This document shows, piece by piece, positions 1-64,000 of a DNA stretch of 64,000 bases. The DNA is taken from the NCBI GenBank assembly GCA_027296055.1, contig JAPUJT010000185.1, positions 1-64,000 of the forward strand, in the 5' to 3' direction. A model generated the notes under the pieces. It saw nothing but the letters and a program-made list of their open reading frames with translations, was not told where the DNA came from and did no database searches. Source of the DNA: Planctomycetota bacterium. GTDB taxonomy: Bacteria > Planctomycetota > JAPUJT01. Within the stretch, counting starts at the first letter, position 1; each line of letters opens with the position of its first letter. Position numbers and translations under genes: made by a program.

Positions 1-1923
1 CGTGGCTAGCCCTACCAGCGAGGCCTCCTTGAATTCCTTGAGTCCCTCCTCGAAGCTCGTTGTCTGCTGGCGCCGTATTTCGTGCATCAACCACACCGTT
101 GCGGTCAGCGCGCTCGAGCGATCTATCTTGTCCATTTGCCGGATAATGTCCCTTAGGTCTACCGGCGTCATGCCGGGCCTGGCCTTATCGTGCAGCTGTT
201 GCAAGTGCGAATGAGCTACGCTCGCGCGCAAGTCGCGGAGATAATTGTTCTCTGGAGCCACCTTTTCGAGGAGCGTGATGATCGGCTCAAGCCGCGAGAT
301 GGGAAATCCGGGTTGAGATTCGAGCACTTCTCGTGACTCGAACTCCAGCTTGCCGACGAGCTTCAGGGTGAGCTCGATTGCACGTTCGGTGGCAGGTTTG
401 AAGTCGTCGTCCTTGAATCTCTTCTTGCTCAGTCGTTCGATCCCCTTCCATGCCTCGACCAGCGAGTCGGCTGCAAGGTTGTCTTGAATAGCCTGGTCCA
501 GATCGTCCGTCCATATCTGAAGAGTTAGGGCTTCGTCGAGTAATTCCTGTGCCTTCTCGCTGCGCGGCCCCCCCTGGTCGAGCGCCTTGATGTTGACGAC
601 GAGTTCCTCTGCCTCTGGGAACCTACCGTCAGCAAGGTAGATCACGAGAGATTCAAAATCCCCGGCCAGCGCGGGCTTCGGGGGAGGCCGCATCACCAAC
701 ACGATCGCGAGCAGGACCACCGCAGCGCCAAGGACGACCATGAAGGCGGTGCGGCGCCCTCGTCCCTCTTTTACCTGGCGCTCGATCTCTTCGAGATCCG
801 CCAGGACCTCGGCGCTGGACTGGTAGCGATCCTCCGGCCGCTTGGCCATGAGCTTCGCGATAAGGTCCCCCAGTCCCGAAGGAAGATCAGAATTGACGAC
901 GGCGGGCGGCGGCGGCTCCTCGTTGACAACAGCGCTGATGGTGCTGGGGAGATCCGGCCGCTCGAATGGCGCCACACCCGTTGCCATCTGGTAGAGGACG
1001 ACGCCGAAGGAAAAGAGATCGCAGCGGACGTCCACACGTTCACCGCGACACTGCTCGGGAGACGAATACCCCGGCGTACCAAAGCCGGCGCTCATCCCAG
1101 TCGAGCCACCCGGCGCCCCCAGCCAGGTCGCCGCCGCCGCCTCCGTTTGGAGCGCCTTGGCCAGGCCGAAATCGAGGATCTTCACCCGTCCCTCGTTAGT
1201 GATCATCACGTTGGCCGGCTTGAGATCACGGTGGATGACCTTGTTGCCATGGGCGGCGGTGAGACCGTGGGCGATCTGAACGGCAATGTCGAGGAACTCC
1301 GGCAGCGAGATGGGTTGCGGGCGGTGAAGCAGTTTGCTGAGAGTCCGGCCTTCGAGATACTCCATGGCGATGAAATAGCTGCCGTCGAATTCGCCGAGCT
1401 CATAAACCGTGGCGATGTTTGGATGGTTGAGGTGCGCGGCCGTGCGAGCCTCACGCTCGAGCAGCGCCAATCGATCGGGATCATCTGAGAATTCGTCGGC
1501 CACCATCTTGATAGCAACGTTGCGACCGAGTTTGCTATCCACGGCCAGATACACCACGCCCATCCCGCCTTCCCCGAGGATCTTGAGGATCTTGTAGGGG
1601 CCGATCTGATCGGGGAGCCGTGCAGAATCGGGCCGCTCGAGCGAGGCCGATCGCGGAGGCGATTCGGCCAGGGGGACGGTTTCCTCCCCCCTGAACGCTC
1701 CTGGCCGGTCTGGTTCCCTGCCGGCGTCGAACATCAACTCCACGAGGGCCAGCCGTTCCTCGAGATCGTCGGAGATCTCGGGATGGGCGGCGGCCAAGGC
1801 CTTCCTGTCCGGCCGTTCGCCCTGCCGGAGACGATCCCAGAACTTCTCGGCAATCTCTTCGATGCGAGGGTCTGCGGGACCGCCGTCATCCGTCGGGGGT
1901 GGCTCTGGAGGAGAGTGCGTCAT
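1..1923 (-). CDS. Serine/threonine protein kinase, C-terminus cut by window edge
   Basis: The minus strand is open from an ATG at 1921-1923 to the left edge, giving about 641 codons with no stop, so the C-terminus is missing. An N-terminal acidic module of about 100 residues contains a FWDRLRQGERPDR-type stretch. A complete Hanks-type kinase domain follows: glycine loop GEGGMGVVY, VAIK lysine, HRDLKPAN catalytic loop, DFG and a GTPGYSSPEQ activation segment. After the kinase come one membrane helix and a predicted extracytoplasmic helical region. This is the usual layout of bacterial transmembrane Ser/Thr kinases that sense with the distal part. The protein substrate is unknown. The N-terminal module closely resembles the free-standing 90-residue protein at 45400-45672. 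Confidence 0.93.
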   Translation of the reverse strand, partial: MTHSPPEPPPTDDGGPADPRIEEIAEKFWDRLRQGERPDRKALAAAHPEISDDLEERLALVELMFDAGREPDRPGAFRGEETVPLAESPPRSASLERPDSARLPDQIGPYKILKILGEGGMGVVYLAVDSKLGRNVAIKMVADEFSDDPDRLALLEREARTAAHLNHPNIATVYELGEFDGSYFIAMEYLEGRTLSKLLHRPQPISLPEFLDIAVQIAHGLTAAHGNKVIHRDLKPANVMITNEGRVKILDFGLAKALQTEAAAATWLGAPGGSTGMSAGFGTPGYSSPEQCRGERVDVRCDLFSFGVVLYQMATGVAPFERPDLPSTISAVVNEEPPPPAVVNSDLPSGLGDLIAKLMAKRPEDRYQSSAEVLADLEEIERQVKEGRGRRTAFMVVLGAAVVLLAIVLVMRPPPKPALAGDFESLVIYLADGRFPEAEELVVNIKALDQGGPRSEKAQELLDEALTLQIWTDDLDQAIQDNLAADSLVEAWKGIERLSKKRFKDDDFKPATERAIELTLKLVGKLEFESREVLESQPGFPISRLEPIITLLEKVAPENNYLRDLRASVAHSHLQQLHDKARPGMTPVDLRDIIRQMDKIDRSSALTATVWLMHEIRRQQTTSFEEGLKEFKEASLVGLAT

Positions 1924-2095
1924 AAGAGCTTGGAGAGGTCGTCCTGGAAGTCCTTTCCATCCTTGGAAACACATCCACATGATGTGGAGGACCGGCCTCG
2001 GGGTCCAGCGATCTGTGACCTGTGCCCTCGGGACGTCACCGGAACGAATTTCAGAATCCGGCGCATCTCAGGAAGGCAAAGGGCGAGGAAGCGAC

Positions 2096-3055
2096 CTACT
2101 TCGAGATGGCCACTTCGGCGCCCAGACCGGCGAGCTCGAACCCCTCCCCATAGATTTCGGCGAATACTTTGAATCCGAGCGGACCGGTGCAGTGGCACGG
2201 GGCCGCGCGCTTCACGCCGTGCTCGTCGCGCATCTCCGTGGCGACCTTACGGATCGTCGCCTCGTCGTAGGGGAGAAGGTGGTATCCCCCGTAGACGAGG
2301 TCGATCTCGCCGCCGACCTGTTTGCGGGCGTCCTCCACGATCTTCCCCACCGAGCTGTGGGAGCAGCCGACCACGAGGACCTGGCAGGCCTCGGTCTCGA
2401 GGGAGAGGGAGAGCTCCGGTAGGCCGGTCAGCTTCGGTTTCTCCTCGTTCGGCGGATAGGCGGTGAAGTAGCCCAGATGGGGAGAGCGGGAGAATACGAG
2501 CTTCAACCCCGGGGCGATCTCCTTGCCTTCCGAGACATACTCGACGTTCGCCTTCCAGAAGCGACCGCTCTGGACAACGGGTATCGCCCTGTCGGTCTTG
2601 CCGTAGTAGCGCTGCGTCGGGGGGACTTGCTCGAGCGTCCCTTCCGGCGTCTTGACTGTGACCGCCGCGCCGCAGTAGAAGTCCTGCGGGAGATATATCT
2701 TCACCTTCGGGTTCACCGAGAGCAGGTAGTCGAAGCCGTTGAGGTGGTCACCGTGGGCGTGCGATCCCACGGCGAAGTCGACCTGCGAGAGGTCGATCCC
2801 GAGGGCCTTTGCGTTCCTCGCCAACAGGTCGGCGTTCGTCCCCCCGTCGAACGGGATCCGTTTCCCCTCGTGGACGATGAGACAGGAGAACCCGAAATCA
2901 AGGACGGTGCCCTCCCTCTTCTCGCCGAAGGCGTCGTAGAGGTTGATGATGCGGTTGGGGCCCGGGCCAGTCGTTTGGGTCCAGGTCTCGACCCGTCCTC
3001 CGGCGCTAAGGGCGAGAAGGGCAATGCCCGAGATCGAGAGCACGAGGGATCGCAT
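2096..3055 (-). CDS. Secreted MBL-fold metallo-hydrolase (COG1237-like)
   Basis: A 319-residue metallo-beta-lactamase-fold protein. The metal motif HAHGDH is present near residue 100. Downstream are a GCSHSSVGK motif, a GGYHL motif and HCTG, the set seen in the COG1237 branch of the superfamily (dihydropteroate/7,8-dihydropterin-type hydrolases). The substrate is unknown. The start at 3053-3055 is chosen because AAGGAGAAGACC precedes it and the protein then opens with a hydrophobic signal peptide (MRSLVLSISGIALLAL). A frame extension to 3229 has no such support. The gene is divergent from the SRPBCC gene at 3277. Confidence 0.88.
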   Translation of the reverse strand: MRSLVLSISGIALLALSAGGRVETWTQTTGPGPNRIINLYDAFGEKREGTVLDFGFSCLIVHEGKRIPFDGGTNADLLARNAKALGIDLSQVDFAVGSHAHGDHLNGFDYLLSVNPKVKIYLPQDFYCGAAVTVKTPEGTLEQVPPTQRYYGKTDRAIPVVQSGRFWKANVEYVSEGKEIAPGLKLVFSRSPHLGYFTAYPPNEEKPKLTGLPELSLSLETEACQVLVVGCSHSSVGKIVEDARKQVGGEIDLVYGGYHLLPYDEATIRKVATEMRDEHGVKRAAPCHCTGPLGFKVFAEIYGEGFELAGLGAEVAISK

Positions 3056-3276
3056 GGTCTTCTCCTTATCAACGGCGTCCCGAAGGGACGATCTGCGGCA
3101 GAAGATTACCATCTCAGTGAATCGCACACACTCAGATCTTCTCGGGGACATGGACGCAGGGCTCGGGGAATATGGCAGGAAGAAGTAGCAGACGCCCAAC
3201 CAACTCGGTACGCTCAGGAAGCTCGTCACCCGCTTTGCTTTGGATGAATGATTTCTGCTTCGGGGAGGAGAGGTTC

Positions 3277-3705
3277 ATGGGCCGGTGCTATAACACGATC
3301 GTGGTGAACGCCCCTGTCGATAAGGTCTGGTCAACCGTGCGGGACTTTCACAATATGTCCTGGGCGAAGGGCGTCATCGAGAGTCTCGAGGTCGTTGGAG
3401 ACAAGAAGGGAGATCAGATCGGCGCGAAACGGCTCCTCAATGGCGCCTTCCACGAGACGCTCCTCGAGTTGAGCGACATCGAGCATCGGATCCAGTACAG
3501 GATCGACGACGGGCCCGGTGCAGTCTCCAAGGACTCCGTGAGCAATTACATCGGGACCCTTCGACTGCTACCCGTCACCTCGGAGGATGGGACGTTCGTG
3601 GAGTGGGCCTCCCGATACGATTCCCCCGACTCCGGCGCCGTGGGGGAGTTTTGCAACCCTATCTACCAGGCGTTCCTGAAGGCGCTGAAGACTCACCTCG
3701 GCTAG
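3277..3705 (+). CDS. SRPBCC (START-like) family protein
   Basis: A 142-residue protein with the polyketide cyclase/dehydrase-type SRPBCC pattern: N-terminal VVNAPVDKVWSTVRDF, central strands, and a C-terminal helix ending in QAFLKALKTHL. The family binds hydrophobic ligands in a helix-grip fold and the ligand cannot be told from sequence. GGGGAGGAGAGG lies just before the ATG, which decides the start over an upstream in-frame ATG. It is divergent from the MBL-fold gene across about 220 bp that should hold both promoters. I could not pick out a convincing promoter pair there. Confidence 0.82.
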   Translation: MGRCYNTIVVNAPVDKVWSTVRDFHNMSWAKGVIESLEVVGDKKGDQIGAKRLLNGAFHETLLELSDIEHRIQYRIDDGPGAVSKDSVSNYIGTLRLLPVTSEDGTFVEWASRYDSPDSGAVGEFCNPIYQAFLKALKTHLG

Positions 3706-3978
3706 GCCGGGATCCCAGCCCTTTCCCCCGGCTCTGCGGGAGAGATCCGAGAGCTCTTCCCCCATCGCCCTCGAAAACCAGATTGTACGAATCCGAGTTT
3801 CGGAAGGGAGGAACCTGACCCGATCCCCGGCATCGTATCACGATCTATCTCGTACTCATGGCCATGGCGGACTGGTTCCGCTCGACATCAATCGACAGAC
3901 TCTCCCGAGAGTATTCGTCTACGATCAACTGGATCCCCGGATCAGGCCTGGTCGACGTGTTAGATGGTCGCTTCGGGG

Positions 3979-4974
3979 CTACAGGGGGGGGCGCGGGATC
4001 TGGACTTGCCACAACGTGGCCGTTCGAGACCCTGGCTGACCCTTCTTCGGGTGAGGATTGGTCGAGGTGTCACTGAGAGTGACGAACCTCTCCCCCGATG
4101 GCGAAAAGCGAATGTCGGAGATCCCGGGGAACAAATCCCCCATGGGCGTTTGTCTCTCGAGATCCCAGAATCGAGTTCCCGAGGCGCACTCGACGGCGGC
4201 CCACGGCCTTCCGGGGCTTCCGGTGACACCGTAAACCGCCCCATCCTCGGATTTGACGTCGTTCAGGACCTCCAGGGGATCGAGGTTCCACCAGAGCAGG
4301 TGTCCACTCTCGAGAGTGATGAGGCACGTCTTTCCCTGGGGACTGATGGCCAAGCCCGAAGGATCCTCCCACTTCTTCTTCGCGGAAGTTTCCCCCAGCA
4401 ACTCGAAAGGCGGCGGCTCTTCGGGCCAATCCGTGTAGTCCAGCCAGCCGAGGCGGTTGTCAAAGTCCAGGCAGAGGAGCTTGCTTTCTGTGGAGTGCCA
4501 GGCACAGACAACGCTGCAGTCGTGAGTACGCCATTTCCATCCTTCGGTCTCATAGATGATGAGAGTGTCGGAGCGCGCCGCGAACCGGGCCCCGTCCGGG
4601 GAGAAGATCAGATCGGGATAGTAAAGCCCCCAGGTGATCGAGATCGCCAGCCACTTCGGTTCGCCCGATAGAGGGGATTTCAAGAGCACGAAATCGTGCG
4701 AGTTGACGACCATCGAGCCCGCCGCGTCCGAGGCGACGAGTCGGGGGTAGGCCCCTTGCGCGGGATCCATGGCTTCCTTGCCGAAGGACCTGGCGATGGG
4801 CGCGAGGACGTCGGTTGCCGGAGAGACCAACGTAGGTCTAGCGTCCGAAGGGTCGAGATCGAGAGACCATACATCCGCAACCGGGCTGGTCACCAGGATG
4901 CGGTCCTCATCCAGAAAAGCAACGTCCACGACCCCGACATCGAGATCCAGATCCCTGACCTTCTGAAGCTTCAT
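3979..4974 (-). CDS. WD40-like beta-propeller protein
   Basis: 331 residues of repeated propeller blades with motifs such as DVAFLDEDRILVTS, LIFSPDGARFAA, GLAISPQGKTCL and DIRFSPSGERFVTL, each followed by a W-x-LD/YET-type strand. This suggests a six- or seven-bladed WD40/YVTN-like scaffold with no catalytic residues. There is no signal peptide, so a cytoplasmic interaction platform is likely. The ATG (4972-4974) overlaps the TGA of the upstream TrpF-like gene as ATGA, with GGGGAGAGAGGT before it. It is therefore the last gene of a translationally coupled operon that also contains M14 peptidases and a GspE-like ATPase. The role in that operon is unknown. Confidence 0.8.
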   Translation of the reverse strand: MKLQKVRDLDLDVGVVDVAFLDEDRILVTSPVADVWSLDLDPSDARPTLVSPATDVLAPIARSFGKEAMDPAQGAYPRLVASDAAGSMVVNSHDFVLLKSPLSGEPKWLAISITWGLYYPDLIFSPDGARFAARSDTLIIYETEGWKWRTHDCSVVCAWHSTESKLLCLDFDNRLGWLDYTDWPEEPPPFELLGETSAKKKWEDPSGLAISPQGKTCLITLESGHLLWWNLDPLEVLNDVKSEDGAVYGVTGSPGRPWAAVECASGTRFWDLERQTPMGDLFPGISDIRFSPSGERFVTLSDTSTNPHPKKGQPGSRTATLWQVQIPRPPL

Positions 4975-5678
4975 ACCTCTCTCCCCAGGACCTCGAGGGC
5001 TCTCTCTGCCGTATGGAAGTGGCGGAGGGAAGATTCCGGATCCCCTCCCAGGGTGATGGTCCAACCCTCGAGCCTGGGGAAGGCCTTCAGGATTTCTTCG
5101 ACGTTCTCCAGAGAAAAGTCGAGGGCAAAGAACAGCGGGAAGTCCAGGGTCATCGATCGGAGATCCGAGACTTGCAGCTCCTCTTCATGCTTGGGGGACT
5201 CCTCCTTCAGATTCCTCCACGAATTCTGTACGCCTGTCACGACCTGGATCTCGTAATACTTCAGGCCGGCCCGGGATGGATCCTCTATCTCTCCCCGGAT
5301 CCAGGAGGGGTCCATATCGTAGTCCGCGATGATCTGGGAGCAGATGACAGGACGACCGGCTCCCCGGACCGCGGGAAGGACCCCCTCGTATCCAAGCTGA
5401 TGGGATGTCGCCTGCACGTAGTCGAAGGACGAAAAAACCTCTGCCTTCGAACGGATCCACTCCGGCTCGGGTCCAACGAAATCGAGCATGGCCACGGTCC
5501 GGGCCTTCCGCACGTTCCCGCGGAGCTCCAGGGCCCGTCTTGGATCCAGGCTCCGCCCGTCCTCGATGGTCAGCTCGGATCCGGGAAAGGCGATGTCGAA
5601 GGAGATGAGATCGACCCCCGATTCTTCGAGGCGAGTGATCTCTTCGAGGGAGTTGGCGCGGTCGACTTTCGAGAGCAT
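4971..5678 (-). CDS. TIM-barrel protein resembling phosphoribosylanthranilate isomerase
   Basis: A 235-residue protein opening LSKVDRANSLEEITRLEESG and continuing VDLISFDIAF. This resembles the first beta-alpha unit of TrpF-type barrels. A late TLGGDPE stretch could be a phosphate-binding loop. The usual TrpF opening KICG is replaced by LSKVD, so the catalytic Cys is absent and isomerase activity is doubtful. No trp genes are nearby. It sits 49 bp downstream of the GspE-like gene and is coupled by ATGA overlap to the propeller gene. Best described as a hypothetical barrel protein of unknown function. Confidence 0.5.
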   Translation of the reverse strand: MLSKVDRANSLEEITRLEESGVDLISFDIAFPGSELTIEDGRSLDPRRALELRGNVRKARTVAMLDFVGPEPEWIRSKAEVFSSFDYVQATSHQLGYEGVLPAVRGAGRPVICSQIIADYDMDPSWIRGEIEDPSRAGLKYYEIQVVTGVQNSWRNLKEESPKHEEELQVSDLRSMTLDFPLFFALDFSLENVEEILKAFPRLEGWTITLGGDPESSLRHFHTAERALEVLGREV

Positions 5679-5727
5679 CGAAGTCTCCAGTTCCTGTTCG
5701 CTGACAGAATGGAGCGCTCGGACGAGC

Positions 5728-6921
5728 CTATTCGGATGGAACCCGGTGAAGGGCTTCCTCGACCGTCGTCTTCCCCTCCAGAACCTTGGTCATCGCGTCC
5801 TGGAAGAGCGTTCTCATGCCGCGGCGACGCGCCACTTGCCTGAGCTCGCCAGGGCTCGTCCCTTTGACAACGAGTGCAGAGATCTCCTCATCCTGGATGA
5901 AGATCTCCTGGACCCCGATCAGGCCGCCGTATCCATCGTTGCAGGACTTGCATCCCACCGTCCGGAAGAGGGAATCCACCGGTTCACCTTCTCCCAGGGC
6001 CTGCCGGATCAGAAGGCGCTCCGCCTCGGTGGGGGGCCGTGGCTCCTTGCAGTCGCAGAGCATCCGGATCAGCCTCTGGGCACACACCAGCCGGACTGCC
6101 GATGACACGAGGAAGCTCTCCATTCCCATGTCGGTGAAGCGGGTCAGGGTCGACGCGCCGTCGGAAGTGTGGATGCTTCCGAAGACCAGGGCGCCCGCGG
6201 CTAGGCCGAGAGCGAGATCGACGGTCTCGGTATCCTCCAGCTTCCCGACGAGCACTATGTCTGGTGACTGGCGCATGATCGATCTGAGAGAGTCCGCGAA
6301 CGACCCGCCAATATCCCGGTTGACCACGTGCTGGTTCAGGTCCGGGATGATCCTTTCGAGGGCCCACTCCACACTGGTTGCGCTCTTCCTGGCAAGGTCG
6401 AGCGCGCCCACGGCCGCGTAGAGAGAGGTGGTCTTGCCGCTCCCCGTCGGACCGGCGTGGATGATCATCCCCGTCGGACGCGCGATGGCCTCCCGGTACA
6501 GCGTCAGATTGGCGGCCGAGAAACCCAGGTCATCCAGTGTCCAGTCACGGCTGTCTGCCTGGAGGATTCTCAGGAGGAGCTTCTCTCCCCCGTGAACGGG
6601 CAAGGTCTGGAGCGATATCTCCAGGGGCCCCTCGGCGCTCTCGTCTATCATCAGGGAAAGGCGACCCGTCTGGGGCAGTCGCGGATCGTCTGGCACGATC
6701 TGCTCGGCGCAGAGGGCCTTCATGTGGTTCACGAATTCGCTATATGTGAGCGGGTTGAGACTCGTGTGCTCGCGGAGCTCGCCGTGCTCCCGGAATCGGA
6801 TGACTCCTCTTCCAGGGCGGGGTTCCGCGTGGATCTCGGCGACACCTTGCTCGAGGGCCTCCCGGAAGATCGTCTGCACCAGGGCCGGAATCATGCTCGT
6901 CCCGGCGTCGGATCCGGACAT
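5728..6921 (-). CDS. Degenerate GspE/PilB-type secretion ATPase
   Basis: 397 residues with the full fold of a type II secretion/type IV pilus ATPase core. Walker A is intact (GPTGSGKTTS, 157-166) and the His box is present (GSIHTSDGAST). However, the Walker B glutamate of the usual VGEIRD motif is Lys227 (VGKLED). The aspartate box, normally TIEDPVE, reads SVEWALE with W186 in place of Asp. The four-Cys zinc motif is altered to CDC plus GCKSC. The long N-terminal domain of canonical GspE is absent. It may bind ATP without normal hydrolysis. A canonical paralogue lies at 60951-62102. The gene is in an operon with M14 peptidases and has GGAG before the ATG. Confidence 0.85.
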   Translation of the reverse strand: MSGSDAGTSMIPALVQTIFREALEQGVAEIHAEPRPGRGVIRFREHGELREHTSLNPLTYSEFVNHMKALCAEQIVPDDPRLPQTGRLSLMIDESAEGPLEISLQTLPVHGGEKLLLRILQADSRDWTLDDLGFSAANLTLYREAIARPTGMIIHAGPTGSGKTTSLYAAVGALDLARKSATSVEWALERIIPDLNQHVVNRDIGGSFADSLRSIMRQSPDIVLVGKLEDTETVDLALGLAAGALVFGSIHTSDGASTLTRFTDMGMESFLVSSAVRLVCAQRLIRMLCDCKEPRPPTEAERLLIRQALGEGEPVDSLFRTVGCKSCNDGYGGLIGVQEIFIQDEEISALVVKGTSPGELRQVARRRGMRTLFQDAMTKVLEGKTTVEEALHRVPSE

Positions 6922-6946
6922 CAGACTGTTCTCCAGGGGGCGCCCG

Positions 6947-8734
6947 CTACTCTGACGTCCGGGACGCCGTGCCGCCCTTCGTGGATCGGATCGTGACCGT
7001 GAACGGCCCCTTCCCCTTCACGATCCACCGGCAGTACACAGCGGTCATGCCCCTGATCCGGGCGAGCTGAAGCCGCGCCGGATCGAGCTTCTGCTCACGG
7101 ACGGTCTCGAAATACGGCGCGGACGACGTCATCCCCGCCAGGACCTCGATGTCTTCCGCCGTGACCGTGACGAGATCGCTCGGCGAGATGTGATTCTTTA
7201 CGTCGACCTGCAGGCGCGTCGGGATCATCCGGGCGTTCGCGACGCGCGCGGTGATTTCGGTGAGACCGCTTCCCAGGTCCTTCGTCGACACGTCCTGCAC
7301 CTCCACCATCGGCATCTGGTCCGCGTGGTAGAGCGTGAAGGCCATGTTCCGATGACATTCCTCCTCGATCAGGAAGCTCGGCGGCTGGCGGCGCCACTGC
7401 TTGGTGAATCCCCCGATCTCGACCTTCCCGTACTGCGGATGATCGAATTCCTTCCACTCGGCAATTCCCTCGCCGAACAGAAGGTACTTGTCGAACACGT
7501 GCTGTAGCTCCCGCCCCGCGATAAAGCCATCGTCGCCTGACTTCTTCCGGAAGTAATTGAATGACGTCCAGAGCTCGTTGGTGTACGTGATCGCGCCGCG
7601 CATGGCGTAGAACCAGTCCAGCTCACCGCCGAACACCGTGTAGAGATCCTTGTGCGTGATCAGGTAGCGGTACCCGGGAAGCATCGACTCCCCCTTCTTC
7701 CCGATCACGTCGAAGAGCCGGACATCCTGCCGTTCGTAAGCCTCGCTCCCCGAGCCGGGCCCGCGGAGAATCATGCCTCCGGAGTTGTGGTACGACTGCG
7801 CCCCGGCGATGTTGGGGTGATCCATCACGAAGTCCGCCACCAGCCGGTTTTCGGGGATGGAGAACGGATACCGGTACGATCCGCGCTGCACGTGCTTCGG
7901 CTGCCAGTTCCACGCCCAGTCGCGGTTCGGGTCGTAATAACCGTCCCCGTCCTCATTGACCCGCCCGTCCCCGTCGTTGTCGTACCCTTCGCTGCCGAGC
8001 ATGCGGTACTTGCCCTGCTCACCGGGCTCCACGCGGACCAGCAGATTCGGATATTTCTCGTGCTCCTTGTAGTTCCCGTTCGGATCAGCAATACGCATTC
8101 TCTGGATGCTGCCGTCCCCGTTGATATCCTCGGGGGGGTCCTCGTCGAACTGACCGTCGCGGTCGTCGTCGATCGGCCGCTGACCGCTCCGCGGTGAATT
8201 CGTCGTGTTCGGACGATACATGTGAGCCTCACGGGAATCGGGGCTCATGATCGGAACGAGATAGATAGTCCGGCGATCGAGCAAGTCGGTGATGAAGTCG
8301 TTCCGGCCGTACATCTCCAGGAGGAACCATCCGGTGTAGAGGACCACGTCCGGTCCCTGGAGCTCATTCGCGTGTATCCCGCCGTCGATGTAGAACGCCG
8401 GCTTCTTGTGCGTGTCGCCTGACTCGGTATTGGTAATCGTCCAGATCCACATGTCCAGACCGCCGTACGACTTGCCCAGGCTCTCCAGCCTGGAGAGTTT
8501 CGGATAGGCTGCCGTGAGGTCCTTCATCAGCTTTGTAGCCATGCCGTGGTCGTGGAACCGGTTCCAGTGCGCCTCGACCTTCGGATCCGACGGCGCCCCC
8601 ATCGGCTTGTAGGTTTCCTTCTCCTGCGCCCAGCCGTCGCGACTGACGACGACGAGCATCACCGAGAGCAACAGGAGGACCAGGATTCTCGGGGAGGCAA
8701 CCCGCGATGTTCGATGTTCGACTCTACTGATCAT
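6947..8734 (-). CDS. Secreted M14-family zinc carboxypeptidase
   Basis: 595 residues with a signal peptide (hydrophobic 17-32, cleavage near GWAQ). The M14 zinc ligands are present as H121-x-x-E124 (HANE) and H316 in SYHNSGG, and the catalytic Glu is likely E387 (TYTNELW). Between the first two ligand regions are calcium-loop-like insertions rich in DxDxDG (DDDRDGQFDED, NGDG, DNDGDG) typical of extracellular bacterial M14 proteins. A C-terminal beta domain follows. The start is at 8732-8734, where ATG overlaps the upstream TGA (ATGA) and GGAGGC precedes it. The preceding gene is a catalytically degenerate paralogue. Likely role: extracytoplasmic peptide trimming. Confidence 0.9.
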   Translation of the reverse strand: MISRVEHRTSRVASPRILVLLLLSVMLVVVSRDGWAQEKETYKPMGAPSDPKVEAHWNRFHDHGMATKLMKDLTAAYPKLSRLESLGKSYGGLDMWIWTITNTESGDTHKKPAFYIDGGIHANELQGPDVVLYTGWFLLEMYGRNDFITDLLDRRTIYLVPIMSPDSREAHMYRPNTTNSPRSGQRPIDDDRDGQFDEDPPEDINGDGSIQRMRIADPNGNYKEHEKYPNLLVRVEPGEQGKYRMLGSEGYDNDGDGRVNEDGDGYYDPNRDWAWNWQPKHVQRGSYRYPFSIPENRLVADFVMDHPNIAGAQSYHNSGGMILRGPGSGSEAYERQDVRLFDVIGKKGESMLPGYRYLITHKDLYTVFGGELDWFYAMRGAITYTNELWTSFNYFRKKSGDDGFIAGRELQHVFDKYLLFGEGIAEWKEFDHPQYGKVEIGGFTKQWRRQPPSFLIEEECHRNMAFTLYHADQMPMVEVQDVSTKDLGSGLTEITARVANARMIPTRLQVDVKNHISPSDLVTVTAEDIEVLAGMTSSAPYFETVREQKLDPARLQLARIRGMTAVYCRWIVKGKGPFTVTIRSTKGGTASRTSE

Positions 8735-10599
8735 CTGCCCGCCTCCAGTTTCAGGTCCAGGGAGGCCTCCCCCACATGCGGGGCCCATGCCCGGATCGCC
8801 ACGGTTTCGGGGACGCTCTCGCCGAACCGGACCAGCCAGGTTTGCTCCGTCTTTCCTCCGTTACCGTCCAGGGCGCCGACCGATCGGCGCGCCGGAGCGG
8901 TCAGGAGTTCCGCTCCTTCGGGGAGCTGCAGTTCTATCTGGAGTCGCTGCAGCTGCCGGCTGGTAGAGCCCATGTTCGATTCGGTCCGGAGAAACCCGCT
9001 ATTGATGAGTCGTACCCGGATACGGAGCAGGCCGTCTCCCAGGTCATCCACCCGATCCCGGATCAGTTCCAGCCGCGGCAGCCTTTCCGCAATCAGCTTG
9101 AGCATGTCCACGTTGGGATCGATCAGCTTCTCAGCGAGCTCGACCGGCGGATTCAGGCGACAACGCGGATAAAATCCGCCGACTTCCACTTCCTTTCCGG
9201 GGAAGTCCGGGTGCTCGATCTTCTCCCACTCGACAAACCCCGGGTAGTGATTCTCGTCGAGCCATTTTAGGGCCCTCAGCTCCTCCGCTCCCCGCTTGTC
9301 CTCCTTATCCTTTCCCTTCTTCTCGTCCACCTTCGCAGGCTTCTCTTCGTCCGATTCCCCTTCGTCCTTGCTTTCGGGGGCCTCTTCGTCTTGATTTTCG
9401 TCATCCTCCTGCTCGGTCTCTCGGTCACCTGGCTTCTCGGCCTCGTCTTCGGTCTTCCCGTCCTCGGTTCCGGGCGTCTCCTCGTCCTTGGTCTCCTCGT
9501 CTTTCTCCTTCTCCTTCTTCGTTTTGGGCACCCACCACCCCCGCGTCCCCAGCGCCCAGCGTCCGTAGTGGAAGTACGCCCACTCGAGGAACGAGCCTGC
9601 GGGCTTTCCGGGCTTCGGGGCGTCCTTCATCTCGTGCAGATCTTGGTAGGCTTTCGCGAGGTGCTCGACGTACGGTGCGTCCTTGCTCAGCAAGGTGGTC
9701 TTGTTCCGCTTTTTCTCGGACCCGGAATTCGGTTTCCACATGTGCTCCAGATTCCCATCCGGCGTGAAGCAGAACACGGCAGCGATGTTGAGGTGATCGA
9801 AAGCGAAATCCATGACGGCCCGCGTTTCCGGCTCGGACACGGCGTGCGACCCGGCCCCGGATTTGAACGACGGATACTTGAAGGTCATGTTCCGATTGAA
9901 ATCGACGCCGCCGACGGGATCCTCATTCCATCGCTCATCCCCGTCGTTGTCCCTCCCCTCGGTGTAAAGCAGGTACATGCCCTGCTCGTTCTTCACCCGG
10001 TCGGCCTTGATCAAGATACGCGGGTCCTTCGGGTGTGGGAGCCACTCGCCGGAGGAATCTTTCACCCGCATCATCGTCATCATGCCGTCGCCGTTCAGAT
10101 CCTCCGGTCCGTCCTCGTCAATCCGATCGTCGCGATCGTCGTCATGAGGGCGGGAGTTCATGGCCACTTCCCGATCCGGATTACCGAAGCTCCTCTCGGT
10201 CGCATCCGGGGACGGTCTGGGAATGAAGTAGAACGTCGTGCGCTCGAGAAGGGCTGCGGCTTCCTCATCTGCCACGAGCTTCTTCGCCATCTCGACCGTG
10301 AGGTACGAGCCGAGAAGATGGGCTGCGTGAACGCTCCCGAGGACGAGAATGGCGGGTTTGGCGTCTGCTTCCCCGGAAGCGATGGTCGCCACGAGGATGT
10401 CCCGGCCGTTCGCGGTCTTCCCCAGCGAACGGACGGTGCAGAGTTCGTGCTGCCCAAGTTTCTCCAGCTCATCGAAGAAGGAGGTGTAATTCCGATAGAT
10501 CCTGATCTCAGGAGTCGTCTGGGCTCGACCGACTCCGAACGGGATCTGGAAGAGAACAAGGATTAGCGTAAGTCGAGCGAACGGCCGCCAGGGATGCAT
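8731..10599 (-). CDS. Secreted M14-like protein lacking zinc ligands (probable pseudopeptidase)
   Basis: 622 residues with a signal peptide ending near GRAQ. It aligns through its length with the neighbouring M14 enzyme, but the metal site is broken. HANE is HAAH (H91, H94), the third ligand in SYHNSGG is replaced by CFTPDG near 276-281, and the catalytic Glu region TNELW becomes GTRGWW. DxDxDG-type loops are kept. An extreme Glu/Asp/Lys-rich insertion spans about residues 360-440. It is the first gene of the operon and coupled by ATGA to the intact enzyme. A regulatory, binding or scaffold role is more likely than catalysis. Confidence 0.85.
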   Translation of the reverse strand: MHPWRPFARLTLILVLFQIPFGVGRAQTTPEIRIYRNYTSFFDELEKLGQHELCTVRSLGKTANGRDILVATIASGEADAKPAILVLGSVHAAHLLGSYLTVEMAKKLVADEEAAALLERTTFYFIPRPSPDATERSFGNPDREVAMNSRPHDDDRDDRIDEDGPEDLNGDGMMTMMRVKDSSGEWLPHPKDPRILIKADRVKNEQGMYLLYTEGRDNDGDERWNEDPVGGVDFNRNMTFKYPSFKSGAGSHAVSEPETRAVMDFAFDHLNIAAVFCFTPDGNLEHMWKPNSGSEKKRNKTTLLSKDAPYVEHLAKAYQDLHEMKDAPKPGKPAGSFLEWAYFHYGRWALGTRGWWVPKTKKEKEKDEETKDEETPGTEDGKTEDEAEKPGDRETEQEDDENQDEEAPESKDEGESDEEKPAKVDEKKGKDKEDKRGAEELRALKWLDENHYPGFVEWEKIEHPDFPGKEVEVGGFYPRCRLNPPVELAEKLIDPNVDMLKLIAERLPRLELIRDRVDDLGDGLLRIRVRLINSGFLRTESNMGSTSRQLQRLQIELQLPEGAELLTAPARRSVGALDGNGGKTEQTWLVRFGESVPETVAIRAWAPHVGEASLDLKLEAGR

Positions 10600-10723
10600 G
10601 CAATCTCCTCCACCGGGGAAGGGAACATTCTAGCACGAACTCGATACGAGTCACCGCGAAAGAAGGAACCACCCATCAGGCGCACCCCGTCGACTCACCG
10701 CATCGGGTCTTTCGAGATTCCGG

Positions 10724-10751
10724 TTGACAGGGGCCGGGGGCCTCTTCTAAA
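10724..10751 (+). promoter_or_regulatory. Sigma70-like promoter for the Gly-rich lipoprotein gene
   Basis: A perfect TTGACA at 10724-10729 is followed after 16 bp by TCTAAA at 10746-10751. The lipoprotein ATG is at 10797, leaving a leader of about 40 nt that carries GAGGAGGT. The -10 matches consensus at four of six positions. Confidence 0.55.
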
Positions 10752-10796
10752 CTGCCCCACTTCGAAACGCCACACTTTTCTCTAGAGGAGGTAAGA

Positions 10797-11492
10797 ATGC
10801 GGGCAAAAGTCCAGCTTGTTTTGGTGATGGTCGGCCTCCTGACGTTGGGGCTTTCTTCCTGCAACCTGCTGCCCTTTGGCGGCGGTGGTGGAGGTGGTGG
10901 AGGTGGTGGAGGTGGAGGATACGTCCAACCCGCCATGAGTCCCTACATGAACGCGCAGGACCTTTCTGACTATCAGGAAGGGCGCTGGGTACATTACAAG
11001 ACGGAGGTATCTGGGTCGACGATGGAATCGACCATCAAGGTGGTCGGCAAAGAAGGCGAAAACCTCTGGATCGAGGTTGGCACCATCGTCGCCGGATCGG
11101 AGACCACCCATTTGCTCCTCGTCCAGCCTGACCGGAAGGTGGTCAAGGCCTTCTTCGCCGGCAAGGACGCCGAGAAGTGGGCCAAGTGCGATATAAGCGA
11201 GATTGACCAGCCCACGGCCGCGGGAGGCGAAACCCCCGATGTCGAGATCAAGGAGTCGGACGAGCAGAAGACCGTCGGGGCCGGTGAGTTCGCCTGCCAT
11301 CGGATCGACACCACCCCCGGGGGGGGAGAAACGATCACGATCTGGTACAGCAAGGATGTCTTCCAGCTCTCGACCGGCGGGAGCGAGCATGGCGGAATGA
11401 CCGCGATGGAAACAACGGGGATGAAGAAGTGGCTCGAGGGAATGGGATCCGACGCCAAGCCGCACTTTGATATTCCGAAGGACGAAGAATAG
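10797..11492 (+). CDS. Lipoprotein with polyglycine linker, unknown function
   Basis: 231 residues. A lipoprotein signal (lipobox GLSSC, Cys22) is followed by a run of 14 glycines and then a soluble beta-rich domain that begins with ALSxYxEGRWVHYKTE-type sequence. I recognise no enzymatic motif. GAGGAGGT seven bases before the ATG is a near-ideal ribosome binding site. A TTGACA promoter lies upstream and a strong terminator downstream, so the gene is monocistronic. The glycine run probably acts as a flexible spacer from the membrane anchor. It is encoded by GGT/GGC/GGA repeats that could change length by slippage. Confidence 0.88.
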   Translation: MRAKVQLVLVMVGLLTLGLSSCNLLPFGGGGGGGGGGGGGGYVQPAMSPYMNAQDLSDYQEGRWVHYKTEVSGSTMESTIKVVGKEGENLWIEVGTIVAGSETTHLLLVQPDRKVVKAFFAGKDAEKWAKCDISEIDQPTAAGGETPDVEIKESDEQKTVGAGEFACHRIDTTPGGGETITIWYSKDVFQLSTGGSEHGGMTAMETTGMKKWLEGMGSDAKPHFDIPKDEE

Positions 11493-11524
11493 CCCAGTCC
11501 GATTTTCACGACCTGTACGAAAAG

Positions 11525-11546
11525 AGCCCCGGAGAAATCCGGGGCT
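11525..11546. terminator. Bidirectional rho-independent terminator
   Basis: A perfect 9-bp stem AGCCCCGGA / TCCGGGGCT with a GAAA loop. On the plus strand it is followed by TCTTCTTT and on the minus strand by CTTTTC. It lies between the plus-strand lipoprotein gene and the convergent end of the metal operon, so it can serve both. Confidence 0.85.
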
Positions 11547-11644
11547 TCTTCTTTGCCCTGGGGGTCGAATCGGACGCCCGGCCCCCTCACGGATCGAGGA
11601 TCGAAACGGAAGAGGGATTCCTGGATGAGATAAATGAATTGCCT

Positions 11645-12112
11645 TCAATGAACATGGCGAATCCCGCGACCTACCAGGACATAATTGATCGGAAACGCGG
11701 CGATGAATCCAGCGAGCAACGCCAATGACATCCCGCCCCAGAATAACGCACTCCCGAGTCCAGCTTCCATGACACCAGGCGTGTATACTTCAACCAGCAC
11801 TTCGGCGGTTTCCATCACTGCAATGCTCAATCCCTCCGCAATCAACACCTGACGAACAGCATCCTTCAGGGTGAAGCGCGCTCTCAAGAGCGGAATGAGT
11901 CCAAGAGCGAAACCGAAAACGAAACCTAGAATCACGGCCAAGACAATTGTCAGAACATTGGACAAACCTAGCGCCGTCCCGACAATGATGCCGATGACTT
12001 CTCCGATTCCACAACCCAACAAGCAATGTGCTGTCGCGCTGGTCGCGAGCTTCAACTTGGCGCGAGTGGTAGGCTCGTGATGGGTCTCGTGTTCATGATG
12101 AGAGTGTTCCAA
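11645..12112 (-). CDS. DUF4396 integral membrane protein with His-rich N-terminus
   Basis: About 155 residues. A cytoplasmic-looking His/Glu-rich segment (EHSHHEHETHHE) is followed by ATAHCLLGCGIGE and several membrane helices, ending AAFPINYVLVGRG-IRHVH. This pattern fits DUF4396 proteins, which often neighbour heavy-metal genes. The start is a TTG at 12110-12112 with AGGAG six bases upstream. A second TTG at 12140-12142 is possible but lacks a ribosome binding site. It is the last gene of the metal efflux operon. The His-rich tail suggests metal contact. Function is otherwise unknown. Confidence 0.78.
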   Translation of the reverse strand: MEHSHHEHETHHEPTTRAKLKLATSATAHCLLGCGIGEVIGIIVGTALGLSNVLTIVLAVILGFVFGFALGLIPLLRARFTLKDAVRQVLIAEGLSIAVMETAEVLVEVYTPGVMEAGLGSALFWGGMSLALLAGFIAAFPINYVLVGRGIRHVH

Positions 12113-12197
12113 GGCTGACTCCTGAAGACACGTGGCTGACAAATGGCGAGCCGCTCGGCCGGCGGCGGCGCGCTTACTCCTTCACCTTTGCCCCCCG

Positions 12198-13106
12198 CTA
12201 GTGATCGTCATGATCGCCCCCATGATCCTCCTTGTGATCGCCGGTCACATGCCTCTTGAGTTCGTCGACTTTGCTCTTGTACTTCTCGAAGACCTCGATC
12301 GTTTCTTTCTTCTTGCCGGCGTCCGCCGCCGCGTCGATCTCCTTGAAGAGCCCGATGACGGTTTCGCAGATCTTCTCGACCTTCGATTCGTCATGGTGGG
12401 GGGCCAGGTCTGGCAACTTCGTGCACACGTGCGAGATCTTCTCCGCTATCGCATGGACCTTTTCCAGGTCGCCGCTGTGGATCAATCCTTGAATCGTCTC
12501 GAGGTGATCCTCGAGGCGCGCCACGGCGTCTTTGTAATTGTCCGGGACGGCGGGCGGATACTCGAATCCCTTGACGTTCAGTGTCTCTCCACCGATACGG
12601 AAGATGACAACGGCCGAGAACTCTAGATTCACCGGTTTCGTTTCCATGCTGCACGTCGGGCACTTGCCCGGCTCCTCGAGCAGCACGTCGGGATGCATCG
12701 AGCACGTGTAGCCAATGAGAGGGAATTCCACAGCGAAGTAGGGCGTAGCATCCTTCTTCTCGAGTCCGTGCCCGTCTCCTCCGTGTTGAGCATGGGGTTT
12801 CACCACGGCGAATTCCACGAGGTAGTCCCCCATCTCCCGGACCTCGCCCCCGTGGCCGAGACCCTGGCTCTTGGAACCCTTCGGGGCGACGGCCTTCATT
12901 GTGAGGGTCCGCTTCCCTCCAGCCTGTGGTTCGATGACCAGGGTGGCCGTGGTCCCCTTCAGGTCCACAGGCCTCTTCTCTTTGTCAGCCAGGTAGACCC
13001 TGATCTCGGCCTTGTCCCTTTCCTCCTCCTCGTGGTGGTGCTCCTGGGCGTTGGCTTGTCCCGCGTAGGCGACGATCAGAATGGCGATCCAGTGGATACG
13101 CTTCAT
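12198..13106 (-). CDS. Secreted heavy-metal-binding-domain (HMBD) protein with C-terminal helical domain
   Basis: 302 residues with a signal peptide (cleavage near GQANA). The order is His-rich mature N-terminus (EHHHEEEE), a beta domain to about 130, then the HMBD motif YTCSMHP (133-139) with CPTC at 149-152. The family signature is YTCPMHP plus CPxCGM. After this comes an alpha-helical domain about 185-290 ending in a His/Asp-rich tail. The helical domain is clearly paralogous to the lipoprotein encoded next upstream, sharing GDL-VHA and EIDAAADAGKK. Likely periplasmic metal binding in support of the RND pump. Confidence 0.85.
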   Translation of the reverse strand: MKRIHWIAILIVAYAGQANAQEHHHEEEERDKAEIRVYLADKEKRPVDLKGTTATLVIEPQAGGKRTLTMKAVAPKGSKSQGLGHGGEVREMGDYLVEFAVVKPHAQHGGDGHGLEKKDATPYFAVEFPLIGYTCSMHPDVLLEEPGKCPTCSMETKPVNLEFSAVVIFRIGGETLNVKGFEYPPAVPDNYKDAVARLEDHLETIQGLIHSGDLEKVHAIAEKISHVCTKLPDLAPHHDESKVEKICETVIGLFKEIDAAADAGKKKETIEVFEKYKSKVDELKRHVTGDHKEDHGGDHDDH

Positions 13107-13136
13107 GACAGCTCCTCCCTGATTGTTTTCCTCATG

Positions 13137-13598
13137 TTAATGCTGATGCCCCTCATGCGGGTCTACCTTCTTGACATGTTTCTTGAGCTCGGCGATCAGT
13201 CCTCGCATCTTATCGTGTACCTGAATTGTCTCCTGCTTCTTGCCGGCGTCAGCTGCCTCGTCGATCTCCGTGAACATCCCGGCCAGTTCCTTTGACTTGA
13301 TGTTCACGTCTCGGAGCTTCTCCTGTGGGAGATCCTCTTTGGCGAGAGCGGATAGCTTCTCCGCAATCTTCTGGATATTTGCGGCAACGGCGTGGACGTC
13401 ATCCAGGTCTCCCTTGGCTATCAGATCGTCGATTTTCTTCGAGAGCTCCTCACACTTCTCCACCGCTGCAGCATAGTGATCCGGCACGTCAACGGTCTCT
13501 CCACTTCCGTGGTGACCATCTCCATCCTGATGATCCCCCTCGGTACAGCCTCCGAAGGCGAGGCCAAGCGCCATAGCGAATACGAACATTCCCTTCAT
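13137..13598 (-). CDS. Helical lipoprotein paralogous to the HMBD protein C-terminus
   Basis: 153 residues. The signal peptide has lipobox AFGGC and is followed by a His/Asp-rich segment (GDHQDGDGHHGSG). The body is a predicted helical bundle of about 100 residues, ending HEGHQH. It shares VPDHYAAAVEKCEEL-type and EIDEAADAGKKQETI sequences with the downstream HMBD protein. The start at 13596-13598 has AAGGAG eight bases upstream. The open frame extends to 13733, but that extension overlaps the pump gene and is not needed. Probable periplasmic metal-binding accessory anchored in a membrane. Confidence 0.8.
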   Translation of the reverse strand: MKGMFVFAMALGLAFGGCTEGDHQDGDGHHGSGETVDVPDHYAAAVEKCEELSKKIDDLIAKGDLDDVHAVAANIQKIAEKLSALAKEDLPQEKLRDVNIKSKELAGMFTEIDEAADAGKKQETIQVHDKMRGLIAELKKHVKKVDPHEGHQH

Positions 13599-13677
13599 AT
13601 TGGCTCCTTTCTGGAGTCGGCGAGCGAATGCCGTGGCATCTCGCTTCATCTCTTCGAACGAGTCATCCAGTGTAGAC

Positions 13678-16600
13678 CTAACCTCCGAATTCTTCAGGCT
13701 TTCTTCTATGAGTCCTCTCCACACGCCGTGCAAATGCCATGAGATCGGCCGGCACCTCGTGAGCGTCGATTGCTTGCTCTTCCTCGACCTCGCGCTCGTA
13801 GACCTTGCGGCCGAACTTTAAGAAGAGGGCGGGGGTCACTAGCTGATCCAGAAGGGTACTGGAGATCAGCCCCCCGATCACCACGATCGCGAGGGGATGC
13901 AGGATTTCCTTGCCCGTATCGCCGGCGCCCAGAGCGAGAGGGACGAGGCCTAGCGTCGTCGTGACCGCTGTCATCATGACCGGCGCCAGCCGCTCCAGGG
14001 TGCCGCGCACGATCATCTGCTCATCGAACTTCTCGCCCTCGTACTTCATTAGATGGATGTAATGAGAGAGCATCATGATGCCGTTACGCATCACGATGCC
14101 GGTGAGTGTCAGAAAGCCGATGAGGGATGCGACCGAGAGGGTTCGATCGCCGAAGAGATAGACCCCCGCGACCCCCCCGACGAAAGCCAGGGGAAGGTTC
14201 ACCATGCACTGGAGTGCTGGCCGCCAGGAGCCAAGCGCCTTCATGAGGAGGGCAAAGACGACCAGCATGGCGAAAATGCTGAGGATGTAAATTCGCCGCA
14301 TCGCCGCCTGCTGCGCTTCGAACTGACCCCCGTACTGGACGAAATAGCCCTGTGTCAGCTCGAGCTTCGGCTCCAGCGCGCGGATGTCCTCGATCACGCT
14401 TGCCAGATCTCGCCCCTGCACGTTGCACTGGACCACGATCCGACGCATCACGTTCTCACGGTTGATCGTGTTCGGGCCGGCCGTCCGCTCCACCTCCGCG
14501 AACGTGGAGAGGGGGAGATGAGCCCCCGAGGGCGTCTCGATGAGCGTCCGGCCGATCACCGTGGGGTCGTTGCGGGAGGCCTCGTCAAACCAGACCACCA
14601 TCTCGAAGATCCGCTGACCCTCCAGCACTTCGGAGACGATCCGGCCCTGGAGCGCCGTCTCCAATGTCTCCGCCACCTCTCTCTTCGTGAGCCCGTAGCG
14701 CTGGATCTCATCGTGTTTCAGCCGGATCTTTACCTGAGGGATGTCGACCTGGGCCTCAACCAGCAGGTCCACCACACCGTCGATCTTGCGCATGAAGTCG
14801 TACATCTGCTGGGCCTTCGTGCGCAAGATCAGGAGATCCGGGCCGAAGATCTTTACCGCGATCTGCGCCCGGATGCCCGACAGCAGGTGGTCGATGCGGT
14901 GCGAGATCGGCTGGCCTACGTTCAAGTCCACTCCGGACATGTAGGCGAGTCGGTCGCGGATGTCCTTCATGATCTCATCACGCGAGCGATCGCTCTCTTC
15001 GAGGCGCACGTCGATCTCGGAGTAATTCACGTTTTCCGCGTGCTCGTCCAGTTCGGCGCGGCCGGTCCGCCGCGCCGTGGACTCGACCTCCGGTACCTCG
15101 CGAATCAGGTTCTCGGCGATCGTGCCCAGACGGTTGGACTCTTTCAGCGACGTCCCAGGAGCGGCGACGACGTTGACCGTGAAGGTCCCCTCGTTGAAGG
15201 GAGGGAGGAACTCTCCGCCCGTATTGAGATAGGCAGCCAGGGCCACCGCCACGAGAGTCGCGGCGCCGGCCATGACCTTGTAGGGGTGTCGGAGAGCCCA
15301 GCGGACGACTCTCCTGTCCACACGTTTCATGATCGCGAGGAGGAACGAATCTTTCGTGTGCGAGGTGATCTTGGCGCGTGGGAGGAGGTACGAGGCCAGG
15401 ACTGGCGTGACCGTGACCGAAACCAGAAGAGAGGCGAAGAGAGCGACGATATAGGAGACCGCCACGGGCGCGAACATCCTCCCCTCGATTCCGCCGAGGT
15501 TCAGCAACGGCACCACGACCACGGCGACTATGAGGGTTGCGTAGACGATCGAATTCCGAATCTCGGAGGAGGCCTGGAAGACGACCGCCAGGTAGGGCGC
15601 CGGATTCGACTTGGCGCGGTTCTCCCTCAGGCGGCGGAAGATATTCTCCACATCTACGATGGAGTCATCGACCAGCTCGCCGATCGCCACCGCAAGTCCC
15701 CCCAGGGTCATCGTGTTGATGCTCATCTCGAACCAGTCGAAGACGAACACCGTCGTGATCATCGAAAGAGGGATGGCCGTCAGGTTTATCAAGGAAGTGC
15801 GGAAGTTCCACAGGAAGAGGAAGAGGACAATGACGACCAGGATCGCGCCGTCACGGAGGGCCTCGACTACATTGGCCATTGCAGCGTTGATGAACTCTTC
15901 TTGGCGGAAGATCTTGTTGTGGATCTTCACGTCCGGGGGGAGGGATTCCTTGATCCTTTCCAGCGCCGCATCCACCTTCTCGGTCAGCGCAATCGTGTCC
16001 GCTCCGGGCTGCTTCTGGATCGCTATGATGATGGCCGGCTCGCTGTTCACGCTCCCGTCTCCGCGCTGTACGGCCTTGCCGAAGCGCACTTCCGCCACAT
16101 GCTTGACCAGGACGGAGGAGGGATCGGCCGGCTTCACGACCGCATTCTCGATCTCCTCGAGCGAGCCCACGCGTCCCAGGATCCGGATGAGGTACTCCTT
16201 GCGGTCCTCGAGGATAAATCCTCCACCCGTATTGAGGTTCGATGCCTCTACCGCGTGAGTCAGCTCTCCCAGGGTTACGTCGTACTGGCGGAGACGGCGG
16301 GGGTTGGTGATGACCTGGTACTGCTTCTCGCCACCGCCCATCACGGTTACCTGGGAGATGCCGCTGATCGCAAGCAGCTGCGGCCGGATCGCCCACTCGG
16401 CATGCGTGCGGATGTCCAGCGGGGAGGTCGTACCGTCCTCGCTCGTCAGCCCCACCAGAATGATCTCGCCCATGATGGAAGAGATCGGTGTCATCACCGG
16501 CTCCGTGCCCTCGGGTAGGCGTTCGCGGGCAATCAGGAGCCGCTCCGCGACGATCTGCCGATCCGTGAAGATATTGGTGCCCCAGTCGAACTCCACCCAG

Positions 16601-16878
16601 ACGATCGAGAGGCCGATGCCGCTCGCCGAACGGACGCGCTGCACGTCCGTCGCCCCGTTCATCATCGACTCGATGGGGAAGGTAACGAGTACCTCGACCT
16701 CTTCCGGGGCCAGTCCGGTCGCCTCGGTCATGATGGTGACGGTGGGGCGATTGAGGTCGGGCAGGACGTCGACCTTCATCTGGGTGACGAGATAACCGCC
16801 GTAGAGGATTGTGATGAGCGCGAGCGCCACGATCATCAGGCGGTTCTTCAACGAGAAGGCGATGACCTTGTTGAGCAT
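13678..16878 (-). CDS. Heavy-metal RND efflux pump (CzcA/CusA family)
   Basis: 1066 residues, the normal length for an HME-RND inner-membrane transporter. TM1 is near residues 12-32. The family motif GGLAVAIGELVDD spans 393-405, with the proton-relay acids D404/D405 and E411 in DVEN. The C-terminal half shows the expected TM8-TM12 pattern. It sits six bases downstream of its adaptor gene and uses proton motive force to move metal ions from periplasm or cytoplasm through the TolC partner. Cation specificity (Cu/Ag versus Zn/Co/Cd/Hg) cannot be set from sequence alone. Confidence 0.96.
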   Translation of the reverse strand: MLNKVIAFSLKNRLMIVALALITILYGGYLVTQMKVDVLPDLNRPTVTIMTEATGLAPEEVEVLVTFPIESMMNGATDVQRVRSASGIGLSIVWVEFDWGTNIFTDRQIVAERLLIARERLPEGTEPVMTPISSIMGEIILVGLTSEDGTTSPLDIRTHAEWAIRPQLLAISGISQVTVMGGGEKQYQVITNPRRLRQYDVTLGELTHAVEASNLNTGGGFILEDRKEYLIRILGRVGSLEEIENAVVKPADPSSVLVKHVAEVRFGKAVQRGDGSVNSEPAIIIAIQKQPGADTIALTEKVDAALERIKESLPPDVKIHNKIFRQEEFINAAMANVVEALRDGAILVVIVLFLFLWNFRTSLINLTAIPLSMITTVFVFDWFEMSINTMTLGGLAVAIGELVDDSIVDVENIFRRLRENRAKSNPAPYLAVVFQASSEIRNSIVYATLIVAVVVVPLLNLGGIEGRMFAPVAVSYIVALFASLLVSVTVTPVLASYLLPRAKITSHTKDSFLLAIMKRVDRRVVRWALRHPYKVMAGAATLVAVALAAYLNTGGEFLPPFNEGTFTVNVVAAPGTSLKESNRLGTIAENLIREVPEVESTARRTGRAELDEHAENVNYSEIDVRLEESDRSRDEIMKDIRDRLAYMSGVDLNVGQPISHRIDHLLSGIRAQIAVKIFGPDLLILRTKAQQMYDFMRKIDGVVDLLVEAQVDIPQVKIRLKHDEIQRYGLTKREVAETLETALQGRIVSEVLEGQRIFEMVVWFDEASRNDPTVIGRTLIETPSGAHLPLSTFAEVERTAGPNTINRENVMRRIVVQCNVQGRDLASVIEDIRALEPKLELTQGYFVQYGGQFEAQQAAMRRIYILSIFAMLVVFALLMKALGSWRPALQCMVNLPLAFVGGVAGVYLFGDRTLSVASLIGFLTLTGIVMRNGIMMLSHYIHLMKYEGEKFDEQMIVRGTLERLAPVMMTAVTTTLGLVPLALGAGDTGKEILHPLAIVVIGGLISSTLLDQLVTPALFLKFGRKVYEREVEEEQAIDAHEVPADLMAFARRVERTHRRKPEEFGG

Positions 16879-16884
16879 GGTCTG

Positions 16885-19047
16885 CTACCTCACGGCCGAG
16901 AATGCGTTATTGATCTCATTCACCCCGGAGACAACCACCAGGTCTCCCGGGAAAACGGCTCTTACCACCTCCGCGTGGTGTGCGTCTCTGCGGCCAAGTT
17001 CCACTTCGACGCGCTTGAATTCTTTCCCCTGTCGGACGAAGACATAGCGCTTGTGGCCGACGCGAAGGACCGCGCGGAGCGGCACGGCGATCACCTTTTC
17101 CCCCGCTCGCTTCACCGTCACCGAGAGCTTCGCGTGCATCCCCGGGAGTAGCGCGCGGTCCCGGTTGTCGACCTCGACCCAACCTTGAAGGACTCGCTCT
17201 TCCTCGCCCAGCGCTCGATTGACGAATCCGATCTTCGACTCCCACTCTCGCGACCGATAGGCCACTGTCCGGAAGACGACCGGTTTCTCCAGGGGGCCCT
17301 CGAAGAGTCCTGCGAGATCTGACTCGAAGAACGCCCCCTCGACCCATACTCTCCTGGTGTCAACCACCTCAAAGAGGGCCTCGCCCTTCTCCACGACCTG
17401 GCCCACCACCACCTTGATATCGGTTACGCGACCTTCCAGCGGCGCACGGACCGTTACCCCGGGAAGTGTTTCCTCTTGCTCCACGACGCCTGTGATCTCC
17501 TGCCTCGAAAGACCCATCACGAGGAGCGTTCGGCGCATGGTCTCGAACTGGCTCTGCAGGTCGAGCGCCTCGCTCTCGAGGCGCAGGAGTTCTTTCCGAG
17601 GTGGGATTCCCTTTCTCGCAAGTGCCCTCACTAACTCCAGTTGCTTCTCGACGAGGCTGCGTTCGAGGTGGACCTGAATCAGATCGAGTTGCGTGCTGTG
17701 GAGCTCCAGGCTCTGTACCTTCGCGAGAGCTTGGCCAGGCTCCGCCTCTTCTCCCAGCATCGTCAGAATCTCCAGGACCTTTCCTTGAATCCGCGTCGTC
17801 GCTACGCCTCGACCGTCTGGCGGTGAGACCACACGGGCATTCACCTCCACTACATGAGCCACCTCTCGGAATTCGATTTCCTCAACCTCAAAACCGATGC
17901 CTCTTTTCGCCTCTTCGCTCAACTTCAGCGTTCCCTGGACGAACAGGGAAGACAGCTCGTGGTTTCCCGATGTCACCACCGTATCCCCCGGATAGAGACC
18001 GTCGACGACTTCCACCAGCCTCCCATCCGTCAATCCGAGAACCACACTCGTCTTCTTGTAGGCCCCCTCCTTCTGCTGCACGAATGCATATCGCTCCGCA
18101 CCGTCGGTGACGATGGCCCCCTTCGGAGCAGAGAAGACATCTTCGACTCTCTGCAGCACCACCTCAGCCTGGCCGAACATGCCGGGAAGCAAGATTTCGT
18201 CGGGGTTCTCAAGCCGCGCCCAGGCCCGGCGCACGTTTTCCTCCGCATCCATGGAGGACTCGAGATAATCGATCTTTCCCGCAAAGGCCCTTTCCGGATA
18301 GGCACGTGGTAGGAAGTCCAGTTCCTGTCCAAGTTCCACATCGCCCACGAGATTCTCGGGCACCTCGCATTCCACCCACACTTCCGTCAGATCCTGGACC
18401 TCGAAGAGGTGTTTCGTAGGCTCTACGTGGCGACCGAGCTCAACGTCGACATGCACTACCGTGCCGTCTATGGGTGCGAGGACCGTAAGATCCTCCTCCC
18501 CTTTGACCCCTATCTCCTTAAGCTTCTTGCGAACCGTGGCGAGAGCGTTCCTCCGGTTGTCGCGGGCCGCTTGCAGTGCCAGGATCTCCTTGCCCGCCAT
18601 GATCTTCTCTCCGAGATCAAGGGCACGACGAAGGTTTTCCTTCGCAAGCGAGAGTTCGATCTCCGCCTGCTTTCGTTCCAAGCGGAGCGCCTCCAGGGGA
18701 AGGCTTTCGATCACGGCGAGTGGTTCCCCTGCTCTGACCCTCTGGCCGGGCCGCACCAGGATGTCTAGCACCACTCCTTCCAGGCGCGTGCTCGCAAACG
18801 CCTTCCGGTTCCAAGGAAGCATCACACGAGCGTTGAGCGGCACGGTGTCCTCGATGGTTCCGAAGTCCACCTTCTGGAGCGCAAGACCTATCGCCGTCCG
18901 CGCCGCCGCCTCGAGGTGCAGGATCCCTTTGTCATCAATCTTCACGCCTTTGGTGGTGATCGCCTTATGCCCTTCGTGGGCCCAGACGAGCGTCATGGTC
19001 ACGACGAAAAGGAGCCCTATTCCTGCCAACAGCGGCTTGTACTTCAT
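16885..19047 (-). CDS. Double-length RND periplasmic adaptor (tandem CusB/CzcB-like)
   Basis: 720 residues, nearly twice the usual adaptor length. A signal peptide ends near VWAHEGH. Residues about 30-375 form a complete adaptor with barrel-sandwich hybrid halves (VLDILVRPGQRVRAGEPLA and VLAPIDGTVVHVDVELG) around a coiled-coil hairpin, then beta-barrel and membrane-proximal parts. Residues about 376-720 repeat the whole layout (KVLEILTMLGEEAEPGQALA, VRAPLEGRVTDIKVVVG, and another SGVNEI end). The two halves have diverged. The gene lies between tolC-like and cusA-like genes and is the only adaptor in the operon, so one polypeptide may supply two subunits of the adaptor ring. Confidence 0.92.
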   Translation of the reverse strand: MKYKPLLAGIGLLFVVTMTLVWAHEGHKAITTKGVKIDDKGILHLEAAARTAIGLALQKVDFGTIEDTVPLNARVMLPWNRKAFASTRLEGVVLDILVRPGQRVRAGEPLAVIESLPLEALRLERKQAEIELSLAKENLRRALDLGEKIMAGKEILALQAARDNRRNALATVRKKLKEIGVKGEEDLTVLAPIDGTVVHVDVELGRHVEPTKHLFEVQDLTEVWVECEVPENLVGDVELGQELDFLPRAYPERAFAGKIDYLESSMDAEENVRRAWARLENPDEILLPGMFGQAEVVLQRVEDVFSAPKGAIVTDGAERYAFVQQKEGAYKKTSVVLGLTDGRLVEVVDGLYPGDTVVTSGNHELSSLFVQGTLKLSEEAKRGIGFEVEEIEFREVAHVVEVNARVVSPPDGRGVATTRIQGKVLEILTMLGEEAEPGQALAKVQSLELHSTQLDLIQVHLERSLVEKQLELVRALARKGIPPRKELLRLESEALDLQSQFETMRRTLLVMGLSRQEITGVVEQEETLPGVTVRAPLEGRVTDIKVVVGQVVEKGEALFEVVDTRRVWVEGAFFESDLAGLFEGPLEKPVVFRTVAYRSREWESKIGFVNRALGEEERVLQGWVEVDNRDRALLPGMHAKLSVTVKRAGEKVIAVPLRAVLRVGHKRYVFVRQGKEFKRVEVELGRRDAHHAEVVRAVFPGDLVVVSGVNEINNAFSAVR

Positions 19048-19050
19048 GGA

Positions 19051-20385
19051 TCAGTTTCCTTCCGGTATTTCTCCACCCAACAGGGATTGAAACTCGACCC
19101 GAGCGGAGTTGTGCTCCAGGAGAGCCTCCTGGTATCCGATCGAGATTCGAATGAAGTCTTCCTGCGCGCGTAACACCTCCAGCGTCCCCACCTCGCCCGC
19201 CCGATACGCGGTTTCGAACTGCTCCAGGTTTTCCTGTGAAAGCCTGTTCAGATCCTTCTCGAATAGATCTACGCTCTCGCGGGCAAGCGCGAGCCGGTTG
19301 AGAGCCACGTCGACATCGCGCTCGATCTGACGCTTGATTCCGGACAGCTCCGCCTCGAGAATCCTTGTCTCGGCACGCGCCTCTGCGATCTGCCCTCTCC
19401 TCTGGTTCCAGATCGGAATCGGGAGGCTCAACTCGAAGCCCAGGACATGGTCGCGATCGGAAAACCCGTTGACAGAAAGTGCCTCACGCTCGTAGAAAAG
19501 GCCCACCGCAGGGTTGGGCCACACCCGGGCCTCCTCCAGGCTTATCTGCGCATCCATCATTTGCACTCGCGCCTCGAGCGCAGAAATATCCGGACGCCTC
19601 TCTTTGGCTATGCGGAGTGCCGTCTCACGCGCCACTTCCTGCTTGGCAGCCCGGAGAGTTCCCACCAGCCTCAGGTCACTTCGGCTTGGTTCCCCAAGGA
19701 GAGCAGCCAATCGAAATCGGACCTCTCGTCTTCGGGCGGCGATGCGGGCGCTCTCATTCTTGGACCTCTCGTACTGGATCTTCACGAGATTCAGCTCGAC
19801 CTCGGGAATCTGTTTCAGTTCGAACCGCGCCTCGGCCGTCTCGTTCAACCGCGACGCGATCTCGACACTACGCGCGGCCAGGGAGACGAGCTCGTCCAGC
19901 ATAAGGCTTTCGTAGAACGTGGCAGCCACTTCCTCTCGTAGGAGCCTCTCGGCGTCCGCGATCGCAGCCTGGGTACGCCTGACGTTGGCCTCCGCGACCT
20001 GGATGCGACGGCCTCGCTGCCCACCGATCTCGAACTCCTGCGAGACGCCCACGCCGGCTCCATAGTCCTCGGCCCTTCCCAGGGGCAGCGCTCCCCTCGC
20101 CCCGGCGCTGACCACGGGATTGAACGACCACTGGTCCGCTGTCTGCCGCCTGGCCCTGGCGAATCTCAATTCACGCCGGACGGCGATCAAGCGGGGGTTC
20201 TGGACCATTGCGAGATTGAACGCTTCGTCCAGAGTGAGGCCATCCGCCATGTTCACCGGCGGCCCGATAGGAACTTGCTCCTCCTTCGTTCGCTCTACCG
20301 CAGGAGCGGCGGAGTCCTCCGTGTGGCGGCTCACCGTACAACCTCCAACCAGAAGCAATCCGCATAGCACAACGAGACTCTTCAC
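19051..20385 (-). CDS. TolC-family outer membrane efflux lipoprotein
   Basis: 444 residues with lipobox LLVGGC. The body shows the TolC/CzcC duplication: two long amphipathic helical regions with LTLDEAFNLAMVQNPRL near the start and a second unit beginning in the RRPDISALEARVQMMDA region, closing with QEALLEHNSARVEFQSLLG. The start is GTG at 20383-20385, preceded by GAAGAGGA. An in-frame ATG six codons earlier lies on that Shine-Dalgarno sequence. Stop and next start are three bases apart, so it is tightly linked to the adaptor gene. It forms the outer-membrane channel of the metal pump. Confidence 0.92.
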   Translation of the reverse strand: MKSLVVLCGLLLVGGCTVSRHTEDSAAPAVERTKEEQVPIGPPVNMADGLTLDEAFNLAMVQNPRLIAVRRELRFARARRQTADQWSFNPVVSAGARGALPLGRAEDYGAGVGVSQEFEIGGQRGRRIQVAEANVRRTQAAIADAERLLREEVAATFYESLMLDELVSLAARSVEIASRLNETAEARFELKQIPEVELNLVKIQYERSKNESARIAARRREVRFRLAALLGEPSRSDLRLVGTLRAAKQEVARETALRIAKERRPDISALEARVQMMDAQISLEEARVWPNPAVGLFYEREALSVNGFSDRDHVLGFELSLPIPIWNQRRGQIAEARAETRILEAELSGIKRQIERDVDVALNRLALARESVDLFEKDLNRLSQENLEQFETAYRAGEVGTLEVLRAQEDFIRISIGYQEALLEHNSARVEFQSLLGGEIPEGN

Positions 20386-20490
20386 ACTGTCCTCTTCTTT
20401 CATTCGTGGGACGTCTTGAAATCGTGGATCACGCCGCGCACAAGCACGACCGGTTCCCCGGCCGCGGAGCGGTTCATTCTGGGTAGGTGG

Positions 20491-20946
20491 CTAAATCAGG
20501 AATGTAGCGTGAAGAACGAAGAGGGCACAGGGAGGAGAGTGGCCTCCCCCTGGAGTGCCAGGAAAGCGGCTTCGGATGACTTGTCGGAAGGAGCTCGAAT
20601 CAACCAGGGGAGCGATGGAATCGTTCTCCCGCGGAACGGAACCGTTCTTCTGGAGAAGACGCTGACCCCCGTCGGTCAGGCTCGCCGGGCCGGAATCCAG
20701 GGCGGCGCAGAGGCAGAGAGAATCGGAGACAAGAGTGGTTTCTCCGGAAGAACCACGATGGTGTGATTCAGAATGATTTCCATGATGGTCGTGGTCTGAT
20801 CCGGATTCATCCGAAGCCCGGGCAGAATGATCGTGGCCTTCAGATCCATCGACGTCGTGACAAAAGCAGACTTGCACGCTCAGCCCTGCAATGGACAAGG
20901 CGGGTACCAGAAGGCACATCATCCAGCTCTTTCGAACGAGTAGCAT
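20491..20946 (-). CDS. Small His-rich exported protein, first gene of the metal operon
   Basis: 151 residues. An N-terminal hydrophobic segment (MCLLVPALSIAGLSV) is followed by CFCHD and a His/Asp-rich stretch (GHDHSARASDESGSDHDHHG). The C-terminus is of low complexity. There are Cys pairs at CFC and CLC. Small His-rich exported proteins commonly lead czc-type operons, and metal buffering is a reasonable guess. The ATG lies only six bases after the -10 of a good promoter and has no ribosome binding site, so the message may be leaderless. An alternative ATG pair at codons 9-10 follows a weak AAGAG. Confidence 0.65.
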   Translation of the reverse strand: MLLVRKSWMMCLLVPALSIAGLSVQVCFCHDVDGSEGHDHSARASDESGSDHDHHGNHSESHHRGSSGETTLVSDSLCLCAALDSGPASLTDGGQRLLQKNGSVPRENDSIAPLVDSSSFRQVIRSRFPGTPGGGHSPPCALFVLHATFLI

Positions 20947-20952
20947 GTGATC

Positions 20953-20981
20953 AAACTATCTCATCCAAGAAGTTGCGTCAA
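20953..20981 (-). promoter_or_regulatory. Promoter of the heavy-metal efflux operon
   Basis: On the minus strand TTGACG (20981-20976) and TAGTTT (20958-20953) are separated by exactly 17 bp. The first ATG of the operon is at 20946-20944, so transcription would begin at about the ATG. I see no clear MerR-type dyad in the spacer. Confidence 0.55.
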
Positions 20982-21185
20982 GCGTGCCCGACCCCTCGAA
21001 ACCAGCGGCCACGACGACAGGAATCGCCTCGGAATGCCCCCCCGGGCGTCCAGGGAGTAGTTCTCGACTGTCCTGGGACGCTGCGCCTTGAAGTCTCCGT
21101 GATGGACGAATATGATCAGCACCGCTTGGATGGGGGGGCAGCCCAGCGGCTCGGAAACAAGGTCATTTCTACGCAGGAGAGTGCG

Positions 21186-22379
21186 ATGAACCATCGATAC
21201 ACATTCGGCATCTTCCTGGGGGCGATCCTCGTGCTAGCCCTCGTCGTCGGCTGCAACAAAAGCAGTGGAGGGAACCGGGGGGGCGGCCCTCTTCCTCTCA
21301 TGTTCACCTCGGGGCCTGGTCTGCCGGCAGGAGAGGTCGGTACCGCCTACAGCACTGCGATCACGGTGAGCGGAGGCCTCCTGTCCTATACGTGGAACCT
21401 GAACACACCAGGGACCTTTCCGCCCGGCCTGACCCTGAATCCATCGACCGGTAGCGTGACGGGTGACCCGACTCTGGATGGGAACTACTCATTCGGCGTG
21501 ACCGTTTCTGACTCATCGAATCCCGTGCAGATGATCACGGACACATTCACGATCGTCGTCACGGTGTCGGCTCTCACGTTCACCACGGGGTCCTCTCTGC
21601 CGGCAGGAGAGGTCGGTACCCTCTACAGCACCGGCATCACGGTGAGTGGAGGGACCCTGCCCTATATGTGGAACCTGGACACACCGACGACCTTTCCGCC
21701 CGGCCTGACACTGATTGGTTCGACCGGCATTGTGACCGGGAACCCGACCCTGGATGGGAACTACTCATTCGACGTGACCGTTTCTGACTCTTCGAATCCC
21801 GTGCAGATGATCACGGACACATTCATTATCGACGTCAACCCGCTGCCCGCACCCCAGGTCGTCATCAACGAGGTCTGGGGAGACCACTGCCATACCGGCG
21901 GCGAGTTCGTCGAGCTCCTGAACATCGGAACGGGCGCGGCGGATCTATCGAACTGGACGTTAGAGGTATACAACAACTCGATGGGGGGGCTGAACGGCGC
22001 CTACACGATACCCATCGGGACGATGCTCCCGGCCGGAGGGCTCCTGGTGCTCTGGGAGAACACGGGTACGCCCACGCCGACCTCGCTGTACGTCGGGTTC
22101 GAAATGGACTCGGACTGGCTCCCGGGTGCGCCGGGCTGCGCTGGTGTCGATCTCTCCGAGGTCGTACTGCTGGATGACACCGGAACGGGCGTCGACTACA
22201 TCGCCATCAACGATACCAACATGGCAAATCTGCCGGTGAACCTGACGTTTACATCTACATTCAACTGCTCGAACCACGACGCTTATCGGAGGACCCAGAC
22301 CGACACCGACCAACCGTCAGACTTTTCCTGTGGCGGTCTGGGGAGCGATACGCCAGGCATGTTGAACCCGGGCCAATAA
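21186..22379 (+). CDS. Surface lipoprotein with two Ig-like repeats and a lamin-tail domain
   Basis: 397 residues. The lipobox is LVVGC (Cys23). Two near-identical putative Ig (He_PIG-type) domains follow, each with LPAGEVGT-YST-ITVSGG, FPPGLTL and DGNYSF-VTVSDSSNPVQM. The C-terminal half is a lamin-tail-like domain (VVINEVWGDHCHTGGEFVEL then DLSNWTLEVYNN). Both modules are common in extracellular binding or adhesion proteins. CAGGAGAGTGCG before the ATG decides the start. The longer open frame upstream lacks a signal peptide. It lies upstream of a second surface lipoprotein on the same strand. Confidence 0.88.
   Translation: MNHRYTFGIFLGAILVLALVVGCNKSSGGNRGGGPLPLMFTSGPGLPAGEVGTAYSTAITVSGGLLSYTWNLNTPGTFPPGLTLNPSTGSVTGDPTLDGNYSFGVTVSDSSNPVQMITDTFTIVVTVSALTFTTGSSLPAGEVGTLYSTGITVSGGTLPYMWNLDTPTTFPPGLTLIGSTGIVTGNPTLDGNYSFDVTVSDSSNPVQMITDTFIIDVNPLPAPQVVINEVWGDHCHTGGEFVELLNIGTGAADLSNWTLEVYNNSMGGLNGAYTIPIGTMLPAGGLLVLWENTGTPTPTSLYVGFEMDSDWLPGAPGCAGVDLSEVVLLDDTGTGVDYIAINDTNMANLPVNLTFTSTFNCSNHDAYRRTQTDTDQPSDFSCGGLGSDTPGMLNPGQ
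21321..21872 (+). repeat. Tandem Ig-domain coding repeat, period 276 bp
   Basis: Two direct copies, beginning at CTGCCGGCAG at 21321 and again at 21597, are spaced 276 bp (92 codons) and strongly conserved at DNA level. They encode the two Ig-like domains of the lipoprotein. The second copy ends as the lamin-tail domain begins. The high identity suggests recent duplication or ongoing gene conversion. Confidence 0.8.
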
Positions 22380-22380
22380 C

Positions 22381-22400
22381 CCTCGGGAGAGGACCCGAGG
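22381..22400 (+). terminator. Hairpin after the Ig-lipoprotein gene, possible terminator
   Basis: The inverted repeat CCTCGGG / CCCGAGG with a 6-nt loop starts one base after the stop codon. No T-tract follows, so it may be a weak or rho-assisted terminator or an mRNA-end stabiliser. Confidence 0.35.
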
Positions 22401-22626
22401 CGGAATCCGAGTCTAGATTGCGCTGCTCGCACTGCGCCTAACTTGCGGCACGCGTCGATCAAGAGGCTCCGTCCGGTCACGGTCCGGTCCCCATCCACTA
22501 TCCATGAGAATGCAATATAAAGGAGAGGAATTCGTCTAGGGATGCTAAGTAGCGACCTGTGGCGGGGTGCAAGACAGGCTCGCGCCGATTCCCATCGGGC
22601 GACGCTGGCCTCAAGGGGGTAAGCGC

Positions 22627-25296
22627 ATGTCTCCCGAACAAACCGGTCCATCCAGGAAAACTACGCCGCACGCGATGCGGGGTCACCTTTCCCTCCTGTT
22701 TCTAGCCACCATGATCTTGGCGTTCTTGTCCTCCTGTGGCGGCGGCGGGGGGGGGCGGGGGAAGGCTCGGCTCATCGTTTCGGTTGGTGCAAACAACCCC
22801 GGGTCGACGTCGGCGCTTCCCCCGGAGACGGACGTTCCCATCCTTCAATTTTCCCTTCTCGCAAGTGGGGACTCTCTAAGGATCAGCGAGATCCGCTTCC
22901 ACGCATCCGGCACCGGCGACGAAGTCGCAGGGATCTCTGAGGCCAGACTTTTTCGGGACTCCAACGGAGATGCGGCCCTGGACCCGGGAGACATCCAGGT
23001 GGGAGGCCCGGCCGTGTATCCGGTTGACGACGGCGAAATCGTCTTCAGCGGCCTGAGCGAGATCCTGGCGAATGGAACGAGTGTTAACTGGCTCTTGGTC
23101 TACGACATCAGCTCCAGTCCGATGACGGGGGAGATCTTCTGCGCCGATCTCTTGATCAATAGCGATGTCGTCGCCAGCGGTAACGGCGGCGCTGCCCAGA
23201 TAGAGATCCAGCCCGGCATTCAGGGGTGTGCCACCATGGTCACGGGCCCCTTGCTGGTCTCCGCCACCTTCGTGGATGTCAATGCCAACGGGCTTGTAGA
23301 CCTCGGCGATACGGTGACCGCGACGTTCAGTCAGGCCGTCTCCATTCAGGGGACCCCGATCGCCGACGACGTTTTCGTCCTCGACCCCACCGGTTGGCTC
23401 GGAAATTCGTTCGTCACCCCCGGTGGTGCTCCGGAGGAGGTGTTGGTCGTACTGAATTCCGGGCTCGCTGTCCAGCCGAACGGCACTTACGGAATCGATC
23501 CCGGGTCATCGGGATTGAACTTGTTCGCTTCCCAGATTTGGATTGTCGACTCCTCAGGAAGTCCGATCCCGGCGAGCCCCGCTCCCGTTGACCTGGCGGG
23601 AGTGCTGAACCCACGCGTCAGGAGCATCATGGCTGTCGATGTGAACGGGAGCTGCACTCTCGACGCCGGGGATACTCTGGAAGTGGGCTTCACGGCATCC
23701 GTCACCTTCACGACGTCGGATCCAGCCCAGGCCTTCCAGCTTCCGGTTTCCGGCGACACTCTCGGGACGGGAGCCTCCTTCCTCGGGGGCGGAACGCCCG
23801 TGGACGTCAGGGTGGGGATCGTCGTGCTTGGAACGGTGCCGAGCTTGACTCTGAACGGGACTTACGATCCGGCAATCCTCGCCCCCGGAGCACCCAGTGG
23901 TCTCGACATAGACCCGGTCGCCGCGCCGATCATGGATGCCATCTACGCCGGCGTTCTGGCCCTGCCCTACACTCCCCCCGGTATCGACGCGGGAGCCTTC
24001 CCGATGCCCATCTGGACCACAGTTGGGGATGACCAGCCGACGGCGGACCTGGGATTCTCTGTCGCATCGGCCGGCGACGTGAACAACGACACCTACCCGG
24101 ACATCATCGTCGGGGCCTACAGGTTTGCCACGATGAGCGGCCGACCTGGGAAAGCATATGTCTACTTGGGAGGCCCATCGGGGCTCTCTTCGATACCTGG
24201 ATGGACCTCCTCCGGCGATGACAGGGCAAGCGCCGAGTTCGGCAACACCGTCGCATCCGCCGGTGATGTGAACGGGGACGGCTACGATGATGTCATCATC
24301 GGGGCCAGGAATTTCGCGGGCACGGGGAAGGCGTATGTTTATCTCGGGGGGCCCGCCGGCCTGTCCCCCACTCCGGTCTGGACATCCTCTGGCGACAACC
24401 AAGCGGGTGCCGGCTATGGATGGTCTGTTGCTTCGGCAGGCGATGTGAATATGGATACCTACGACGACATCGTGGTGGGCGCGGGCAGTTTCGATACCCC
24501 TAGCAACTCCTACGCCGGAAAGGCTTACGTATATCTTGGAGGCCCGGCCGGGCTCTCGGCGACTCCGATCTGGACCTCTTCCGGCGACGATCAAATGACG
24601 GCCCTTTATGGCTGGTCGGTGGCCTCCGCCGGTGACGTGAATAATGACGGTTACTCCGACATCATCGTCGGAGCCCGCCGAGCCAACGCTGACGTCGGAA
24701 AAGCCTTTGTCTACCACGGAGGATCGGGAGGTCCCTCGCTCATCCCAGCATGGTCCGCCAACGGTGACGGTCAGCCGGGGGCCGACTTTGGTGTGTCGGT
24801 CGCATCGGCTGGCGACGTGAATAACGACCTTTACTCCGATGTCATCATAGGTGCAGATCGGTTCGACGCTCCAGCCTCCGATGCCGGGAAGGCGTACGTC
24901 TACCTGGGGAGCTCCGCAGGATTGTCCACGACCGCCGTGTGGAGCTCTTCCGGCGATGGCCTCGACAGGGCTCAGTTCGGCTACTCCGTAGCTTCGGCCG
25001 GCGATGTCGACGCGGACGGATACTGGGATGTGATCGTAGGTGCGTATCGCCTGAATACACCCAACTCAGGTATGGGGAAGGTCTACGTCTACCTTGGGAG
25101 TTCCTCGGGGCCTGCGCTCACCCCCAGATGGACCTCTTCCGGCGACGATCGGATAGGAGCCAACTTCGGCGGATCCGTAGCCTCGGCAGGCGACGTAACA
25201 GGCGACTTATCCTCGGAGATCATCGTCGGGGCCCCCGAGTTCGTCACTCCCACCGGTGGTGAGGGAAAGGCCTACGTCTTCCGCATCTGCCCCTGA
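22627..25296 (+). CDS. Surface lipoprotein with seven FG-GAP repeats (integrin-like propeller)
   Basis: 889 residues. Lipobox FLSSC (Cys37) is followed by six glycines as a spacer. The N-terminal half holds beta domains with calcium-loop motifs (DSNGDAALDPGD, DVNANGLVDLGD, DVNGSCTLDAGD). The C-terminal part has seven FG-GAP blades, each with WTSSGDD, FG-SVASAGDVN-DGY-DIIVGA and GKAYVYLGG. Seven blades match a complete integrin-alpha-type propeller with calcium sites. The start at 22627 follows GGGGGTAAG. An internal ATG at 22675 would also give a lipoprotein. A run of nine G at 22747-22755 lies in the spacer. Confidence 0.9.
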   Translation: MSPEQTGPSRKTTPHAMRGHLSLLFLATMILAFLSSCGGGGGGRGKARLIVSVGANNPGSTSALPPETDVPILQFSLLASGDSLRISEIRFHASGTGDEVAGISEARLFRDSNGDAALDPGDIQVGGPAVYPVDDGEIVFSGLSEILANGTSVNWLLVYDISSSPMTGEIFCADLLINSDVVASGNGGAAQIEIQPGIQGCATMVTGPLLVSATFVDVNANGLVDLGDTVTATFSQAVSIQGTPIADDVFVLDPTGWLGNSFVTPGGAPEEVLVVLNSGLAVQPNGTYGIDPGSSGLNLFASQIWIVDSSGSPIPASPAPVDLAGVLNPRVRSIMAVDVNGSCTLDAGDTLEVGFTASVTFTTSDPAQAFQLPVSGDTLGTGASFLGGGTPVDVRVGIVVLGTVPSLTLNGTYDPAILAPGAPSGLDIDPVAAPIMDAIYAGVLALPYTPPGIDAGAFPMPIWTTVGDDQPTADLGFSVASAGDVNNDTYPDIIVGAYRFATMSGRPGKAYVYLGGPSGLSSIPGWTSSGDDRASAEFGNTVASAGDVNGDGYDDVIIGARNFAGTGKAYVYLGGPAGLSPTPVWTSSGDNQAGAGYGWSVASAGDVNMDTYDDIVVGAGSFDTPSNSYAGKAYVYLGGPAGLSATPIWTSSGDDQMTALYGWSVASAGDVNNDGYSDIIVGARRANADVGKAFVYHGGSGGPSLIPAWSANGDGQPGADFGVSVASAGDVNNDLYSDVIIGADRFDAPASDAGKAYVYLGSSAGLSTTAVWSSSGDGLDRAQFGYSVASAGDVDADGYWDVIVGAYRLNTPNSGMGKVYVYLGSSSGPALTPRWTSSGDDRIGANFGGSVASAGDVTGDLSSEIIVGAPEFVTPTGGEGKAYVFRICP

Positions 25297-25402
25297 GTCA
25301 GAGCCCCGGGATTTCAGCAATCCTCCGACGACGAAATCTGAGCCTCGTCCCGATGCCCGAGGCTGGTAGCCCGGCCATTGCCTGCCCCTCGGCCGGACAG
25401 AG

Positions 25403-25786
25403 CTATAGCCCTGGCCTGACACAACACGCCTCGTGGTCCATCACGCCCTCGTGCGGTATCGTCCCTTCCAGGCGCTGAATGTAATAGTCAGGCTTCTTCT
25501 CGAACACCTCAGGGCAATAGGGACAGCGGCAGAAGTGCATCTCATGCCCTGCTATGGTCAGCTTGACGGCATGATCTGCCGACTTTTCAGCGAGGCAGGT
25601 CGGGCAGACGATCATGTCGCTCGTTTCCGCGAGGTGCTTCTCGGGATCATTGACGAAGAGATCCACGCACGCCTGGCAACAGAAGTGATGTTCTCTCCCG
25701 TTGTGGCTGTGAGCAACCGCCATCTCACTGCTGACTCCCAGCCTTACGAGAGAGCAGCCGCATGTAGGACAGATATGTGTTTTCAT
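25403..25786 (-). CDS. Cys/His-rich protein with two YHS/TRASH-like metal-binding modules
   Basis: 127 residues with two similar modules. The first is CPTCGC, then HHFCCQACVDLFVNDPEKHL. The second is CPTCLAEK, then HEMHFCRCPYCPEVFEKKPDYY. Both resemble YHS/TRASH-type metal-binding treble-clef motifs (CxxC, then HFCC-x-C, then F-x-P-x-Y/H). A third Cys pair (EACC) is near the C-terminus. There is no signal peptide, so it is cytoplasmic. GGAGATGGAGA precedes the ATG. It is the last gene of the selenoprotein metal operon, 82 bp below the Sec glutaredoxin. Likely role: metal sensing, buffering or handover. All its Cys are encoded by TGC/TGT. Confidence 0.72.
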   Translation of the reverse strand: MKTHICPTCGCSLVRLGVSSEMAVAHSHNGREHHFCCQACVDLFVNDPEKHLAETSDMIVCPTCLAEKSADHAVKLTIAGHEMHFCRCPYCPEVFEKKPDYYIQRLEGTIPHEGVMDHEACCVRPGL

Positions 25787-25868
25787 TCTCCATCTCCCTG
25801 TGCAAAGAGAGATTCTTCAGCAGAGCCTTATCCTCGGGCGGACTGAGCTGGAATGGTACGCCCCGGAC

Positions 25869-26102
25869 CTACAGACCGAGGAGTTCGTCCAGACGATCCT
25901 TCTTGAACCCCACGACTGCCTCGCCATCGATGACGATCACAGGCGTGGACATGATATTCATGTCCTCCAGCTCTTTGAGGAACGCTTCATTCTTGGTGAT
26001 GTCCCGATCCTCGAACTCCACCCCCTTCTCCGCAAGATACTCTTGCGTCTTGTTGCAGAACATTCACCCAGGCTGAGAATAGACAATTACTTTCTTGGCC
26101 AT
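25869..26102 (-). CDS. Selenocysteine-containing glutaredoxin-like protein (UxxC)
   Basis: A 77-residue glutaredoxin/NrdH-like protein if TGA at 26066-26064 is read as Sec. The N-terminus reads MAKKVIVYSQPG-U13-MF-C16-NKTQEYLAEKG. The usual active site is CxxC, so the first Cys is replaced by Sec. The cis-Pro motif STPVIVIDGE and GFKKDRLDELL follow, all typical of the fold. Support for starting before the TGA: AAAGGAGG (26117-26110) lies seven bases before the ATG. The ATG just after the TGA would lose beta1 and the first redox residue. A SECIS-like hairpin starts 16 nt after the TGA. Likely a cytoplasmic thiol/selenol reductase serving the adjacent metal-binding selenoprotein. Confidence 0.88.
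26031..26047 (-). promoter_or_regulatory. Predicted SECIS hairpin of the glutaredoxin gene
   Basis: On the mRNA: stem CGCAAG / CUUGCG (6 bp, perfect) with loop AGUAU. There are 22 nt between the UGA and the loop. A G among the first two loop bases and this distance match the known bacterial SECIS pattern (hairpin inside the coding region just after UGA, apical loop about 16-37 nt away). Confidence 0.7.
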
Positions 26103-26218
26103 CAGCTTGCCTCCTTTCGACCATGACTGACAGAGAACATGACCCCAGCGCCATCGACCCGATCGAGAGCCCGCCACCTACTGGCGAATGAGGATCTTCC
26201 GCGAATCTGAATGAGATC

Positions 26219-27421
26219 TCACTTGAGAGCCCCCCGCAGTAATTCGATCGTCTCGTCCGCGCTCTTGAATCCGAGCATGCGCCCCAGTTCGGTACCGTCG
26301 GGAGCCAGGAATCGGGCGTCCGGAATTCCCGAGACCTTGAAGTGCTTCGATATGTCCGGATGGACGTCGGTGTTCACCTTCAGAAAGATGAATCTCTCGA
26401 GCTCGGCGATCACGCGAGCGTCCTTGTAGGTCTCGTCGATCATTCGTTTGCAGGGAGCGCACCAATCGGCATGGAATTCCACCAGCAGGAGCTTCCCCTC
26501 CTTGCCCGCCTGATCCAAAGCCTTCTGTACGAGCTGCGGCATCGGGGATGGTGCTTTATCGCCAGCCCCTTTCTCGGGAACGGAGGACCTCGGATCCTCG
26601 GATAGAACCACGGTAGCTCCGAAGCCCCGGTCCTTGATTGCCTCGATCATCTCTGCCTCGGTCGGGCGATCCGCAGCGGCCTGCACCCTGAACAGGTCCC
26701 TCTCCAGATCCATCTCGACCGCCGCCACGCCTGGAAGCCCTTCCAGGGCCTCCTTCACCCCGAGGGGTCAGGCCATTCACGTCGCGCCGCTCTTGCTCTT
26801 CAGCATGCCCGTGACATGAAGAGCGACACGGCGCTCTGGCTTCTCCAGGATCTCGAACACCGAGATCGACATCTCGAGATTCTCGCCCGGGTCGGAGGGG
26901 GTGCGGCCGCGGATCCGCATCCAGGTCTTGCCATCTTTGATCTTCGTCATGACCTCCGCGTAGTTGCGGCCAGTCTCGTCCTTGTCGCCGGGGATCAGGA
27001 GAACGTCCTGGCCGGTGCTCTCGATGTGGAGTTTGGCCGACTTCTCCGGGCCCGGGCTATTCAATGGCGAGATGGCACCCGTCACCTCCAGCTCTATCCA
27101 CTCGGCTTTGAACCCGGCTTCCTTCACCGCCTGGAGCAGGTCCGGGAGGTCCAACCTCTTACCCTCCCGGAGCGTGATGAGGCCGACACCTTCGTTGATA
27201 TCAAATGCAAATTGCTGAACGCCAGACTGGCGTTCGAGGGCCCTCTTCAGGCCCCCCGCTCACATCGGTCAGGTTATCCCGCCGACCGCGAGGTGGACGA
27301 TGAGGTCGCGCCCTTCCGCCACTGCGGGTGCGCTCCCAGCCACCTCGCCGGTGGGCGGTCTGCTCTGCGGAACGGCGCAACCAAGAAAGATCACCGAGAG
27401 TGCGAGAGCGATTCTTTGCAT
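26219..27421 (-). CDS. Selenoprotein lipoprotein: HMA(UxxU) - middle domain - HMA(UxxU) - thioredoxin, four Sec codons
   Basis: One 400-residue protein when four in-frame TGA codons are read as Sec: 27271-27269 (U51), 27262-27260 (U54), 26779-26777 (U215) and 26770-26768 (U218). The signal peptide MQRIALALSVIFLGC15 is a clear lipoprotein signal, with GAGGAGG five bases before the ATG. HMA1 (about 39-107) reads GGIT-U-PM-U-AGGLKRAL. A middle beta domain (about 110-205) resembles an OB-fold. HMA2 (about 205-272) reads AT-U-MA-U-PLGVKEALEGLPGV, where MerP-type domains have TCxxCPxxVKxAL. The thioredoxin domain (about 285-400) keeps ordinary W-C321-A-P-C324. All parts share one frame. The stop is TGA at 26221-26219, where the thioredoxin fold ends. 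Likely a membrane-anchored, extracytoplasmic soft-metal trap with built-in reductase. It lies 32 bp after an outer-membrane protein gene. Confidence 0.88.
26733..26753 (-). promoter_or_regulatory. Predicted SECIS hairpin for Sec215/Sec218
   Basis: On the mRNA a 9-bp stem (GGAGGCCCU with AGGGCUUCC, one G-U pair) closes the loop GGA. The loop is 23 nt after the second UGA and 32 nt after the first, within the known bacterial range, and begins with GG. Confidence 0.68.
27217..27235 (-). promoter_or_regulatory. Predicted SECIS hairpin for Sec51/Sec54
   Basis: On the mRNA a perfect 7-bp stem GAACGCC / GGCGUUC closes the loop AGUCU, 31 nt after the second UGA and 40 nt after the first. The loop is nearly the same as AGUAU in the glutaredoxin hairpin. 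A second, GC-rich hairpin (27236-27256, loop UGAAGAG) lies 19 nt after the first UGA and may serve it. Confidence 0.65.
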
Positions 27422-27453
27422 CACTTCCTCCTCATACTCGAGTAGCTTCGCAT

Positions 27454-28452
27454 CTAGAATAACAACCTGGCGCCTACTGTGCCGCTTACGTCCTCCGAGA
27501 GTTGCAGGCCGTGGAGGTGTCGGAATACGGGAATCTGGATTCCCGCTTCAAATAGCAGGTTCTCCGTGACGATCGTCTGCACCCCAGGCGAGAGCCGGAT
27601 GATCAGACCACCCGATGCGTCCACGGGATCTCCGTTCACCTTGTCCCTCTCCGCGTATCGGCCGTTCAGCTCCAGGATGAGGTTCAGCGTGAACTGATCG
27701 TATCTCTCATACCGGATAGGATAGGCCCGGAACTGCATCCCGGCGTCGAACCGGATGACATTGCCGAATCGATAGTCGTTCGCCTCGGAGTTGGCCTTGT
27801 AGATGAGGTCGGTGTTCACGAGCCATCGTCCTCCATCCCAGAGCCGCGTACCGGCGAGGCCGAGAATCGCGTCCACGCCCCCGGACCCTGGCTGGAGTGG
27901 GGCGGGGAGGCGCATCCCATCGTCCCTCACATCATCCCGTCCCGTCGGGAGCTCGAGCCCAAAAATGGCGGCTAGCTCGGTCGTTCCTCCGAGCTCCGGT
28001 TTCTTGAAGAGGCGCCACTTCCCTGAAAGGGTCGCATCCCCCACCCCGTCCGAGTTGAGCGTGACGCGGCTCCCCCCGATGCCCGTCTTCAGGGACTTCA
28101 CGAGGTACGGAACGGTCAGGCCCACCGTGGCATCCTCCGTCGCCCCGTAGACGACGCGGACAGTCGTTCGATAGACCTTCAGATCCTGGTCGTCGGGATC
28201 GCTCTTGTGGACGTTCCCTTCGTAGGTGTTCGTGGCCCGGGTGTAGGTGAACCGGGGGATCACCCCCTGCCCGGTGAAGTTCCTCGTGCGGGCGGACTGG
28301 GTGAAGATCGTGTCGTCGTACTCGAGCCCGATAGCCAGCGACTCGGCCTCGTCCAAGGAAACACCCGGGCCTCGCGGCGAGGCGCTCGCGCAGGCAGAGG
28401 CAAAGACGATCAGCGAAAGCAGCCTGGATGACGAGACAGCCCATGTGGCCAT
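27454..28452 (-). CDS. Outer-membrane beta-barrel protein of the MetA-phenol-degradation/transporter type
   Basis: 332 residues. The signal peptide ends in SACASASP and may be lipoprotein-type. The body alternates amphipathic beta strands with turns. The segment DGVGDATLSGKWRLF followed by FGLELPTGRDD matches the PF13557-type outer-membrane transporter family, and the chain ends in aromatic LLF as barrels do. ATG at 28450-28452 with GGGAG eight bases upstream. It is the first gene of the operon with the Sec metal lipoprotein. It may provide an outer-membrane route or platform for the metal-handling proteins. The substrate is unknown. Confidence 0.72.
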   Translation of the reverse strand: MATWAVSSSRLLSLIVFASACASASPRGPGVSLDEAESLAIGLEYDDTIFTQSARTRNFTGQGVIPRFTYTRATNTYEGNVHKSDPDDQDLKVYRTTVRVVYGATEDATVGLTVPYLVKSLKTGIGGSRVTLNSDGVGDATLSGKWRLFKKPELGGTTELAAIFGLELPTGRDDVRDDGMRLPAPLQPGSGGVDAILGLAGTRLWDGGRWLVNTDLIYKANSEANDYRFGNVIRFDAGMQFRAYPIRYERYDQFTLNLILELNGRYAERDKVNGDPVDASGGLIIRLSPGVQTIVTENLLFEAGIQIPVFRHLHGLQLSEDVSGTVGARLLF

Positions 28453-28477
28453 AACGAATCTCCCTTCCACGCCCAGT

Positions 28478-28490
28478 CTACACACTGTAG
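28478..28490. promoter_or_regulatory. Inverted repeat upstream of the selenoprotein operon, possible operator
   Basis: CTACA-CAC-TGTAG, a 5-bp perfect dyad 26-38 bp before the first ATG of the operon. The half-sites resemble TACA/TGTA operators bound by BlaI/CopY-type repressors, though those usually have a two-base spacer. No regulator gene is in the window. Confidence 0.35.
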
Positions 28491-28640
28491 GTACTTTCAG
28501 GATCCACGGTTTCTTCGAGGTTCAGGTCTATTGCGCCCCCGTACCGAAAAAAATGCTAGACTGCCCGGCCGGCGATACTTCGCTCTCGGGGCGGGATCGT
28601 CGCCAAGATCCTGGGCCGGATTCGCTCCAGAGAGGTCGCC

Positions 28641-30221
28641 GTGGTTCGAAAGATCTTCTTCACGCTGGCCATCGTCCTGCCTCTGATCATCGTCCTCGCC
28701 TCCACCCGGTGGGTCCACGCCCTGTGGGCCTTCCTCATCGTCGGCCCGCTCATCATCCTTGGAATACACGATGTGCTTCAGCGCACACACTCCCTGCTCC
28801 GGATCTATCCGGTGCTCGGTCACGGGCGGTACCTCCTTGAGGAGTTCCGGCCGGAGATCCAGCAGTACTTCGTCGAGACGAATATCGACGGGACGCCGTT
28901 CTCCCGCGAGTACCGGTCGGTCATCTATCAGCGGGCCAAGGGGGCGCAGGACACGGTCCCGTTCGGGACCCAGCGCGACGTCAACCGTGTCGGATACGAA
29001 TGGATGACTCATTCCCTCTCTCCAAAGACGCCTCCCGAGAAGCCGCCTCGCGTCGAGGTCGGGGGACCCGGCTGCACGAAGCCTTATCTCGCCTCCTACC
29101 TGAACATCTCGGCGATGAGCTTCGGGTCCCTCGGAAGGAGTGCGGTCCTGGCCCTCAACGGTGGCGCCAAGGTCGGAGGCTTCGCCCACAACACGGGCGA
29201 AGGCGGCCTCAGTCCTCACCACCTCGCCCCTGGCGGCGATCTCATCTGGCAGGTTGGCACCGGCTACTTCGGCTGCCGCACGGGGGATGGGGGGTTCGAC
29301 CCGACCTTGTTCCAGGAAAACGCCCGCCACGACGCCGTCAAGATGATCGAGATCAAGCTTTCCCAGGGAGCGAAGCCGGGACACGGCGGCATCCTCCCCG
29401 CCGCGAAGCTCACCAGTGAGATCGCCGCGATTCGCGGGGTCCCGATGGGGCAAGACGTGATTTCGCCACCAGCCCACTCGGCCTTCTCCGGCCCGAAAGG
29501 ACTGCTCGAATTCGTCGAAAAGCTGCGGGACCTCTGCGGCGGAAAGCCCGTGGGTTTCAAGCTCTGCGTCGGTCACAGGAAGGAGTTTCTCGGCATCTGC
29601 AAGGCGATGGTCGAGACGGAGATCCTACCGGACTTCATCGCCGTGGATGGCGCGGAGGGCGGAACGGGCGCCGCCCCGATCGAGCTGTCGAACTCCGTGG
29701 GGATGCCTATGCGTGACGGGCTTCTCTTCGTGAACAGCGCTCTGAGGGGCATCGGCTTGAGAGGGAAGATTCGAGTGATCGCCGCGGGAAAGATCGTCTC
29801 GGGGTTTCACATGATCCGCGCCATAGCCCTCGGGGCGGACCTGTGCAGCTCGGCGCGGGGAATGATGTTCGCCCTCGGATGCATCCAGGCACGCAAGTGC
29901 AACACGAACAAGTGCCCCGTCGGTATCACGACGCAGGACCCGTCGCGAAACCGTGGGCTCGTCGTGCAGGACAAGGGGGAGCGAGTCGCCCGCTACCATC
30001 ACGACACGATCCGGAGCTTCCTCGAGCTCTGCGCTGCGATTGGTCTCGAACGCCCCGCAGAGATCACGCCGCACGACGTCCTTCGGCGGATCGACGCCAC
30101 GACAATCAAGAGGTTCGATGAACTCTACGAGTACCTGCCAGAGGGCTCCCTGATCGAGGGTGGATCACTGCCGGGGATCTGGGCGGACCAGTGGAGGCTC
30201 GCCAGCGCCGAACGGTTCTGA
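28641..30221 (+). CDS. FMN-binding glutamate synthase family protein, membrane-anchored
   Basis: 526 residues. Two hydrophobic segments at 5-45 are followed by a GltB-type barrel. The FMN/substrate region is present (GAEGGTGAAPIELS, 338-350; AAGKIVSG). The iron-sulphur cysteines are C414, C420 and C425 (CIQARKCNTNKC). This is the stand-alone archaeal-type GltB-like family, without amidotransferase or GltD domains. The start is GTG with AGAGAGG upstream. Glutamate synthesis is possible, but many members of this short membrane-linked subgroup have unknown acceptors. An aminotransferase follows 62 bp downstream. Confidence 0.88.
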   Translation: MVRKIFFTLAIVLPLIIVLASTRWVHALWAFLIVGPLIILGIHDVLQRTHSLLRIYPVLGHGRYLLEEFRPEIQQYFVETNIDGTPFSREYRSVIYQRAKGAQDTVPFGTQRDVNRVGYEWMTHSLSPKTPPEKPPRVEVGGPGCTKPYLASYLNISAMSFGSLGRSAVLALNGGAKVGGFAHNTGEGGLSPHHLAPGGDLIWQVGTGYFGCRTGDGGFDPTLFQENARHDAVKMIEIKLSQGAKPGHGGILPAAKLTSEIAAIRGVPMGQDVISPPAHSAFSGPKGLLEFVEKLRDLCGGKPVGFKLCVGHRKEFLGICKAMVETEILPDFIAVDGAEGGTGAAPIELSNSVGMPMRDGLLFVNSALRGIGLRGKIRVIAAGKIVSGFHMIRAIALGADLCSSARGMMFALGCIQARKCNTNKCPVGITTQDPSRNRGLVVQDKGERVARYHHDTIRSFLELCAAIGLERPAEITPHDVLRRIDATTIKRFDELYEYLPEGSLIEGGSLPGIWADQWRLASAERF

Positions 30222-30283
30222 TCCGGCGGGCTCGATCGCGAGGGGGAACGAGGCGTGGGTATCATCTCGAATGGGAGAGTTCG

Positions 30284-31618
30284 ATGAGGATCCTCCTGGA
30301 AGATCATCTCCGTGGAGTCGCATCGCCGGCGAACCTCCGGATCAACGATGAGATCAAAGCGTTCCGGGAGGCCTGCCGGAAGAACGGCTGCAAGAGGCCT
30401 TACCACAACTTCGCCTTCGGGCAATCCCCCTTTCCTCCCCCGCCCGCCGTCGTCCAGGCCCTCGCGGCGAATGCGTCGGAGCACGACTACCTCCCCACCG
30501 CGGGTCTGCCCCAGCTCCGGGAAGCCATCGCCCGGTATTACCGGCATCACTTCGACATCGATTGCGAGGCGGACCAGGTCGTGGTCAGTCCGGGAAGCAA
30601 GGAGATGATCGCGATGATCCTGGCGGTGCTCCAGGGAACGTTCGTGATCCCGACCCCCTCCTGGGTGAGCTACCTCCCACAGGCAAAGATCCTGAAGAAG
30701 GACGTGATCACGATCCAGGTCAAGAAGGAGAGCGGCTACCGGCTCACTCCGGACCTCCTGGCTCATACGATGAAGCACCTCCAGACGGACCAGAAGATCC
30801 TCATCCTCAACCACCCGAACAACCCGACCGGGGCGGTCTACTCGAGGGAGGAGCTCGAGGGCCTCGCCGAGGTTTGCCGCCGCCACGGGGTCATCGTCAT
30901 ATCTGATGAGATCTACGCCTTGACGAGCTTCGAGCCCGACCATTTCACGAGCCTGATGAAGATCTACCCGGAAGGGACGATTGTCACGGGCGGCCTCTCC
31001 AAGGATCGATCCTGCGGCGGATACCGCCTCGGGGTGGGGATCTTCCCGAAGGATCCGAAGGGACTGATCGAGGACGTGATCAAGATCGCCGGGTCCACGT
31101 ACTCCTGCGTGGCGGCGCCGATCCAGCACGCGGCCATCCAGGCCTACTCGATGGAAGATTCCGTCGAGGAATACGTACGGGACTGCTGGGAGCTGAACGC
31201 CATGGTGGGCAGAAAAGTCTCGCCACTCTTCGCGGAGATCCCCGGCGTGGAGGCGACCGATCCGCGGGGGGCTTTCTATCTCTACGTCGATTTCAACGAG
31301 CAGCGGGAGAAGTTCCTCGAGATCGGGCTGGAGACCTCAGCAGACTTCGCCAGGCACTTGATCCAGGTGGAGCACGTGGCCGTGCTCCCCGGCAGCGCCC
31401 TGCTCCTGCCGGAGGATGACTTCTCCGCCCGGTGCAGCTACGTGGACTACGATGGCGAGAAGGCCCTGGCTGCCTGGCTAACGAGCCGGCCGAAGACGCC
31501 CGAGGACGAGGAGGCCTTCCTGCGGGATCACTGCTCCCTGGTGGTGGATGGCGTCAGCTACTTGCGACGGTACCTCGATCAGGTCCGGCACGGGAAGATG
31601 CCCGTCCACGGCTCGTAG
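30284..31618 (+). CDS. PLP-dependent aminotransferase class I/II
   Basis: 444 residues of fold-type I aminotransferase: N-terminal FAFGQSPFPPP substrate loop, NHPNNPTGAVYS, SDEIYA cofactor Asp/Tyr, and GGLSKDRSCGGYRLG with the Schiff-base Lys. The C-terminal domain ends with an extra helical tail (TPEDEEAFLRDHC) unlike the minimal aspartate aminotransferase length. Start ATG at 30284 follows GGGAGAG. It is next to a glutamate synthase-like gene, so glutamate may be its amino donor. The exact substrate is unclear. Confidence 0.9.
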   Translation: MRILLEDHLRGVASPANLRINDEIKAFREACRKNGCKRPYHNFAFGQSPFPPPPAVVQALAANASEHDYLPTAGLPQLREAIARYYRHHFDIDCEADQVVVSPGSKEMIAMILAVLQGTFVIPTPSWVSYLPQAKILKKDVITIQVKKESGYRLTPDLLAHTMKHLQTDQKILILNHPNNPTGAVYSREELEGLAEVCRRHGVIVISDEIYALTSFEPDHFTSLMKIYPEGTIVTGGLSKDRSCGGYRLGVGIFPKDPKGLIEDVIKIAGSTYSCVAAPIQHAAIQAYSMEDSVEEYVRDCWELNAMVGRKVSPLFAEIPGVEATDPRGAFYLYVDFNEQREKFLEIGLETSADFARHLIQVEHVAVLPGSALLLPEDDFSARCSYVDYDGEKALAAWLTSRPKTPEDEEAFLRDHCSLVVDGVSYLRRYLDQVRHGKMPVHGS

Positions 31619-31676
31619 CGAGCGGGGTGTGGCAGTTTGAGGTGAGGATTCCTCCACACAGAAAGCTGAATCTCGA

Positions 31677-32414
31677 ATGACAACGGAAGAGGGTCATGAG
31701 ATAGCGCACCTCTCTACCCCCCAGATGGTAGAGGTGGACCGTGCGATGACGGATGGACTCCACATCAACCTCATCCAGATGATGGAGAACGCCGGACGAA
31801 ACCTGGCCCATCTTGCCCGGGTGCGCTTTCTCGATGGTGATCCCCGTGGAAAGCGGGTGGTCGTGCTCGCCGGCACCGGGGGAAACGGCGGCGGAGCGAT
31901 GGTCTCCGCAAGACGTCTCCACACCTGGGGCGCCAGAGTACAGGTCATCGTGACCAGGTCTCTCGAAGATGACGGATCGGTGCCCGCCCACCAGTACGAC
32001 ATCTTGCAGAGGATGGGGGTCTTCGTTGCCACGACCGGGACGCTCGGTGAAGTAGGGGAATCCGATCTCATCCTGGACGGAGTGATAGGGTATGGCCTGC
32101 GAGGCGCCCCGGAGGGGCCGGCCGCCGAGGAGATCCGCTGGGCCAACGGCCAGGAGGTGCCGATCCTCTCGCTCGACGTCCCTTCGGGCATCGACGCCTC
32201 GACCGGCGGCGCCTCGGATCCGTCGATCCGGGCGACGGCGACGATGACCCTGGCCCTTCCCAAGGAGGGTTTTTTCGACAAGGGCAACGAGAAGCACGTG
32301 GGTGAGCTGTACCTGGCAGACATCAGCGTTCCGCCGTCGCTCTATGCTGGGGCGGGAATTGGAGTCGAAGTGGGTCCAATATTTTCGCGAGAGGAGATCA
32401 TTCGCCTGCGGTGA
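31677..32414 (+). CDS. NAD(P)H-hydrate epimerase-like protein (YjeF N-domain)
   Basis: 245 residues matching the YjeF N-terminal Rossmann-like domain. The elements are STPQMVEVDRAM near the N-terminus, GTGGNGGGA nucleotide loop (GxGNNGGDG in typical members), ILDGVIGYGLRGAP and LDVPSGIDASTG with the catalytic Asp. It would repair R/S epimers of NAD(P)HX. The usual fused ADP/ATP-dependent dehydratase domain is absent. The altered loop (N to G, D to A) means activity should not be assumed. The Shine-Dalgarno sequence is weak. Confidence 0.8.
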   Translation: MTTEEGHEIAHLSTPQMVEVDRAMTDGLHINLIQMMENAGRNLAHLARVRFLDGDPRGKRVVVLAGTGGNGGGAMVSARRLHTWGARVQVIVTRSLEDDGSVPAHQYDILQRMGVFVATTGTLGEVGESDLILDGVIGYGLRGAPEGPAAEEIRWANGQEVPILSLDVPSGIDASTGGASDPSIRATATMTLALPKEGFFDKGNEKHVGELYLADISVPPSLYAGAGIGVEVGPIFSREEIIRLR

Positions 32415-32433
32415 TTCGAGGAGAGGAGAGACG

Positions 32434-33042
32434 GTGCGCTACAGCTTCCTGATCGACACGTATCGGACCGAAATCGAAAAGGTCCTGAGTCTCTGGTCCA
32501 TGTTCGACGACGACGACATCCATCGGCGGCCTCATCCGGCGGACAGGAGGGGACGAAACCTCCTGGAGCAGATGATCCACCAGTCGGTCAGTGAGAACAT
32601 GTGGTTCTCCAAGATGCTGGGGATCTCCGTCACGGACAACCCGCTCCCGAAGGAGGAGACGCGGCTGGCGTTCATGCGGACCTACGCCGAGAATGCGAAC
32701 AAGAGGCTCGCCGTCCTGGGGGAGAAGGACAATGCGTGGTGGGAGGAGGTCACGGAATTCTTCGATGTGAAGCGCAAGCGAGCCTGGGTGATGACCCGAA
32801 GGATTGCGCACACGGCGCACCACCGCGGACAGCAGGCGGCCATGGTGCGGATGCTCGACTACGAGCTCCACAGCACCTACGGCCCCACCGCGGATACCGG
32901 CGGGCTCATGCAGAACAAGGCGCCGGTGATCTACCCGTATGCCAGTATCGAGAATCTCCTGAGCGAGGAGGCGGGAGACCGGAGGAAGAAGCCACTCCCC
33001 GGTCCTGGCGACAAGCCCCCGACGGAGAGGCTGGAAGTCTGA
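32434..33042 (+). CDS. DinB-like four-helix metalloprotein
   Basis: 202 residues. The DinB/YfiT fold is shown by a His in LLEQMIHQSVSENMW and the distal pair in RIAHTAHHRGQQAAMVRML, which together form the usual three-His metal site. The start is GTG at 32434 with GAGGAGAGGAGAG upstream. An upstream in-frame ATG lies inside the preceding gene. Members include thiol-S-transferases and proteins of unknown role. No partner here points to a substrate. Confidence 0.82.
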   Translation: MRYSFLIDTYRTEIEKVLSLWSMFDDDDIHRRPHPADRRGRNLLEQMIHQSVSENMWFSKMLGISVTDNPLPKEETRLAFMRTYAENANKRLAVLGEKDNAWWEEVTEFFDVKRKRAWVMTRRIAHTAHHRGQQAAMVRMLDYELHSTYGPTADTGGLMQNKAPVIYPYASIENLLSEEAGDRRKKPLPGPGDKPPTERLEV

Positions 33043-33107
33043 AGCCATCGCCCCTTTGATCGTCACCCACATTACCTGGCAAATCTCGAACCAAAGGAGG
33101 GAGTTAA

Positions 33108-33785
33108 ATGAGCGGCGCCAATCGCTGGACCATCGTGGCGGCCCTGGCCGTCGGTGTGCTGATCGGATCGGCCTTCGTCGCGAGGCCCGTTGTCTCTCAG
33201 GAGTCGGAGGAAGGTAAGAAGGCGGCAGACGAGAACGACTTCCGGCACAAGAAGCCAACCGAGGAAGAAATGCAGGAGGGGATGAAGCGGTGGATGGAGA
33301 CCGTGGCGCCCAGCAAGCACCACCGCTTCCTCGAGAAGTTTCTTGGAGAGTGGGATACCGCGATGACCATGTGGATGGACCAGGATGCCCCGCCCATGCA
33401 GACGAAGGGGACAGCCACCTATCAATGGGCCGTCGAGGGGAAGTGGCTGATCGGCCGTGACGAGGGGATGATGATGGGGACGCCCTGGAAGGGGGACTAC
33501 TTTCTCGGCTACGACAACTTCAAGAAGAAGTTCGTCGGGGCGAGCATCAGTAGCATGAGCACAACGCTCCTCACCTACGAGGGAGGTCTGGACAAGACCG
33601 GTACCGAACTGATGTTGTGGGGGTCGGTGGACGAGCCGATAACCGGGGAGCACGACAAGCCGGTCCGCTATCACTGGAAGTTCGAAGGCAAGGATAAGAT
33701 CTCGATCGAGGTCCATGATCTGATGATTGGCGGGGACAACACGAAAGTCATTCAGGTCGACTACGAGAGGAAGAAGGCCAAGTAG
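33108..33785 (+). CDS. Secreted DUF1579 family protein
   Basis: 225 residues with a signal peptide (VAALAVGVLIGSAFVARPVVSQ). The mature protein has the DUF1579 beta-barrel pattern: HHRFLEKFLGEWDTAMTMW, YQWAVEGKWLIGRDEG, GYDNFKKKFVGASISS and a late VIQVDYERKK. AAAGGAGGGAG precedes the ATG. The family has no known activity. A GAGCGAG/CTCGCTC hairpin without a T-tract lies nine bases after the stop (33794-33810). Confidence 0.85.
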   Translation: MSGANRWTIVAALAVGVLIGSAFVARPVVSQESEEGKKAADENDFRHKKPTEEEMQEGMKRWMETVAPSKHHRFLEKFLGEWDTAMTMWMDQDAPPMQTKGTATYQWAVEGKWLIGRDEGMMMGTPWKGDYFLGYDNFKKKFVGASISSMSTTLLTYEGGLDKTGTELMLWGSVDEPITGEHDKPVRYHWKFEGKDKISIEVHDLMIGGDNTKVIQVDYERKKAK

Positions 33786-33904
33786 ATCCGGAGGAGCGAG
33801 ACGCTCGCTCGAGGGGCCACGAGGGCTGCCTTCCATCTGGAACTGATTCCGTTCGCCGACGTCGAGATCCGGCCAGAACCGCGTGCCATCATGAATGTTT
33901 CGGG

Positions 33905-35566
33905 CTAGCGATTCCTCGTGATTGATCGTTTCCCGACACGGACTCGCCGAAGGGCCGCGGCCGCGTCCCCGCGCTCGGTCGAGGAAGTCGATTCCGTCGC
34001 GACTCGCTCGAGAAAGGCCATGGCCATGTCGGTGCCGTTCAGTTCGAGCGTCAGGAGACCCCGGCGCCTCTGAAGGATCCTGCTGGGGAACCTGCGGTAG
34101 GGGGGCTCCATCTGGCCGAGGAGTTTTCTGGCGCGCGTGACGAAACCGCCACTGGATGGCTTTGTCAACGCTCGCCGCAGCGCGTCCTCGGGAAGTCGGG
34201 CCAGCTCGCCCAGTCTGGATACGGCGGCCTCCCGGATGGCAAAGTCGTCGCTCCTCATGTCCTCGATCAGCTTCCGATGGCCCGCCACTTCACCGGCGTC
34301 GGGGATGGCGATCCGACGAATCAGGCCGTTCAGCGTCTCGTCGCCTCCGCGGGCCAGGGCCATCATGGCCGAGTAGGCGAGGGCCGCGTCCCTTTCGCCG
34401 AGCTGATCCCAGAGACGATCCAGTTCAACGACCCCTCGAGTCGAATCATCTTGTGGTCGGGTGAGATCCCTTGGCGGAATGGCCCAGGCCCAGAGTCCTC
34501 CCGAGACGTCTGCGGCCAGGAGCAGATTGTCTCGCGGTGACCATGCCAGGGCTGTCACGGGTCGCTCCGTTCCGACCAGCCGGACGCCCGGGACCTGGGA
34601 CGACAGCTCCCGCAGGAATATCGCTCCCGACCGCGTCACGATGGCTATCCAATGCCCATCGAAGGAAGTGGCGGCCAGATCGGCATCGACCTCCCAACCG
34701 TCCCCCGGAAGGATGGGTTTCCCCGTATCGATTTCCCACACCTGCACCGTACCGTCGTCATAGATGGAAACCAGCCATCGTTCATGGGGCGCTAGATGAA
34801 CGCGGATCACCTTCCGGTGAAAGGTAGAGATCTTGGCGATCAACCGCTTGTTCGGGAGGTCCCTGATCAGGATTTCCGATCCCCTGGCGCGCATAGGGCG
34901 CCGCACGGCGAGGGCGTAGTATCGACCGGATCGAGATATCACGGCGGAACGAATCGCCTCATCAGGGCCAGGTGAAGATATACGCTCGAGAGATTCCGTG
35001 ACCGTGTCGAACGTCGATAGACCGTGGTAGAGATCTGCCAGGCCGATCCTGTCAGGCGCCGCCAGGAAGCTCGCGTCGAGGATTGGGCTTTCCCCGTGGA
35101 CCAGAATCTGCATCGGGCCGACCTGCGGCCAGAGGATCATGTTCCCGTCATCTCCCGCGGAGATGAGCGCATTCTCATCGGGGGAGAAGGACACGCTGTT
35201 CACGCGCCCCATATGACCTTCGAGCCGCTCCCTGGACTCGAGCGTTTCCGGATCGATGAGGATGATTCCCCCTGAAGCTGTGCCGGCAGCGAGGCGATTG
35301 CCGAAGGGGGAAAACCGCAGGCAGGTGACCTCTTCACCCGGCTCGATCATCGAGATGATGTCGGGAGACAGGGACTCGTTCGGGAGGGCGGGAATCCCCG
35401 CGCAGCCGGTCGCGGAGAGGAGCCACAGAAGGAAGGGAAAGACGAACCGGAACCTGGTGCCATTCCACGTGATCGCGTGGATACGATTACACACGCCCCA
35501 GCCCCCCAGTCGGCAGCGCCGGTTTCGCGTAGGAAAGGCCGACGACGCATGTTCGGCATGCACCAT
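33905..35566 (-). CDS. WD40-repeat lipoprotein with C-terminal HEAT-like region
   Basis: About 553 residues from ATG 35564-35566. A signal segment (FVFPFLLWLLSATGC) with lipobox SATGC precedes a WD40/YVTN propeller: LRFSPFGNRLAAGTASG, VSFSPDENALISAGDDGN, LAPHERWLVSIYDDGTVQVW, LAWSPRDNLLLAADVSG. The last 160 residues are helical with a HEAT-like unit (DDFAIREAAVSRLGEL). The true start is uncertain. A GTG 19 codons inside, preceded by GGGGGGC, would give a more normal lipoprotein signal. The gene lies 26 bp after the ASPIC gene. No catalytic motif is visible. Confidence 0.78.
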   Translation of the reverse strand: MVHAEHASSAFPTRNRRCRLGGWGVCNRIHAITWNGTRFRFVFPFLLWLLSATGCAGIPALPNESLSPDIISMIEPGEEVTCLRFSPFGNRLAAGTASGGIILIDPETLESRERLEGHMGRVNSVSFSPDENALISAGDDGNMILWPQVGPMQILVHGESPILDASFLAAPDRIGLADLYHGLSTFDTVTESLERISSPGPDEAIRSAVISRSGRYYALAVRRPMRARGSEILIRDLPNKRLIAKISTFHRKVIRVHLAPHERWLVSIYDDGTVQVWEIDTGKPILPGDGWEVDADLAATSFDGHWIAIVTRSGAIFLRELSSQVPGVRLVGTERPVTALAWSPRDNLLLAADVSGGLWAWAIPPRDLTRPQDDSTRGVVELDRLWDQLGERDAALAYSAMMALARGGDETLNGLIRRIAIPDAGEVAGHRKLIEDMRSDDFAIREAAVSRLGELARLPEDALRRALTKPSSGGFVTRARKLLGQMEPPYRRFPSRILQRRRGLLTLELNGTDMAMAFLERVATESTSSTERGDAAAALRRVRVGKRSITRNR

Positions 35567-35591
35567 TGGGTGGCGACGCGGTTCTGAGCGG

Positions 35592-37859
35592 CTACCCCGA
35601 CTCGTCCGACGACCGTGGATCCAACGGTACGAGCCGATCCTTTCCCTCGATGAGGCGATACAACCGATCCACCTCGATGGCGCCGAATTTCTGACGGATA
35701 TCGCTTGTTGGCCAGTAGACCTCGAGGCGTTCGACGATCCCCGCATCTCCGACACCAATCGTTTGGCGCAACGGGTTGGCCCCGAAGCTGCCCCCGCTGT
35801 TGACGCGCCGATAGATCGATCTACGTCGGCCATCCTCCACAATCTCGATGCGGATGCGGGCGCCGATTGCTGATCGATTCGACGTGGTGCCGACCAGCTC
35901 GAGCGCCAGCCAGTGATGGTCGAATCCTGGGTTTTGGAAATAGGCGTTGTTGAACTTGTCGCCGGGATACACTCCCCCGATCTGCGCGAACACGTCCTGG
36001 TCTCCATCGAAATCGAAATCCGCGAACGCGATGGCATGGCCCTTCTGCAGGTGACCGAATCCGCCGGCTTCGGTGACGTCCGCGAACCCGTTTCCCTCCA
36101 GATTGCGGTACATGACGTTGGGCATCAGCGCCTCGTAATCCGGGTAGCCCGTCCCCAGATAGAAGTCGAGATACCCATCGTGATCGAGGTCCCCGAAGTT
36201 GGCCCCCATCGGAAGGTGTAGACGATCGAGACCGACCTTGGCCGCAACGTCGACGAAGCCACCACGCCCATCTCCTCGGTACAGGCGAGGCATTTCCGCC
36301 GTAACGTCTTCACCAAGGTAGCTCGCAACGACCGGTCCCAACGCGTCCGTGAATCCCAGGTAGCTGGGAACGTACAGATCGAGTTGCCCGTCGTTGTCGA
36401 AGTCCCAGAACCAGATGGGGAAACTGTGAATCGGGCGGTCGACGCCAAGATCAGGGGCGACATCGGAGAACGTCCCGTCCCCGTTGTTGCGATAGAGGCG
36501 ATTTCGAGCATTGATCGTAGACACGTAAAGATCCGGAAACCTGTCTCCGTCGTAGTCCCCGAACACGGCGCCCTTGACAAAGCTCCGGTTGTCCACTCCG
36601 GCCTGCTCGGCCACCTCTTGGAAGGTACCGTCACCGTTGTTATGGAATAGCTCGCAAGGGGCGTCGATTCTTCCGGCGCTGTGCTCATTGCCTACGAAGA
36701 GATCGATGTGGCCGTCGTTGTCATAATCCCCCCACGCAGCCGTCTGGGTCGGGAAGTGACGTTCACCGAGCCCGGATTCAAACGTTACGTCGGTGAACAC
36801 ACCATGACCGTCGTTGCTCAACAGAGAGTTCGGATGTCGACCATTCTCGGCGAGCCAAGCCCCACGAAGCACGTACACGTCGAGATCGCCGTCATTGTCG
36901 TAGTCCGCCTGAATCACGTTCGGGCCACCGTACAGCCCGGTCAGGCCCGCCTCCTCGGTGCGGTCAGAGAACGTACCGTCCCCGTTGTTTCGGAAGAAGC
37001 GCATCTGACCGGACGTGTCGAAGGTGGTGGTGATGATGTCGATCCATCCGTCGCCGTCGAAGTCGTCCGCGACCGCGCCACCAAAGAGGTTGAACGTATC
37101 GATTGCCAGCTCCGGCGCGATGTTCGGGAATCGCGGGAAGTCCTGGTCCGAGGCGAACACTTCGGGTGGAACGAGATACGGCGAAGGTACGCCGTCGGGA
37201 TGCTCGCCCAAGGTCATGTACGCAATGTTGAGTAGCCAGCGGCACTTGTCGCGCATCGTGGGATCTGCCGGCTTCCTCTCCAGGAGTTCGAGAAAAAGCG
37301 GGATCGCATTCCGCGAGCCGGTCGGATCGCTGTGGAGGGCTGACCCTTCGAGAGGCATGATGCAAGCTTGCCCGGTGTGGCATAGCGCGCAATTCTGCGT
37401 TTCCCCGTACCGAAGGTGAGCAATCGCGAGGCGGTAGATTGTCATGTTCACCTCGCGTTCGCGCAGCTGCCCTTCGATCACCGGCAGGAGTCGATACGCT
37501 TCTTCCAGCAGATCGATCGAACGCTTCTCGTTCCCGGACCGAAGCTCTTCCCTTCCGAGACGTGTAAGGAACCACCAGCGCCTCCGCGGGGAGGCGGTGT
37601 CGGGAAGCTGGGCGAGGCGGCGACGAAGGTGACGGACCGAACGATCGCCGATCCACGGGTTGCGGTCGGGTGTTTCGAGCCGGATCTCATCTAGCGCAGC
37701 GATCATTCGCAAGTGACCGTCCTCCAGCTCTCTCGGAGCCCAGCATCCGGCGAACACTCCTGCCGCAAGGACCGCCGCCAGCGATCGTGACGCTCGTCGC
37801 GCCCATGTCGACTCCGCAAGATGATGTCCAACCAGCAAACCCCGATATCCTGGAAGCAT
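35592..37859 (-). CDS. FG-GAP/ASPIC (UnbV) lipoprotein with CxxCH motif
   Basis: 755 residues. Lipobox FAGC39, a helical TPR-like N-terminal part, then CALCH at 157-161, a possible c-type haem or metal site. From about 260 there are repeated FG-GAP/VCBS units (D-DGDG-DL--TT-D, FRNNGDGTFSD, DYDNDGDLDVYV). The C-terminus is an ASPIC/UnbV domain (GARIRIEIVEDGRR through VERLEVYWPTSD). The start at 37857-37859 has GGGAG upstream. Such proteins are extracytoplasmic and abundant in planctomycete-like genomes. The role is unknown. It is divergent from a related gene at 38211. Confidence 0.88.
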   Translation of the reverse strand: MLPGYRGLLVGHHLAESTWARRASRSLAAVLAAGVFAGCWAPRELEDGHLRMIAALDEIRLETPDRNPWIGDRSVRHLRRRLAQLPDTASPRRRWWFLTRLGREELRSGNEKRSIDLLEEAYRLLPVIEGQLREREVNMTIYRLAIAHLRYGETQNCALCHTGQACIMPLEGSALHSDPTGSRNAIPLFLELLERKPADPTMRDKCRWLLNIAYMTLGEHPDGVPSPYLVPPEVFASDQDFPRFPNIAPELAIDTFNLFGGAVADDFDGDGWIDIITTTFDTSGQMRFFRNNGDGTFSDRTEEAGLTGLYGGPNVIQADYDNDGDLDVYVLRGAWLAENGRHPNSLLSNDGHGVFTDVTFESGLGERHFPTQTAAWGDYDNDGHIDLFVGNEHSAGRIDAPCELFHNNGDGTFQEVAEQAGVDNRSFVKGAVFGDYDGDRFPDLYVSTINARNRLYRNNGDGTFSDVAPDLGVDRPIHSFPIWFWDFDNDGQLDLYVPSYLGFTDALGPVVASYLGEDVTAEMPRLYRGDGRGGFVDVAAKVGLDRLHLPMGANFGDLDHDGYLDFYLGTGYPDYEALMPNVMYRNLEGNGFADVTEAGGFGHLQKGHAIAFADFDFDGDQDVFAQIGGVYPGDKFNNAYFQNPGFDHHWLALELVGTTSNRSAIGARIRIEIVEDGRRRSIYRRVNSGGSFGANPLRQTIGVGDAGIVERLEVYWPTSDIRQKFGAIEVDRLYRLIEGKDRLVPLDPRSSDESG

Positions 37860-38210
37860 TCTGATCTCCCGCCAGGAAAGGTTTTCACAATCGGTCCATG
37901 GTCTCCGATTGACCCGCCGTCGGTTCAACCGAATAACCAATAGGATATTGGAGACTGCCCGCCGCCTCAAGGGGGAAGAGACGAGGCCCTCGTCCTGTCA
38001 AAATGACCCTTCTCCCGCAATTGGCCCTGGAGCACGGTTGCACACGCCCAAACAGGAGGAATCGGGCGGAAGATTGTCCTCCCAAAAAAGTTCTAGATGG
38101 ACGTGCCGCTCCTGCCGGGCCGGATACAATCACGGGAAGGACCGGGCTGCCGAGCCTCACACCGGGGGATCAACACCGACATCGCCACGGTTTATTCAGA
38201 GGAGGCCACG
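37860..38210. other. 351-bp divergent intergenic region between two ASPIC/FG-GAP genes
   Basis: No gene is supported here. It must carry the promoters of both flanking genes. A TACAAT -10-like hexamer (near 38122) on the plus strand and TTGGTTATTCGGTTGAAC-type sequence on the minus strand (37923-37945) are the only hints. Neither has a convincing partner hexamer. Confidence 0.4.
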
Positions 38211-40004
38211 ATGTGCGCGCAGGAGGATACGCTGCTGCCACGGAAGGCAAGGCGTCGGGGTCCACGTCGGACGACATGGACTCTCCTGGCGGGATCCATC
38301 CTGTGCCTCATTGTTGCCTGGTCGCCCAGCGGTTGCCTGCCCGGCGCGAACGCCCCACCTTCCGACGGCTCACGGCCTCCCCGCGTATACGAGGGCGAGG
38401 CTATTCTTGTTGATGTGACAGAGGAGTCGGGAGTGAAATTCTTCGCACAATTCGGCCCGCGCAAGAAAAGGATCGTCCTCGAGTCGACCGGGGCCGGCGT
38501 GGCCCTCCTCGACTATGATCTCGATGGCGATCTGGATCTCTATTTCGTCAACGGTTGGTCTGGCTCCGTCCTGAAGGGGAAGTCCAGGCCGGTCAGAAAC
38601 GCGCTCTTCCGAAACGTTGGGGAGTGGAAATTCGAGGACGTCACAGATGCCGCTGGCGTCGGTGACACCGGCTGGGGGGGTGGATGCGCTATCGGCGATG
38701 TGGATGGCGACGGAGATCCTGACATCTACGTCACGAACTTCGGGGCAAATGTCTTCTACGAAAACCTGGGAGACGGCACCTTTCGAGAGCGAGCCGTAGA
38801 GGCCGGGATAGCCGACATGGGGTGGGGACTGTCGGCGGCCTTCGGCGATGTGGACGACGACGGCGACCTCGATCTCTACGTCACCAACTATATCGATCTG
38901 GACCTCGATAACCCGGGACGTGCGGGGGGCTTCTGCCCGTGGCTGGGTTTGTCGGTCTTCTGCGGTCCGGCCGGTCTCGTCGCGAAACCTGACCGCCTCT
39001 TTCAGAACGACGGGACCGGTCGATTCCAGGACATCTCCAAGACATCCGGCATTCACGATGTGAAACCAGGCTTTGGTATGGGCGTCGTCTTCGGAGACCT
39101 GGACGAAGACGGTCGTACGGACATCTACATCGCCAACGACTCGGGCCCCAACTTCCTCTATCGCAATCTGGGGCAGGCCAGATTCGAGGAAGTGGGTACC
39201 AGGGCGGGCGTCGCCTACAAGAGTCAGGGAGACAGTCAGGCAGGGATGGGTACGGACCTGGGCGATGCGAACGGCGATGGCCGGGCCGAGATCTTCGTGA
39301 CGAACTTCTCCCAGGACCACAATACCCTCTACAAGAACGATGGCCTGGGACTCTTCTCCTGCGCGACCCACACTCTTGGTCTCGGGGACCCATCCTGGCT
39401 CTTCGTGGGGTGGGGAACCAAGTTCTTCGACCTGGAGAACGACGGGGATCTCGACCTGTTCGTGGCGAATGGTCATGTCTATCCTTCCGTGGATGACAAC
39501 TCCTTCGGGATGAGCTACCGGCAAAGAGATCACCTCTTCATCAACACCGGTCGGGGAAGGTATCGAGAGAAGGGAGCGTCGAGGATCCGTACTGCAACCC
39601 CGGATCGATCGAGTCGTGGCGCGGCGTTTGGTGATCTGGACAATGATGGCGACCTGGACGTCGTCATCTCGGCCATGGATGGTGCGCCCATGCTGCTGGA
39701 GAACCGGGGTGGCAATCGGAAGTCCTGGCTCGAGATCCGGCTCATCGGCACCTGGTCGAATCGGGAGGGGGCCGGGGCTCGGATCGTGGCCACTTGCGGA
39801 AGGAGGCGCTTCGTGAGGGAGGCCACCCGGAGCGGCTCCTACTGCTCGTCGAACGATCCCCGGGTCCACTTCGGTCTTGGAAACGCCGTCGTGGTCGACC
39901 TCCTCGAAGTTCACTGGCCGAGCGGTACCCTGCAACGGTTTTCATCAGTACCCGTAAGCCGGGAGATAAAGATTCACGAGGAGAGAGGCATCCTCACGGA
40001 TTGA
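38211..40004 (+). CDS. FG-GAP/ASPIC (CRTAC1-like) secreted protein
   Basis: 597 residues. A charged N-terminus precedes one hydrophobic segment (TLLAGSILCLIVAW) and a possible lipobox (SPSGC). Repeats with calcium-loop signatures run through the body: DYDLDGDLDLYFVN, DVDGDGDPDIYVTN, DVDDDGDLDLYVTN, DLDEDGRTDIYIAN, DLDNDGDLDVVIS. The C-terminal ASPIC/UnbV domain reads GAGARIVATCGRRR through LLEVHWPSGTLQRF. GAGGAGG before ATG 38211 sets the start. It is paralogous to the divergent gene at 35592-37859 but lacks the TPR-like and CxxCH parts. Confidence 0.88.
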   Translation: MCAQEDTLLPRKARRRGPRRTTWTLLAGSILCLIVAWSPSGCLPGANAPPSDGSRPPRVYEGEAILVDVTEESGVKFFAQFGPRKKRIVLESTGAGVALLDYDLDGDLDLYFVNGWSGSVLKGKSRPVRNALFRNVGEWKFEDVTDAAGVGDTGWGGGCAIGDVDGDGDPDIYVTNFGANVFYENLGDGTFRERAVEAGIADMGWGLSAAFGDVDDDGDLDLYVTNYIDLDLDNPGRAGGFCPWLGLSVFCGPAGLVAKPDRLFQNDGTGRFQDISKTSGIHDVKPGFGMGVVFGDLDEDGRTDIYIANDSGPNFLYRNLGQARFEEVGTRAGVAYKSQGDSQAGMGTDLGDANGDGRAEIFVTNFSQDHNTLYKNDGLGLFSCATHTLGLGDPSWLFVGWGTKFFDLENDGDLDLFVANGHVYPSVDDNSFGMSYRQRDHLFINTGRGRYREKGASRIRTATPDRSSRGAAFGDLDNDGDLDVVISAMDGAPMLLENRGGNRKSWLEIRLIGTWSNREGAGARIVATCGRRRFVREATRSGSYCSSNDPRVHFGLGNAVVVDLLEVHWPSGTLQRFSSVPVSREIKIHEERGILTD

Positions 40005-40154
40005 TCTGATTCCTGCCCCGGCCCCGGAATACTTCCCCCTTTGACAGCGAAATCCGTGTCTTAAGGAATAGGCACCTGGTTCTCTGCGAGGAACAGTGTA
40101 GAGCGGCTTCGTGGCGTAGCCGGGGCGGGGACCTGTAGGATCAGGAGGTTGGCC

Positions 40155-40997
40155 ATGAACCAGGCGAGGTACATTTTCATCGGAGTGGCTCTCGCGACCT
40201 GCGCATTCGGCGCGGCTCGAACCGATGGCGCGAAAGAGAAGAGGAAGGACGCCCTCCGGCAGGGTATCAAGCAGCAAACGGAGGCTGAGGACTGGGAAAA
40301 GGCATCCTCCTCGATCCGGAAGCTACTGCGGATGACGAAGGGCGAGGAGAAGGACGAGCTATCCGTCTTGCTCGAGAGGGTGAACGGAGAGAAGGCGTGG
40401 GTGAAGATTGTAGAGGCCCATGGGTCATCAAAAGCGCCCCGGAGAATTCTGAAAAAGATCGAGGAGTTTCGGAAGGAATTCGGAGAACATTCCCATCTCG
40501 CTCGCCGCGCCGAGGAGCTGAGGAGTCTGATTCGATCAGACCTCATCTACATGATCGAAGGCTTCGAAACCGGAGGGCTCGACGCCGACAGGGGAAGGAC
40601 GGTCCTCGAGAGCGCTGACATCAAGGAAGGCAAGCAGGCTCTCCGCTGGACCTCGAAAGACCTGGAGATGGATTATCTCTATGTCTACCCGGACCGGACC
40701 GACTGGACGGGCTACAGCTATCTCTGCATGTGGATCTACAGCGAAGAGCCGCAGACATCTCTGCAGGTTACCGCCATCACGAAGTACGATGCCTACTGGC
40801 CGGAACAGTACTCCTCCACGATACGATTGGATTTCAAGGGCTGGAGGCGAATTCGACTCGCTCTTCGCGGCAAACGAAGAAGTTTCGCCAAGAGCGGCCG
40901 GGCGGACTGGGCCAGCATTGACAGCATCTGCCTCATCAAGGAGGAGGGAAAGCGCCTGAATATCATCCTGGACGAGATCTGCCTGGAGAAAGAGTGA
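40155..40997 (+). CDS. Secreted protein, helical N-terminus plus carbohydrate-binding-like beta domain (paralogue 1)
   Basis: 280 residues with signal peptide (YIFIGVALATCAFGAA). Residues 30-130 are charged helices. Residues about 135-280 form a beta-sandwich-like domain: IYMIEGFETGG, QALRWTSKD, DWTGYSYLCMWIYSEE, LDFKGWRRIRLALRGKRR, DWASIDSICLI, LNIILDEICLEKE. The pattern resembles CIA30/galactose-binding-like carbohydrate modules. AGGAGG six bases before ATG 40155 sets the start. Two paralogues lie at 43553-44431 and 59855-60757. Function is unknown. Confidence 0.75.
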   Translation: MNQARYIFIGVALATCAFGAARTDGAKEKRKDALRQGIKQQTEAEDWEKASSSIRKLLRMTKGEEKDELSVLLERVNGEKAWVKIVEAHGSSKAPRRILKKIEEFRKEFGEHSHLARRAEELRSLIRSDLIYMIEGFETGGLDADRGRTVLESADIKEGKQALRWTSKDLEMDYLYVYPDRTDWTGYSYLCMWIYSEEPQTSLQVTAITKYDAYWPEQYSSTIRLDFKGWRRIRLALRGKRRSFAKSGRADWASIDSICLIKEEGKRLNIILDEICLEKE

Positions 40998-41188
40998 TCA
41001 GGATTTCACGAGTGTAGACCCCATCCCCTACGAAATGTCCCCGCACGAGGTAGTCCCCCAAGATCTCCATCTCATCTGTTTGGAAAGCCGCTTGCAAGGC
41101 GGTCGCGTATCGTATATGAAGCCGTCCCGGGGAGTGTGGCCCGGCCCGGTCCGATTTCAGCGATAGGTACGGCAACAGGTCGAGAGCG

Positions 41189-43501
41189 ATGACCCAGACC
41201 CTCCTGCTCACTCAATGTCTGCAGAATGATTTCGTCCAGCCGATCGGCCGCTTCGACCCCATCCCCAACCGGCTCCATGTCGGCTTTGCCGAGGCCCTTC
41301 GGCTCATGGGGGACAACCCGGCCGAGGGCCCGATCGCTCGGACGATGCGATGGGCTTACTCGATGCCGGACGACCGTCTCCGGTTGATACACATCCGGGA
41401 CTGGCACGATCCAGAGGACACCACACAACGAGATCACCTCGAGCAGTTCGGGCACCACTGCATCAAGGAGACCCCCGGCGCCTCTTTCGCCTTCTCGCTC
41501 GACGAGCACACGGAGAAGGATATCCCCATCATCGACTCTCTCACCCTCAACGACTTTCAGGAGACGGCCCTGGATCGGATCTTGAGTCCATGCGCGGGCC
41601 AGCCCTGTCGGGTGGGGATCATCGGCGTCTGGACCGAGGCGAAGGTGAGCTTTCTGGCCTACGAGCTCCGCACGCGCTATCCCGAGTTCCAGGTGGCTGT
41701 CTGCTCGGCTCTCACCGCCTCCTCGTCGCGCCATCGTCACTTCGAGGCCCTGGACAACCTGGAGCGTATCCTCGGTGTGAAGGTCCACGACTCGGTGGGC
41801 AAGTTCATCGACTACCTGGGCGGTGTCGAGGAAGACGCTCCTCTCATCGGAATCCAGGACCGGCACCCGGAGATCGATTCCTCGGGTCTGGAGCTTCCCG
41901 AAACAGATCACCTGCTGGTCCGCTATCTCTTCCGGGACTGCCGATCGGTGAAGCTGGATGTCCTCGACGGTGGATTCTCGGGCAACCTCGTGGCGGGAGC
42001 GCACAGCATCGATTTCCAGGGCCATGAGCAGGTCCCGCACGTGGTGAAGATCGGGCCCCAGGAGCTGATCGGGCAGGAGAGAACATCCTTCGAGCGCATA
42101 CAGGAGGTGATGGGGAACAACGCCCCACAGGTCAGCGAGTTCGCCGACTTCGGCGACCGGGGCGCGATCAAGTATCGATACGCCTCCATGGGGTCCGCCT
42201 TCTCCACGACGTTTCAGAAGCAATACATGTCGGGCCTGCCCCTGGAGGAGGTGCGACGCATCATAGATACCGTCTTCGGTGAGCAGCTGATGAGGCTCTA
42301 CAAGGCGGCAACCCTCGAGAGCTGTGATCTCCTCGAGCACTATCAGTTCGACGGGCGCTGGGCGGCGAGCGTAAGAAACAAAGTGGAAGAGATCCTCGGG
42401 GGCCCGGCCACGGATCGTACGATCGAGCTCCTGCCGGGGGCCCGGGTCCGAAACCTATGCGATTTCTACGAGGGCACTCTGGCTCATCTTCCGCGGCGGC
42501 CGGGCGATCAATGCTACCAGGCCTACGTCCATGGCGACCTCAACGGGGCGAACATTATTCTCGATGGCCATGGTAACGTATGGCTCATCGATTTCTTCCA
42601 CACCCGCCGGGCGCATGTCCTCATGGATCTCATCAAGCTGGAAAGCGATCTGCTTTATATCTACACGCCGGTCGCCGACGACGAGGAGCTGCGCGCGGCC
42701 TTCTCGTTCACGGATGCCATGCTGGAGGTGAAGGACCTCGGCGTCCCCTTCCCCGAATCTCCCCCCTCCGCTCTCCCGCAGTTACGCCGCGCCTGGGAGA
42801 CGGTCGGGATGCTGAGGTCCTACTATCCGGGGCTCGTCCGGAGTGATCGGGATCCGTTCCAGCTCTGGGTGGGCCAGATGCGCTACGCGGTGCACACGCT
42901 CAGCTTCTTCGAATGCGATGCCCTCCAGAGGCGGTGGGCCTTGTACACCGCGGCGAAGCTCGGCGAAAAGATCGCAGACACTCTCGAGAGGTCCTCCGAG
43001 CTTCGACTGGACTGGATCGACGAGAAGTGGAGTCGGCCAGGGAAACTGGCCCTCACGCTGCTACCCGGTCGAAGGGACCACGAGAGAGACCTCGAGAGGG
43101 ACCTCCAGGTGTTGGAGAGGGAAGGCGTGGATCGGGTCCTCTGCCTCACGTCAGACGACGAGCTGAGACGATACGGCGTGCCGGATCTCCTCGGCGCCTA
43201 TCGCAAGGAGGGCCTGAGCGTGCGTCACCTGCCTATCCTGGATCAGAATACGCCGAGCCTCGAAGAGATGGAGAAGGCCGTGGAATGGGTCGAGGAGGGT
43301 TTGAAAGCAGGCGAGACGGTGCTGACTCACTGCCTCGCCGGCCTGGGTCGATCCGGCATGGCCGCCGCCTGTCTGCTCCGCGGGCGGGGGGCCGGCGCTG
43401 ACGAGGCCCTGAAAGAGGTGCGCCGCGCACGATCGCCCCGTGCGGTGGAAACACCCGAGCAGGAGGCCTTCGTCCACGGGTTCCCGGGCCCCGATTCCTG
43501 A
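41189..43501 (+). CDS. Three-domain fusion: degenerate isochorismatase fold, APH-like kinase, dual-specificity phosphatase
   Basis: 770 residues, no signal peptide. Residues 1-205 follow the cysteine-hydrolase (isochorismatase) fold (LQNDF, RDWHDPED, HCIKETPGA, GVWTEAKV). The catalytic Asp is Cys10 and the Cys position is Lys152, so this domain is probably inactive. Residues about 230-600 are an aminoglycoside-phosphotransferase-like kinase: VVKIG Lys287, the Brenner loop HGDLNGAN (448-455) and the metal-binding IDFFH (467-471). Residues about 615-765 are a dual-specificity/tyrosine phosphatase with HCLAGLGRSG (C715, R721) and a possible general acid D685. A kinase and phosphatase in one chain with a nonenzymatic hydrolase fold suggests a reversible phosphoryl switch on a shared small molecule or protein. 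It sits between two paralogous secreted-protein genes. Confidence 0.85.
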   Translation: MTQTLLLTQCLQNDFVQPIGRFDPIPNRLHVGFAEALRLMGDNPAEGPIARTMRWAYSMPDDRLRLIHIRDWHDPEDTTQRDHLEQFGHHCIKETPGASFAFSLDEHTEKDIPIIDSLTLNDFQETALDRILSPCAGQPCRVGIIGVWTEAKVSFLAYELRTRYPEFQVAVCSALTASSSRHRHFEALDNLERILGVKVHDSVGKFIDYLGGVEEDAPLIGIQDRHPEIDSSGLELPETDHLLVRYLFRDCRSVKLDVLDGGFSGNLVAGAHSIDFQGHEQVPHVVKIGPQELIGQERTSFERIQEVMGNNAPQVSEFADFGDRGAIKYRYASMGSAFSTTFQKQYMSGLPLEEVRRIIDTVFGEQLMRLYKAATLESCDLLEHYQFDGRWAASVRNKVEEILGGPATDRTIELLPGARVRNLCDFYEGTLAHLPRRPGDQCYQAYVHGDLNGANIILDGHGNVWLIDFFHTRRAHVLMDLIKLESDLLYIYTPVADDEELRAAFSFTDAMLEVKDLGVPFPESPPSALPQLRRAWETVGMLRSYYPGLVRSDRDPFQLWVGQMRYAVHTLSFFECDALQRRWALYTAAKLGEKIADTLERSSELRLDWIDEKWSRPGKLALTLLPGRRDHERDLERDLQVLEREGVDRVLCLTSDDELRRYGVPDLLGAYRKEGLSVRHLPILDQNTPSLEEMEKAVEWVEEGLKAGETVLTHCLAGLGRSGMAAACLLRGRGAGADEALKEVRRARSPRAVETPEQEAFVHGFPGPDS

Positions 43502-43552
43502 CGAAGGACGGCCCAGTGAAAGACTCCAACCGGAAGGGGCAGCAGGCGCCGT

Positions 43553-44431
43553 CTAGCGCTTCTCCAGGCGGATGTCATCGATGATGATGTTGAGCGGCGT
43601 GCCGACGTCGTCGTCGTGATCAAAATCAATCCGCTGGATCGACTTCCAGCTGGGATTGCCGCGACGACCAAACTTGCTCGTCCGTCCCGTCAAAGGCACC
43701 CGGATCTCCTTCCAGCCGGTCCAGTCGATGGCCAGGTAGTACTGGAAGTGGTGCCATCCCCCCGAGTGGGGCTCGATCTCGATCCGGGCGGGGCGTGATC
43801 CCACCTTCTCGTTGTAGATCCACATACAGAAGTATTCGTACTCGGACCAGTCCTCTGTCGGTGATGTGATCGACCAGTAGGACCATCCCCTCCCCGTCGA
43901 CCATCGGCAGGAGTACTCGCCTTGCTTGACGAGCTTCGGGTCGCCGACGAGAGATCTGCGAAGAGTTCTGCCGGCATCGTCGTCGTCGTCAACCTCCCCC
44001 TTCGAGTCCTCGAAGTCCTCGATGACGAGCACATACTGGGAGCGGACCGCCTCCATGAGGGCCTTCCCCCTGTCGACCACCTCGGGGATCTCGCCGTATT
44101 CTTTCAGAAGCTTGGTGAGCTTATTGGCCGCTTTCCTGGCCTTGGCCTTCCTCCTGAAGTCGGTCTCTATCTTGTCCAGGGCCTGGCTTCCCTTCGCCCG
44201 CTCGATGAGGCGATCGACCTCCTCCTTGCTCTCGTCGGTCTTTGCAAAACTGCGCCGGTACGACTTTAGCGCCTTGATGGCCTTCTTCCAGTTCCCCGCG
44301 TCCATCAAGCTCATGATACTCTTCATCGCCTCTTCCTTCTCAGGTCCCACCTGAGCCGTGGCAGGAAGAGCGAGGATCAAAGAAAAAACGACTACGAATG
44401 CCCACCCGATCGTGACTCTTGGAGCCCCCAT
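43553..44431 (-). CDS. Secreted protein, helical N-terminus plus carbohydrate-binding-like beta domain (paralogue 2)
   Basis: 292 residues with a signal peptide ending in ALPATAQ. The layout is the same as at 40155: charged helical repeats with GNWKKAIKALKSYRRSF, then a beta domain with YVLVIEDFEDSKG, EYSCRWSTGRG, DWSEYEYFCMWIYNEK, IDWTGWKEIRVPL, SIQRIDFDHDDD and LNIIIDDIRLEKR. AGGAGGTAAGC precedes the ATG. It is closer to the third paralogue (59855-60757) than to the first. The ligand is unknown. Confidence 0.75.
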   Translation of the reverse strand: MGAPRVTIGWAFVVVFSLILALPATAQVGPEKEEAMKSIMSLMDAGNWKKAIKALKSYRRSFAKTDESKEEVDRLIERAKGSQALDKIETDFRRKAKARKAANKLTKLLKEYGEIPEVVDRGKALMEAVRSQYVLVIEDFEDSKGEVDDDDDAGRTLRRSLVGDPKLVKQGEYSCRWSTGRGWSYWSITSPTEDWSEYEYFCMWIYNEKVGSRPARIEIEPHSGGWHHFQYYLAIDWTGWKEIRVPLTGRTSKFGRRGNPSWKSIQRIDFDHDDDVGTPLNIIIDDIRLEKR

Positions 44432-44468
44432 GCTTACCTCCTGATTCTCTTACGTCTTCGCTCCGGTC

Positions 44469-45113
44469 TCAAAGCCATTCACCTAGCTCGCGGCGCAGCC
44501 TTCTCATGGCCGACCGGTGACGTTCCCGCACTTGACTCGGACTCATGTCGAGTCGCTCGGCGATCTCGGGGATCGTCATTCCATCGAAAAACCTGAGACG
44601 GACCACCGTGGCCGCCGTTGGATCGGCCAGACTCTCCAGGGCCGATCGGATCCTCTCCGCCATCTCCCCCTCTCGCGCGTATGCACTGGGCGTTCTCGTC
44701 CTCGCTGGCACGTCTCGATCAGATCCCGCTCCGCTCGAATCTCCGTCCGCCGGGCGAAGGGGCACGATCTTATCGCTGGGGATGCGGCCTTTCGCCGCTC
44801 GGTCGCGAATCGAGTTCAGTCCGAGCCGGCGCACGATCTGGCCGATCCACGATCGGAACATCGCGAATGTTTCCTCGTCGTTCTTCCCTCCCTCGAACGT
44901 GCCGAGCTTTCGCCAGGCGCGAAGGCACGCGTCCTGCAGGAGATCCGCCGTGCTCCCGGCGGGACGAATGGGATCGGCGTAGGGACGGGCAAGGGAAGCC
45001 AGGTAGGGTCGGAGATTTTGGAGCACCTTGTCCATCGCCTGCCTGTCGCCGTCCTGGGCGCGCTGAAGGATTTTCCCGAACTCCTCGGAGCCGATCTCGC
45101 TCGGCGCACTCAT
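44469..45113 (-). CDS. ECF-like RNA polymerase sigma factor
   Basis: 214 residues. Sigma region 2 is represented by ADLLQDACLRAWRKLGTF...FRSWIGQIVRRLGLNSIRDR and region 4 by LADPTAATVVRLRFFDG plus the helix-turn-helix MTIPEIAERLDMSPSQVRERHRSAMRRLRRELG. A proline/charge-rich linker of about 35 residues separates them. The start at 45111-45113 has GGAGGAAG upstream. The open frame extends to 45374 but that part is not sigma-like. The small kinase-module protein at 45400-45672 is encoded just upstream on the same strand and may regulate it. Confidence 0.88.
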   Translation of the reverse strand: MSAPSEIGSEEFGKILQRAQDGDRQAMDKVLQNLRPYLASLARPYADPIRPAGSTADLLQDACLRAWRKLGTFEGGKNDEETFAMFRSWIGQIVRRLGLNSIRDRAAKGRIPSDKIVPLRPADGDSSGAGSDRDVPARTRTPSAYAREGEMAERIRSALESLADPTAATVVRLRFFDGMTIPEIAERLDMSPSQVRERHRSAMRRLRRELGEWL

Positions 45114-45399
45114 CAGGCTCTTCCTCCGGGGCGCGTCAGAAGACTCCCGCCCCAGCTCGGTGCACCATCTTGCTCGACCATCCTCGCGCATACAATCCTC
45201 AATTAGTTCGGCGGGTCCGGATTCCGCAATCTCGATGGTGGCGAACCCCATCGGTCTTTCATGCCTCGGAGGCCGAAAGTCCCACGCCAGGCGTGGGAGA
45301 AAGGGAAGGAGAATGGCCCCGATGGGTCCATGCTGGGATCTATCGAGCGCGGTTCGAGATGCCTCCGCCGACACCTCTCAGGATCGATTCGCCATGCGA

Positions 45400-45672
45400 T
45401 CATGGTCCTTGGTTTCCTTTCGCCCCGGCCTCGCCTTCCCGATCGTCGAGCGTCGCCCTGTATTCCGTGCCCATGTCCGCCCTATGGAGCATTTCCACCA
45501 GCGCGAGGTGACGGCGGGCCAGATCTTCGATTGCGGGGTGCTCCGAAATCAAGGCGTCCCGATCTGGAACCTCTCCTGCCCGGAGAGATTCGATGAACCT
45601 GTCGGCCATCGCCTCCAGCTGGACTTCGACATCCGCCTCGGCGGGGTGCCCCTGGGAGTCCGGTCGGATCAT
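45400..45672 (-). CDS. Orphan N-terminal module of Ser/Thr kinases, possible sigma regulator
   Basis: 90 residues, beginning MIRPDSQGHPAEADVEVQLE. The core MADRFIESLRAGEVPDRDAL plus ISEHPAIEDLARRHLALVEML is close to the N-terminal module of the kinase at 1-1923 (FWDRLRQGERPDRKALAAAHPEIS). There is no kinase domain after the stop. Either the kinase part was lost or the module works alone. Its position before the ECF sigma gene would fit a regulatory partner. The Shine-Dalgarno sequence is weak (GGGGGGC). Confidence 0.6.
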   Translation of the reverse strand: MIRPDSQGHPAEADVEVQLEAMADRFIESLRAGEVPDRDALISEHPAIEDLARRHLALVEMLHRADMGTEYRATLDDREGEAGAKGNQGP

Positions 45673-45999
45673 GACAGCCCCCCGGATACGCGGCGTCTGA
45701 AGAGAGTTAAGGAGGATTTCATCGTCTTCCCCCCGGCCCGGCGGACCTTGAATAGACGATCGGCGCCCGACCGCAATTAGCGCGCAAATACCCATCCTTA
45801 TAGACACGTAAACAGGCCTGATGGGGGGGATTCTTTTTCCGGAGCCTCGCTCGTGGCTCAGGATGCGGCATAAATCTAGTAGCCAAAGTGGTTTGGCAGA
45901 GGCCTCCGGGCTCGACGGGCTACCAGGACGTGACCTGAATTGCGGCCCGAAATGGGGCCGCCCCGTCGAGGGCTACCACCCATTGGAACACTCGAAGCC
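45673..45999. other. 327-bp intergenic region upstream of the sigma operon
   Basis: No gene is supported. On the minus strand TATAAG (near 45800) is a -10-like hexamer for the 45672 gene without a clear -35. A GAGCC/GGCTC hairpin lies near 45840-45860. Nothing else is recognisable. Confidence 0.35.
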
Positions 46000-47115
46000 T
46001 CATCGGAGGGTCATTCCGAGGGCCGTGAGAACTCGATCGACGACTTCGGGTTGAGCGGCTGAACCCATCAGGCCGACCCGCCAGATCTTTCCTTTCAGCT
46101 CTCCGAGACCTCCACCGATCTCGATCCCATGGCCGTCGAGCATGGCCTTTCGGATGGTCTCGTCCCTCTTGCCCTCGGGGATGCGGACCGAGTTGAGCTG
46201 TGGTAGGCGATGGGCCGGCGCGACCAGCATCTCGAGACCCATCTCTTCGATCCCTCGAGCGAAGCGGTCTCCGGCTTCCTCGTGACGTTTCCAGCGAGCC
46301 TCCAGCCCTTCGACCGCCACGATGCGCAGCGCCTCATGGAGCCCGTAGAGGGCGTTGATGGGCGCCGTATGGTGGTACACGCGCTCTTCGTTCCAGTATC
46401 GCCGCACCATGGAGAGATCGAGATACCAGCTCGCCGGCTTCGTCCGCCGGCTGGCCAGAACCGTCTCGGCGCGCGGGCCGAAGCTGATCGGAGCGAGCCC
46501 CGGGGGACATCCGAGGCACTTCTGTGTCCCGCTGTACGCGGCGTCGACACCCCACTCGTCCAGCTCGACGGGAATGCCGCCGAGAGACGTCACGGCGTCG
46601 AGGACGAGGAGGGCGCCGTGGTCATGGGCGACTCTGGCGATCGCGGGGACGTCCTGTCGATACCCGGTCGACGTCTCGGCATGCACGAGCGCGACGATCT
46701 TCGTCTTCTTGCCCTGGAGCGCCGTCTCGACCTGTTCCTGCCCGAAGCCTTCTCCCCATGGGGCCCGCAACGTGCGCAGCTCGCCCCGGCAGCGCTGGAC
46801 GATATCCGCCATGCGGGCGCCGAACAGGCCGTTCTCCAGGACGAGGACTTCATCTCCAGGTTCGATCAAGTTCGTGAGACAGGCCTCCATCCCCGCGCTC
46901 CCCGTCCCGGAGATGGGCAACGTCAGTTCGTTCTCCGTCCGGAAGACGACCCTGAGCATCGACCGGATCTCGTCCATCATTCTCAGGAATGCGGAGTCCA
47001 GATGGCCGATCGTGGGGCGCGCCATCGCCTCCAGGATCCGAGGATCGACGGGACTGGGACCTGGGCCTAGCAGAAGTCGATCGGGTGGAGAGAATCGGGG
47101 GGGAACAGCGCTCAT
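46000..47115 (-). CDS. Class V aminotransferase (alanine/serine-glyoxylate type)
   Basis: 371 residues. Motifs are LLLGPGPSPVDPRILEAM, SGTGSAGMEACLTNL, LVHAETSTGYRQDV, LLVLDAVTSLGG (cofactor Asp) and YSGTQKCLGCPPGL with the PLP Lys. The C-terminal domain ends in LPQLNSVRIPEGK and GIEIGGGLGELKGKIWRVGLMG, typical of alanine-glyoxylate/serine-glyoxylate or purine-catabolic ureidoglycine aminotransferases. AGGAAAG precedes ATG 47115. No glyoxylate-pathway neighbours are present to narrow the substrate. Confidence 0.9.
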   Translation of the reverse strand: MSAVPPRFSPPDRLLLGPGPSPVDPRILEAMARPTIGHLDSAFLRMMDEIRSMLRVVFRTENELTLPISGTGSAGMEACLTNLIEPGDEVLVLENGLFGARMADIVQRCRGELRTLRAPWGEGFGQEQVETALQGKKTKIVALVHAETSTGYRQDVPAIARVAHDHGALLVLDAVTSLGGIPVELDEWGVDAAYSGTQKCLGCPPGLAPISFGPRAETVLASRRTKPASWYLDLSMVRRYWNEERVYHHTAPINALYGLHEALRIVAVEGLEARWKRHEEAGDRFARGIEEMGLEMLVAPAHRLPQLNSVRIPEGKRDETIRKAMLDGHGIEIGGGLGELKGKIWRVGLMGSAAQPEVVDRVLTALGMTLR

Positions 47116-47210
47116 CCGCTTTCCTGTCTTGAACCTGAGCTGAGTGAAGGTCCACAACTTACGTCGAGAACCGCGTGCGATCAAGGATTGTTCGGGTTAG
47201 GGTACTGCGC

Positions 47211-47951
47211 ATGGTCGAGAAATTCCTCTCGTTCTTTGTCGACAACTTCCCGCCGTGGTGGGCCATCGCCCTCGGGGGTCCACTCGGACTCATCTGGGCC
47301 TACCTCTGTCTGTCGTTCGCAGGCTTTCTCAAGCTGAGAAAGGGTCTCCGGACGGGTTACTCGCGGAAGACATTCCACTTCCTCATATTCGCCACCGTGG
47401 CTGTCGTTCAAGGGATCGGAGGGACGTCGTTCGCCTGTCTCTTCGGGGGGATGACTTCGCTCGTCGTACTCTACGCCGTCCTGCGTGGCAGCGGCCACCC
47501 TCTCTACGAGGCGATGGCGCGAGAGGGCGATGCCCCTCACCGGACCTACTTCATCGTCGCGCCGTATTTCGCCACGCTGCTCGGGGGTCTGGGGAGCAAC
47601 ATCTTCTTCGGGGATGCCGTCGTGATCGGGTACCTGGTCACGGGACTCGGCGACGCGGTCGGCGAGCCGGTCGGAGTGCGGTTCGGGAGGCACAAGTATC
47701 GGGTGCCATCCTTTCGTGGGGTCCAATCGAGGAGGAGCCTGGAGGGATCCGCGGCCGTCTTGATCGCTTGCCTCGTGGCGATACCCGTGGCGGTATTGCT
47801 ATGCGACTCGCTCGCGCTCTCGAGTCGATCTCTTCTGACGGTTCCACTCCTGGCCATCGCCTGCGCCCTCGTGGAGGCTATCTCTCCCCACGGCTGGGAC
47901 AACGCGACGATGCAGGTGATCCCGTCCTTTCTTGCCATTCGCTGGTTGTAG
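47211..47951 (+). CDS. Membrane dolichol/phytol/diacylglycerol kinase-like protein
   Basis: 246 residues with about six or seven membrane helices. The SEC59/DGK1/VTE5 family signature is visible: SRKTFHFLIF near residue 60, and GDAVGEPVGVRFGRHKYRVP with SRRSLEGSAAVLI further on, the CTP-dependent lipid-kinase motifs. It likely phosphorylates a polyprenol, phytol or diacylglycerol in the cytoplasmic membrane. ATG 47211 is used, and the Shine-Dalgarno sequence is poor. It is divergent from the aminotransferase gene. Confidence 0.8.
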   Translation: MVEKFLSFFVDNFPPWWAIALGGPLGLIWAYLCLSFAGFLKLRKGLRTGYSRKTFHFLIFATVAVVQGIGGTSFACLFGGMTSLVVLYAVLRGSGHPLYEAMAREGDAPHRTYFIVAPYFATLLGGLGSNIFFGDAVVIGYLVTGLGDAVGEPVGVRFGRHKYRVPSFRGVQSRRSLEGSAAVLIACLVAIPVAVLLCDSLALSSRSLLTVPLLAIACALVEAISPHGWDNATMQVIPSFLAIRWL

Positions 47952-47958
47952 GCGCTGG

Positions 47959-49443
47959 CTAGGGATCCTGAGTGTCGGCAAGGGTCTCGGGGGTCTTGAA
48001 GTAGCCCGGGCTCTGAATCTTTCCCTCGAGGGGGGCATGGACTCCCACCATCCAACCGGCATGCCGCGCCGCCTCCTCCCAGGTGACCCTTCCATCCCGG
48101 TTCCGATCACCCTTCCCCTCCAAGCCCTCGATCAAGTAGTGGGTAAAGAGTCCCCCTCCCACGTCCTCCAGTTCGACGCATCCCTGACCGATCTGGCCTG
48201 CCGTCAAGACCTGCCGTCCAGGGCGGACCAGGAATTCTCCGAGTTCCGCCTCGAACGAGATCGTGCGTGGTCCCGCGGCCGCCCGACCACGAAACTGGTG
48301 GACGAAGGGCGCGTCGATGATGAGGGTCACCCGAGGCCCCTGGATCCTGTTGGCGATCCCCCACAGGTCAGAGATCGGAAAACCCGTGCGGACGAGCCGA
48401 TCCGAGTCGGCGTCGTGAGGAACGAGGTATGCCTCGCCGGCCCTCCATGCGCCGTACCCGGCGAAGTAGATGATGATCTCGTCGTCCTCTCCTGCTCCGA
48501 GGGCGAAAATTTTCTCCACTGCCTCTCGGATCTTCCCCAGAGTTGCCTGATCATTCAGGAGGAGCATCGTGTTATGAGAAGGGATCTTCTCTGGGCCCTC
48601 GAGACAGTCGAGGAAACTGTGTGCGTCGATGTCGGCGAACCTCAGATTTCGGATGGCATAGTCCTTGTACTGGGAGATGCCGATTACGACGGCGTAGCGC
48701 TTCGTGAAGGCCTGGCGAAACTCGGGAGTGCCGATACCTTTCCGGATCTCCTTGTCGAGAATCTCGGCGACACGGTAGGCCACCTCCGCCTCCGCATCGG
48801 GGGAAATGGAACGGTTGACCGCCATCCAGTTCGACTCGTCGAGAGAGCCTGGGATCCGGAACAGGCTCAGAGGAAGCCATCCCCGCCCGAAATCGCTCAA
48901 CTCCTTCTCCTCCCGGACGCGGTGAACGCTCGAGTGCATCACGATTCCGGAGCTCCAGCTCCGTAGCTCCGCCTCCACTTCGAGGTCCAGGGCGTAGGTT
49001 TCGTCCCTCACGAACCAGGCGACCGGCCATACGGCAATCGACAGGAGTATGTTAGGGATGAAGAGGTGGTTCCTCCCCAGATAGGAAGCGATCCGCCTGC
49101 GGACACGAGTCTCGAGGATGAAATCGGCCTGCTCACGGACGGCGGCGAGAACGGCATCCTCTTCTCTCTCGAGAACAGGAAGCGGGCGGACACTTCGGAA
49201 GGTGTTTTGATCTCGGATCGCCTGAACGATCAGCTTGTCGAGAGACGTGGTCCCGGCTTCCACCCTGAATCCCCTGTACGTCCCCTCCGTCGTCCCATCT
49301 GCTGGTTTCGATTCGTTCACCGTGGGGGCTATGAGCAGGTGATAGGGAAGCGTCGGCCCCGAGCTGGTTCGGGTATTCTTGCCCGTCGCCGAACAGCCGA
49401 GCAGCATGGTCATCGCGAGAAGAAGAGCAAGTCGGTCCCGCAT
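47959..49443 (-). CDS. Lipoprotein with caspase-like domain lacking the catalytic dyad
   Basis: 494 residues. Lipobox AMTMLLGC; residues about 35-230 resemble a CsgG/GNA1162-like envelope domain with an internal hydrophobic stretch. Residues about 248-440 have the caspase/C14 p20 fold: YAVVIGISQYKDY, NLRFADIDAHSF, IIIYFAGYGAW, VTLIIDAPF. In active members the last two read GHG and DACxS. Here His is Tyr330 and Cys is Pro379, so proteolysis is not expected. A calcium-loop motif DRNRDGRVTWEEA follows. ATG overlaps the upstream kinase stop (TGATG), so the two are coupled. Confidence 0.85.
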   Translation of the reverse strand: MRDRLALLLAMTMLLGCSATGKNTRTSSGPTLPYHLLIAPTVNESKPADGTTEGTYRGFRVEAGTTSLDKLIVQAIRDQNTFRSVRPLPVLEREEDAVLAAVREQADFILETRVRRRIASYLGRNHLFIPNILLSIAVWPVAWFVRDETYALDLEVEAELRSWSSGIVMHSSVHRVREEKELSDFGRGWLPLSLFRIPGSLDESNWMAVNRSISPDAEAEVAYRVAEILDKEIRKGIGTPEFRQAFTKRYAVVIGISQYKDYAIRNLRFADIDAHSFLDCLEGPEKIPSHNTMLLLNDQATLGKIREAVEKIFALGAGEDDEIIIYFAGYGAWRAGEAYLVPHDADSDRLVRTGFPISDLWGIANRIQGPRVTLIIDAPFVHQFRGRAAAGPRTISFEAELGEFLVRPGRQVLTAGQIGQGCVELEDVGGGLFTHYLIEGLEGKGDRNRDGRVTWEEAARHAGWMVGVHAPLEGKIQSPGYFKTPETLADTQDP

Positions 49444-52400
49444 CACTCCTGCCTTCCCACGACGTCACGCACGCATCGAAACCCTGTCGCCGCTGATCGA
49501 TAGGTGGCCGGAGGAATCCCTCGAAAGGAGCACCGGGCGTATCTCTCGAGCGGCAGCAGGGATGATCCTCCCTTGATCACCGGCGCCGAACCGTCGCCCA
49601 CAACCCATTCGCTCACGTTTCCACCCAGATCGCGTACCCCGAACGGGCTCTCATCGCTCTCGTTCTCCCCGACCGGTCGCGGCGGGCCCCCGTCCAGGTG
49701 AGCCAGAGAGGAATCCCAGGCATCTCCCCAGGGGTACTTCCGCCTGGATTCCTTCCCCCCGGAAGCCGCCTTCTCCCATTCCCATTCTGTTGGCAGGCGC
49801 GCCTTCCTCCAGCGGGCGTAAGCCCGGGCCTCATACCAGCTGAGTCCGGAAACGGGGTGGTCGGCGAGACCCTCGGGGAAGGCGCCGGCGGTCCACCCCA
49901 GCGGGCCGGGGCTTCCGTCTTCGGATGTGAACTCCGCGATCTGGTCCCAGCCTCGAGGATCCCAGAGCTCCGACATGCCGTATCCGCCTGCGGCCACGAA
50001 CTCGGCGAAACGCCCGTTGGTGACCTCGTACCGTGCCACATAGAAGGAGACGATGAATTGCTTGTGACCCGTCAGGTCCGACGAGAGGGCGAACACCCCG
50101 CCGGGGACGTAGACCGTTCCCTCCGGAGCTTGCTCGGTCCTTTCGAGGTCGGCCAGCATCCGGTGTGCCAGACGGTGCAGGGGGTTCGCCTCCAGGAGCT
50201 TCCGGAGGGCCGCGGACGCCTCCTCCGCCTCTCCCTTCTCCCAGAGTTTCTTTGCCTCGGCGAGGAGGGGCGCCGTAACTTCCGACTGCGCCCGGGTGAA
50301 TTTCGCTTCCGCGACCTTCTGGTCTGCCGCCGAGGCGTTCTCCATCGCGGTCCTGTAGCTGAGCAGGGCCTCGTCCCACTTCCTCTCGTCGGCCTTCGCG
50401 TCCCCCTCGGCGATTCCCTTCTGGTAACGCGCCTGAGATATCAGAAGTTTCGCCTCCACGGTCTCCGCAATCTCGACAGCCTGCTGTACGGCGGGGATAG
50501 CCGAGTCGTAGTCTCCTGCGGCGAGGTATTCCCGCGCTTGATCCAGGAACTGGGTGTATCCCTTGTGCTCTCGAGTCCGCCGGGCGAGCGTTTCCTGGAG
50601 AGATTGGAGCCGTTCGCGATCTCCGTCGAGGAGGCTGGCCTCGCTGAGCAGGAACGATGCCATGTCGAAGGTCCTTCGACCTATTGCCAGCTCGGAGAAA
50701 TCCAGAAGCGTTTCGAACAGGACCTGTCTCGCCTCGGACTTGCGCCGATCTTCGGTCGGATCCTTCGCAACCGCCTGGCGGAGAAGGATGACCGCCTCGA
50801 CGTATCTTCCCCGGGCCCGTTCCGGCGTGGCCTCTTTTGCCTCGGCGACGAGGTCGAGGGCGCTCCGGAGAAGCTCATCGGCCTCCTTCTTCAGCTCGTC
50901 CGTCTTCCCTTCCTCGACGAGGAACTCCACCACTCGTTCGAGGCCGTCACGCGCTTCCTCGTTCTTGTCGTTGAGCTTCAGCGCATCCTCGAATCTCTGC
51001 TGAGCCCCTACGTAGTCTTCCCACCGCATACTTCGGTTCCCCTCGCCGATCAGACTGCTCTGCCTGGCGGCGCTAGCCCGGTGGGCCTCCGCGTAGCCCG
51101 CCTGGGCATCGTGGTCGTCCGGATCGATAGTGAGGGCCTTCGAGTACTCTTGGAGGGCGGCCACGAGGTTCCCCCCGATCAGGTAGCCGCTGGCGTGGTC
51201 GACGTATCCTTGAACTGTCTTCTGCTTGAGGCGGTCGGCGTTTACCTTCAACGCGATCGCGTAGCTCGAGATGGCGAAGGCAGTGAGAAACGTCGCTGCG
51301 ATGGTGGCGGAGACTCGCTTGTTGCGCATGACCTTTCGCCACGCCTTCTCCCACCAGCCTACAGGCCGAGCAAGTATCGTCTCTCCGTTCAGGTATCGCT
51401 CGATATCCTTCTGCAGCTCCTCCGCCGAGGCGTAGCGGCGGGCCGGGTCCTTCTGCAGACACTTCAGGCAGATCGTCTCGACATCCCTGTGGATCGCGGG
51501 ATTGAGCGCCCTCGGGGGGACGGGGTCATCGCGGACGACCTTCATCAGGACCTCGACCGATTGCTCCCCCTGGAAGGGGGGTCGCGAAGTGAGCAGCTCG
51601 TAGAGGACAGCCCCGAGACCGTAGACATCCGCCCGGCCATCGATATCTTTCAGGCCCGCGGCCTGCTCGGGTGACATGTACGACGGCGTCCCGACCAACT
51701 CGCCGGTCTTGGTCATCTTGTTGTCCGCCAGGAGATCCTTGACGATGCCGAAGTCGGTGATGCGCGGATTCTCGAAATAGTCGACGATGATGTTTGCCGG
51801 CTTGATGTCGCGGTGCACGATTCCTTTGGAGTGGGCGTGGTGCAGGCCCTCGGCGACCTTCCTGGTGATGATCAACGCATCGCGTATCGGAAGCCCCCCC
51901 TTCGTCAGGATGAGCCTCAGGGTCCGGCCCTCCACGAAGTCCATCGTGAAGTAGTGCCGGCCGTCGACCTCGCCGACGTCATGGATCGGGACGATGTAAA
52001 GGTGGTTGAGGTTGGCGGCAGCGGTGGCCTCCAGCCGAAATCTCTCCACCTCTTCCCTGGAGGCCCCTGCGCCGGCGCTGAGTACCTTCAATGCCACGAC
52101 CCGGTCGAGCCCCTTCTGGACCGCCTGGTAGACGATCCCCATCCCTCCACGGGCGATCTGCTTCAGGATGCGATAGTTCCCGAAGGTCTCCGCGTCGATC
52201 TCGCCGGAGCCGGAAGAGGAAGCGCGCCATGTCTTCTCGTCAGAGGCTTCTCCCCCGGGCGTCGAGCCCTGGTCCAGGACAACAGAAACAGGATCCAGGG
52301 GCGCCGTCTCGTCGGGATCGGGGACGACGAGATCTCTCCCGCAGGACCGACAGGAGAAGGTGCGGCCGGACTGGAAGTCGACGATGTTGTATTGCACATA

Positions 52401-52913
52401 GCAATCGGGACAGAAGAGGACCTCCTTCTTCTGCTTGTGGAGCACGCTCAAGACCTGGACGTTCGTGAGGACGCCATGCTCGATGAGGATCTCGCCGAGC
52501 GGGATGCGGTCGTCACTGGACCTCCGGAGCCCCTGCTCCCTCAGCCCGATATTGACTTGCGGCTCGGAAGCCAGCCCGAATTGGACGAGCAGCTTGCCGA
52601 AGAGGGCGTCTTGCAGGGATCGGAGCGACGATCCGTCGATATCCTTCAGGCGGCGCCTCTGCGTCTCGAGGATCTTGTGCACCTGCTCCTGGGTCAGATG
52701 GCCCTTTCGGATGAGGATCTCTCCGATGAGCTGGGGTTCCTTTGCCGCCTGAAAGAGCAGGGCGTCGGAGAGCTGATCCGTCGTGATCATTCTCTCGGCC
52801 ACGGCGATGTCTCCGAAGAGGATGATGCGGGCGAACATCGTCGTCGGCGCCTCGGAAGGATCTTCTCGCCCCGGCGCCATGTCGATCACCTTGCTTGTAT
52901 CGTGCTCGTTCAC
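49443..52913 (-). CDS. Giant Ser/Thr kinase: MshEN-like repeats, zinc ribbon, kinase, TM, TPR, FGE-sulfatase domain
   Basis: 1156 residues. Residues about 27-165 hold two GspE-N/MshEN-like helical units (LIGEILIRKGHLTQEQV, LGEILIEHGVLTNVQV). Residues 168-191 form a zinc ribbon (C168xxC171, C188xxC191). The kinase domain (about 245-510) has GGMGIVY, K276, HRD369IKPAN and DFG387-389. A membrane helix spans about 534-557. A TPR-rich region runs about 570-910. The C-terminus (about 920-1150) is a formylglycine-generating-enzyme/sulfatase-modifying-factor fold with VPGGVF, RLPTEWEWEKAA and GGNVSEWV. The FGE fold would be extracytoplasmic and is probably a binding module here. Coupled to the pseudo-caspase lipoprotein. 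Confidence 0.92.
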   Translation of the reverse strand: MNEHDTSKVIDMAPGREDPSEAPTTMFARIILFGDIAVAERMITTDQLSDALLFQAAKEPQLIGEILIRKGHLTQEQVHKILETQRRRLKDIDGSSLRSLQDALFGKLLVQFGLASEPQVNIGLREQGLRRSSDDRIPLGEILIEHGVLTNVQVLSVLHKQKKEVLFCPDCYVQYNIVDFQSGRTFSCRSCGRDLVVPDPDETAPLDPVSVVLDQGSTPGGEASDEKTWRASSSGSGEIDAETFGNYRILKQIARGGMGIVYQAVQKGLDRVVALKVLSAGAGASREEVERFRLEATAAANLNHLYIVPIHDVGEVDGRHYFTMDFVEGRTLRLILTKGGLPIRDALIITRKVAEGLHHAHSKGIVHRDIKPANIIVDYFENPRITDFGIVKDLLADNKMTKTGELVGTPSYMSPEQAAGLKDIDGRADVYGLGAVLYELLTSRPPFQGEQSVEVLMKVVRDDPVPPRALNPAIHRDVETICLKCLQKDPARRYASAEELQKDIERYLNGETILARPVGWWEKAWRKVMRNKRVSATIAATFLTAFAISSYAIALKVNADRLKQKTVQGYVDHASGYLIGGNLVAALQEYSKALTIDPDDHDAQAGYAEAHRASAARQSSLIGEGNRSMRWEDYVGAQQRFEDALKLNDKNEEARDGLERVVEFLVEEGKTDELKKEADELLRSALDLVAEAKEATPERARGRYVEAVILLRQAVAKDPTEDRRKSEARQVLFETLLDFSELAIGRRTFDMASFLLSEASLLDGDRERLQSLQETLARRTREHKGYTQFLDQAREYLAAGDYDSAIPAVQQAVEIAETVEAKLLISQARYQKGIAEGDAKADERKWDEALLSYRTAMENASAADQKVAEAKFTRAQSEVTAPLLAEAKKLWEKGEAEEASAALRKLLEANPLHRLAHRMLADLERTEQAPEGTVYVPGGVFALSSDLTGHKQFIVSFYVARYEVTNGRFAEFVAAGGYGMSELWDPRGWDQIAEFTSEDGSPGPLGWTAGAFPEGLADHPVSGLSWYEARAYARWRKARLPTEWEWEKAASGGKESRRKYPWGDAWDSSLAHLDGGPPRPVGENESDESPFGVRDLGGNVSEWVVGDGSAPVIKGGSSLLPLERYARCSFRGIPPATYRSAATGFRCVRDVVGRQE

Positions 52914-53212
52914 CGGTCTCCCCGAGGTAGATCCCCCCGCTCACATATACGCAAAGGGGGTGCCGCGGAGGGGGGAGGCGAGCTCGTTGCGACCCTGCCG
53001 GGCAAGCCCTCGTATCGACTGGCGACACAATGGGATGCGGATCCCAGGCGGTGGTGGGGGCTCCCAGCGACTCTCGATCTGGGAATGTGGGCCTGAAAGT
53101 TATTCCCAGATCTGGAAGGTCGGTACCAGATCGGGATCTCACCTGGCCCCGCTGTGAGACTCGATTCGCATCTTCCCTTCGGTTAGCCTGGCGCTCGAGA
53201 ATGGAGGTCGCC

Positions 53213-54331
53213 ATGAGAATCGAGCAGTTCCTGTCGAGCCTGCTGGTCGCGGCATTACTCCTGTCCTGTGGTAGCAAAGATCCTCCGCCAGCGAGACCGA
53301 AGCCCGGAAAGAGGCAGGAGCAGGAGCGAGTGCGCGAGGAGAAGTTCGAGAGGATCCGGCGATTCGCTGCGACCTACCCGGGTGAATTTCAGGGGCTTCA
53401 GCGCCGCGTCGATGAATTCCTTCCCCTCGCCAGGGGCACACCGTACGAGGCGCGCACGAGGAAGATCCTCCAGGACGGAGAGGAAGAATTCGCGAAGATC
53501 TGCCAGGTATATTTCGAGGAGCAGATGTCGACCCTGGCGGCGCGCGAACGGGAGGAGGACGTCGCCGCCGCCCTCCAGGTGATCGATAGGTATCGGAAGG
53601 ACAGGATCACCCCGGACATCGAGACGAGCTTGAACGATATCCGGGCGCGACTCGAGAGGGAGATCGTCGCGGAAGATGGATATGCGAACATGCAGCGCAA
53701 GGCTGGTGGTCCCGTCAATGCGGGAGAGTTCGACAAGGCCCTCGCGATGCTCGCCGCCTGGGTCGAGGATCCCGCCCACAGGGGGACCGCCGCTGCAGCG
53801 AGAATGGGGCCTCTCGTCGATGAGATAAGAGCGAAGAAAGCGGAGGCCGACAGGATCGACGAGACCGGAGAGAGCGGCTGGGTGGTTCTCTTCGATGGCA
53901 AGGATGACTCCGGGTTGAGCTACGCGGGGACCCAGAGGTACTGGAAGATCGAGGGAGGCGCCCTCGTGGCAAGAAACTCGTCAGGGGTGCCCATATTCGC
54001 CGTCGCGGGAGAGGACGACTGGAAGGACTATTACGTGAGGTTCCAGTTCAGGATCGTCAAGGGCGAATTCACCTTCGGAGGTCGCGGGGCCCGGAGCGCT
54101 TCCTCCGGGGGAATGATGTTCAGCAACATCAAGCCACGCTTTTCAGGCTACAAGCCAGACAAGTGGTACAAGATTCACTGTGAGGTGGTCGGGGATTGGA
54201 TCAAGTGGGTCCGGCTGGACAATTACAGGTTCGAGAGTATCTCGGCGGAGAGCCCCACGGGCCCCTTCAATTTTGGTGTCCTGGACGGGGCCGAGATCCA
54301 CTTCAAGGGGATCCAGGTCAAGCAAATCTAG
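53213..54331 (+). CDS. Lipoprotein with C-terminal DUF1080 (3-keto-disaccharide hydrolase-like) domain
   Basis: 372 residues. Lipobox LLLSC, then a charged helical region (about 25-215) and a DUF1080/laminin-G-like beta domain: SGWVVLFDGKDDSGLSY, YWKIEGGALVARN, DYYVRFQFRIVKGEF, DKWYKIHCEVVGDWIKWV, FGVLDGAEIHFKGIQVKQI. DUF1080 proteins bind or cleave sugars and are typical of planctomycete-like genomes. GGAGGTCGCC before ATG 53213 sets the start. It is divergent from the kinase-FGE gene across about 300 bp with no evident promoter. Confidence 0.85.
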   Translation: MRIEQFLSSLLVAALLLSCGSKDPPPARPKPGKRQEQERVREEKFERIRRFAATYPGEFQGLQRRVDEFLPLARGTPYEARTRKILQDGEEEFAKICQVYFEEQMSTLAAREREEDVAAALQVIDRYRKDRITPDIETSLNDIRARLEREIVAEDGYANMQRKAGGPVNAGEFDKALAMLAAWVEDPAHRGTAAAARMGPLVDEIRAKKAEADRIDETGESGWVVLFDGKDDSGLSYAGTQRYWKIEGGALVARNSSGVPIFAVAGEDDWKDYYVRFQFRIVKGEFTFGGRGARSASSGGMMFSNIKPRFSGYKPDKWYKIHCEVVGDWIKWVRLDNYRFESISAESPTGPFNFGVLDGAEIHFKGIQVKQI

Positions 54332-54363
54332 CCCGGCCTCAGCCAGGCGCGGAGTTCGATCCC

Positions 54364-54900
54364 TTACCCACCCTCGACGTTTCGCTCCGGCGGATTGTGC
54401 TCGCTGTGGGGCGGAAGCGTGAGGATATCGTCAGGGAAGAACGAGACCACATACGCCATCACGTCGCGCATGGTCAGGATGCCCTGGGGCTCTCCCGCGC
54501 TGTTCACCAGCGGCATATGCCTGTAGCCTCCGACCACCATGCGGGACAGAGCGCTCGCGATGGGGTCATGGGGTGTCAGGCAGGCGGGTTTCGGCGTCAT
54601 GTAGTCCTTCACGGGCCCGTCGAAGTTTTTCCCGTCGGTCAGGCCCTTGATCAACACGTCCCGCTCGCCGAAGATGCCGACGACCTTGCCGCCCTCGACC
54701 ACGAGCAGGGATCCGATTCGCCGCTTCGACATCATGGCGATCGCCTCACCTACCTGCGACTGTGGCGCCACGGAGGCCGGTTCCTTCGGATAGTCGAGAA
54801 CGGAGATCGGACGCATCAGCACCTCGTTGTCGAGCTGCTTCTGGCGGGTCGTGCCTGACTCCTCGTACATCGCCAGGTCTTCCTCGTATCCATCGGACAT
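54364..54900 (-). CDS. CBS-domain pair protein
   Basis: 178 residues with two CBS motifs: VGEAIAMMSKRRIGSLLVVEGGKVVGIFGERDVL and ALSRMVVGGYRHMPLVNSAGEPQGILTMRDVM-like units, shown here only in part by RRIGSLLVV and RHMPLV. Such pairs bind adenosyl nucleotides and sense energy state. The start at 54898-54900 has GGGAGGGGGG upstream. It follows the 2-oxoacid:ferredoxin oxidoreductase genes by 46 bp and may be co-transcribed with them. Confidence 0.88.
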   Translation of the reverse strand: MSDGYEEDLAMYEESGTTRQKQLDNEVLMRPISVLDYPKEPASVAPQSQVGEAIAMMSKRRIGSLLVVEGGKVVGIFGERDVLIKGLTDGKNFDGPVKDYMTPKPACLTPHDPIASALSRMVVGGYRHMPLVNSAGEPQGILTMRDVMAYVVSFFPDDILTLPPHSEHNPPERNVEGG

Positions 54901-54946
54901 GGCTATCCCCCCTCCCTTCAAGAAGCGAGAACTGCTTAACACGGGC

Positions 54947-55999
54947 TCAATCGCCGCTAACTTCCCAAGTGTCGCCCTCCCGGAGGAGCGCGTTCAGGTC
55001 GCTTACCTTTACCGAAGCCCTGGCGGAGCTGATCTGATTATGCACCGCTTCGTCGTAGGTCTCCTCTTCCAGGGCGCGGAAGACACCCATCGGGGTGGGA
55101 AACTCCGGACCGCTCTGATGCAGCTGGCTCAGGAGGTAGGGGAGGGAGGGATTCGGCGTCTTCTCATCGTGGTGAAGCAGGTCCTCCTCGGCGACGCCAC
55201 CTTCTCCGACGGACACAACCTCGGGCACGAAGCCGTTCAGGCGGATGCCTCGGTCCCGATTCTTCCCGAAGACCAGAGGCTTCCCGTGCTCGAGGGTGAC
55301 GATCCGGTCATCCCGCGTCTCCCTTTCCCGCACGCCCTCCCACGCCCGATCGTTGAAGATATTGCAGTTCTGGAGTATCTCCACGAACACCGACCCTCGA
55401 TGTTGCGCCGCCCGGGCGATGACCTCCTCGAGCTCCTTCCCGTAAACATCGACCGTCCGGGCGACAAACGTCGCCTCTGCCGCCAGGGCGATCGAGATCG
55501 GGTGGATGGGCCTGTCGATGTTGCCGAAGGGCGATGTCTTCGTCTTCTTGCCGAGCTCCGATGTGGGGGAGTACTGACCCTTTGTCAGTCCATAGATCCG
55601 ATTGTTGAAGAGGAGCACCTTGATGTCCACGTTGCGCCGCATCGAATGGAGGATGTGGTTGCCGCCGATGGAGAGGGCATCCCCGTCTCCTGTCACGACC
55701 CACACTGAGAGGTCGGGCCGGGAGACCTTCAATCCCGTGGCGAAGGCCGGCGCTCGACCGTGGATCGTATGCATCCCGTAAGTGTTCATGTAATAGGGGA
55801 AGCGGCTGGAGCATCCGATACCGGAGATGATGACGAACTTCTCTCGAGGCAACCCCATCTGGGCGAACGCCTTCTGCACCGAGTTCAGGATCGCGTAGTC
55901 CCCACAGCCGGGACACCACCTCACCGTCTGGTCGGTCTCGAAGTCCTTCTTCTTGTACTTGGGGGCGGCTGCCTCGGCGATGCTCGTCTCGGGGGTCAT
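54947..55999 (-). CDS. korB: 2-oxoacid:ferredoxin oxidoreductase beta subunit
   Basis: 350 residues. The beginning WCPGCGDYAILNSVQKA holds the TPP/iron-sulphur Cys pair. ISGIGCSSRFPYYMNTYGMHTIHGRA supplies further Cys and substrate-loop residues. The TPP motif is VTGDGDALSIGGNHILHSMRRN, here GDGDALSIGGN. It oxidatively decarboxylates a 2-oxoacid (probably 2-oxoglutarate) to acyl-CoA with ferredoxin reduction. ATG overlaps the alpha stop (ATGA), with AGGAGAAAAGGG upstream. Assigned to the KorB-like group by the subunit arrangement; pyruvate or branched-chain oxoacids are not excluded. Confidence 0.92.
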   Translation of the reverse strand: MTPETSIAEAAAPKYKKKDFETDQTVRWCPGCGDYAILNSVQKAFAQMGLPREKFVIISGIGCSSRFPYYMNTYGMHTIHGRAPAFATGLKVSRPDLSVWVVTGDGDALSIGGNHILHSMRRNVDIKVLLFNNRIYGLTKGQYSPTSELGKKTKTSPFGNIDRPIHPISIALAAEATFVARTVDVYGKELEEVIARAAQHRGSVFVEILQNCNIFNDRAWEGVRERETRDDRIVTLEHGKPLVFGKNRDRGIRLNGFVPEVVSVGEGGVAEEDLLHHDEKTPNPSLPYLLSQLHQSGPEFPTPMGVFRALEEETYDEAVHNQISSARASVKVSDLNALLREGDTWEVSGD

Positions 56000-57849
56000 C
56001 CCTTTTCTCCTTGCAGGACCTGTTCGATCTTTTCCAGGATCTCGCTCACGCGGAACGGCTGTCCCTGCATCTTGTTGAGTCTTACCGTGTCGACGAGAAA
56101 CTTCGCCCGCAGCAAGATGTCGAGCTGTCCTCGGTTGAGCTCGGCGACCACGACGTGCCGAAATGACTTCAGCAGGTCGCCGGTGTTCGATGGCATCGGA
56201 TTGATGTGTCGCAGATGAAGCTGGGAGACGCGGAGCCCCTTCTCTTGCGCCGAGATCGTCGCCTGATGGAGGGAGCCATAGGTTCCACCCCATCCCACGA
56301 GGAGGAGATCGCCCGTGTCTTCGCCGAACGTCTCGGCGTCGGGGATATCCTTGGCGATCCCCGCTATCTTCTCCTCGCGCAGAATCGTCATCCGCTCGTG
56401 GTTCTCCGGATCGTAGGATACGTTGCCCGAACCGTCCATGTGCTCGAGACCGCCGATCCTATGCTCGAGGCCTGCCGTCCCCGGCCGGACCCAGGGCCGC
56501 GCTCCCGTTTCCGGATTCCGCATGAACGGCTGGAAACCCTCCGGCTCCGTGTGGAATTGCACCGGGTCCGCGGAGAGGCTGTCCGCATCAGGGACCGGCC
56601 ACGGCTCCGATCCGTTGGCGATGTATCCATCCGAGAGCAGGATCACAGGCGTCATGTACTTGATAGCGATCCGCACCGCCTCCATCGCTGTGGCGAAGCA
56701 GTCTCCGGGGCTTCGAGCCGCAATCACTGCGATGGGGCACTCTCCGTTTCTTCCCCAGATGGCCTGAAGGAGGTCGGACTGTTCCGTCTTCGTCGGAAGT
56801 CCCGTGCTCGGACCGCCTCTCTGTGCGTTCACGATGATGAGGGGAAGCTCTGTCGTCACGGCGAGAGCCATCGCTTCACTCTTCAGTGCGATACCGGGGC
56901 CGCTGGTCGCGGTGATACCGATGCTCCCGCCAAACGCTGCGCCGATGCACGAACAGATGGCGGCCATCTCGTCCTCGGCCTGGAACGTGATCACCCCCTG
57001 GGGCTTCAGGCGGGCCAGTTCCATCAAGACGTCCGAGGCCGGGGTGATCGGATAAGACCCCATGAACAGTTGGAGACCCGCCCGCACGGAAGCGGCGTAG
57101 AGCCCCAGCGACAGGGCCTTGTTTCCCGTGATGTTCCGGTAGAGGCCGGGCTCCTGCGGAGCCGGCGGGACCTCGTATCGGACCTGGAATAGCTCGCTCG
57201 CCTGAGCGTAGGCGTATCCGCCCTTGAGGGCGGTCAGGTTGGCATCGACGACATCCGGTCTTTTCTTGAACTTCTTCCCGATCCACTCCTCCGTGGGCTC
57301 GAGCGCACGGGAAAAGAGCCAGTACATGATCCCGAGGGCATAGAAGTTCTTGCACCTCTTCCGTTCCTTGGTGGAGAGGGGAGAGTTCTCCAGCACCTTC
57401 ATCGTCAGGGTGGTCAGGCCGACGGCGATCGCGTGATAACCGTCAAGCGATCCATCTTCCAGAGGGCTCTTCTCGTACCCCGCCTTCGAGAGGTTGGCCT
57501 CGCTGAAGCCATCCGTGTTGACGATGACCGTGCGCCCCTTCGGAAGCATCGGGAGGTTGACCTTCAAGGCCGCCGCGTTCATTGCCACGAGGACATCCGG
57601 CTCGTCGCCGGGGGTGAATATCTCACCGGACGAGAAGTGGATCTGGTAGGCGCTGACCCCGGGGAGCGTCCCGGCCGGAGCGCGAATCTCCGCCGGATAG
57701 TCAGGGAAGGTCGCGATGTCGTTTCCAAACAGGGCGGAGGTCGTGGTGAACTGACTCCCGGTGATCTGCATCCCGTCGCCCGAGTCGCCGGCGAATCGGA
57801 TCACGACCGATTCTTTGCGCTCGGGTGTGAGGGTCTTCGTCTCCGCCAT
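55996..57849 (-). CDS. korA: 2-oxoacid:ferredoxin oxidoreductase alpha subunit with fused gamma domain
   Basis: 617 residues. The N-terminal gamma domain begins VVIRFAGDSGDGMQITGSQF. The alpha domain carries MGSYPITPASDVLMELA, FQAEDEMAAICSCIGAAFGG, TSGPGIALKSEA and QRGGPSTGLPTKTEQSDL. This two-subunit gamma-alpha plus beta form has no separate delta ferredoxin. AAAGGACC precedes the ATG. It forms an operon with the beta subunit and likely the CBS protein. It serves the oxidative or reductive TCA step between 2-oxoglutarate and succinyl-CoA, or a related reaction. Confidence 0.93.
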   Translation of the reverse strand: MAETKTLTPERKESVVIRFAGDSGDGMQITGSQFTTTSALFGNDIATFPDYPAEIRAPAGTLPGVSAYQIHFSSGEIFTPGDEPDVLVAMNAAALKVNLPMLPKGRTVIVNTDGFSEANLSKAGYEKSPLEDGSLDGYHAIAVGLTTLTMKVLENSPLSTKERKRCKNFYALGIMYWLFSRALEPTEEWIGKKFKKRPDVVDANLTALKGGYAYAQASELFQVRYEVPPAPQEPGLYRNITGNKALSLGLYAASVRAGLQLFMGSYPITPASDVLMELARLKPQGVITFQAEDEMAAICSCIGAAFGGSIGITATSGPGIALKSEAMALAVTTELPLIIVNAQRGGPSTGLPTKTEQSDLLQAIWGRNGECPIAVIAARSPGDCFATAMEAVRIAIKYMTPVILLSDGYIANGSEPWPVPDADSLSADPVQFHTEPEGFQPFMRNPETGARPWVRPGTAGLEHRIGGLEHMDGSGNVSYDPENHERMTILREEKIAGIAKDIPDAETFGEDTGDLLLVGWGGTYGSLHQATISAQEKGLRVSQLHLRHINPMPSNTGDLLKSFRHVVVAELNRGQLDILLRAKFLVDTVRLNKMQGQPFRVSEILEKIEQVLQGEKG

Positions 57850-58136
57850 GGATAGGTCCTTTCCCGCAGGTCCCTCCCGGCAGCGGTTTGCTCATGGGAG
57901 AGTGGAGGGACCCGTTCAACTTGCTCGGGTTCGGTGGTCGCCGGGCCGAGCATACGCCGCGGCTTCGGCGAGGCTTCATCGATCAGTTCAGAAGGACTCC
58001 ATCGTACCCCGGGGCCCCTTCCGTGTCCACAGCCGAATCAGTCGGCGAGCGAGTAAGTACCCAGCTACGAGGGATTCGGTTATCATGGTGAACTCAGGTC
58101 ACCCCGGCAGTCGATCAGAACGGAGACATTCTGGCC

Positions 58137-59498
58137 ATGAATGGCGAGCCCGATTTCCTGAAATCCTCGAACGAGGTGGACCTGTCGAGGAACCCGCGGG
58201 TCCCTCACCTGATCGAGATGATGAGGTCCGTCAGCAAGGCGACGGACCCGGACGAAGCCTATGAAATCTTCGCCAGCACCATGAGGAAGGTCTTCCCGTC
58301 GATTGCCTTGATAACCCTATCGACGAGCGGGCTTGAACCAGGCCAGTTCCGGCTCCTCCAGCAGGTGGATCACCTGGGCGAAATTCAGGTACACAGACCT
58401 GTCCTGGGAGACTCGGTCCTCCAGGAGCCGGTCAGGAGTGGAGGGTTCCTCGGGCAGATGATCGCCCGGCAGAGGCCCCAGTTGTTCCACGGCGTCGATG
58501 TCCCGCAGGACCCCGCCATGGGCGAGTTTCTCGCCCCCTATCACTCGGTGATGGCTGCGCCGATCTATCTGGAGGGAGACGTCACTCACTGGGGGGTTCT
58601 TCTGGATCGTAGGAAGGAGTCCTTCTCGGAGGAGCAGCTCGAACACTTCGTGCTGCGGGTCAACCTGATGGGGTCGACGCTACAGACAATCATGACGGCG
58701 CAGGACCTTCGCCATGCGGTGGATCTCAACAAGACGGAAATCGAGCGGATCGCCTCGATACAGAGGGCATTGCTGCCCAGCTCTCCCCCGGAAATTCCCG
58801 GCGTTGAGATCGACATCAGCTACGAGACTTTCGATCAGGCGGGCGGGGACATTTACGTGGTGCGGGAGATCTGCTCGGAGGAGGAGGGCCCGGCGCCGGT
58901 GGGTTGCTGGAGTGTCGTCGTGGGCGACGTCTCCGGTCACGGACCGGCCGCCACGGTCATCATGGGAATCGTGGATGCCCTGCTGATTTCGTATCCCCAC
59001 GCCGATTGGAGTCCATCCCCTGTGCTGGAGTATCTCAACGAGCGACTCTGTGAGAAGCGAATCGAGGGGTCTTTCGTCACGGCCATCGTGGGCGTGTACG
59101 ATGCAATCAAACATCAATTCACCTATGGCCTCGCGGGGCATCCCCCGCTCTTGCGACAGAGGCAGGGAGGGAACGGGACCGTTTCCGTCGATCGTTATGA
59201 CGTGGGAGGCATCCCCCTGGGAGTCATGCCTGGTGTGAAGTACCCGCAGGAAACGATCGATCTGTCCCCGGGCGATACGCTGGCGCTCTACACCGACGGC
59301 ATCACCGAATCGCGGGCCCCCGACGGCAAGTTCTTCGGGGTGGAGGGGCTTCAGAAAGCGATGGAGGAGTGCCAGGGCGACGTCTACTGTGTGGTCGAAA
59401 GCGTGATGGAAATCCTGAAGAAGCACGAGAGGGGAGGTCGACCCCAGGACGATCAGACCCTCCTGGCGATGCAGCTCGTCGACAACGCTACCGGGTAG
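58137..59498 (+). CDS. GAF-domain PP2C/SpoIIE-family Ser phosphatase
   Basis: 453 residues, no signal peptide. Residues about 20-195 form a GAF-like sensor. A short helix (TEIERIASIQRALLPSSPPEIPG) leads to an RsbU/SpoIIE PP2C domain with SVVVGDVSGHGPAA, VTAIVGVYDA, YGLAGHPPLL, LALYTDGITESR and RPQDDQTLLAM. The metal-binding Asp residues in GDVSG, YTDG and QDDQ are kept. Such phosphatases act on anti-sigma antagonists. No RsbV/W partners are visible nearby. Its last 11 bases overlap the end of the convergent Sec rhodanese gene. Confidence 0.93.
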   Translation: MNGEPDFLKSSNEVDLSRNPRVPHLIEMMRSVSKATDPDEAYEIFASTMRKVFPSIALITLSTSGLEPGQFRLLQQVDHLGEIQVHRPVLGDSVLQEPVRSGGFLGQMIARQRPQLFHGVDVPQDPAMGEFLAPYHSVMAAPIYLEGDVTHWGVLLDRRKESFSEEQLEHFVLRVNLMGSTLQTIMTAQDLRHAVDLNKTEIERIASIQRALLPSSPPEIPGVEIDISYETFDQAGGDIYVVREICSEEEGPAPVGCWSVVVGDVSGHGPAATVIMGIVDALLISYPHADWSPSPVLEYLNERLCEKRIEGSFVTAIVGVYDAIKHQFTYGLAGHPPLLRQRQGGNGTVSVDRYDVGGIPLGVMPGVKYPQETIDLSPGDTLALYTDGITESRAPDGKFFGVEGLQKAMEECQGDVYCVVESVMEILKKHERGGRPQDDQTLLAMQLVDNATG

Positions 59499-59808
59499 CG
59501 AATCCCGCCGAAGTCCAGGCTTCCACTCCGCCGATCAGATACCTGGCGTTGGTGTATCCCTCGAGAATGTGCTTGGCCGTCTGACCGACAGCCGTCTTGT
59601 CCTCCGGTCAGGCTCAGTAGAAGACGATCCTCTGCTCCTTGGAGAGTGAGGGCAGCTTCTCTTTGAATTCCTTGGCGGAGATGGCCCCTTCGAGGTTGTA
59701 CTTCTGAAAGGCGATATCGCTGCCGTAGGAGCAGACGAGCAGCGGCGGATCGTCGTCGGACAACTGGCTCCGAAACTCGTCTGGTGTGATTCCCGGCGCT
59801 TCTGACAT
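59488..59808 (-). CDS. Selenocysteine-containing rhodanese-like protein (UxU active-site loop)
   Basis: 106 residues if TGA at 59616-59614 (U65) and 59610-59608 (U67) are read as Sec, ending at TAG 59490-59488. The protein runs ITPDEFRSQL, LLVCSYGSD, ... RIVFY-U-A-U-PEDKTAVGQTAKHIL, then ARYLIGGVEAWTSAGFATR. In rhodaneses the strand IVxYC is followed by the catalytic loop, and the LxGGxxAWxxAG end is diagnostic. U65 therefore sits at the catalytic Cys. AGGAG (59821-59817) is eight bases before the ATG. A SECIS-like hairpin with GGUCA loop follows. Truncation at the TGA would remove the active site and the last third of the fold. It may handle sulfur or selenium transfer. It lies 46 bp after a secreted-protein gene. 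Confidence 0.87.
59575..59593 (-). promoter_or_regulatory. Predicted SECIS hairpin of the rhodanese gene
   Basis: On the mRNA: stem GGCUGUC / GACGGCC (7 bp, one U-G pair) with loop GGUCA. The loop is 21 nt after the second UGA and 27 nt after the first. A GGUC loop is the motif of the well-studied E. coli fdhF SECIS. Confidence 0.75.
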
Positions 59809-59854
59809 GAATGGGTCTCCTAGATCCACGCTGAAGACGTCCGTCTCGGCACGT

Positions 59855-60757
59855 CTATTTCACCGCCTTCTCCATCCGGATGTCATCGATCACTATGTTC
59901 AGGGGGCCAGGGCTTTCAGCGCTGTACGCGATGGATATGAAGTTGATAGCAGACCAATCGACCGCCCCATGCCGGGAGAACTTGCTGTTCCGCCCCCGTA
60001 GGGGCATCCGGATCTCCCTCCAGCCTTTCCAGTCCACAGCGAAGACATAGGAGTACATCGTATCCCAGCCCGATGTCGCGTCGACACGAAGCTGGGCCGG
60101 CCTGCCTCCCCTCTGGCCGTTATAGATCCAGGCGCAGAAGTAATCGTACCCGGAGAAGTCATTTTCAGGGGTCGAGATCACATGCGTTGATCCGCCCTTA
60201 GTCAATTTCCACCGGCAACTCCACTTGCCGTGTTTGACATACCGCGGATCATCGGTGAGCGTCATTCCCTTTGCCCGGGGGACGCCGAGCCGGCCGAGGA
60301 GCTTGTCCAGCTCTTTGTTCCCGGTCTTCCGCCCCTCGAAATCTTCGAGGACCAGGACGTATTCGGATCGGATCGCGTCCAGGAGCGCCGTGGCCCTCTT
60401 CACGAGGGACGGATGCTGGGAGAAGTCTTCGACGAGCCTGCCGAGCTTCTCTGCGGTACGGCGGGGTTTCTGTTTCTTCCGGTAGTCGTCCTCGATCTTC
60501 GCCAGGTCCTTGCTGCCTTCCAGTAGATCCGTCAGGCTTTCGATACGCTCCTTTTCCTCCGCGGAGCGGCCGTACTTCTTCTTGTATGCCTTCAGCGCCT
60601 TCGAGGCGTCCTTGAACTCTCCTGCTTCTATGAGCGAGTGAATTGCCTTCAGGTCGCTCTCGCGATCTCCTTCCTCATGGGCAGAGGCGGAAGGTATGAG
60701 GAACAGTGAGAGCGTGACCGCAACAAAGAGGGTTCGCTGACAGATGCCAGAGTTCAT
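59855..60757 (-). CDS. Secreted protein, helical N-terminus plus carbohydrate-binding-like beta domain (paralogue 3)
   Basis: 300 residues with a signal peptide ending IPSASAHEEG. Helical part: LIEAGEFKDASKALKAYKKK and KIEDDYRKKQKPRRTAEKL. Beta domain: YVLVLEDFEGRKTGN, KWSCRWKLTKGG, DFSGYDYFCAWIYNGQ, VDWKGWREIRMPLRGRNS, LNIVIDDIRMEKAVK. It matches the proteins at 40155-40997 and 43553-44431 in length, order and spacing. The start at 60755-60757 has GGGGTGG upstream. Function is unknown. Confidence 0.75.
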   Translation of the reverse strand: MNSGICQRTLFVAVTLSLFLIPSASAHEEGDRESDLKAIHSLIEAGEFKDASKALKAYKKKYGRSAEEKERIESLTDLLEGSKDLAKIEDDYRKKQKPRRTAEKLGRLVEDFSQHPSLVKRATALLDAIRSEYVLVLEDFEGRKTGNKELDKLLGRLGVPRAKGMTLTDDPRYVKHGKWSCRWKLTKGGSTHVISTPENDFSGYDYFCAWIYNGQRGGRPAQLRVDATSGWDTMYSYVFAVDWKGWREIRMPLRGRNSKFSRHGAVDWSAINFISIAYSAESPGPLNIVIDDIRMEKAVK

Positions 60758-60950
60758 GACCACCCCACGGATTTGTCCTACATACGGAATACCGAGAGCG
60801 GCGTGAGACGCCACAGATCCTGCCTCCGTCGGTCGTCGCCGACGGCTCGTCCTTCTCTTTTATCATGTTCTGGGGTCCGGGGCCACCTCGCTTGACCGAC
60901 TCCGGCCGATGGGGCAAGATCGGGCCCGGACCTCACTTCGTCCATGAGAG

Positions 60951-62102
60951 ATGGCATACGATATGGCGACGCCGCTGGAAGAGAGAATTCGCGAGATGCT
61001 GAGCCTCGAGTCCGAGGAGGCCCCGGTCGGGCGCGCGGTGCGCATTCTCCTCGACGACGCAGCCGCAGCGGGCGTGAGTGACATTCACCTCACGCCAGCC
61101 CCGGATGGTCTTCAGATTCATTACCGACTCGACGGGACGCTCCTCTCCAAGGGAAAGCTGGAGCCAGCGAGATCCGGGCAGTTCCTACGAAAGATCAAGG
61201 TCCTCTCCGGTATCCTCACCTACCGGAGCGATATTGCCCAGGACGGCCAGATCCCCGCGGAGAAGTTCGGAGGAGGCACCGATATCCGGGTCTCCTTCTT
61301 TCCCACCATTCATGGGGAGAAGGCGGTCCTCCGCCTCTTCCTCCACGGGGCGGAGAAGTTCAATCTGGACCAGCTCGGTTTTCCGGAGCGAATCGTCACG
61401 AGTCTCCGCGGGGCCATCGCCCGTCCGGACGGCGTGATCCTGTTGACGGGGCCGAGCGGGAGCGGAAAGACGACGACGATCTATTCGCTCCTCTCGGAGA
61501 TCGCCCGTCCCGTCGGCGAGACTATGCGTCACGTCGTGACGATCGAGGACCCCGTCGAGCACCAAATTCCAGGCGTGACCCAGACACAGGTGAACCCCGA
61601 GGCGGGCCTCACCTTCGGCTACTCCCTCCGCTCCCTCCTGAGACAGGACCCCCAGGTGATCATGGTCGGGGAGATCCGCGACCGGGAGACGGCGCGGGTC
61701 GCAATGGAGGCCGGCCTGACGGGACACCTCGTGATCAGCACGATCCATTCCGGAACCGCTGCGGGGGTCGTGGTGCGCCTGACGGAGATGGGAGTGGAGG
61801 GGCACATCCTGACCGCCTCCCTCTCCTGCGTCCTCGCGCAGCGACTCGTGCGCCGGATCTGCCGGGAGGGGAGGGAAGGCTGCGAGAAATGCCACGGGAC
61901 GGGCTACCGGGGCCGCGCCGTCTTCGGAGAGATCCTCCAGATCAGCGATCCCCTCCGGGCCGCCATCACCGAGAAGGCCTCGCGTGGCTCCCTGGAAGAG
62001 ATCGCCATGTCGGACGGCATGGTCCCGTTGCGGGAAGGGGCCGAGCAGCTCCTGGCCGACGAAGTCACCTCCGATGAAGAGATCCGCCGGGTAATGGGTT
62101 AG
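60951..62102 (+). CDS. GspE/PilB-type secretion or pilus ATPase
   Basis: 383 residues, short for GspE because the N-terminal MshEN domain is missing. All catalytic motifs are intact: Walker A GPSGSGKTTTIY, aspartate box VVTIEDPVEHQIPG, Walker B VIMVGEIRDRET, His box VISTIHSGTA, and the Cys motif CREGREGCEKCHGTGYRGR. It should power assembly of a type IV pilus or type II secretion pseudopilus, but no other such genes are in the window. An alternative ATG lies at 60963. This is the active counterpart of the degenerate ATPase at 5728-6921. Confidence 0.92.
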   Translation: MAYDMATPLEERIREMLSLESEEAPVGRAVRILLDDAAAAGVSDIHLTPAPDGLQIHYRLDGTLLSKGKLEPARSGQFLRKIKVLSGILTYRSDIAQDGQIPAEKFGGGTDIRVSFFPTIHGEKAVLRLFLHGAEKFNLDQLGFPERIVTSLRGAIARPDGVILLTGPSGSGKTTTIYSLLSEIARPVGETMRHVVTIEDPVEHQIPGVTQTQVNPEAGLTFGYSLRSLLRQDPQVIMVGEIRDRETARVAMEAGLTGHLVISTIHSGTAAGVVVRLTEMGVEGHILTASLSCVLAQRLVRRICREGREGCEKCHGTGYRGRAVFGEILQISDPLRAAITEKASRGSLEEIAMSDGMVPLREGAEQLLADEVTSDEEIRRVMG

Positions 62103-62107
62103 TTTCG

Positions 62108-63676
62108 TCACGCAGGCAGGACTCGCCTGCGGAACTGTAGGGTCATCCGGGCGTAAACCCAAAGCAGAGTCAATATCACGATCGGGACACTGAGAACGCA
62201 CGTGGCTATGCTCAACGAGGCCAGTACCGCGACGGCGATCCCTCCGATCACGCCTCGAATCATCGATGAGATGAGCGCCCCGACGGCGGTTCGGCTACTC
62301 AGAGAGGCGGACAGGGAGAGCAGGATTCCCGAGAACAGACCGAGGATCACCCCCACAGGCGTGAGGAGGATGGTTGCCGTTGAATTGAAGATGACGTTCA
62401 AGACCAACCAGTAGTTCGGCGGATACTGGATCAGAATCGCGACGTAGTGGATCAGGATCGGGGCTAAGAGGTAGGCACTCCTGAGAATCCGCCCTGCCAT
62501 CGCGGCCTGAATAATTTTCTCTGGCTCCACGTCGGCGGAGATGAGGACCTCGTACGTCCGATCCCTCTTGGCGGAGAACGCCATGAGGGAAGTCCGGAGG
62601 ATCATGAGGATGAAGACGATGATTGTAGTTCCGACCATCAGCCCGAGGTGCGCATCTCGATGTAGGGGGGGATAGACGAGGTGGAGGTCGGCCACGAATC
62701 CGGCGTATGCGAGGAAGTAGAGCAACCAGATGAATCGGAACCGGTAGTCATCGTGAATCGATAGCTCGCGGCCGAGCAGCGAGAGACGGTTCCGACCGAT
62801 CCGAGGAAAGATCAGATCGAGGATTCGAGCCGAACCCAACCAACGCTCAAACGAGTCGAGCATGCCTCGCAAGCCGCTCCGCTTGGCGCTCTCCCTACGG
62901 AGGGCGTTATGACGATCCAGGAAGAGGCTGCCCGCGAGGCAGCAGACAACGAGGGTCGCAATGCCGGCGGCGGCCGTAGCGATCGATGACTCCAGCCGGA
63001 GCGTCACGGTCGCCACCTCCCGCTCGAGGATCACCCAGAGGTTGACGCGGGCCAGGGCGTCCCAGACGGCGCTCGCAGAGGGAATCAGTCTCGGTCCAAA
63101 ACTGCTCATGATGAGGTGGCCGAACACGATCGTCCATGTGATGAGGATCACGCTGTAGAAGTTCGAGAGGAAGACGGTCAAAAAGATACAGATCCCCGCC
63201 ACGATGGCCAGTTCGCCCGCCAGGATGAAGTGGGCGGAGAGGACCTCGACCGGCCTTACTCCTCCGAAGATCATGAAGAAGCTGAGGATGGGGAATCCGG
63301 CGGCCAGCACGGCAAGCACCGCGAGGTAGTCGCCGACAGCCTTTCCCAGCAGGATCTGGAACCGTCGTAGCGGGGAGATGATGAGGAGGTCCAGGGTGTC
63401 CGCCTCCTTCTCGCGCAGCAGCGTCCGGGTGAAGACGATCGTCGCAAGGAACGTGACGACGAGAAACTGACCGAGTGAGAAGAGGTAGTGGAACGCCCGT
63501 ACCGCATCGGCGAGGGCTCCGAGACCCTTCTGGAACCCGATGGCGAGATACGCGAGGAACGCTACTCCGCCCAGGAGAAGTACGCCCGCATAGGCGGAGC
63601 GCATCGCATAGCCCTCCCGACTCTTCCACGCGGTGAGCCACTGCCGGCCTAAGAGGGTGAAGAACGTTCGAATCAA
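62108..63676 (-). CDS. ABC-2 type transporter permease
   Basis: 522 residues with about 12 hydrophobic segments. Typical ABC-2 permease features are present: N-terminal RTFFTLLGRQWLTAWKSREGYAMRSAY, FTRTLLREKEADTLDLLIISPLRRFQILLGK coupling-helix region (seen as TLLREKEADTLDLL), and a repeated second half with VYAVEVLISADVEPEKII-like sequence. ATG overlaps the ATPase stop (ATGA), so it is the second gene of an ABC exporter operon. The exported substrate is unknown. Confidence 0.9.
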   Translation of the reverse strand: MIRTFFTLLGRQWLTAWKSREGYAMRSAYAGVLLLGGVAFLAYLAIGFQKGLGALADAVRAFHYLFSLGQFLVVTFLATIVFTRTLLREKEADTLDLLIISPLRRFQILLGKAVGDYLAVLAVLAAGFPILSFFMIFGGVRPVEVLSAHFILAGELAIVAGICIFLTVFLSNFYSVILITWTIVFGHLIMSSFGPRLIPSASAVWDALARVNLWVILEREVATVTLRLESSIATAAAGIATLVVCCLAGSLFLDRHNALRRESAKRSGLRGMLDSFERWLGSARILDLIFPRIGRNRLSLLGRELSIHDDYRFRFIWLLYFLAYAGFVADLHLVYPPLHRDAHLGLMVGTTIIVFILMILRTSLMAFSAKRDRTYEVLISADVEPEKIIQAAMAGRILRSAYLLAPILIHYVAILIQYPPNYWLVLNVIFNSTATILLTPVGVILGLFSGILLSLSASLSSRTAVGALISSMIRGVIGGIAVAVLASLSIATCVLSVPIVILTLLWVYARMTLQFRRRVLPA

Positions 63677-64000
63677 GCTTCGCCGGCCTCCTCTCCCGTC
63701 AGCCGGAGGAACACGTCCTCGAGACGCGGCTCCTCCTCCCGGAGCCCCAGGAGCGTCACCCCGCGCTCCACCGAGAGGCGCGCGATGAACGAGTAGTCCT
63801 GAACACCCTCCTTCAAGATCACGTGGATCTCCCCGTCGCGTTCCGTGACACTCTCCACCGTATTCTCCGCGGAGATGCTCTTTCCGAAGTTCTGCCCGTC
63901 CTCCTGGATCCGGACGATGATCTCCTTCTGGGACGTCAACCTCTCCGCCACCTCCTCGATACCGCCGTAGTAGAGCACCTTGCCTCTATCGAGGCAGAGG
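63673..64000 (-). CDS. ABC transporter ATP-binding protein, C-terminal part only
   Basis: The frame runs in from the right edge: LCLDRGKVLYYGGIEEVAERL, then a C-terminal regulatory region ending EEEPRLEDVFLRLTGEEAGEA. LDRGK-V-YYG is the end of the ATPase core (after the H-loop) and RLEDVFLRLTG is the standard C-terminus of ABC-2 exporter ATPases. At least 108 residues are inside the window and the nucleotide-binding motifs lie outside. It is coupled to the permease gene by ATGA overlap. Confidence 0.88.
   Translation of the reverse strand, partial: LCLDRGKVLYYGGIEEVAERLTSQKEIIVRIQEDGQNFGKSISAENTVESVTERDGEIHVILKEGVQDYSFIARLSVERGVTLLGLREEEPRLEDVFLRLTGEEAGEA

Follow-up and report, generated by a model that had tools for sequence, protein, structure and literature searches.

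Described relatives of the window protein

MerP is a single-domain protein with a CxxC motif and is not known to have a lipobox or a thioredoxin. Mercury-type proteins containing selenocysteine (Sec, U) have been described: the Global Ocean Sampling selenoproteome includes two sequences of a MerP with Sec and two of a putative mercuric transport protein (PMC2398784). HMA selenoproteins with a UxxU motif form a named family, NF041115 (UxxU_metal_bind (seleno)protein), which a 2026 table of 119 selenoprotein families lists as ‘Metal-binding protein (putative mercuric reductase)’ with UxxU and 2 Sec (PMC13188914); a UxxU putative mercuric reductase is also shown in PMC9312934. The same table includes a MerT selenoprotein, Sec thioredoxins and Sec glutaredoxins, and its maximum is 3 Sec per family (PMC13188914).

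The window, by which we mean the whole 64,000-nucleotide stretch of Planctomycetota DNA that was analysed, encodes a protein that resembles several of these systems and differs from each. It shares the HMA fold with UxxU with NF041115, but that family is a 74-position single-domain model with one Sec pair and no thioredoxin; the window protein scores 69.6 bits against it and its C-terminal half 41.1, both under the cut-off of 95, and 16 of 20 scanned members of the window protein's family match the model at 1e-5. MerP (TIGR02052; solved structure 1afi) is comparable as an exported HMA protein and is encoded beside MerT, as are some relatives of the window gene though not that gene itself; the window protein reaches 49.9 bits against this model, under its cut-off of 92.55. 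The thioredoxin is of the same kind as the C-terminal domain of DsbD (2fwe, E 9e-21, and 1uc7; DsbD family PRK00293). The membrane reductase domain of DsbD is, however, absent from the window chain, and the window family has Sec in place of the first thioredoxin Cys in 16 of 34 loci.

Two further families bear a partial likeness. NF045683 (MerT/CopZ fusion-like heavy metal transport selenoprotein) also places Sec in a mercury-transport-like protein and its HMA part matches, whereas its membrane MerT part is absent from the window protein and scores lie far below the cut-off of 375 wherever shown. Selenoprotein glutaredoxins (Uxx-star, YruB) resemble the gene downstream (25869-26102), which scores below the family cut-offs. 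The Global Ocean Sampling proteins are mercury-type HMA or MerT proteins with Sec and to that extent resemble the window protein; the passage on them gives no motif and does not mention a thioredoxin (PMC2398784). Altogether, 25 NCBIfam families match the window protein, none of them with a best stretch running across HMA and thioredoxin.

The author of an earlier note on this DNA knew of no described chain with two UxxU HMA domains and a thioredoxin. The HMA-thioredoxin fusion and a four-Sec chain are absent from the 119-family table (PMC13188914), and among the titles and abstract openings listed by literature searches none concerned such a protein, while unannotated database entries could still exist; the UxxU HMA selenoproteins themselves, in contrast, were already named as NF041115.

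One frame with two pairs of in-frame TGA codons

The gene occupies a minus-strand frame that encodes 400 residues with TGA read through. It opens with ATG 27421, ends with TGA (26221-26219) as codon 401, contains 0 TAA and 0 TAG, and is interrupted by TGA at codons 51, 54, 215 and 218. Its features are as follows.

27424..27432, minus strand: Shine-Dalgarno-like AGGAGGAAG, its end 2 nt 5' of ATG 27421 (inspection)
26219..27421, minus strand: predicted four-Sec lipoprotein ORF, HMA-beta-HMA-thioredoxin fusion (frame translation and Pfam)
27377..27379, minus strand: lipobox Cys15 codon, FLGC (inspection; family lipobox column)
27098..27304, minus strand: first HMA domain, about residues 40-108, UPMU (Pfam, family alignment/profile)
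27269..27271, minus strand: TGA codon of predicted Sec51
27260..27262, minus strand: TGA codon of predicted Sec54
26837..27097, minus strand: middle domain, residues 109-195, kept in the separate N-half genes of G018, G036 and G051
26618..26824, minus strand: second HMA domain, about residues 200-268, UMAU (Pfam, family alignment)
26777..26779, minus strand: TGA codon of predicted Sec215
26768..26770, minus strand: TGA codon of predicted Sec218
26228..26536, minus strand: thioredoxin domain, about residues 296-398, W-C321-A-P-C324 (Pfam; nearest solved structure, the DsbD C-terminal domain)

Both TGA pairs occupy the C-x-x-C positions of an HMA domain, UPMU in the first and UMAU in the second. 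If four TGAs are placed at random in 400 codons, they form two pairs, each with a spacing of three, at a frequency of 7.5e-5, and the chance that a random 400-codon frame of the same composition has no TAA or TAG is about 4e-4. Because of these odds, and because TGA is kept in homologues, the pairs represent more than chance.

When TGA was read as a residue, Pfam detected two HMA stretches (PF00403, 58.8 bits, gathering cut-off 24.8) and a thioredoxin (PF00085, 48.7 bits, gathering cut-off 23.5). The single frame with its start, stop and four paired TGAs, and the union of two UxxU HMA domains with a WCAPC thioredoxin in one chain, all claimed in the earlier note, were thus recovered, each domain above its cut-off. 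The middle domain has no Pfam match and is predicted, at low confidence, to be mostly beta; when the N-half profile was compared with solved structures, convincing matches were confined to the HMA part. An AlphaFold2 model of the window protein alone had a pLDDT of 45. The lipoprotein signal, likewise proposed earlier, is visible on inspection as an FLGC lipobox at Cys15, and Cys fills 22 of 25 rows of the family lipobox column, in which the window's own row is a slice without its N-terminus. We predict that the gene product is exported and lipid-anchored.

Selenocysteine machinery and codon exchange

The host genome (G000; 5.26 Mb, 206 contigs, with the window on contig C96) was searched for the selenocysteine genes selA, selB, selC and selD, as the earlier note had suggested, and all components were present: tRNA-Sec at 65.9 bits (cut-off 47; also called by ARAGORN, anticodon UCA), selA at 569.4 bits, selB at 338.5 bits and selD at 368.4 bits, the last carrying one TGA itself. 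Elsewhere in the phylum, 27 of 30 carriers of an HMA-thioredoxin gene had a tRNA-Sec scoring above the cut-off, versus 18 of 27 non-carriers, in a search whose control set also gives matches in 5 of 14. The three carriers lacking a match are 77-84% complete genomes, and the sole match in one further carrier (G130) is weak at 49.5 bits.

Searching the phylum with the window protein gave matches in 84 of 199 genomes, and a 20-member profile in 56 of 392, many of them in both searches via the thioredoxin alone. PF07596 was present in 6 of 13 genomes, which by itself does not place them in Planctomycetota. Codons were counted at 34 HMA-thioredoxin loci from 30 genomes (25 aligned and nine added); the motif pattern caught 32 of these, and G366 and G304 were read separately. 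HMA position 1 is TGA at all 34 loci, and position 2 is TGA at 33 and TGC at one (G149). The first thioredoxin Cys codon is TGA in 16/34 and TGC or TGT in 18/34, while the second active-site residue is Cys at 33 loci and Ser at one. Among six genes that contain the N-terminal half of the window protein (first HMA and middle domain; N-half genes), five have UxxU and one CxxU. Cys codons, for which the earlier note had proposed to look, are therefore found at HMA position 2, thioredoxin position 1 and N-half position 1. Of the listed matches that extend over the HMA part (best nine or seven candidates per genome), none was an all-Cys HMA-thioredoxin protein.

The paralogue in the same genome, on contig C47, is 65% identical to the window protein over residues 194-398. 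One scan of contigs outside the phylum returned five loci, matching residues 231-399 at most, and in 12 plasmid records every match fell inside residues 261-400.

Several variant motifs were observed alongside the family. A second type of HMA-thioredoxin selenoprotein, the UxxxU group (GMTUxxGUG; L098, L099, L100, L105), has a motif one residue wider than CxxC. In one family (L071, L075 and L145, from G160, G187 and G304) a further in-frame TGA lies in the thioredoxin cis-proline loop, IPDTU, where the nearest relatives have Arg. A short UxxC HMA protein (GFLUMGC at L076, ~9952; GFLUMQC at L081, ~7939) is encoded directly upstream of the HMA-thioredoxin gene, and at L064 (~8715, minus strand) another UxxU HMA-like motif, GATUGAUTTGLEKAL, lies downstream in the HMA-thioredoxin frame, beyond a TGA at which that frame may terminate.

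SECIS-like hairpins downstream of the TGA pairs

A compact hairpin follows each TGA pair of the window gene.

27217..27235, minus strand: SECIS-like hairpin after the first pair, 8 bp, 3-nt loop, intact in 5/5 aligned N-half genes
26733..26753, minus strand: SECIS-like hairpin behind the second TGA pair, stem of 8 bp with a 5-nt loop, covariation across 25 aligned sequences

The second hairpin overlaps the codons for a conserved A-L-E-G-L (alignment A2, columns 30-37 with 43-50), and its loop lies 22 nt after TGA 218. Over the 25 sequences, 85.5% of cells are paired, compared with 22-59% when the helix is slid; 15 cells are compensatory, and the covariation score was reached by 0 of 500 shuffles. 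The number of further pair types, a weak measure, was reached by 38 of 500. RNAalifold placed a similar helix of seven pairs after the second pair. Six relatives without A-L-E-G-L (G175, three in G244, G222 and G233) carry a shifted hairpin, GGACGC/GCGUCC or near it. For the first hairpin, the alignment comprised five of the six N-half genes, that of G043 being left out; it shows two compensatory pairs, and 18 of 500 shuffles score as high.

At the thioredoxin site, a stem retains a mean of 4.88/7 pairs in TGA relatives versus 2.72/7 in Cys relatives (p 2.5e-5, relatedness ignored), a comparison that favours the TGA rows since the stem was modelled on a single relative with TGA at this site; the corresponding difference in folding energy was not significant (p = 0.08). 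In the window, folding energy after U51 and after U215/U218 beats the 5% quantile obtained from 120 randomly drawn codons; after U54 and after the Sec of the glutaredoxin-like gene it does not. Of the two kinds of test, base-pair covariation gave the stronger result and folding energy a weak one. SECIS-like hairpins, a check proposed in the earlier note, do follow the TGA pairs with covariation, and their function in Sec decoding is a prediction.

Taken together, the Sec machinery, the exchange of Sec and Cys at three different positions and the covarying hairpins indicate that the four TGAs of the window gene are very likely decoded as selenocysteine, as the earlier note had assumed. That TGA is an ordinary stop, or that the frame is a pseudogene, an assembly error or recoded with TGA as Trp or Gly, is extremely improbable: although the assembly is fragmented (206 contigs) with 5.56% contamination, the genome holds the Sec machinery, the same columns are TGA in 34 loci from 30 genomes, and the exchanged sites carry Cys. 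Recoding as Trp or Gly was rejected on the basis of the many TGA-terminated genes in the window, the TGG codon in WCAPC and the tRNA-Sec. Pseudogene formation or sequencing error was rejected on the retention of TGA at family columns.

Split and fused forms of the chain

The window protein corresponds to a fusion of two genes that relatives keep separate. Its N-terminal part, comprising the first HMA and the middle domain, is a gene of its own in G051 and G036 (UxxU) and in G018 (CxxU); related separate UxxU genes occur in G043, where the sequence has diverged past the HMA part, and in G127, where it ends early. The N-half gene adjoins the HMA-thioredoxin gene in G043, and in G051 the same two genes lie about 10 kb apart. 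All six N-half loci, including the window, are preceded by an exported protein of the family encoded at 27454-28485.

Given that the N-half is fused to HMA-thioredoxin in the window alone among the 25 HMA-thioredoxin loci compared, and that stand-alone N-half genes exist in G018, G036, G043, G051 and G127, the four-Sec chain could be peculiar to the window, joining two lipoproteins that elsewhere stay separate, with only the single-UxxU forms of biological importance. We consider this unlikely, though it is compatible with the explanation that we favour below: no stop separates the two halves, both sides align well, and four-TGA chains occur elsewhere. In G051, one frame with four TGAs encodes HMA(UxxU)-thioredoxin-HMA(UxxxU). 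In G157 (L077), a PDZ/thioredoxin-like part with two adjacent TGAs runs into HMA(UxxU)-thioredoxin with no stop between, and the chains of G160, G187 and G304 combine UxxU, UxxC and one more TGA. By virtue of these fusions and motifs, four TGAs per chain are also found outside the window; two UxxU HMA domains in one chain were seen only in the window among the chains examined. In G233 (L144, ~4289 on the reverse strand and upstream), a single frame encodes CopZ-MerT-HMA-HMA(UxxU)-thioredoxin.

Other rearrangements were noted in the same survey. The UxxxU HMA of the G051 protein forms its C-terminal part (L068, ~9301-9505), in the same frame as HMA(UxxU)-thioredoxin. A neighbouring PDZ/thioredoxin-like gene with adjacent TGAs (ET-UU-) occurs in four genomes: L074 (3320, 4869), L077 (9235, minus strand), L078 (9426) and L082 (3335). 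At two loci (G036, L104; G319, L134), MerT-HMA-HMA is followed by a thioredoxin remnant from which the UxxU region has been lost, in frame in G319.

Gene neighbourhoods and the probable cargo

The window gene is part of a minus-strand run of four genes (27454-28485, 26219-27421, 25869-26102 and 25403-25786), of which the other three are:

27454..28485, minus strand: upstream co-directional exported protein, no Pfam or NCBIfam match; family also before the N-half genes of G018, G036, G043, G051 and G127
25869..26102, minus strand: downstream Sec glutaredoxin-like gene, G-U-MFC, predicted Sec13 (in-frame TGA and family models)
25403..25786, minus strand: cysteine-rich YHS-domain protein

Elsewhere in the window, an RND metal-efflux-type cluster lies at 13681-20403 on the minus strand, comprising an AcrB-family pump, a CusB-type adaptor (two such stretches per chain) and an outer membrane efflux protein. 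No mer gene was detected when the whole window was searched by tblastn with MerR, CopZ-MerT-HMA and MerB queries at 1e-4.

The paralogue on C47 stands in a different setting, a cluster of MerR, CopZ-MerT-HMA, HMA-thioredoxin and MerB. Its MerB scores 194 bits (cut-off 193) and its MerR-family gene 133 bits (mercury-MerR cut-off 150.85); MerB exceeds the cut-off in 1 of 32 genomes. The best MerA candidate of the host genome reaches 402 bits, below the cut-off of 454. We surveyed neighbours at 28 loci, 25 of them HMA-thioredoxin. A MerR-family gene lies within 2.3 kb of 9/25 (in G018 on the other strand); MerR-family matches at such a level need not be mercury regulators. The three regulators that were scored (G000 C47, G043 and G036) fit the mercury MerR model best, yet fall below its cut-off. 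CopZ/MerT matches occur near seven of the 25 loci; in G051 and G130 the match is confined to the CopZ-like part, and neither of these two genomes yielded a MerT. Either MerR or CopZ/MerT is near 11 loci and neither near 14, including the window, some of these on short contigs. MerT itself (PF02411) occurs at 15 places in 12 of 32 genomes, namely 30 carriers and two with remnants, all chosen for the family and none a non-carrier. At 11 of the 15, an intact HMA-thioredoxin gene (nine) or a UxxU-less remnant (two) follows MerT at a distance of about 0.3-1.1 kb. Nine of the 34 intact HMA-thioredoxin loci adjoin merT, the C47 paralogue included; the window gene does not.

As some relatives lie beside mercury-transport genes or are fused to them, the window protein probably grips mercury via selenium rather than sulphur. 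The neighbouring MerR, CopZ/MerT or MerB genes (at the paralogue and 10 others of the 25 loci), together with the CopZ-MerT-HMA fusion in one relative, favour mercury over copper or cadmium. The earlier note had envisaged a trap for soft metals in general (Hg, Cu, Cd); neighbours and fusion support such a role indirectly and point to mercury.

An alternative is that the window protein serves a Cus-like efflux system as its chaperone for copper or silver. The CopZ model outscores MerP on it (71.5 versus 49.9 bits), the AcrB-family pump, CusB-type adaptor and outer membrane efflux genes at 13681-20403 share its window, and an RND gene lies near the G051 copy and a heavy-metal P-type ATPase beside that of G043. 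We judge this improbable in view of the recurrence of MerT as immediate neighbour, the MerB flanking the C47 paralogue and the preference of the three scored regulators for the mercury MerR model, albeit below its cut-off.

Somewhat less improbable, though still on the unlikely side, is a redox relay, in which the HMA folds would carry electrons by cycling between diselenide and diselenol, with the thioredoxin as their source, for example so that selenols reduce peroxides or disulphides in the envelope, and the mer neighbourhood would be secondary. Several observations point that way: the kinship of the thioredoxin to DsbD, closest of all; its UxxC site in 16 of the 34 loci, a set chosen to have both domains; the Sec glutaredoxin-like gene that directly follows in the window, G187 and G304 and lies 5 kb away in G001; the G157 fusion, whose PDZ/thioredoxin-like part has a pair of adjacent TGAs; and the 14 of 25 loci without MerR or CopZ/MerT nearby. 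Against these stand the HMA domain being a metal-binding fold, the adjacency of 11/15 MerT places, the CopZ-MerT-HMA fusion in G233 and the MerB beside the C47 paralogue.

A proposed selenol-based mercury carrier

Among these readings, a mercury-carrier function is the best supported, and we hold it with moderate confidence. In its specific form, the window protein is probably a selenol counterpart of MerP, a mercury carrier with an attached reductase; judging from sequence and gene context, its cargo is most likely Hg(II) or an organomercury compound, and the role of the reductase is likewise a prediction. The affinity of selenolates for Hg(II) exceeds that of thiolates. The hairpins just downstream would help Sec decoding of the four TGAs, and where MerP-type domains bind Hg(II) with a dithiol, each HMA domain would then present a vicinal diselenol (U-x-x-U). 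The DsbD-like thioredoxin may keep these diselenols reduced or exchange with them. In the relatives and the C47 paralogue, the captured metal could be handed over to one of three kinds of partner: a CopZ-MerT-HMA membrane protein, an efflux pump or a P-type ATPase.

More tentatively, and as a possibility that we rate somewhat below even, the family may amount to a phylum-wide selenium-based mercury system, in which diselenol HMA lipoproteins with a built-in, often selenol, thioredoxin replace MerP and are sometimes fused to MerT. The window form would be a scavenger of very high affinity for Hg(II) or methylmercury, feeding MerT and MerB.

If the four TGAs are decoded as predicted, the window chain holds four selenolates in two UxxU sites, more Sec than any of the 119 prokaryotic selenoprotein families in the published table (PMC13188914). 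The closely spaced UGA pairs with their compact hairpins should be useful for studies of Sec decoding. The extreme affinity of selenium for mercury is usually discussed as the mechanism by which selenoenzymes are poisoned. Here, evolution appears to use Sec as the metal ligand itself, in pairs, and to have placed a redox partner on the same polypeptide. The natural Sec and mixed Sec/Cys forms, together with Cys forms that can be made, render the question of why Sec rather than Cys is used for metals directly testable, and, in bacteria that have received little study, the family would connect the detoxification of mercury with the translation of Sec.
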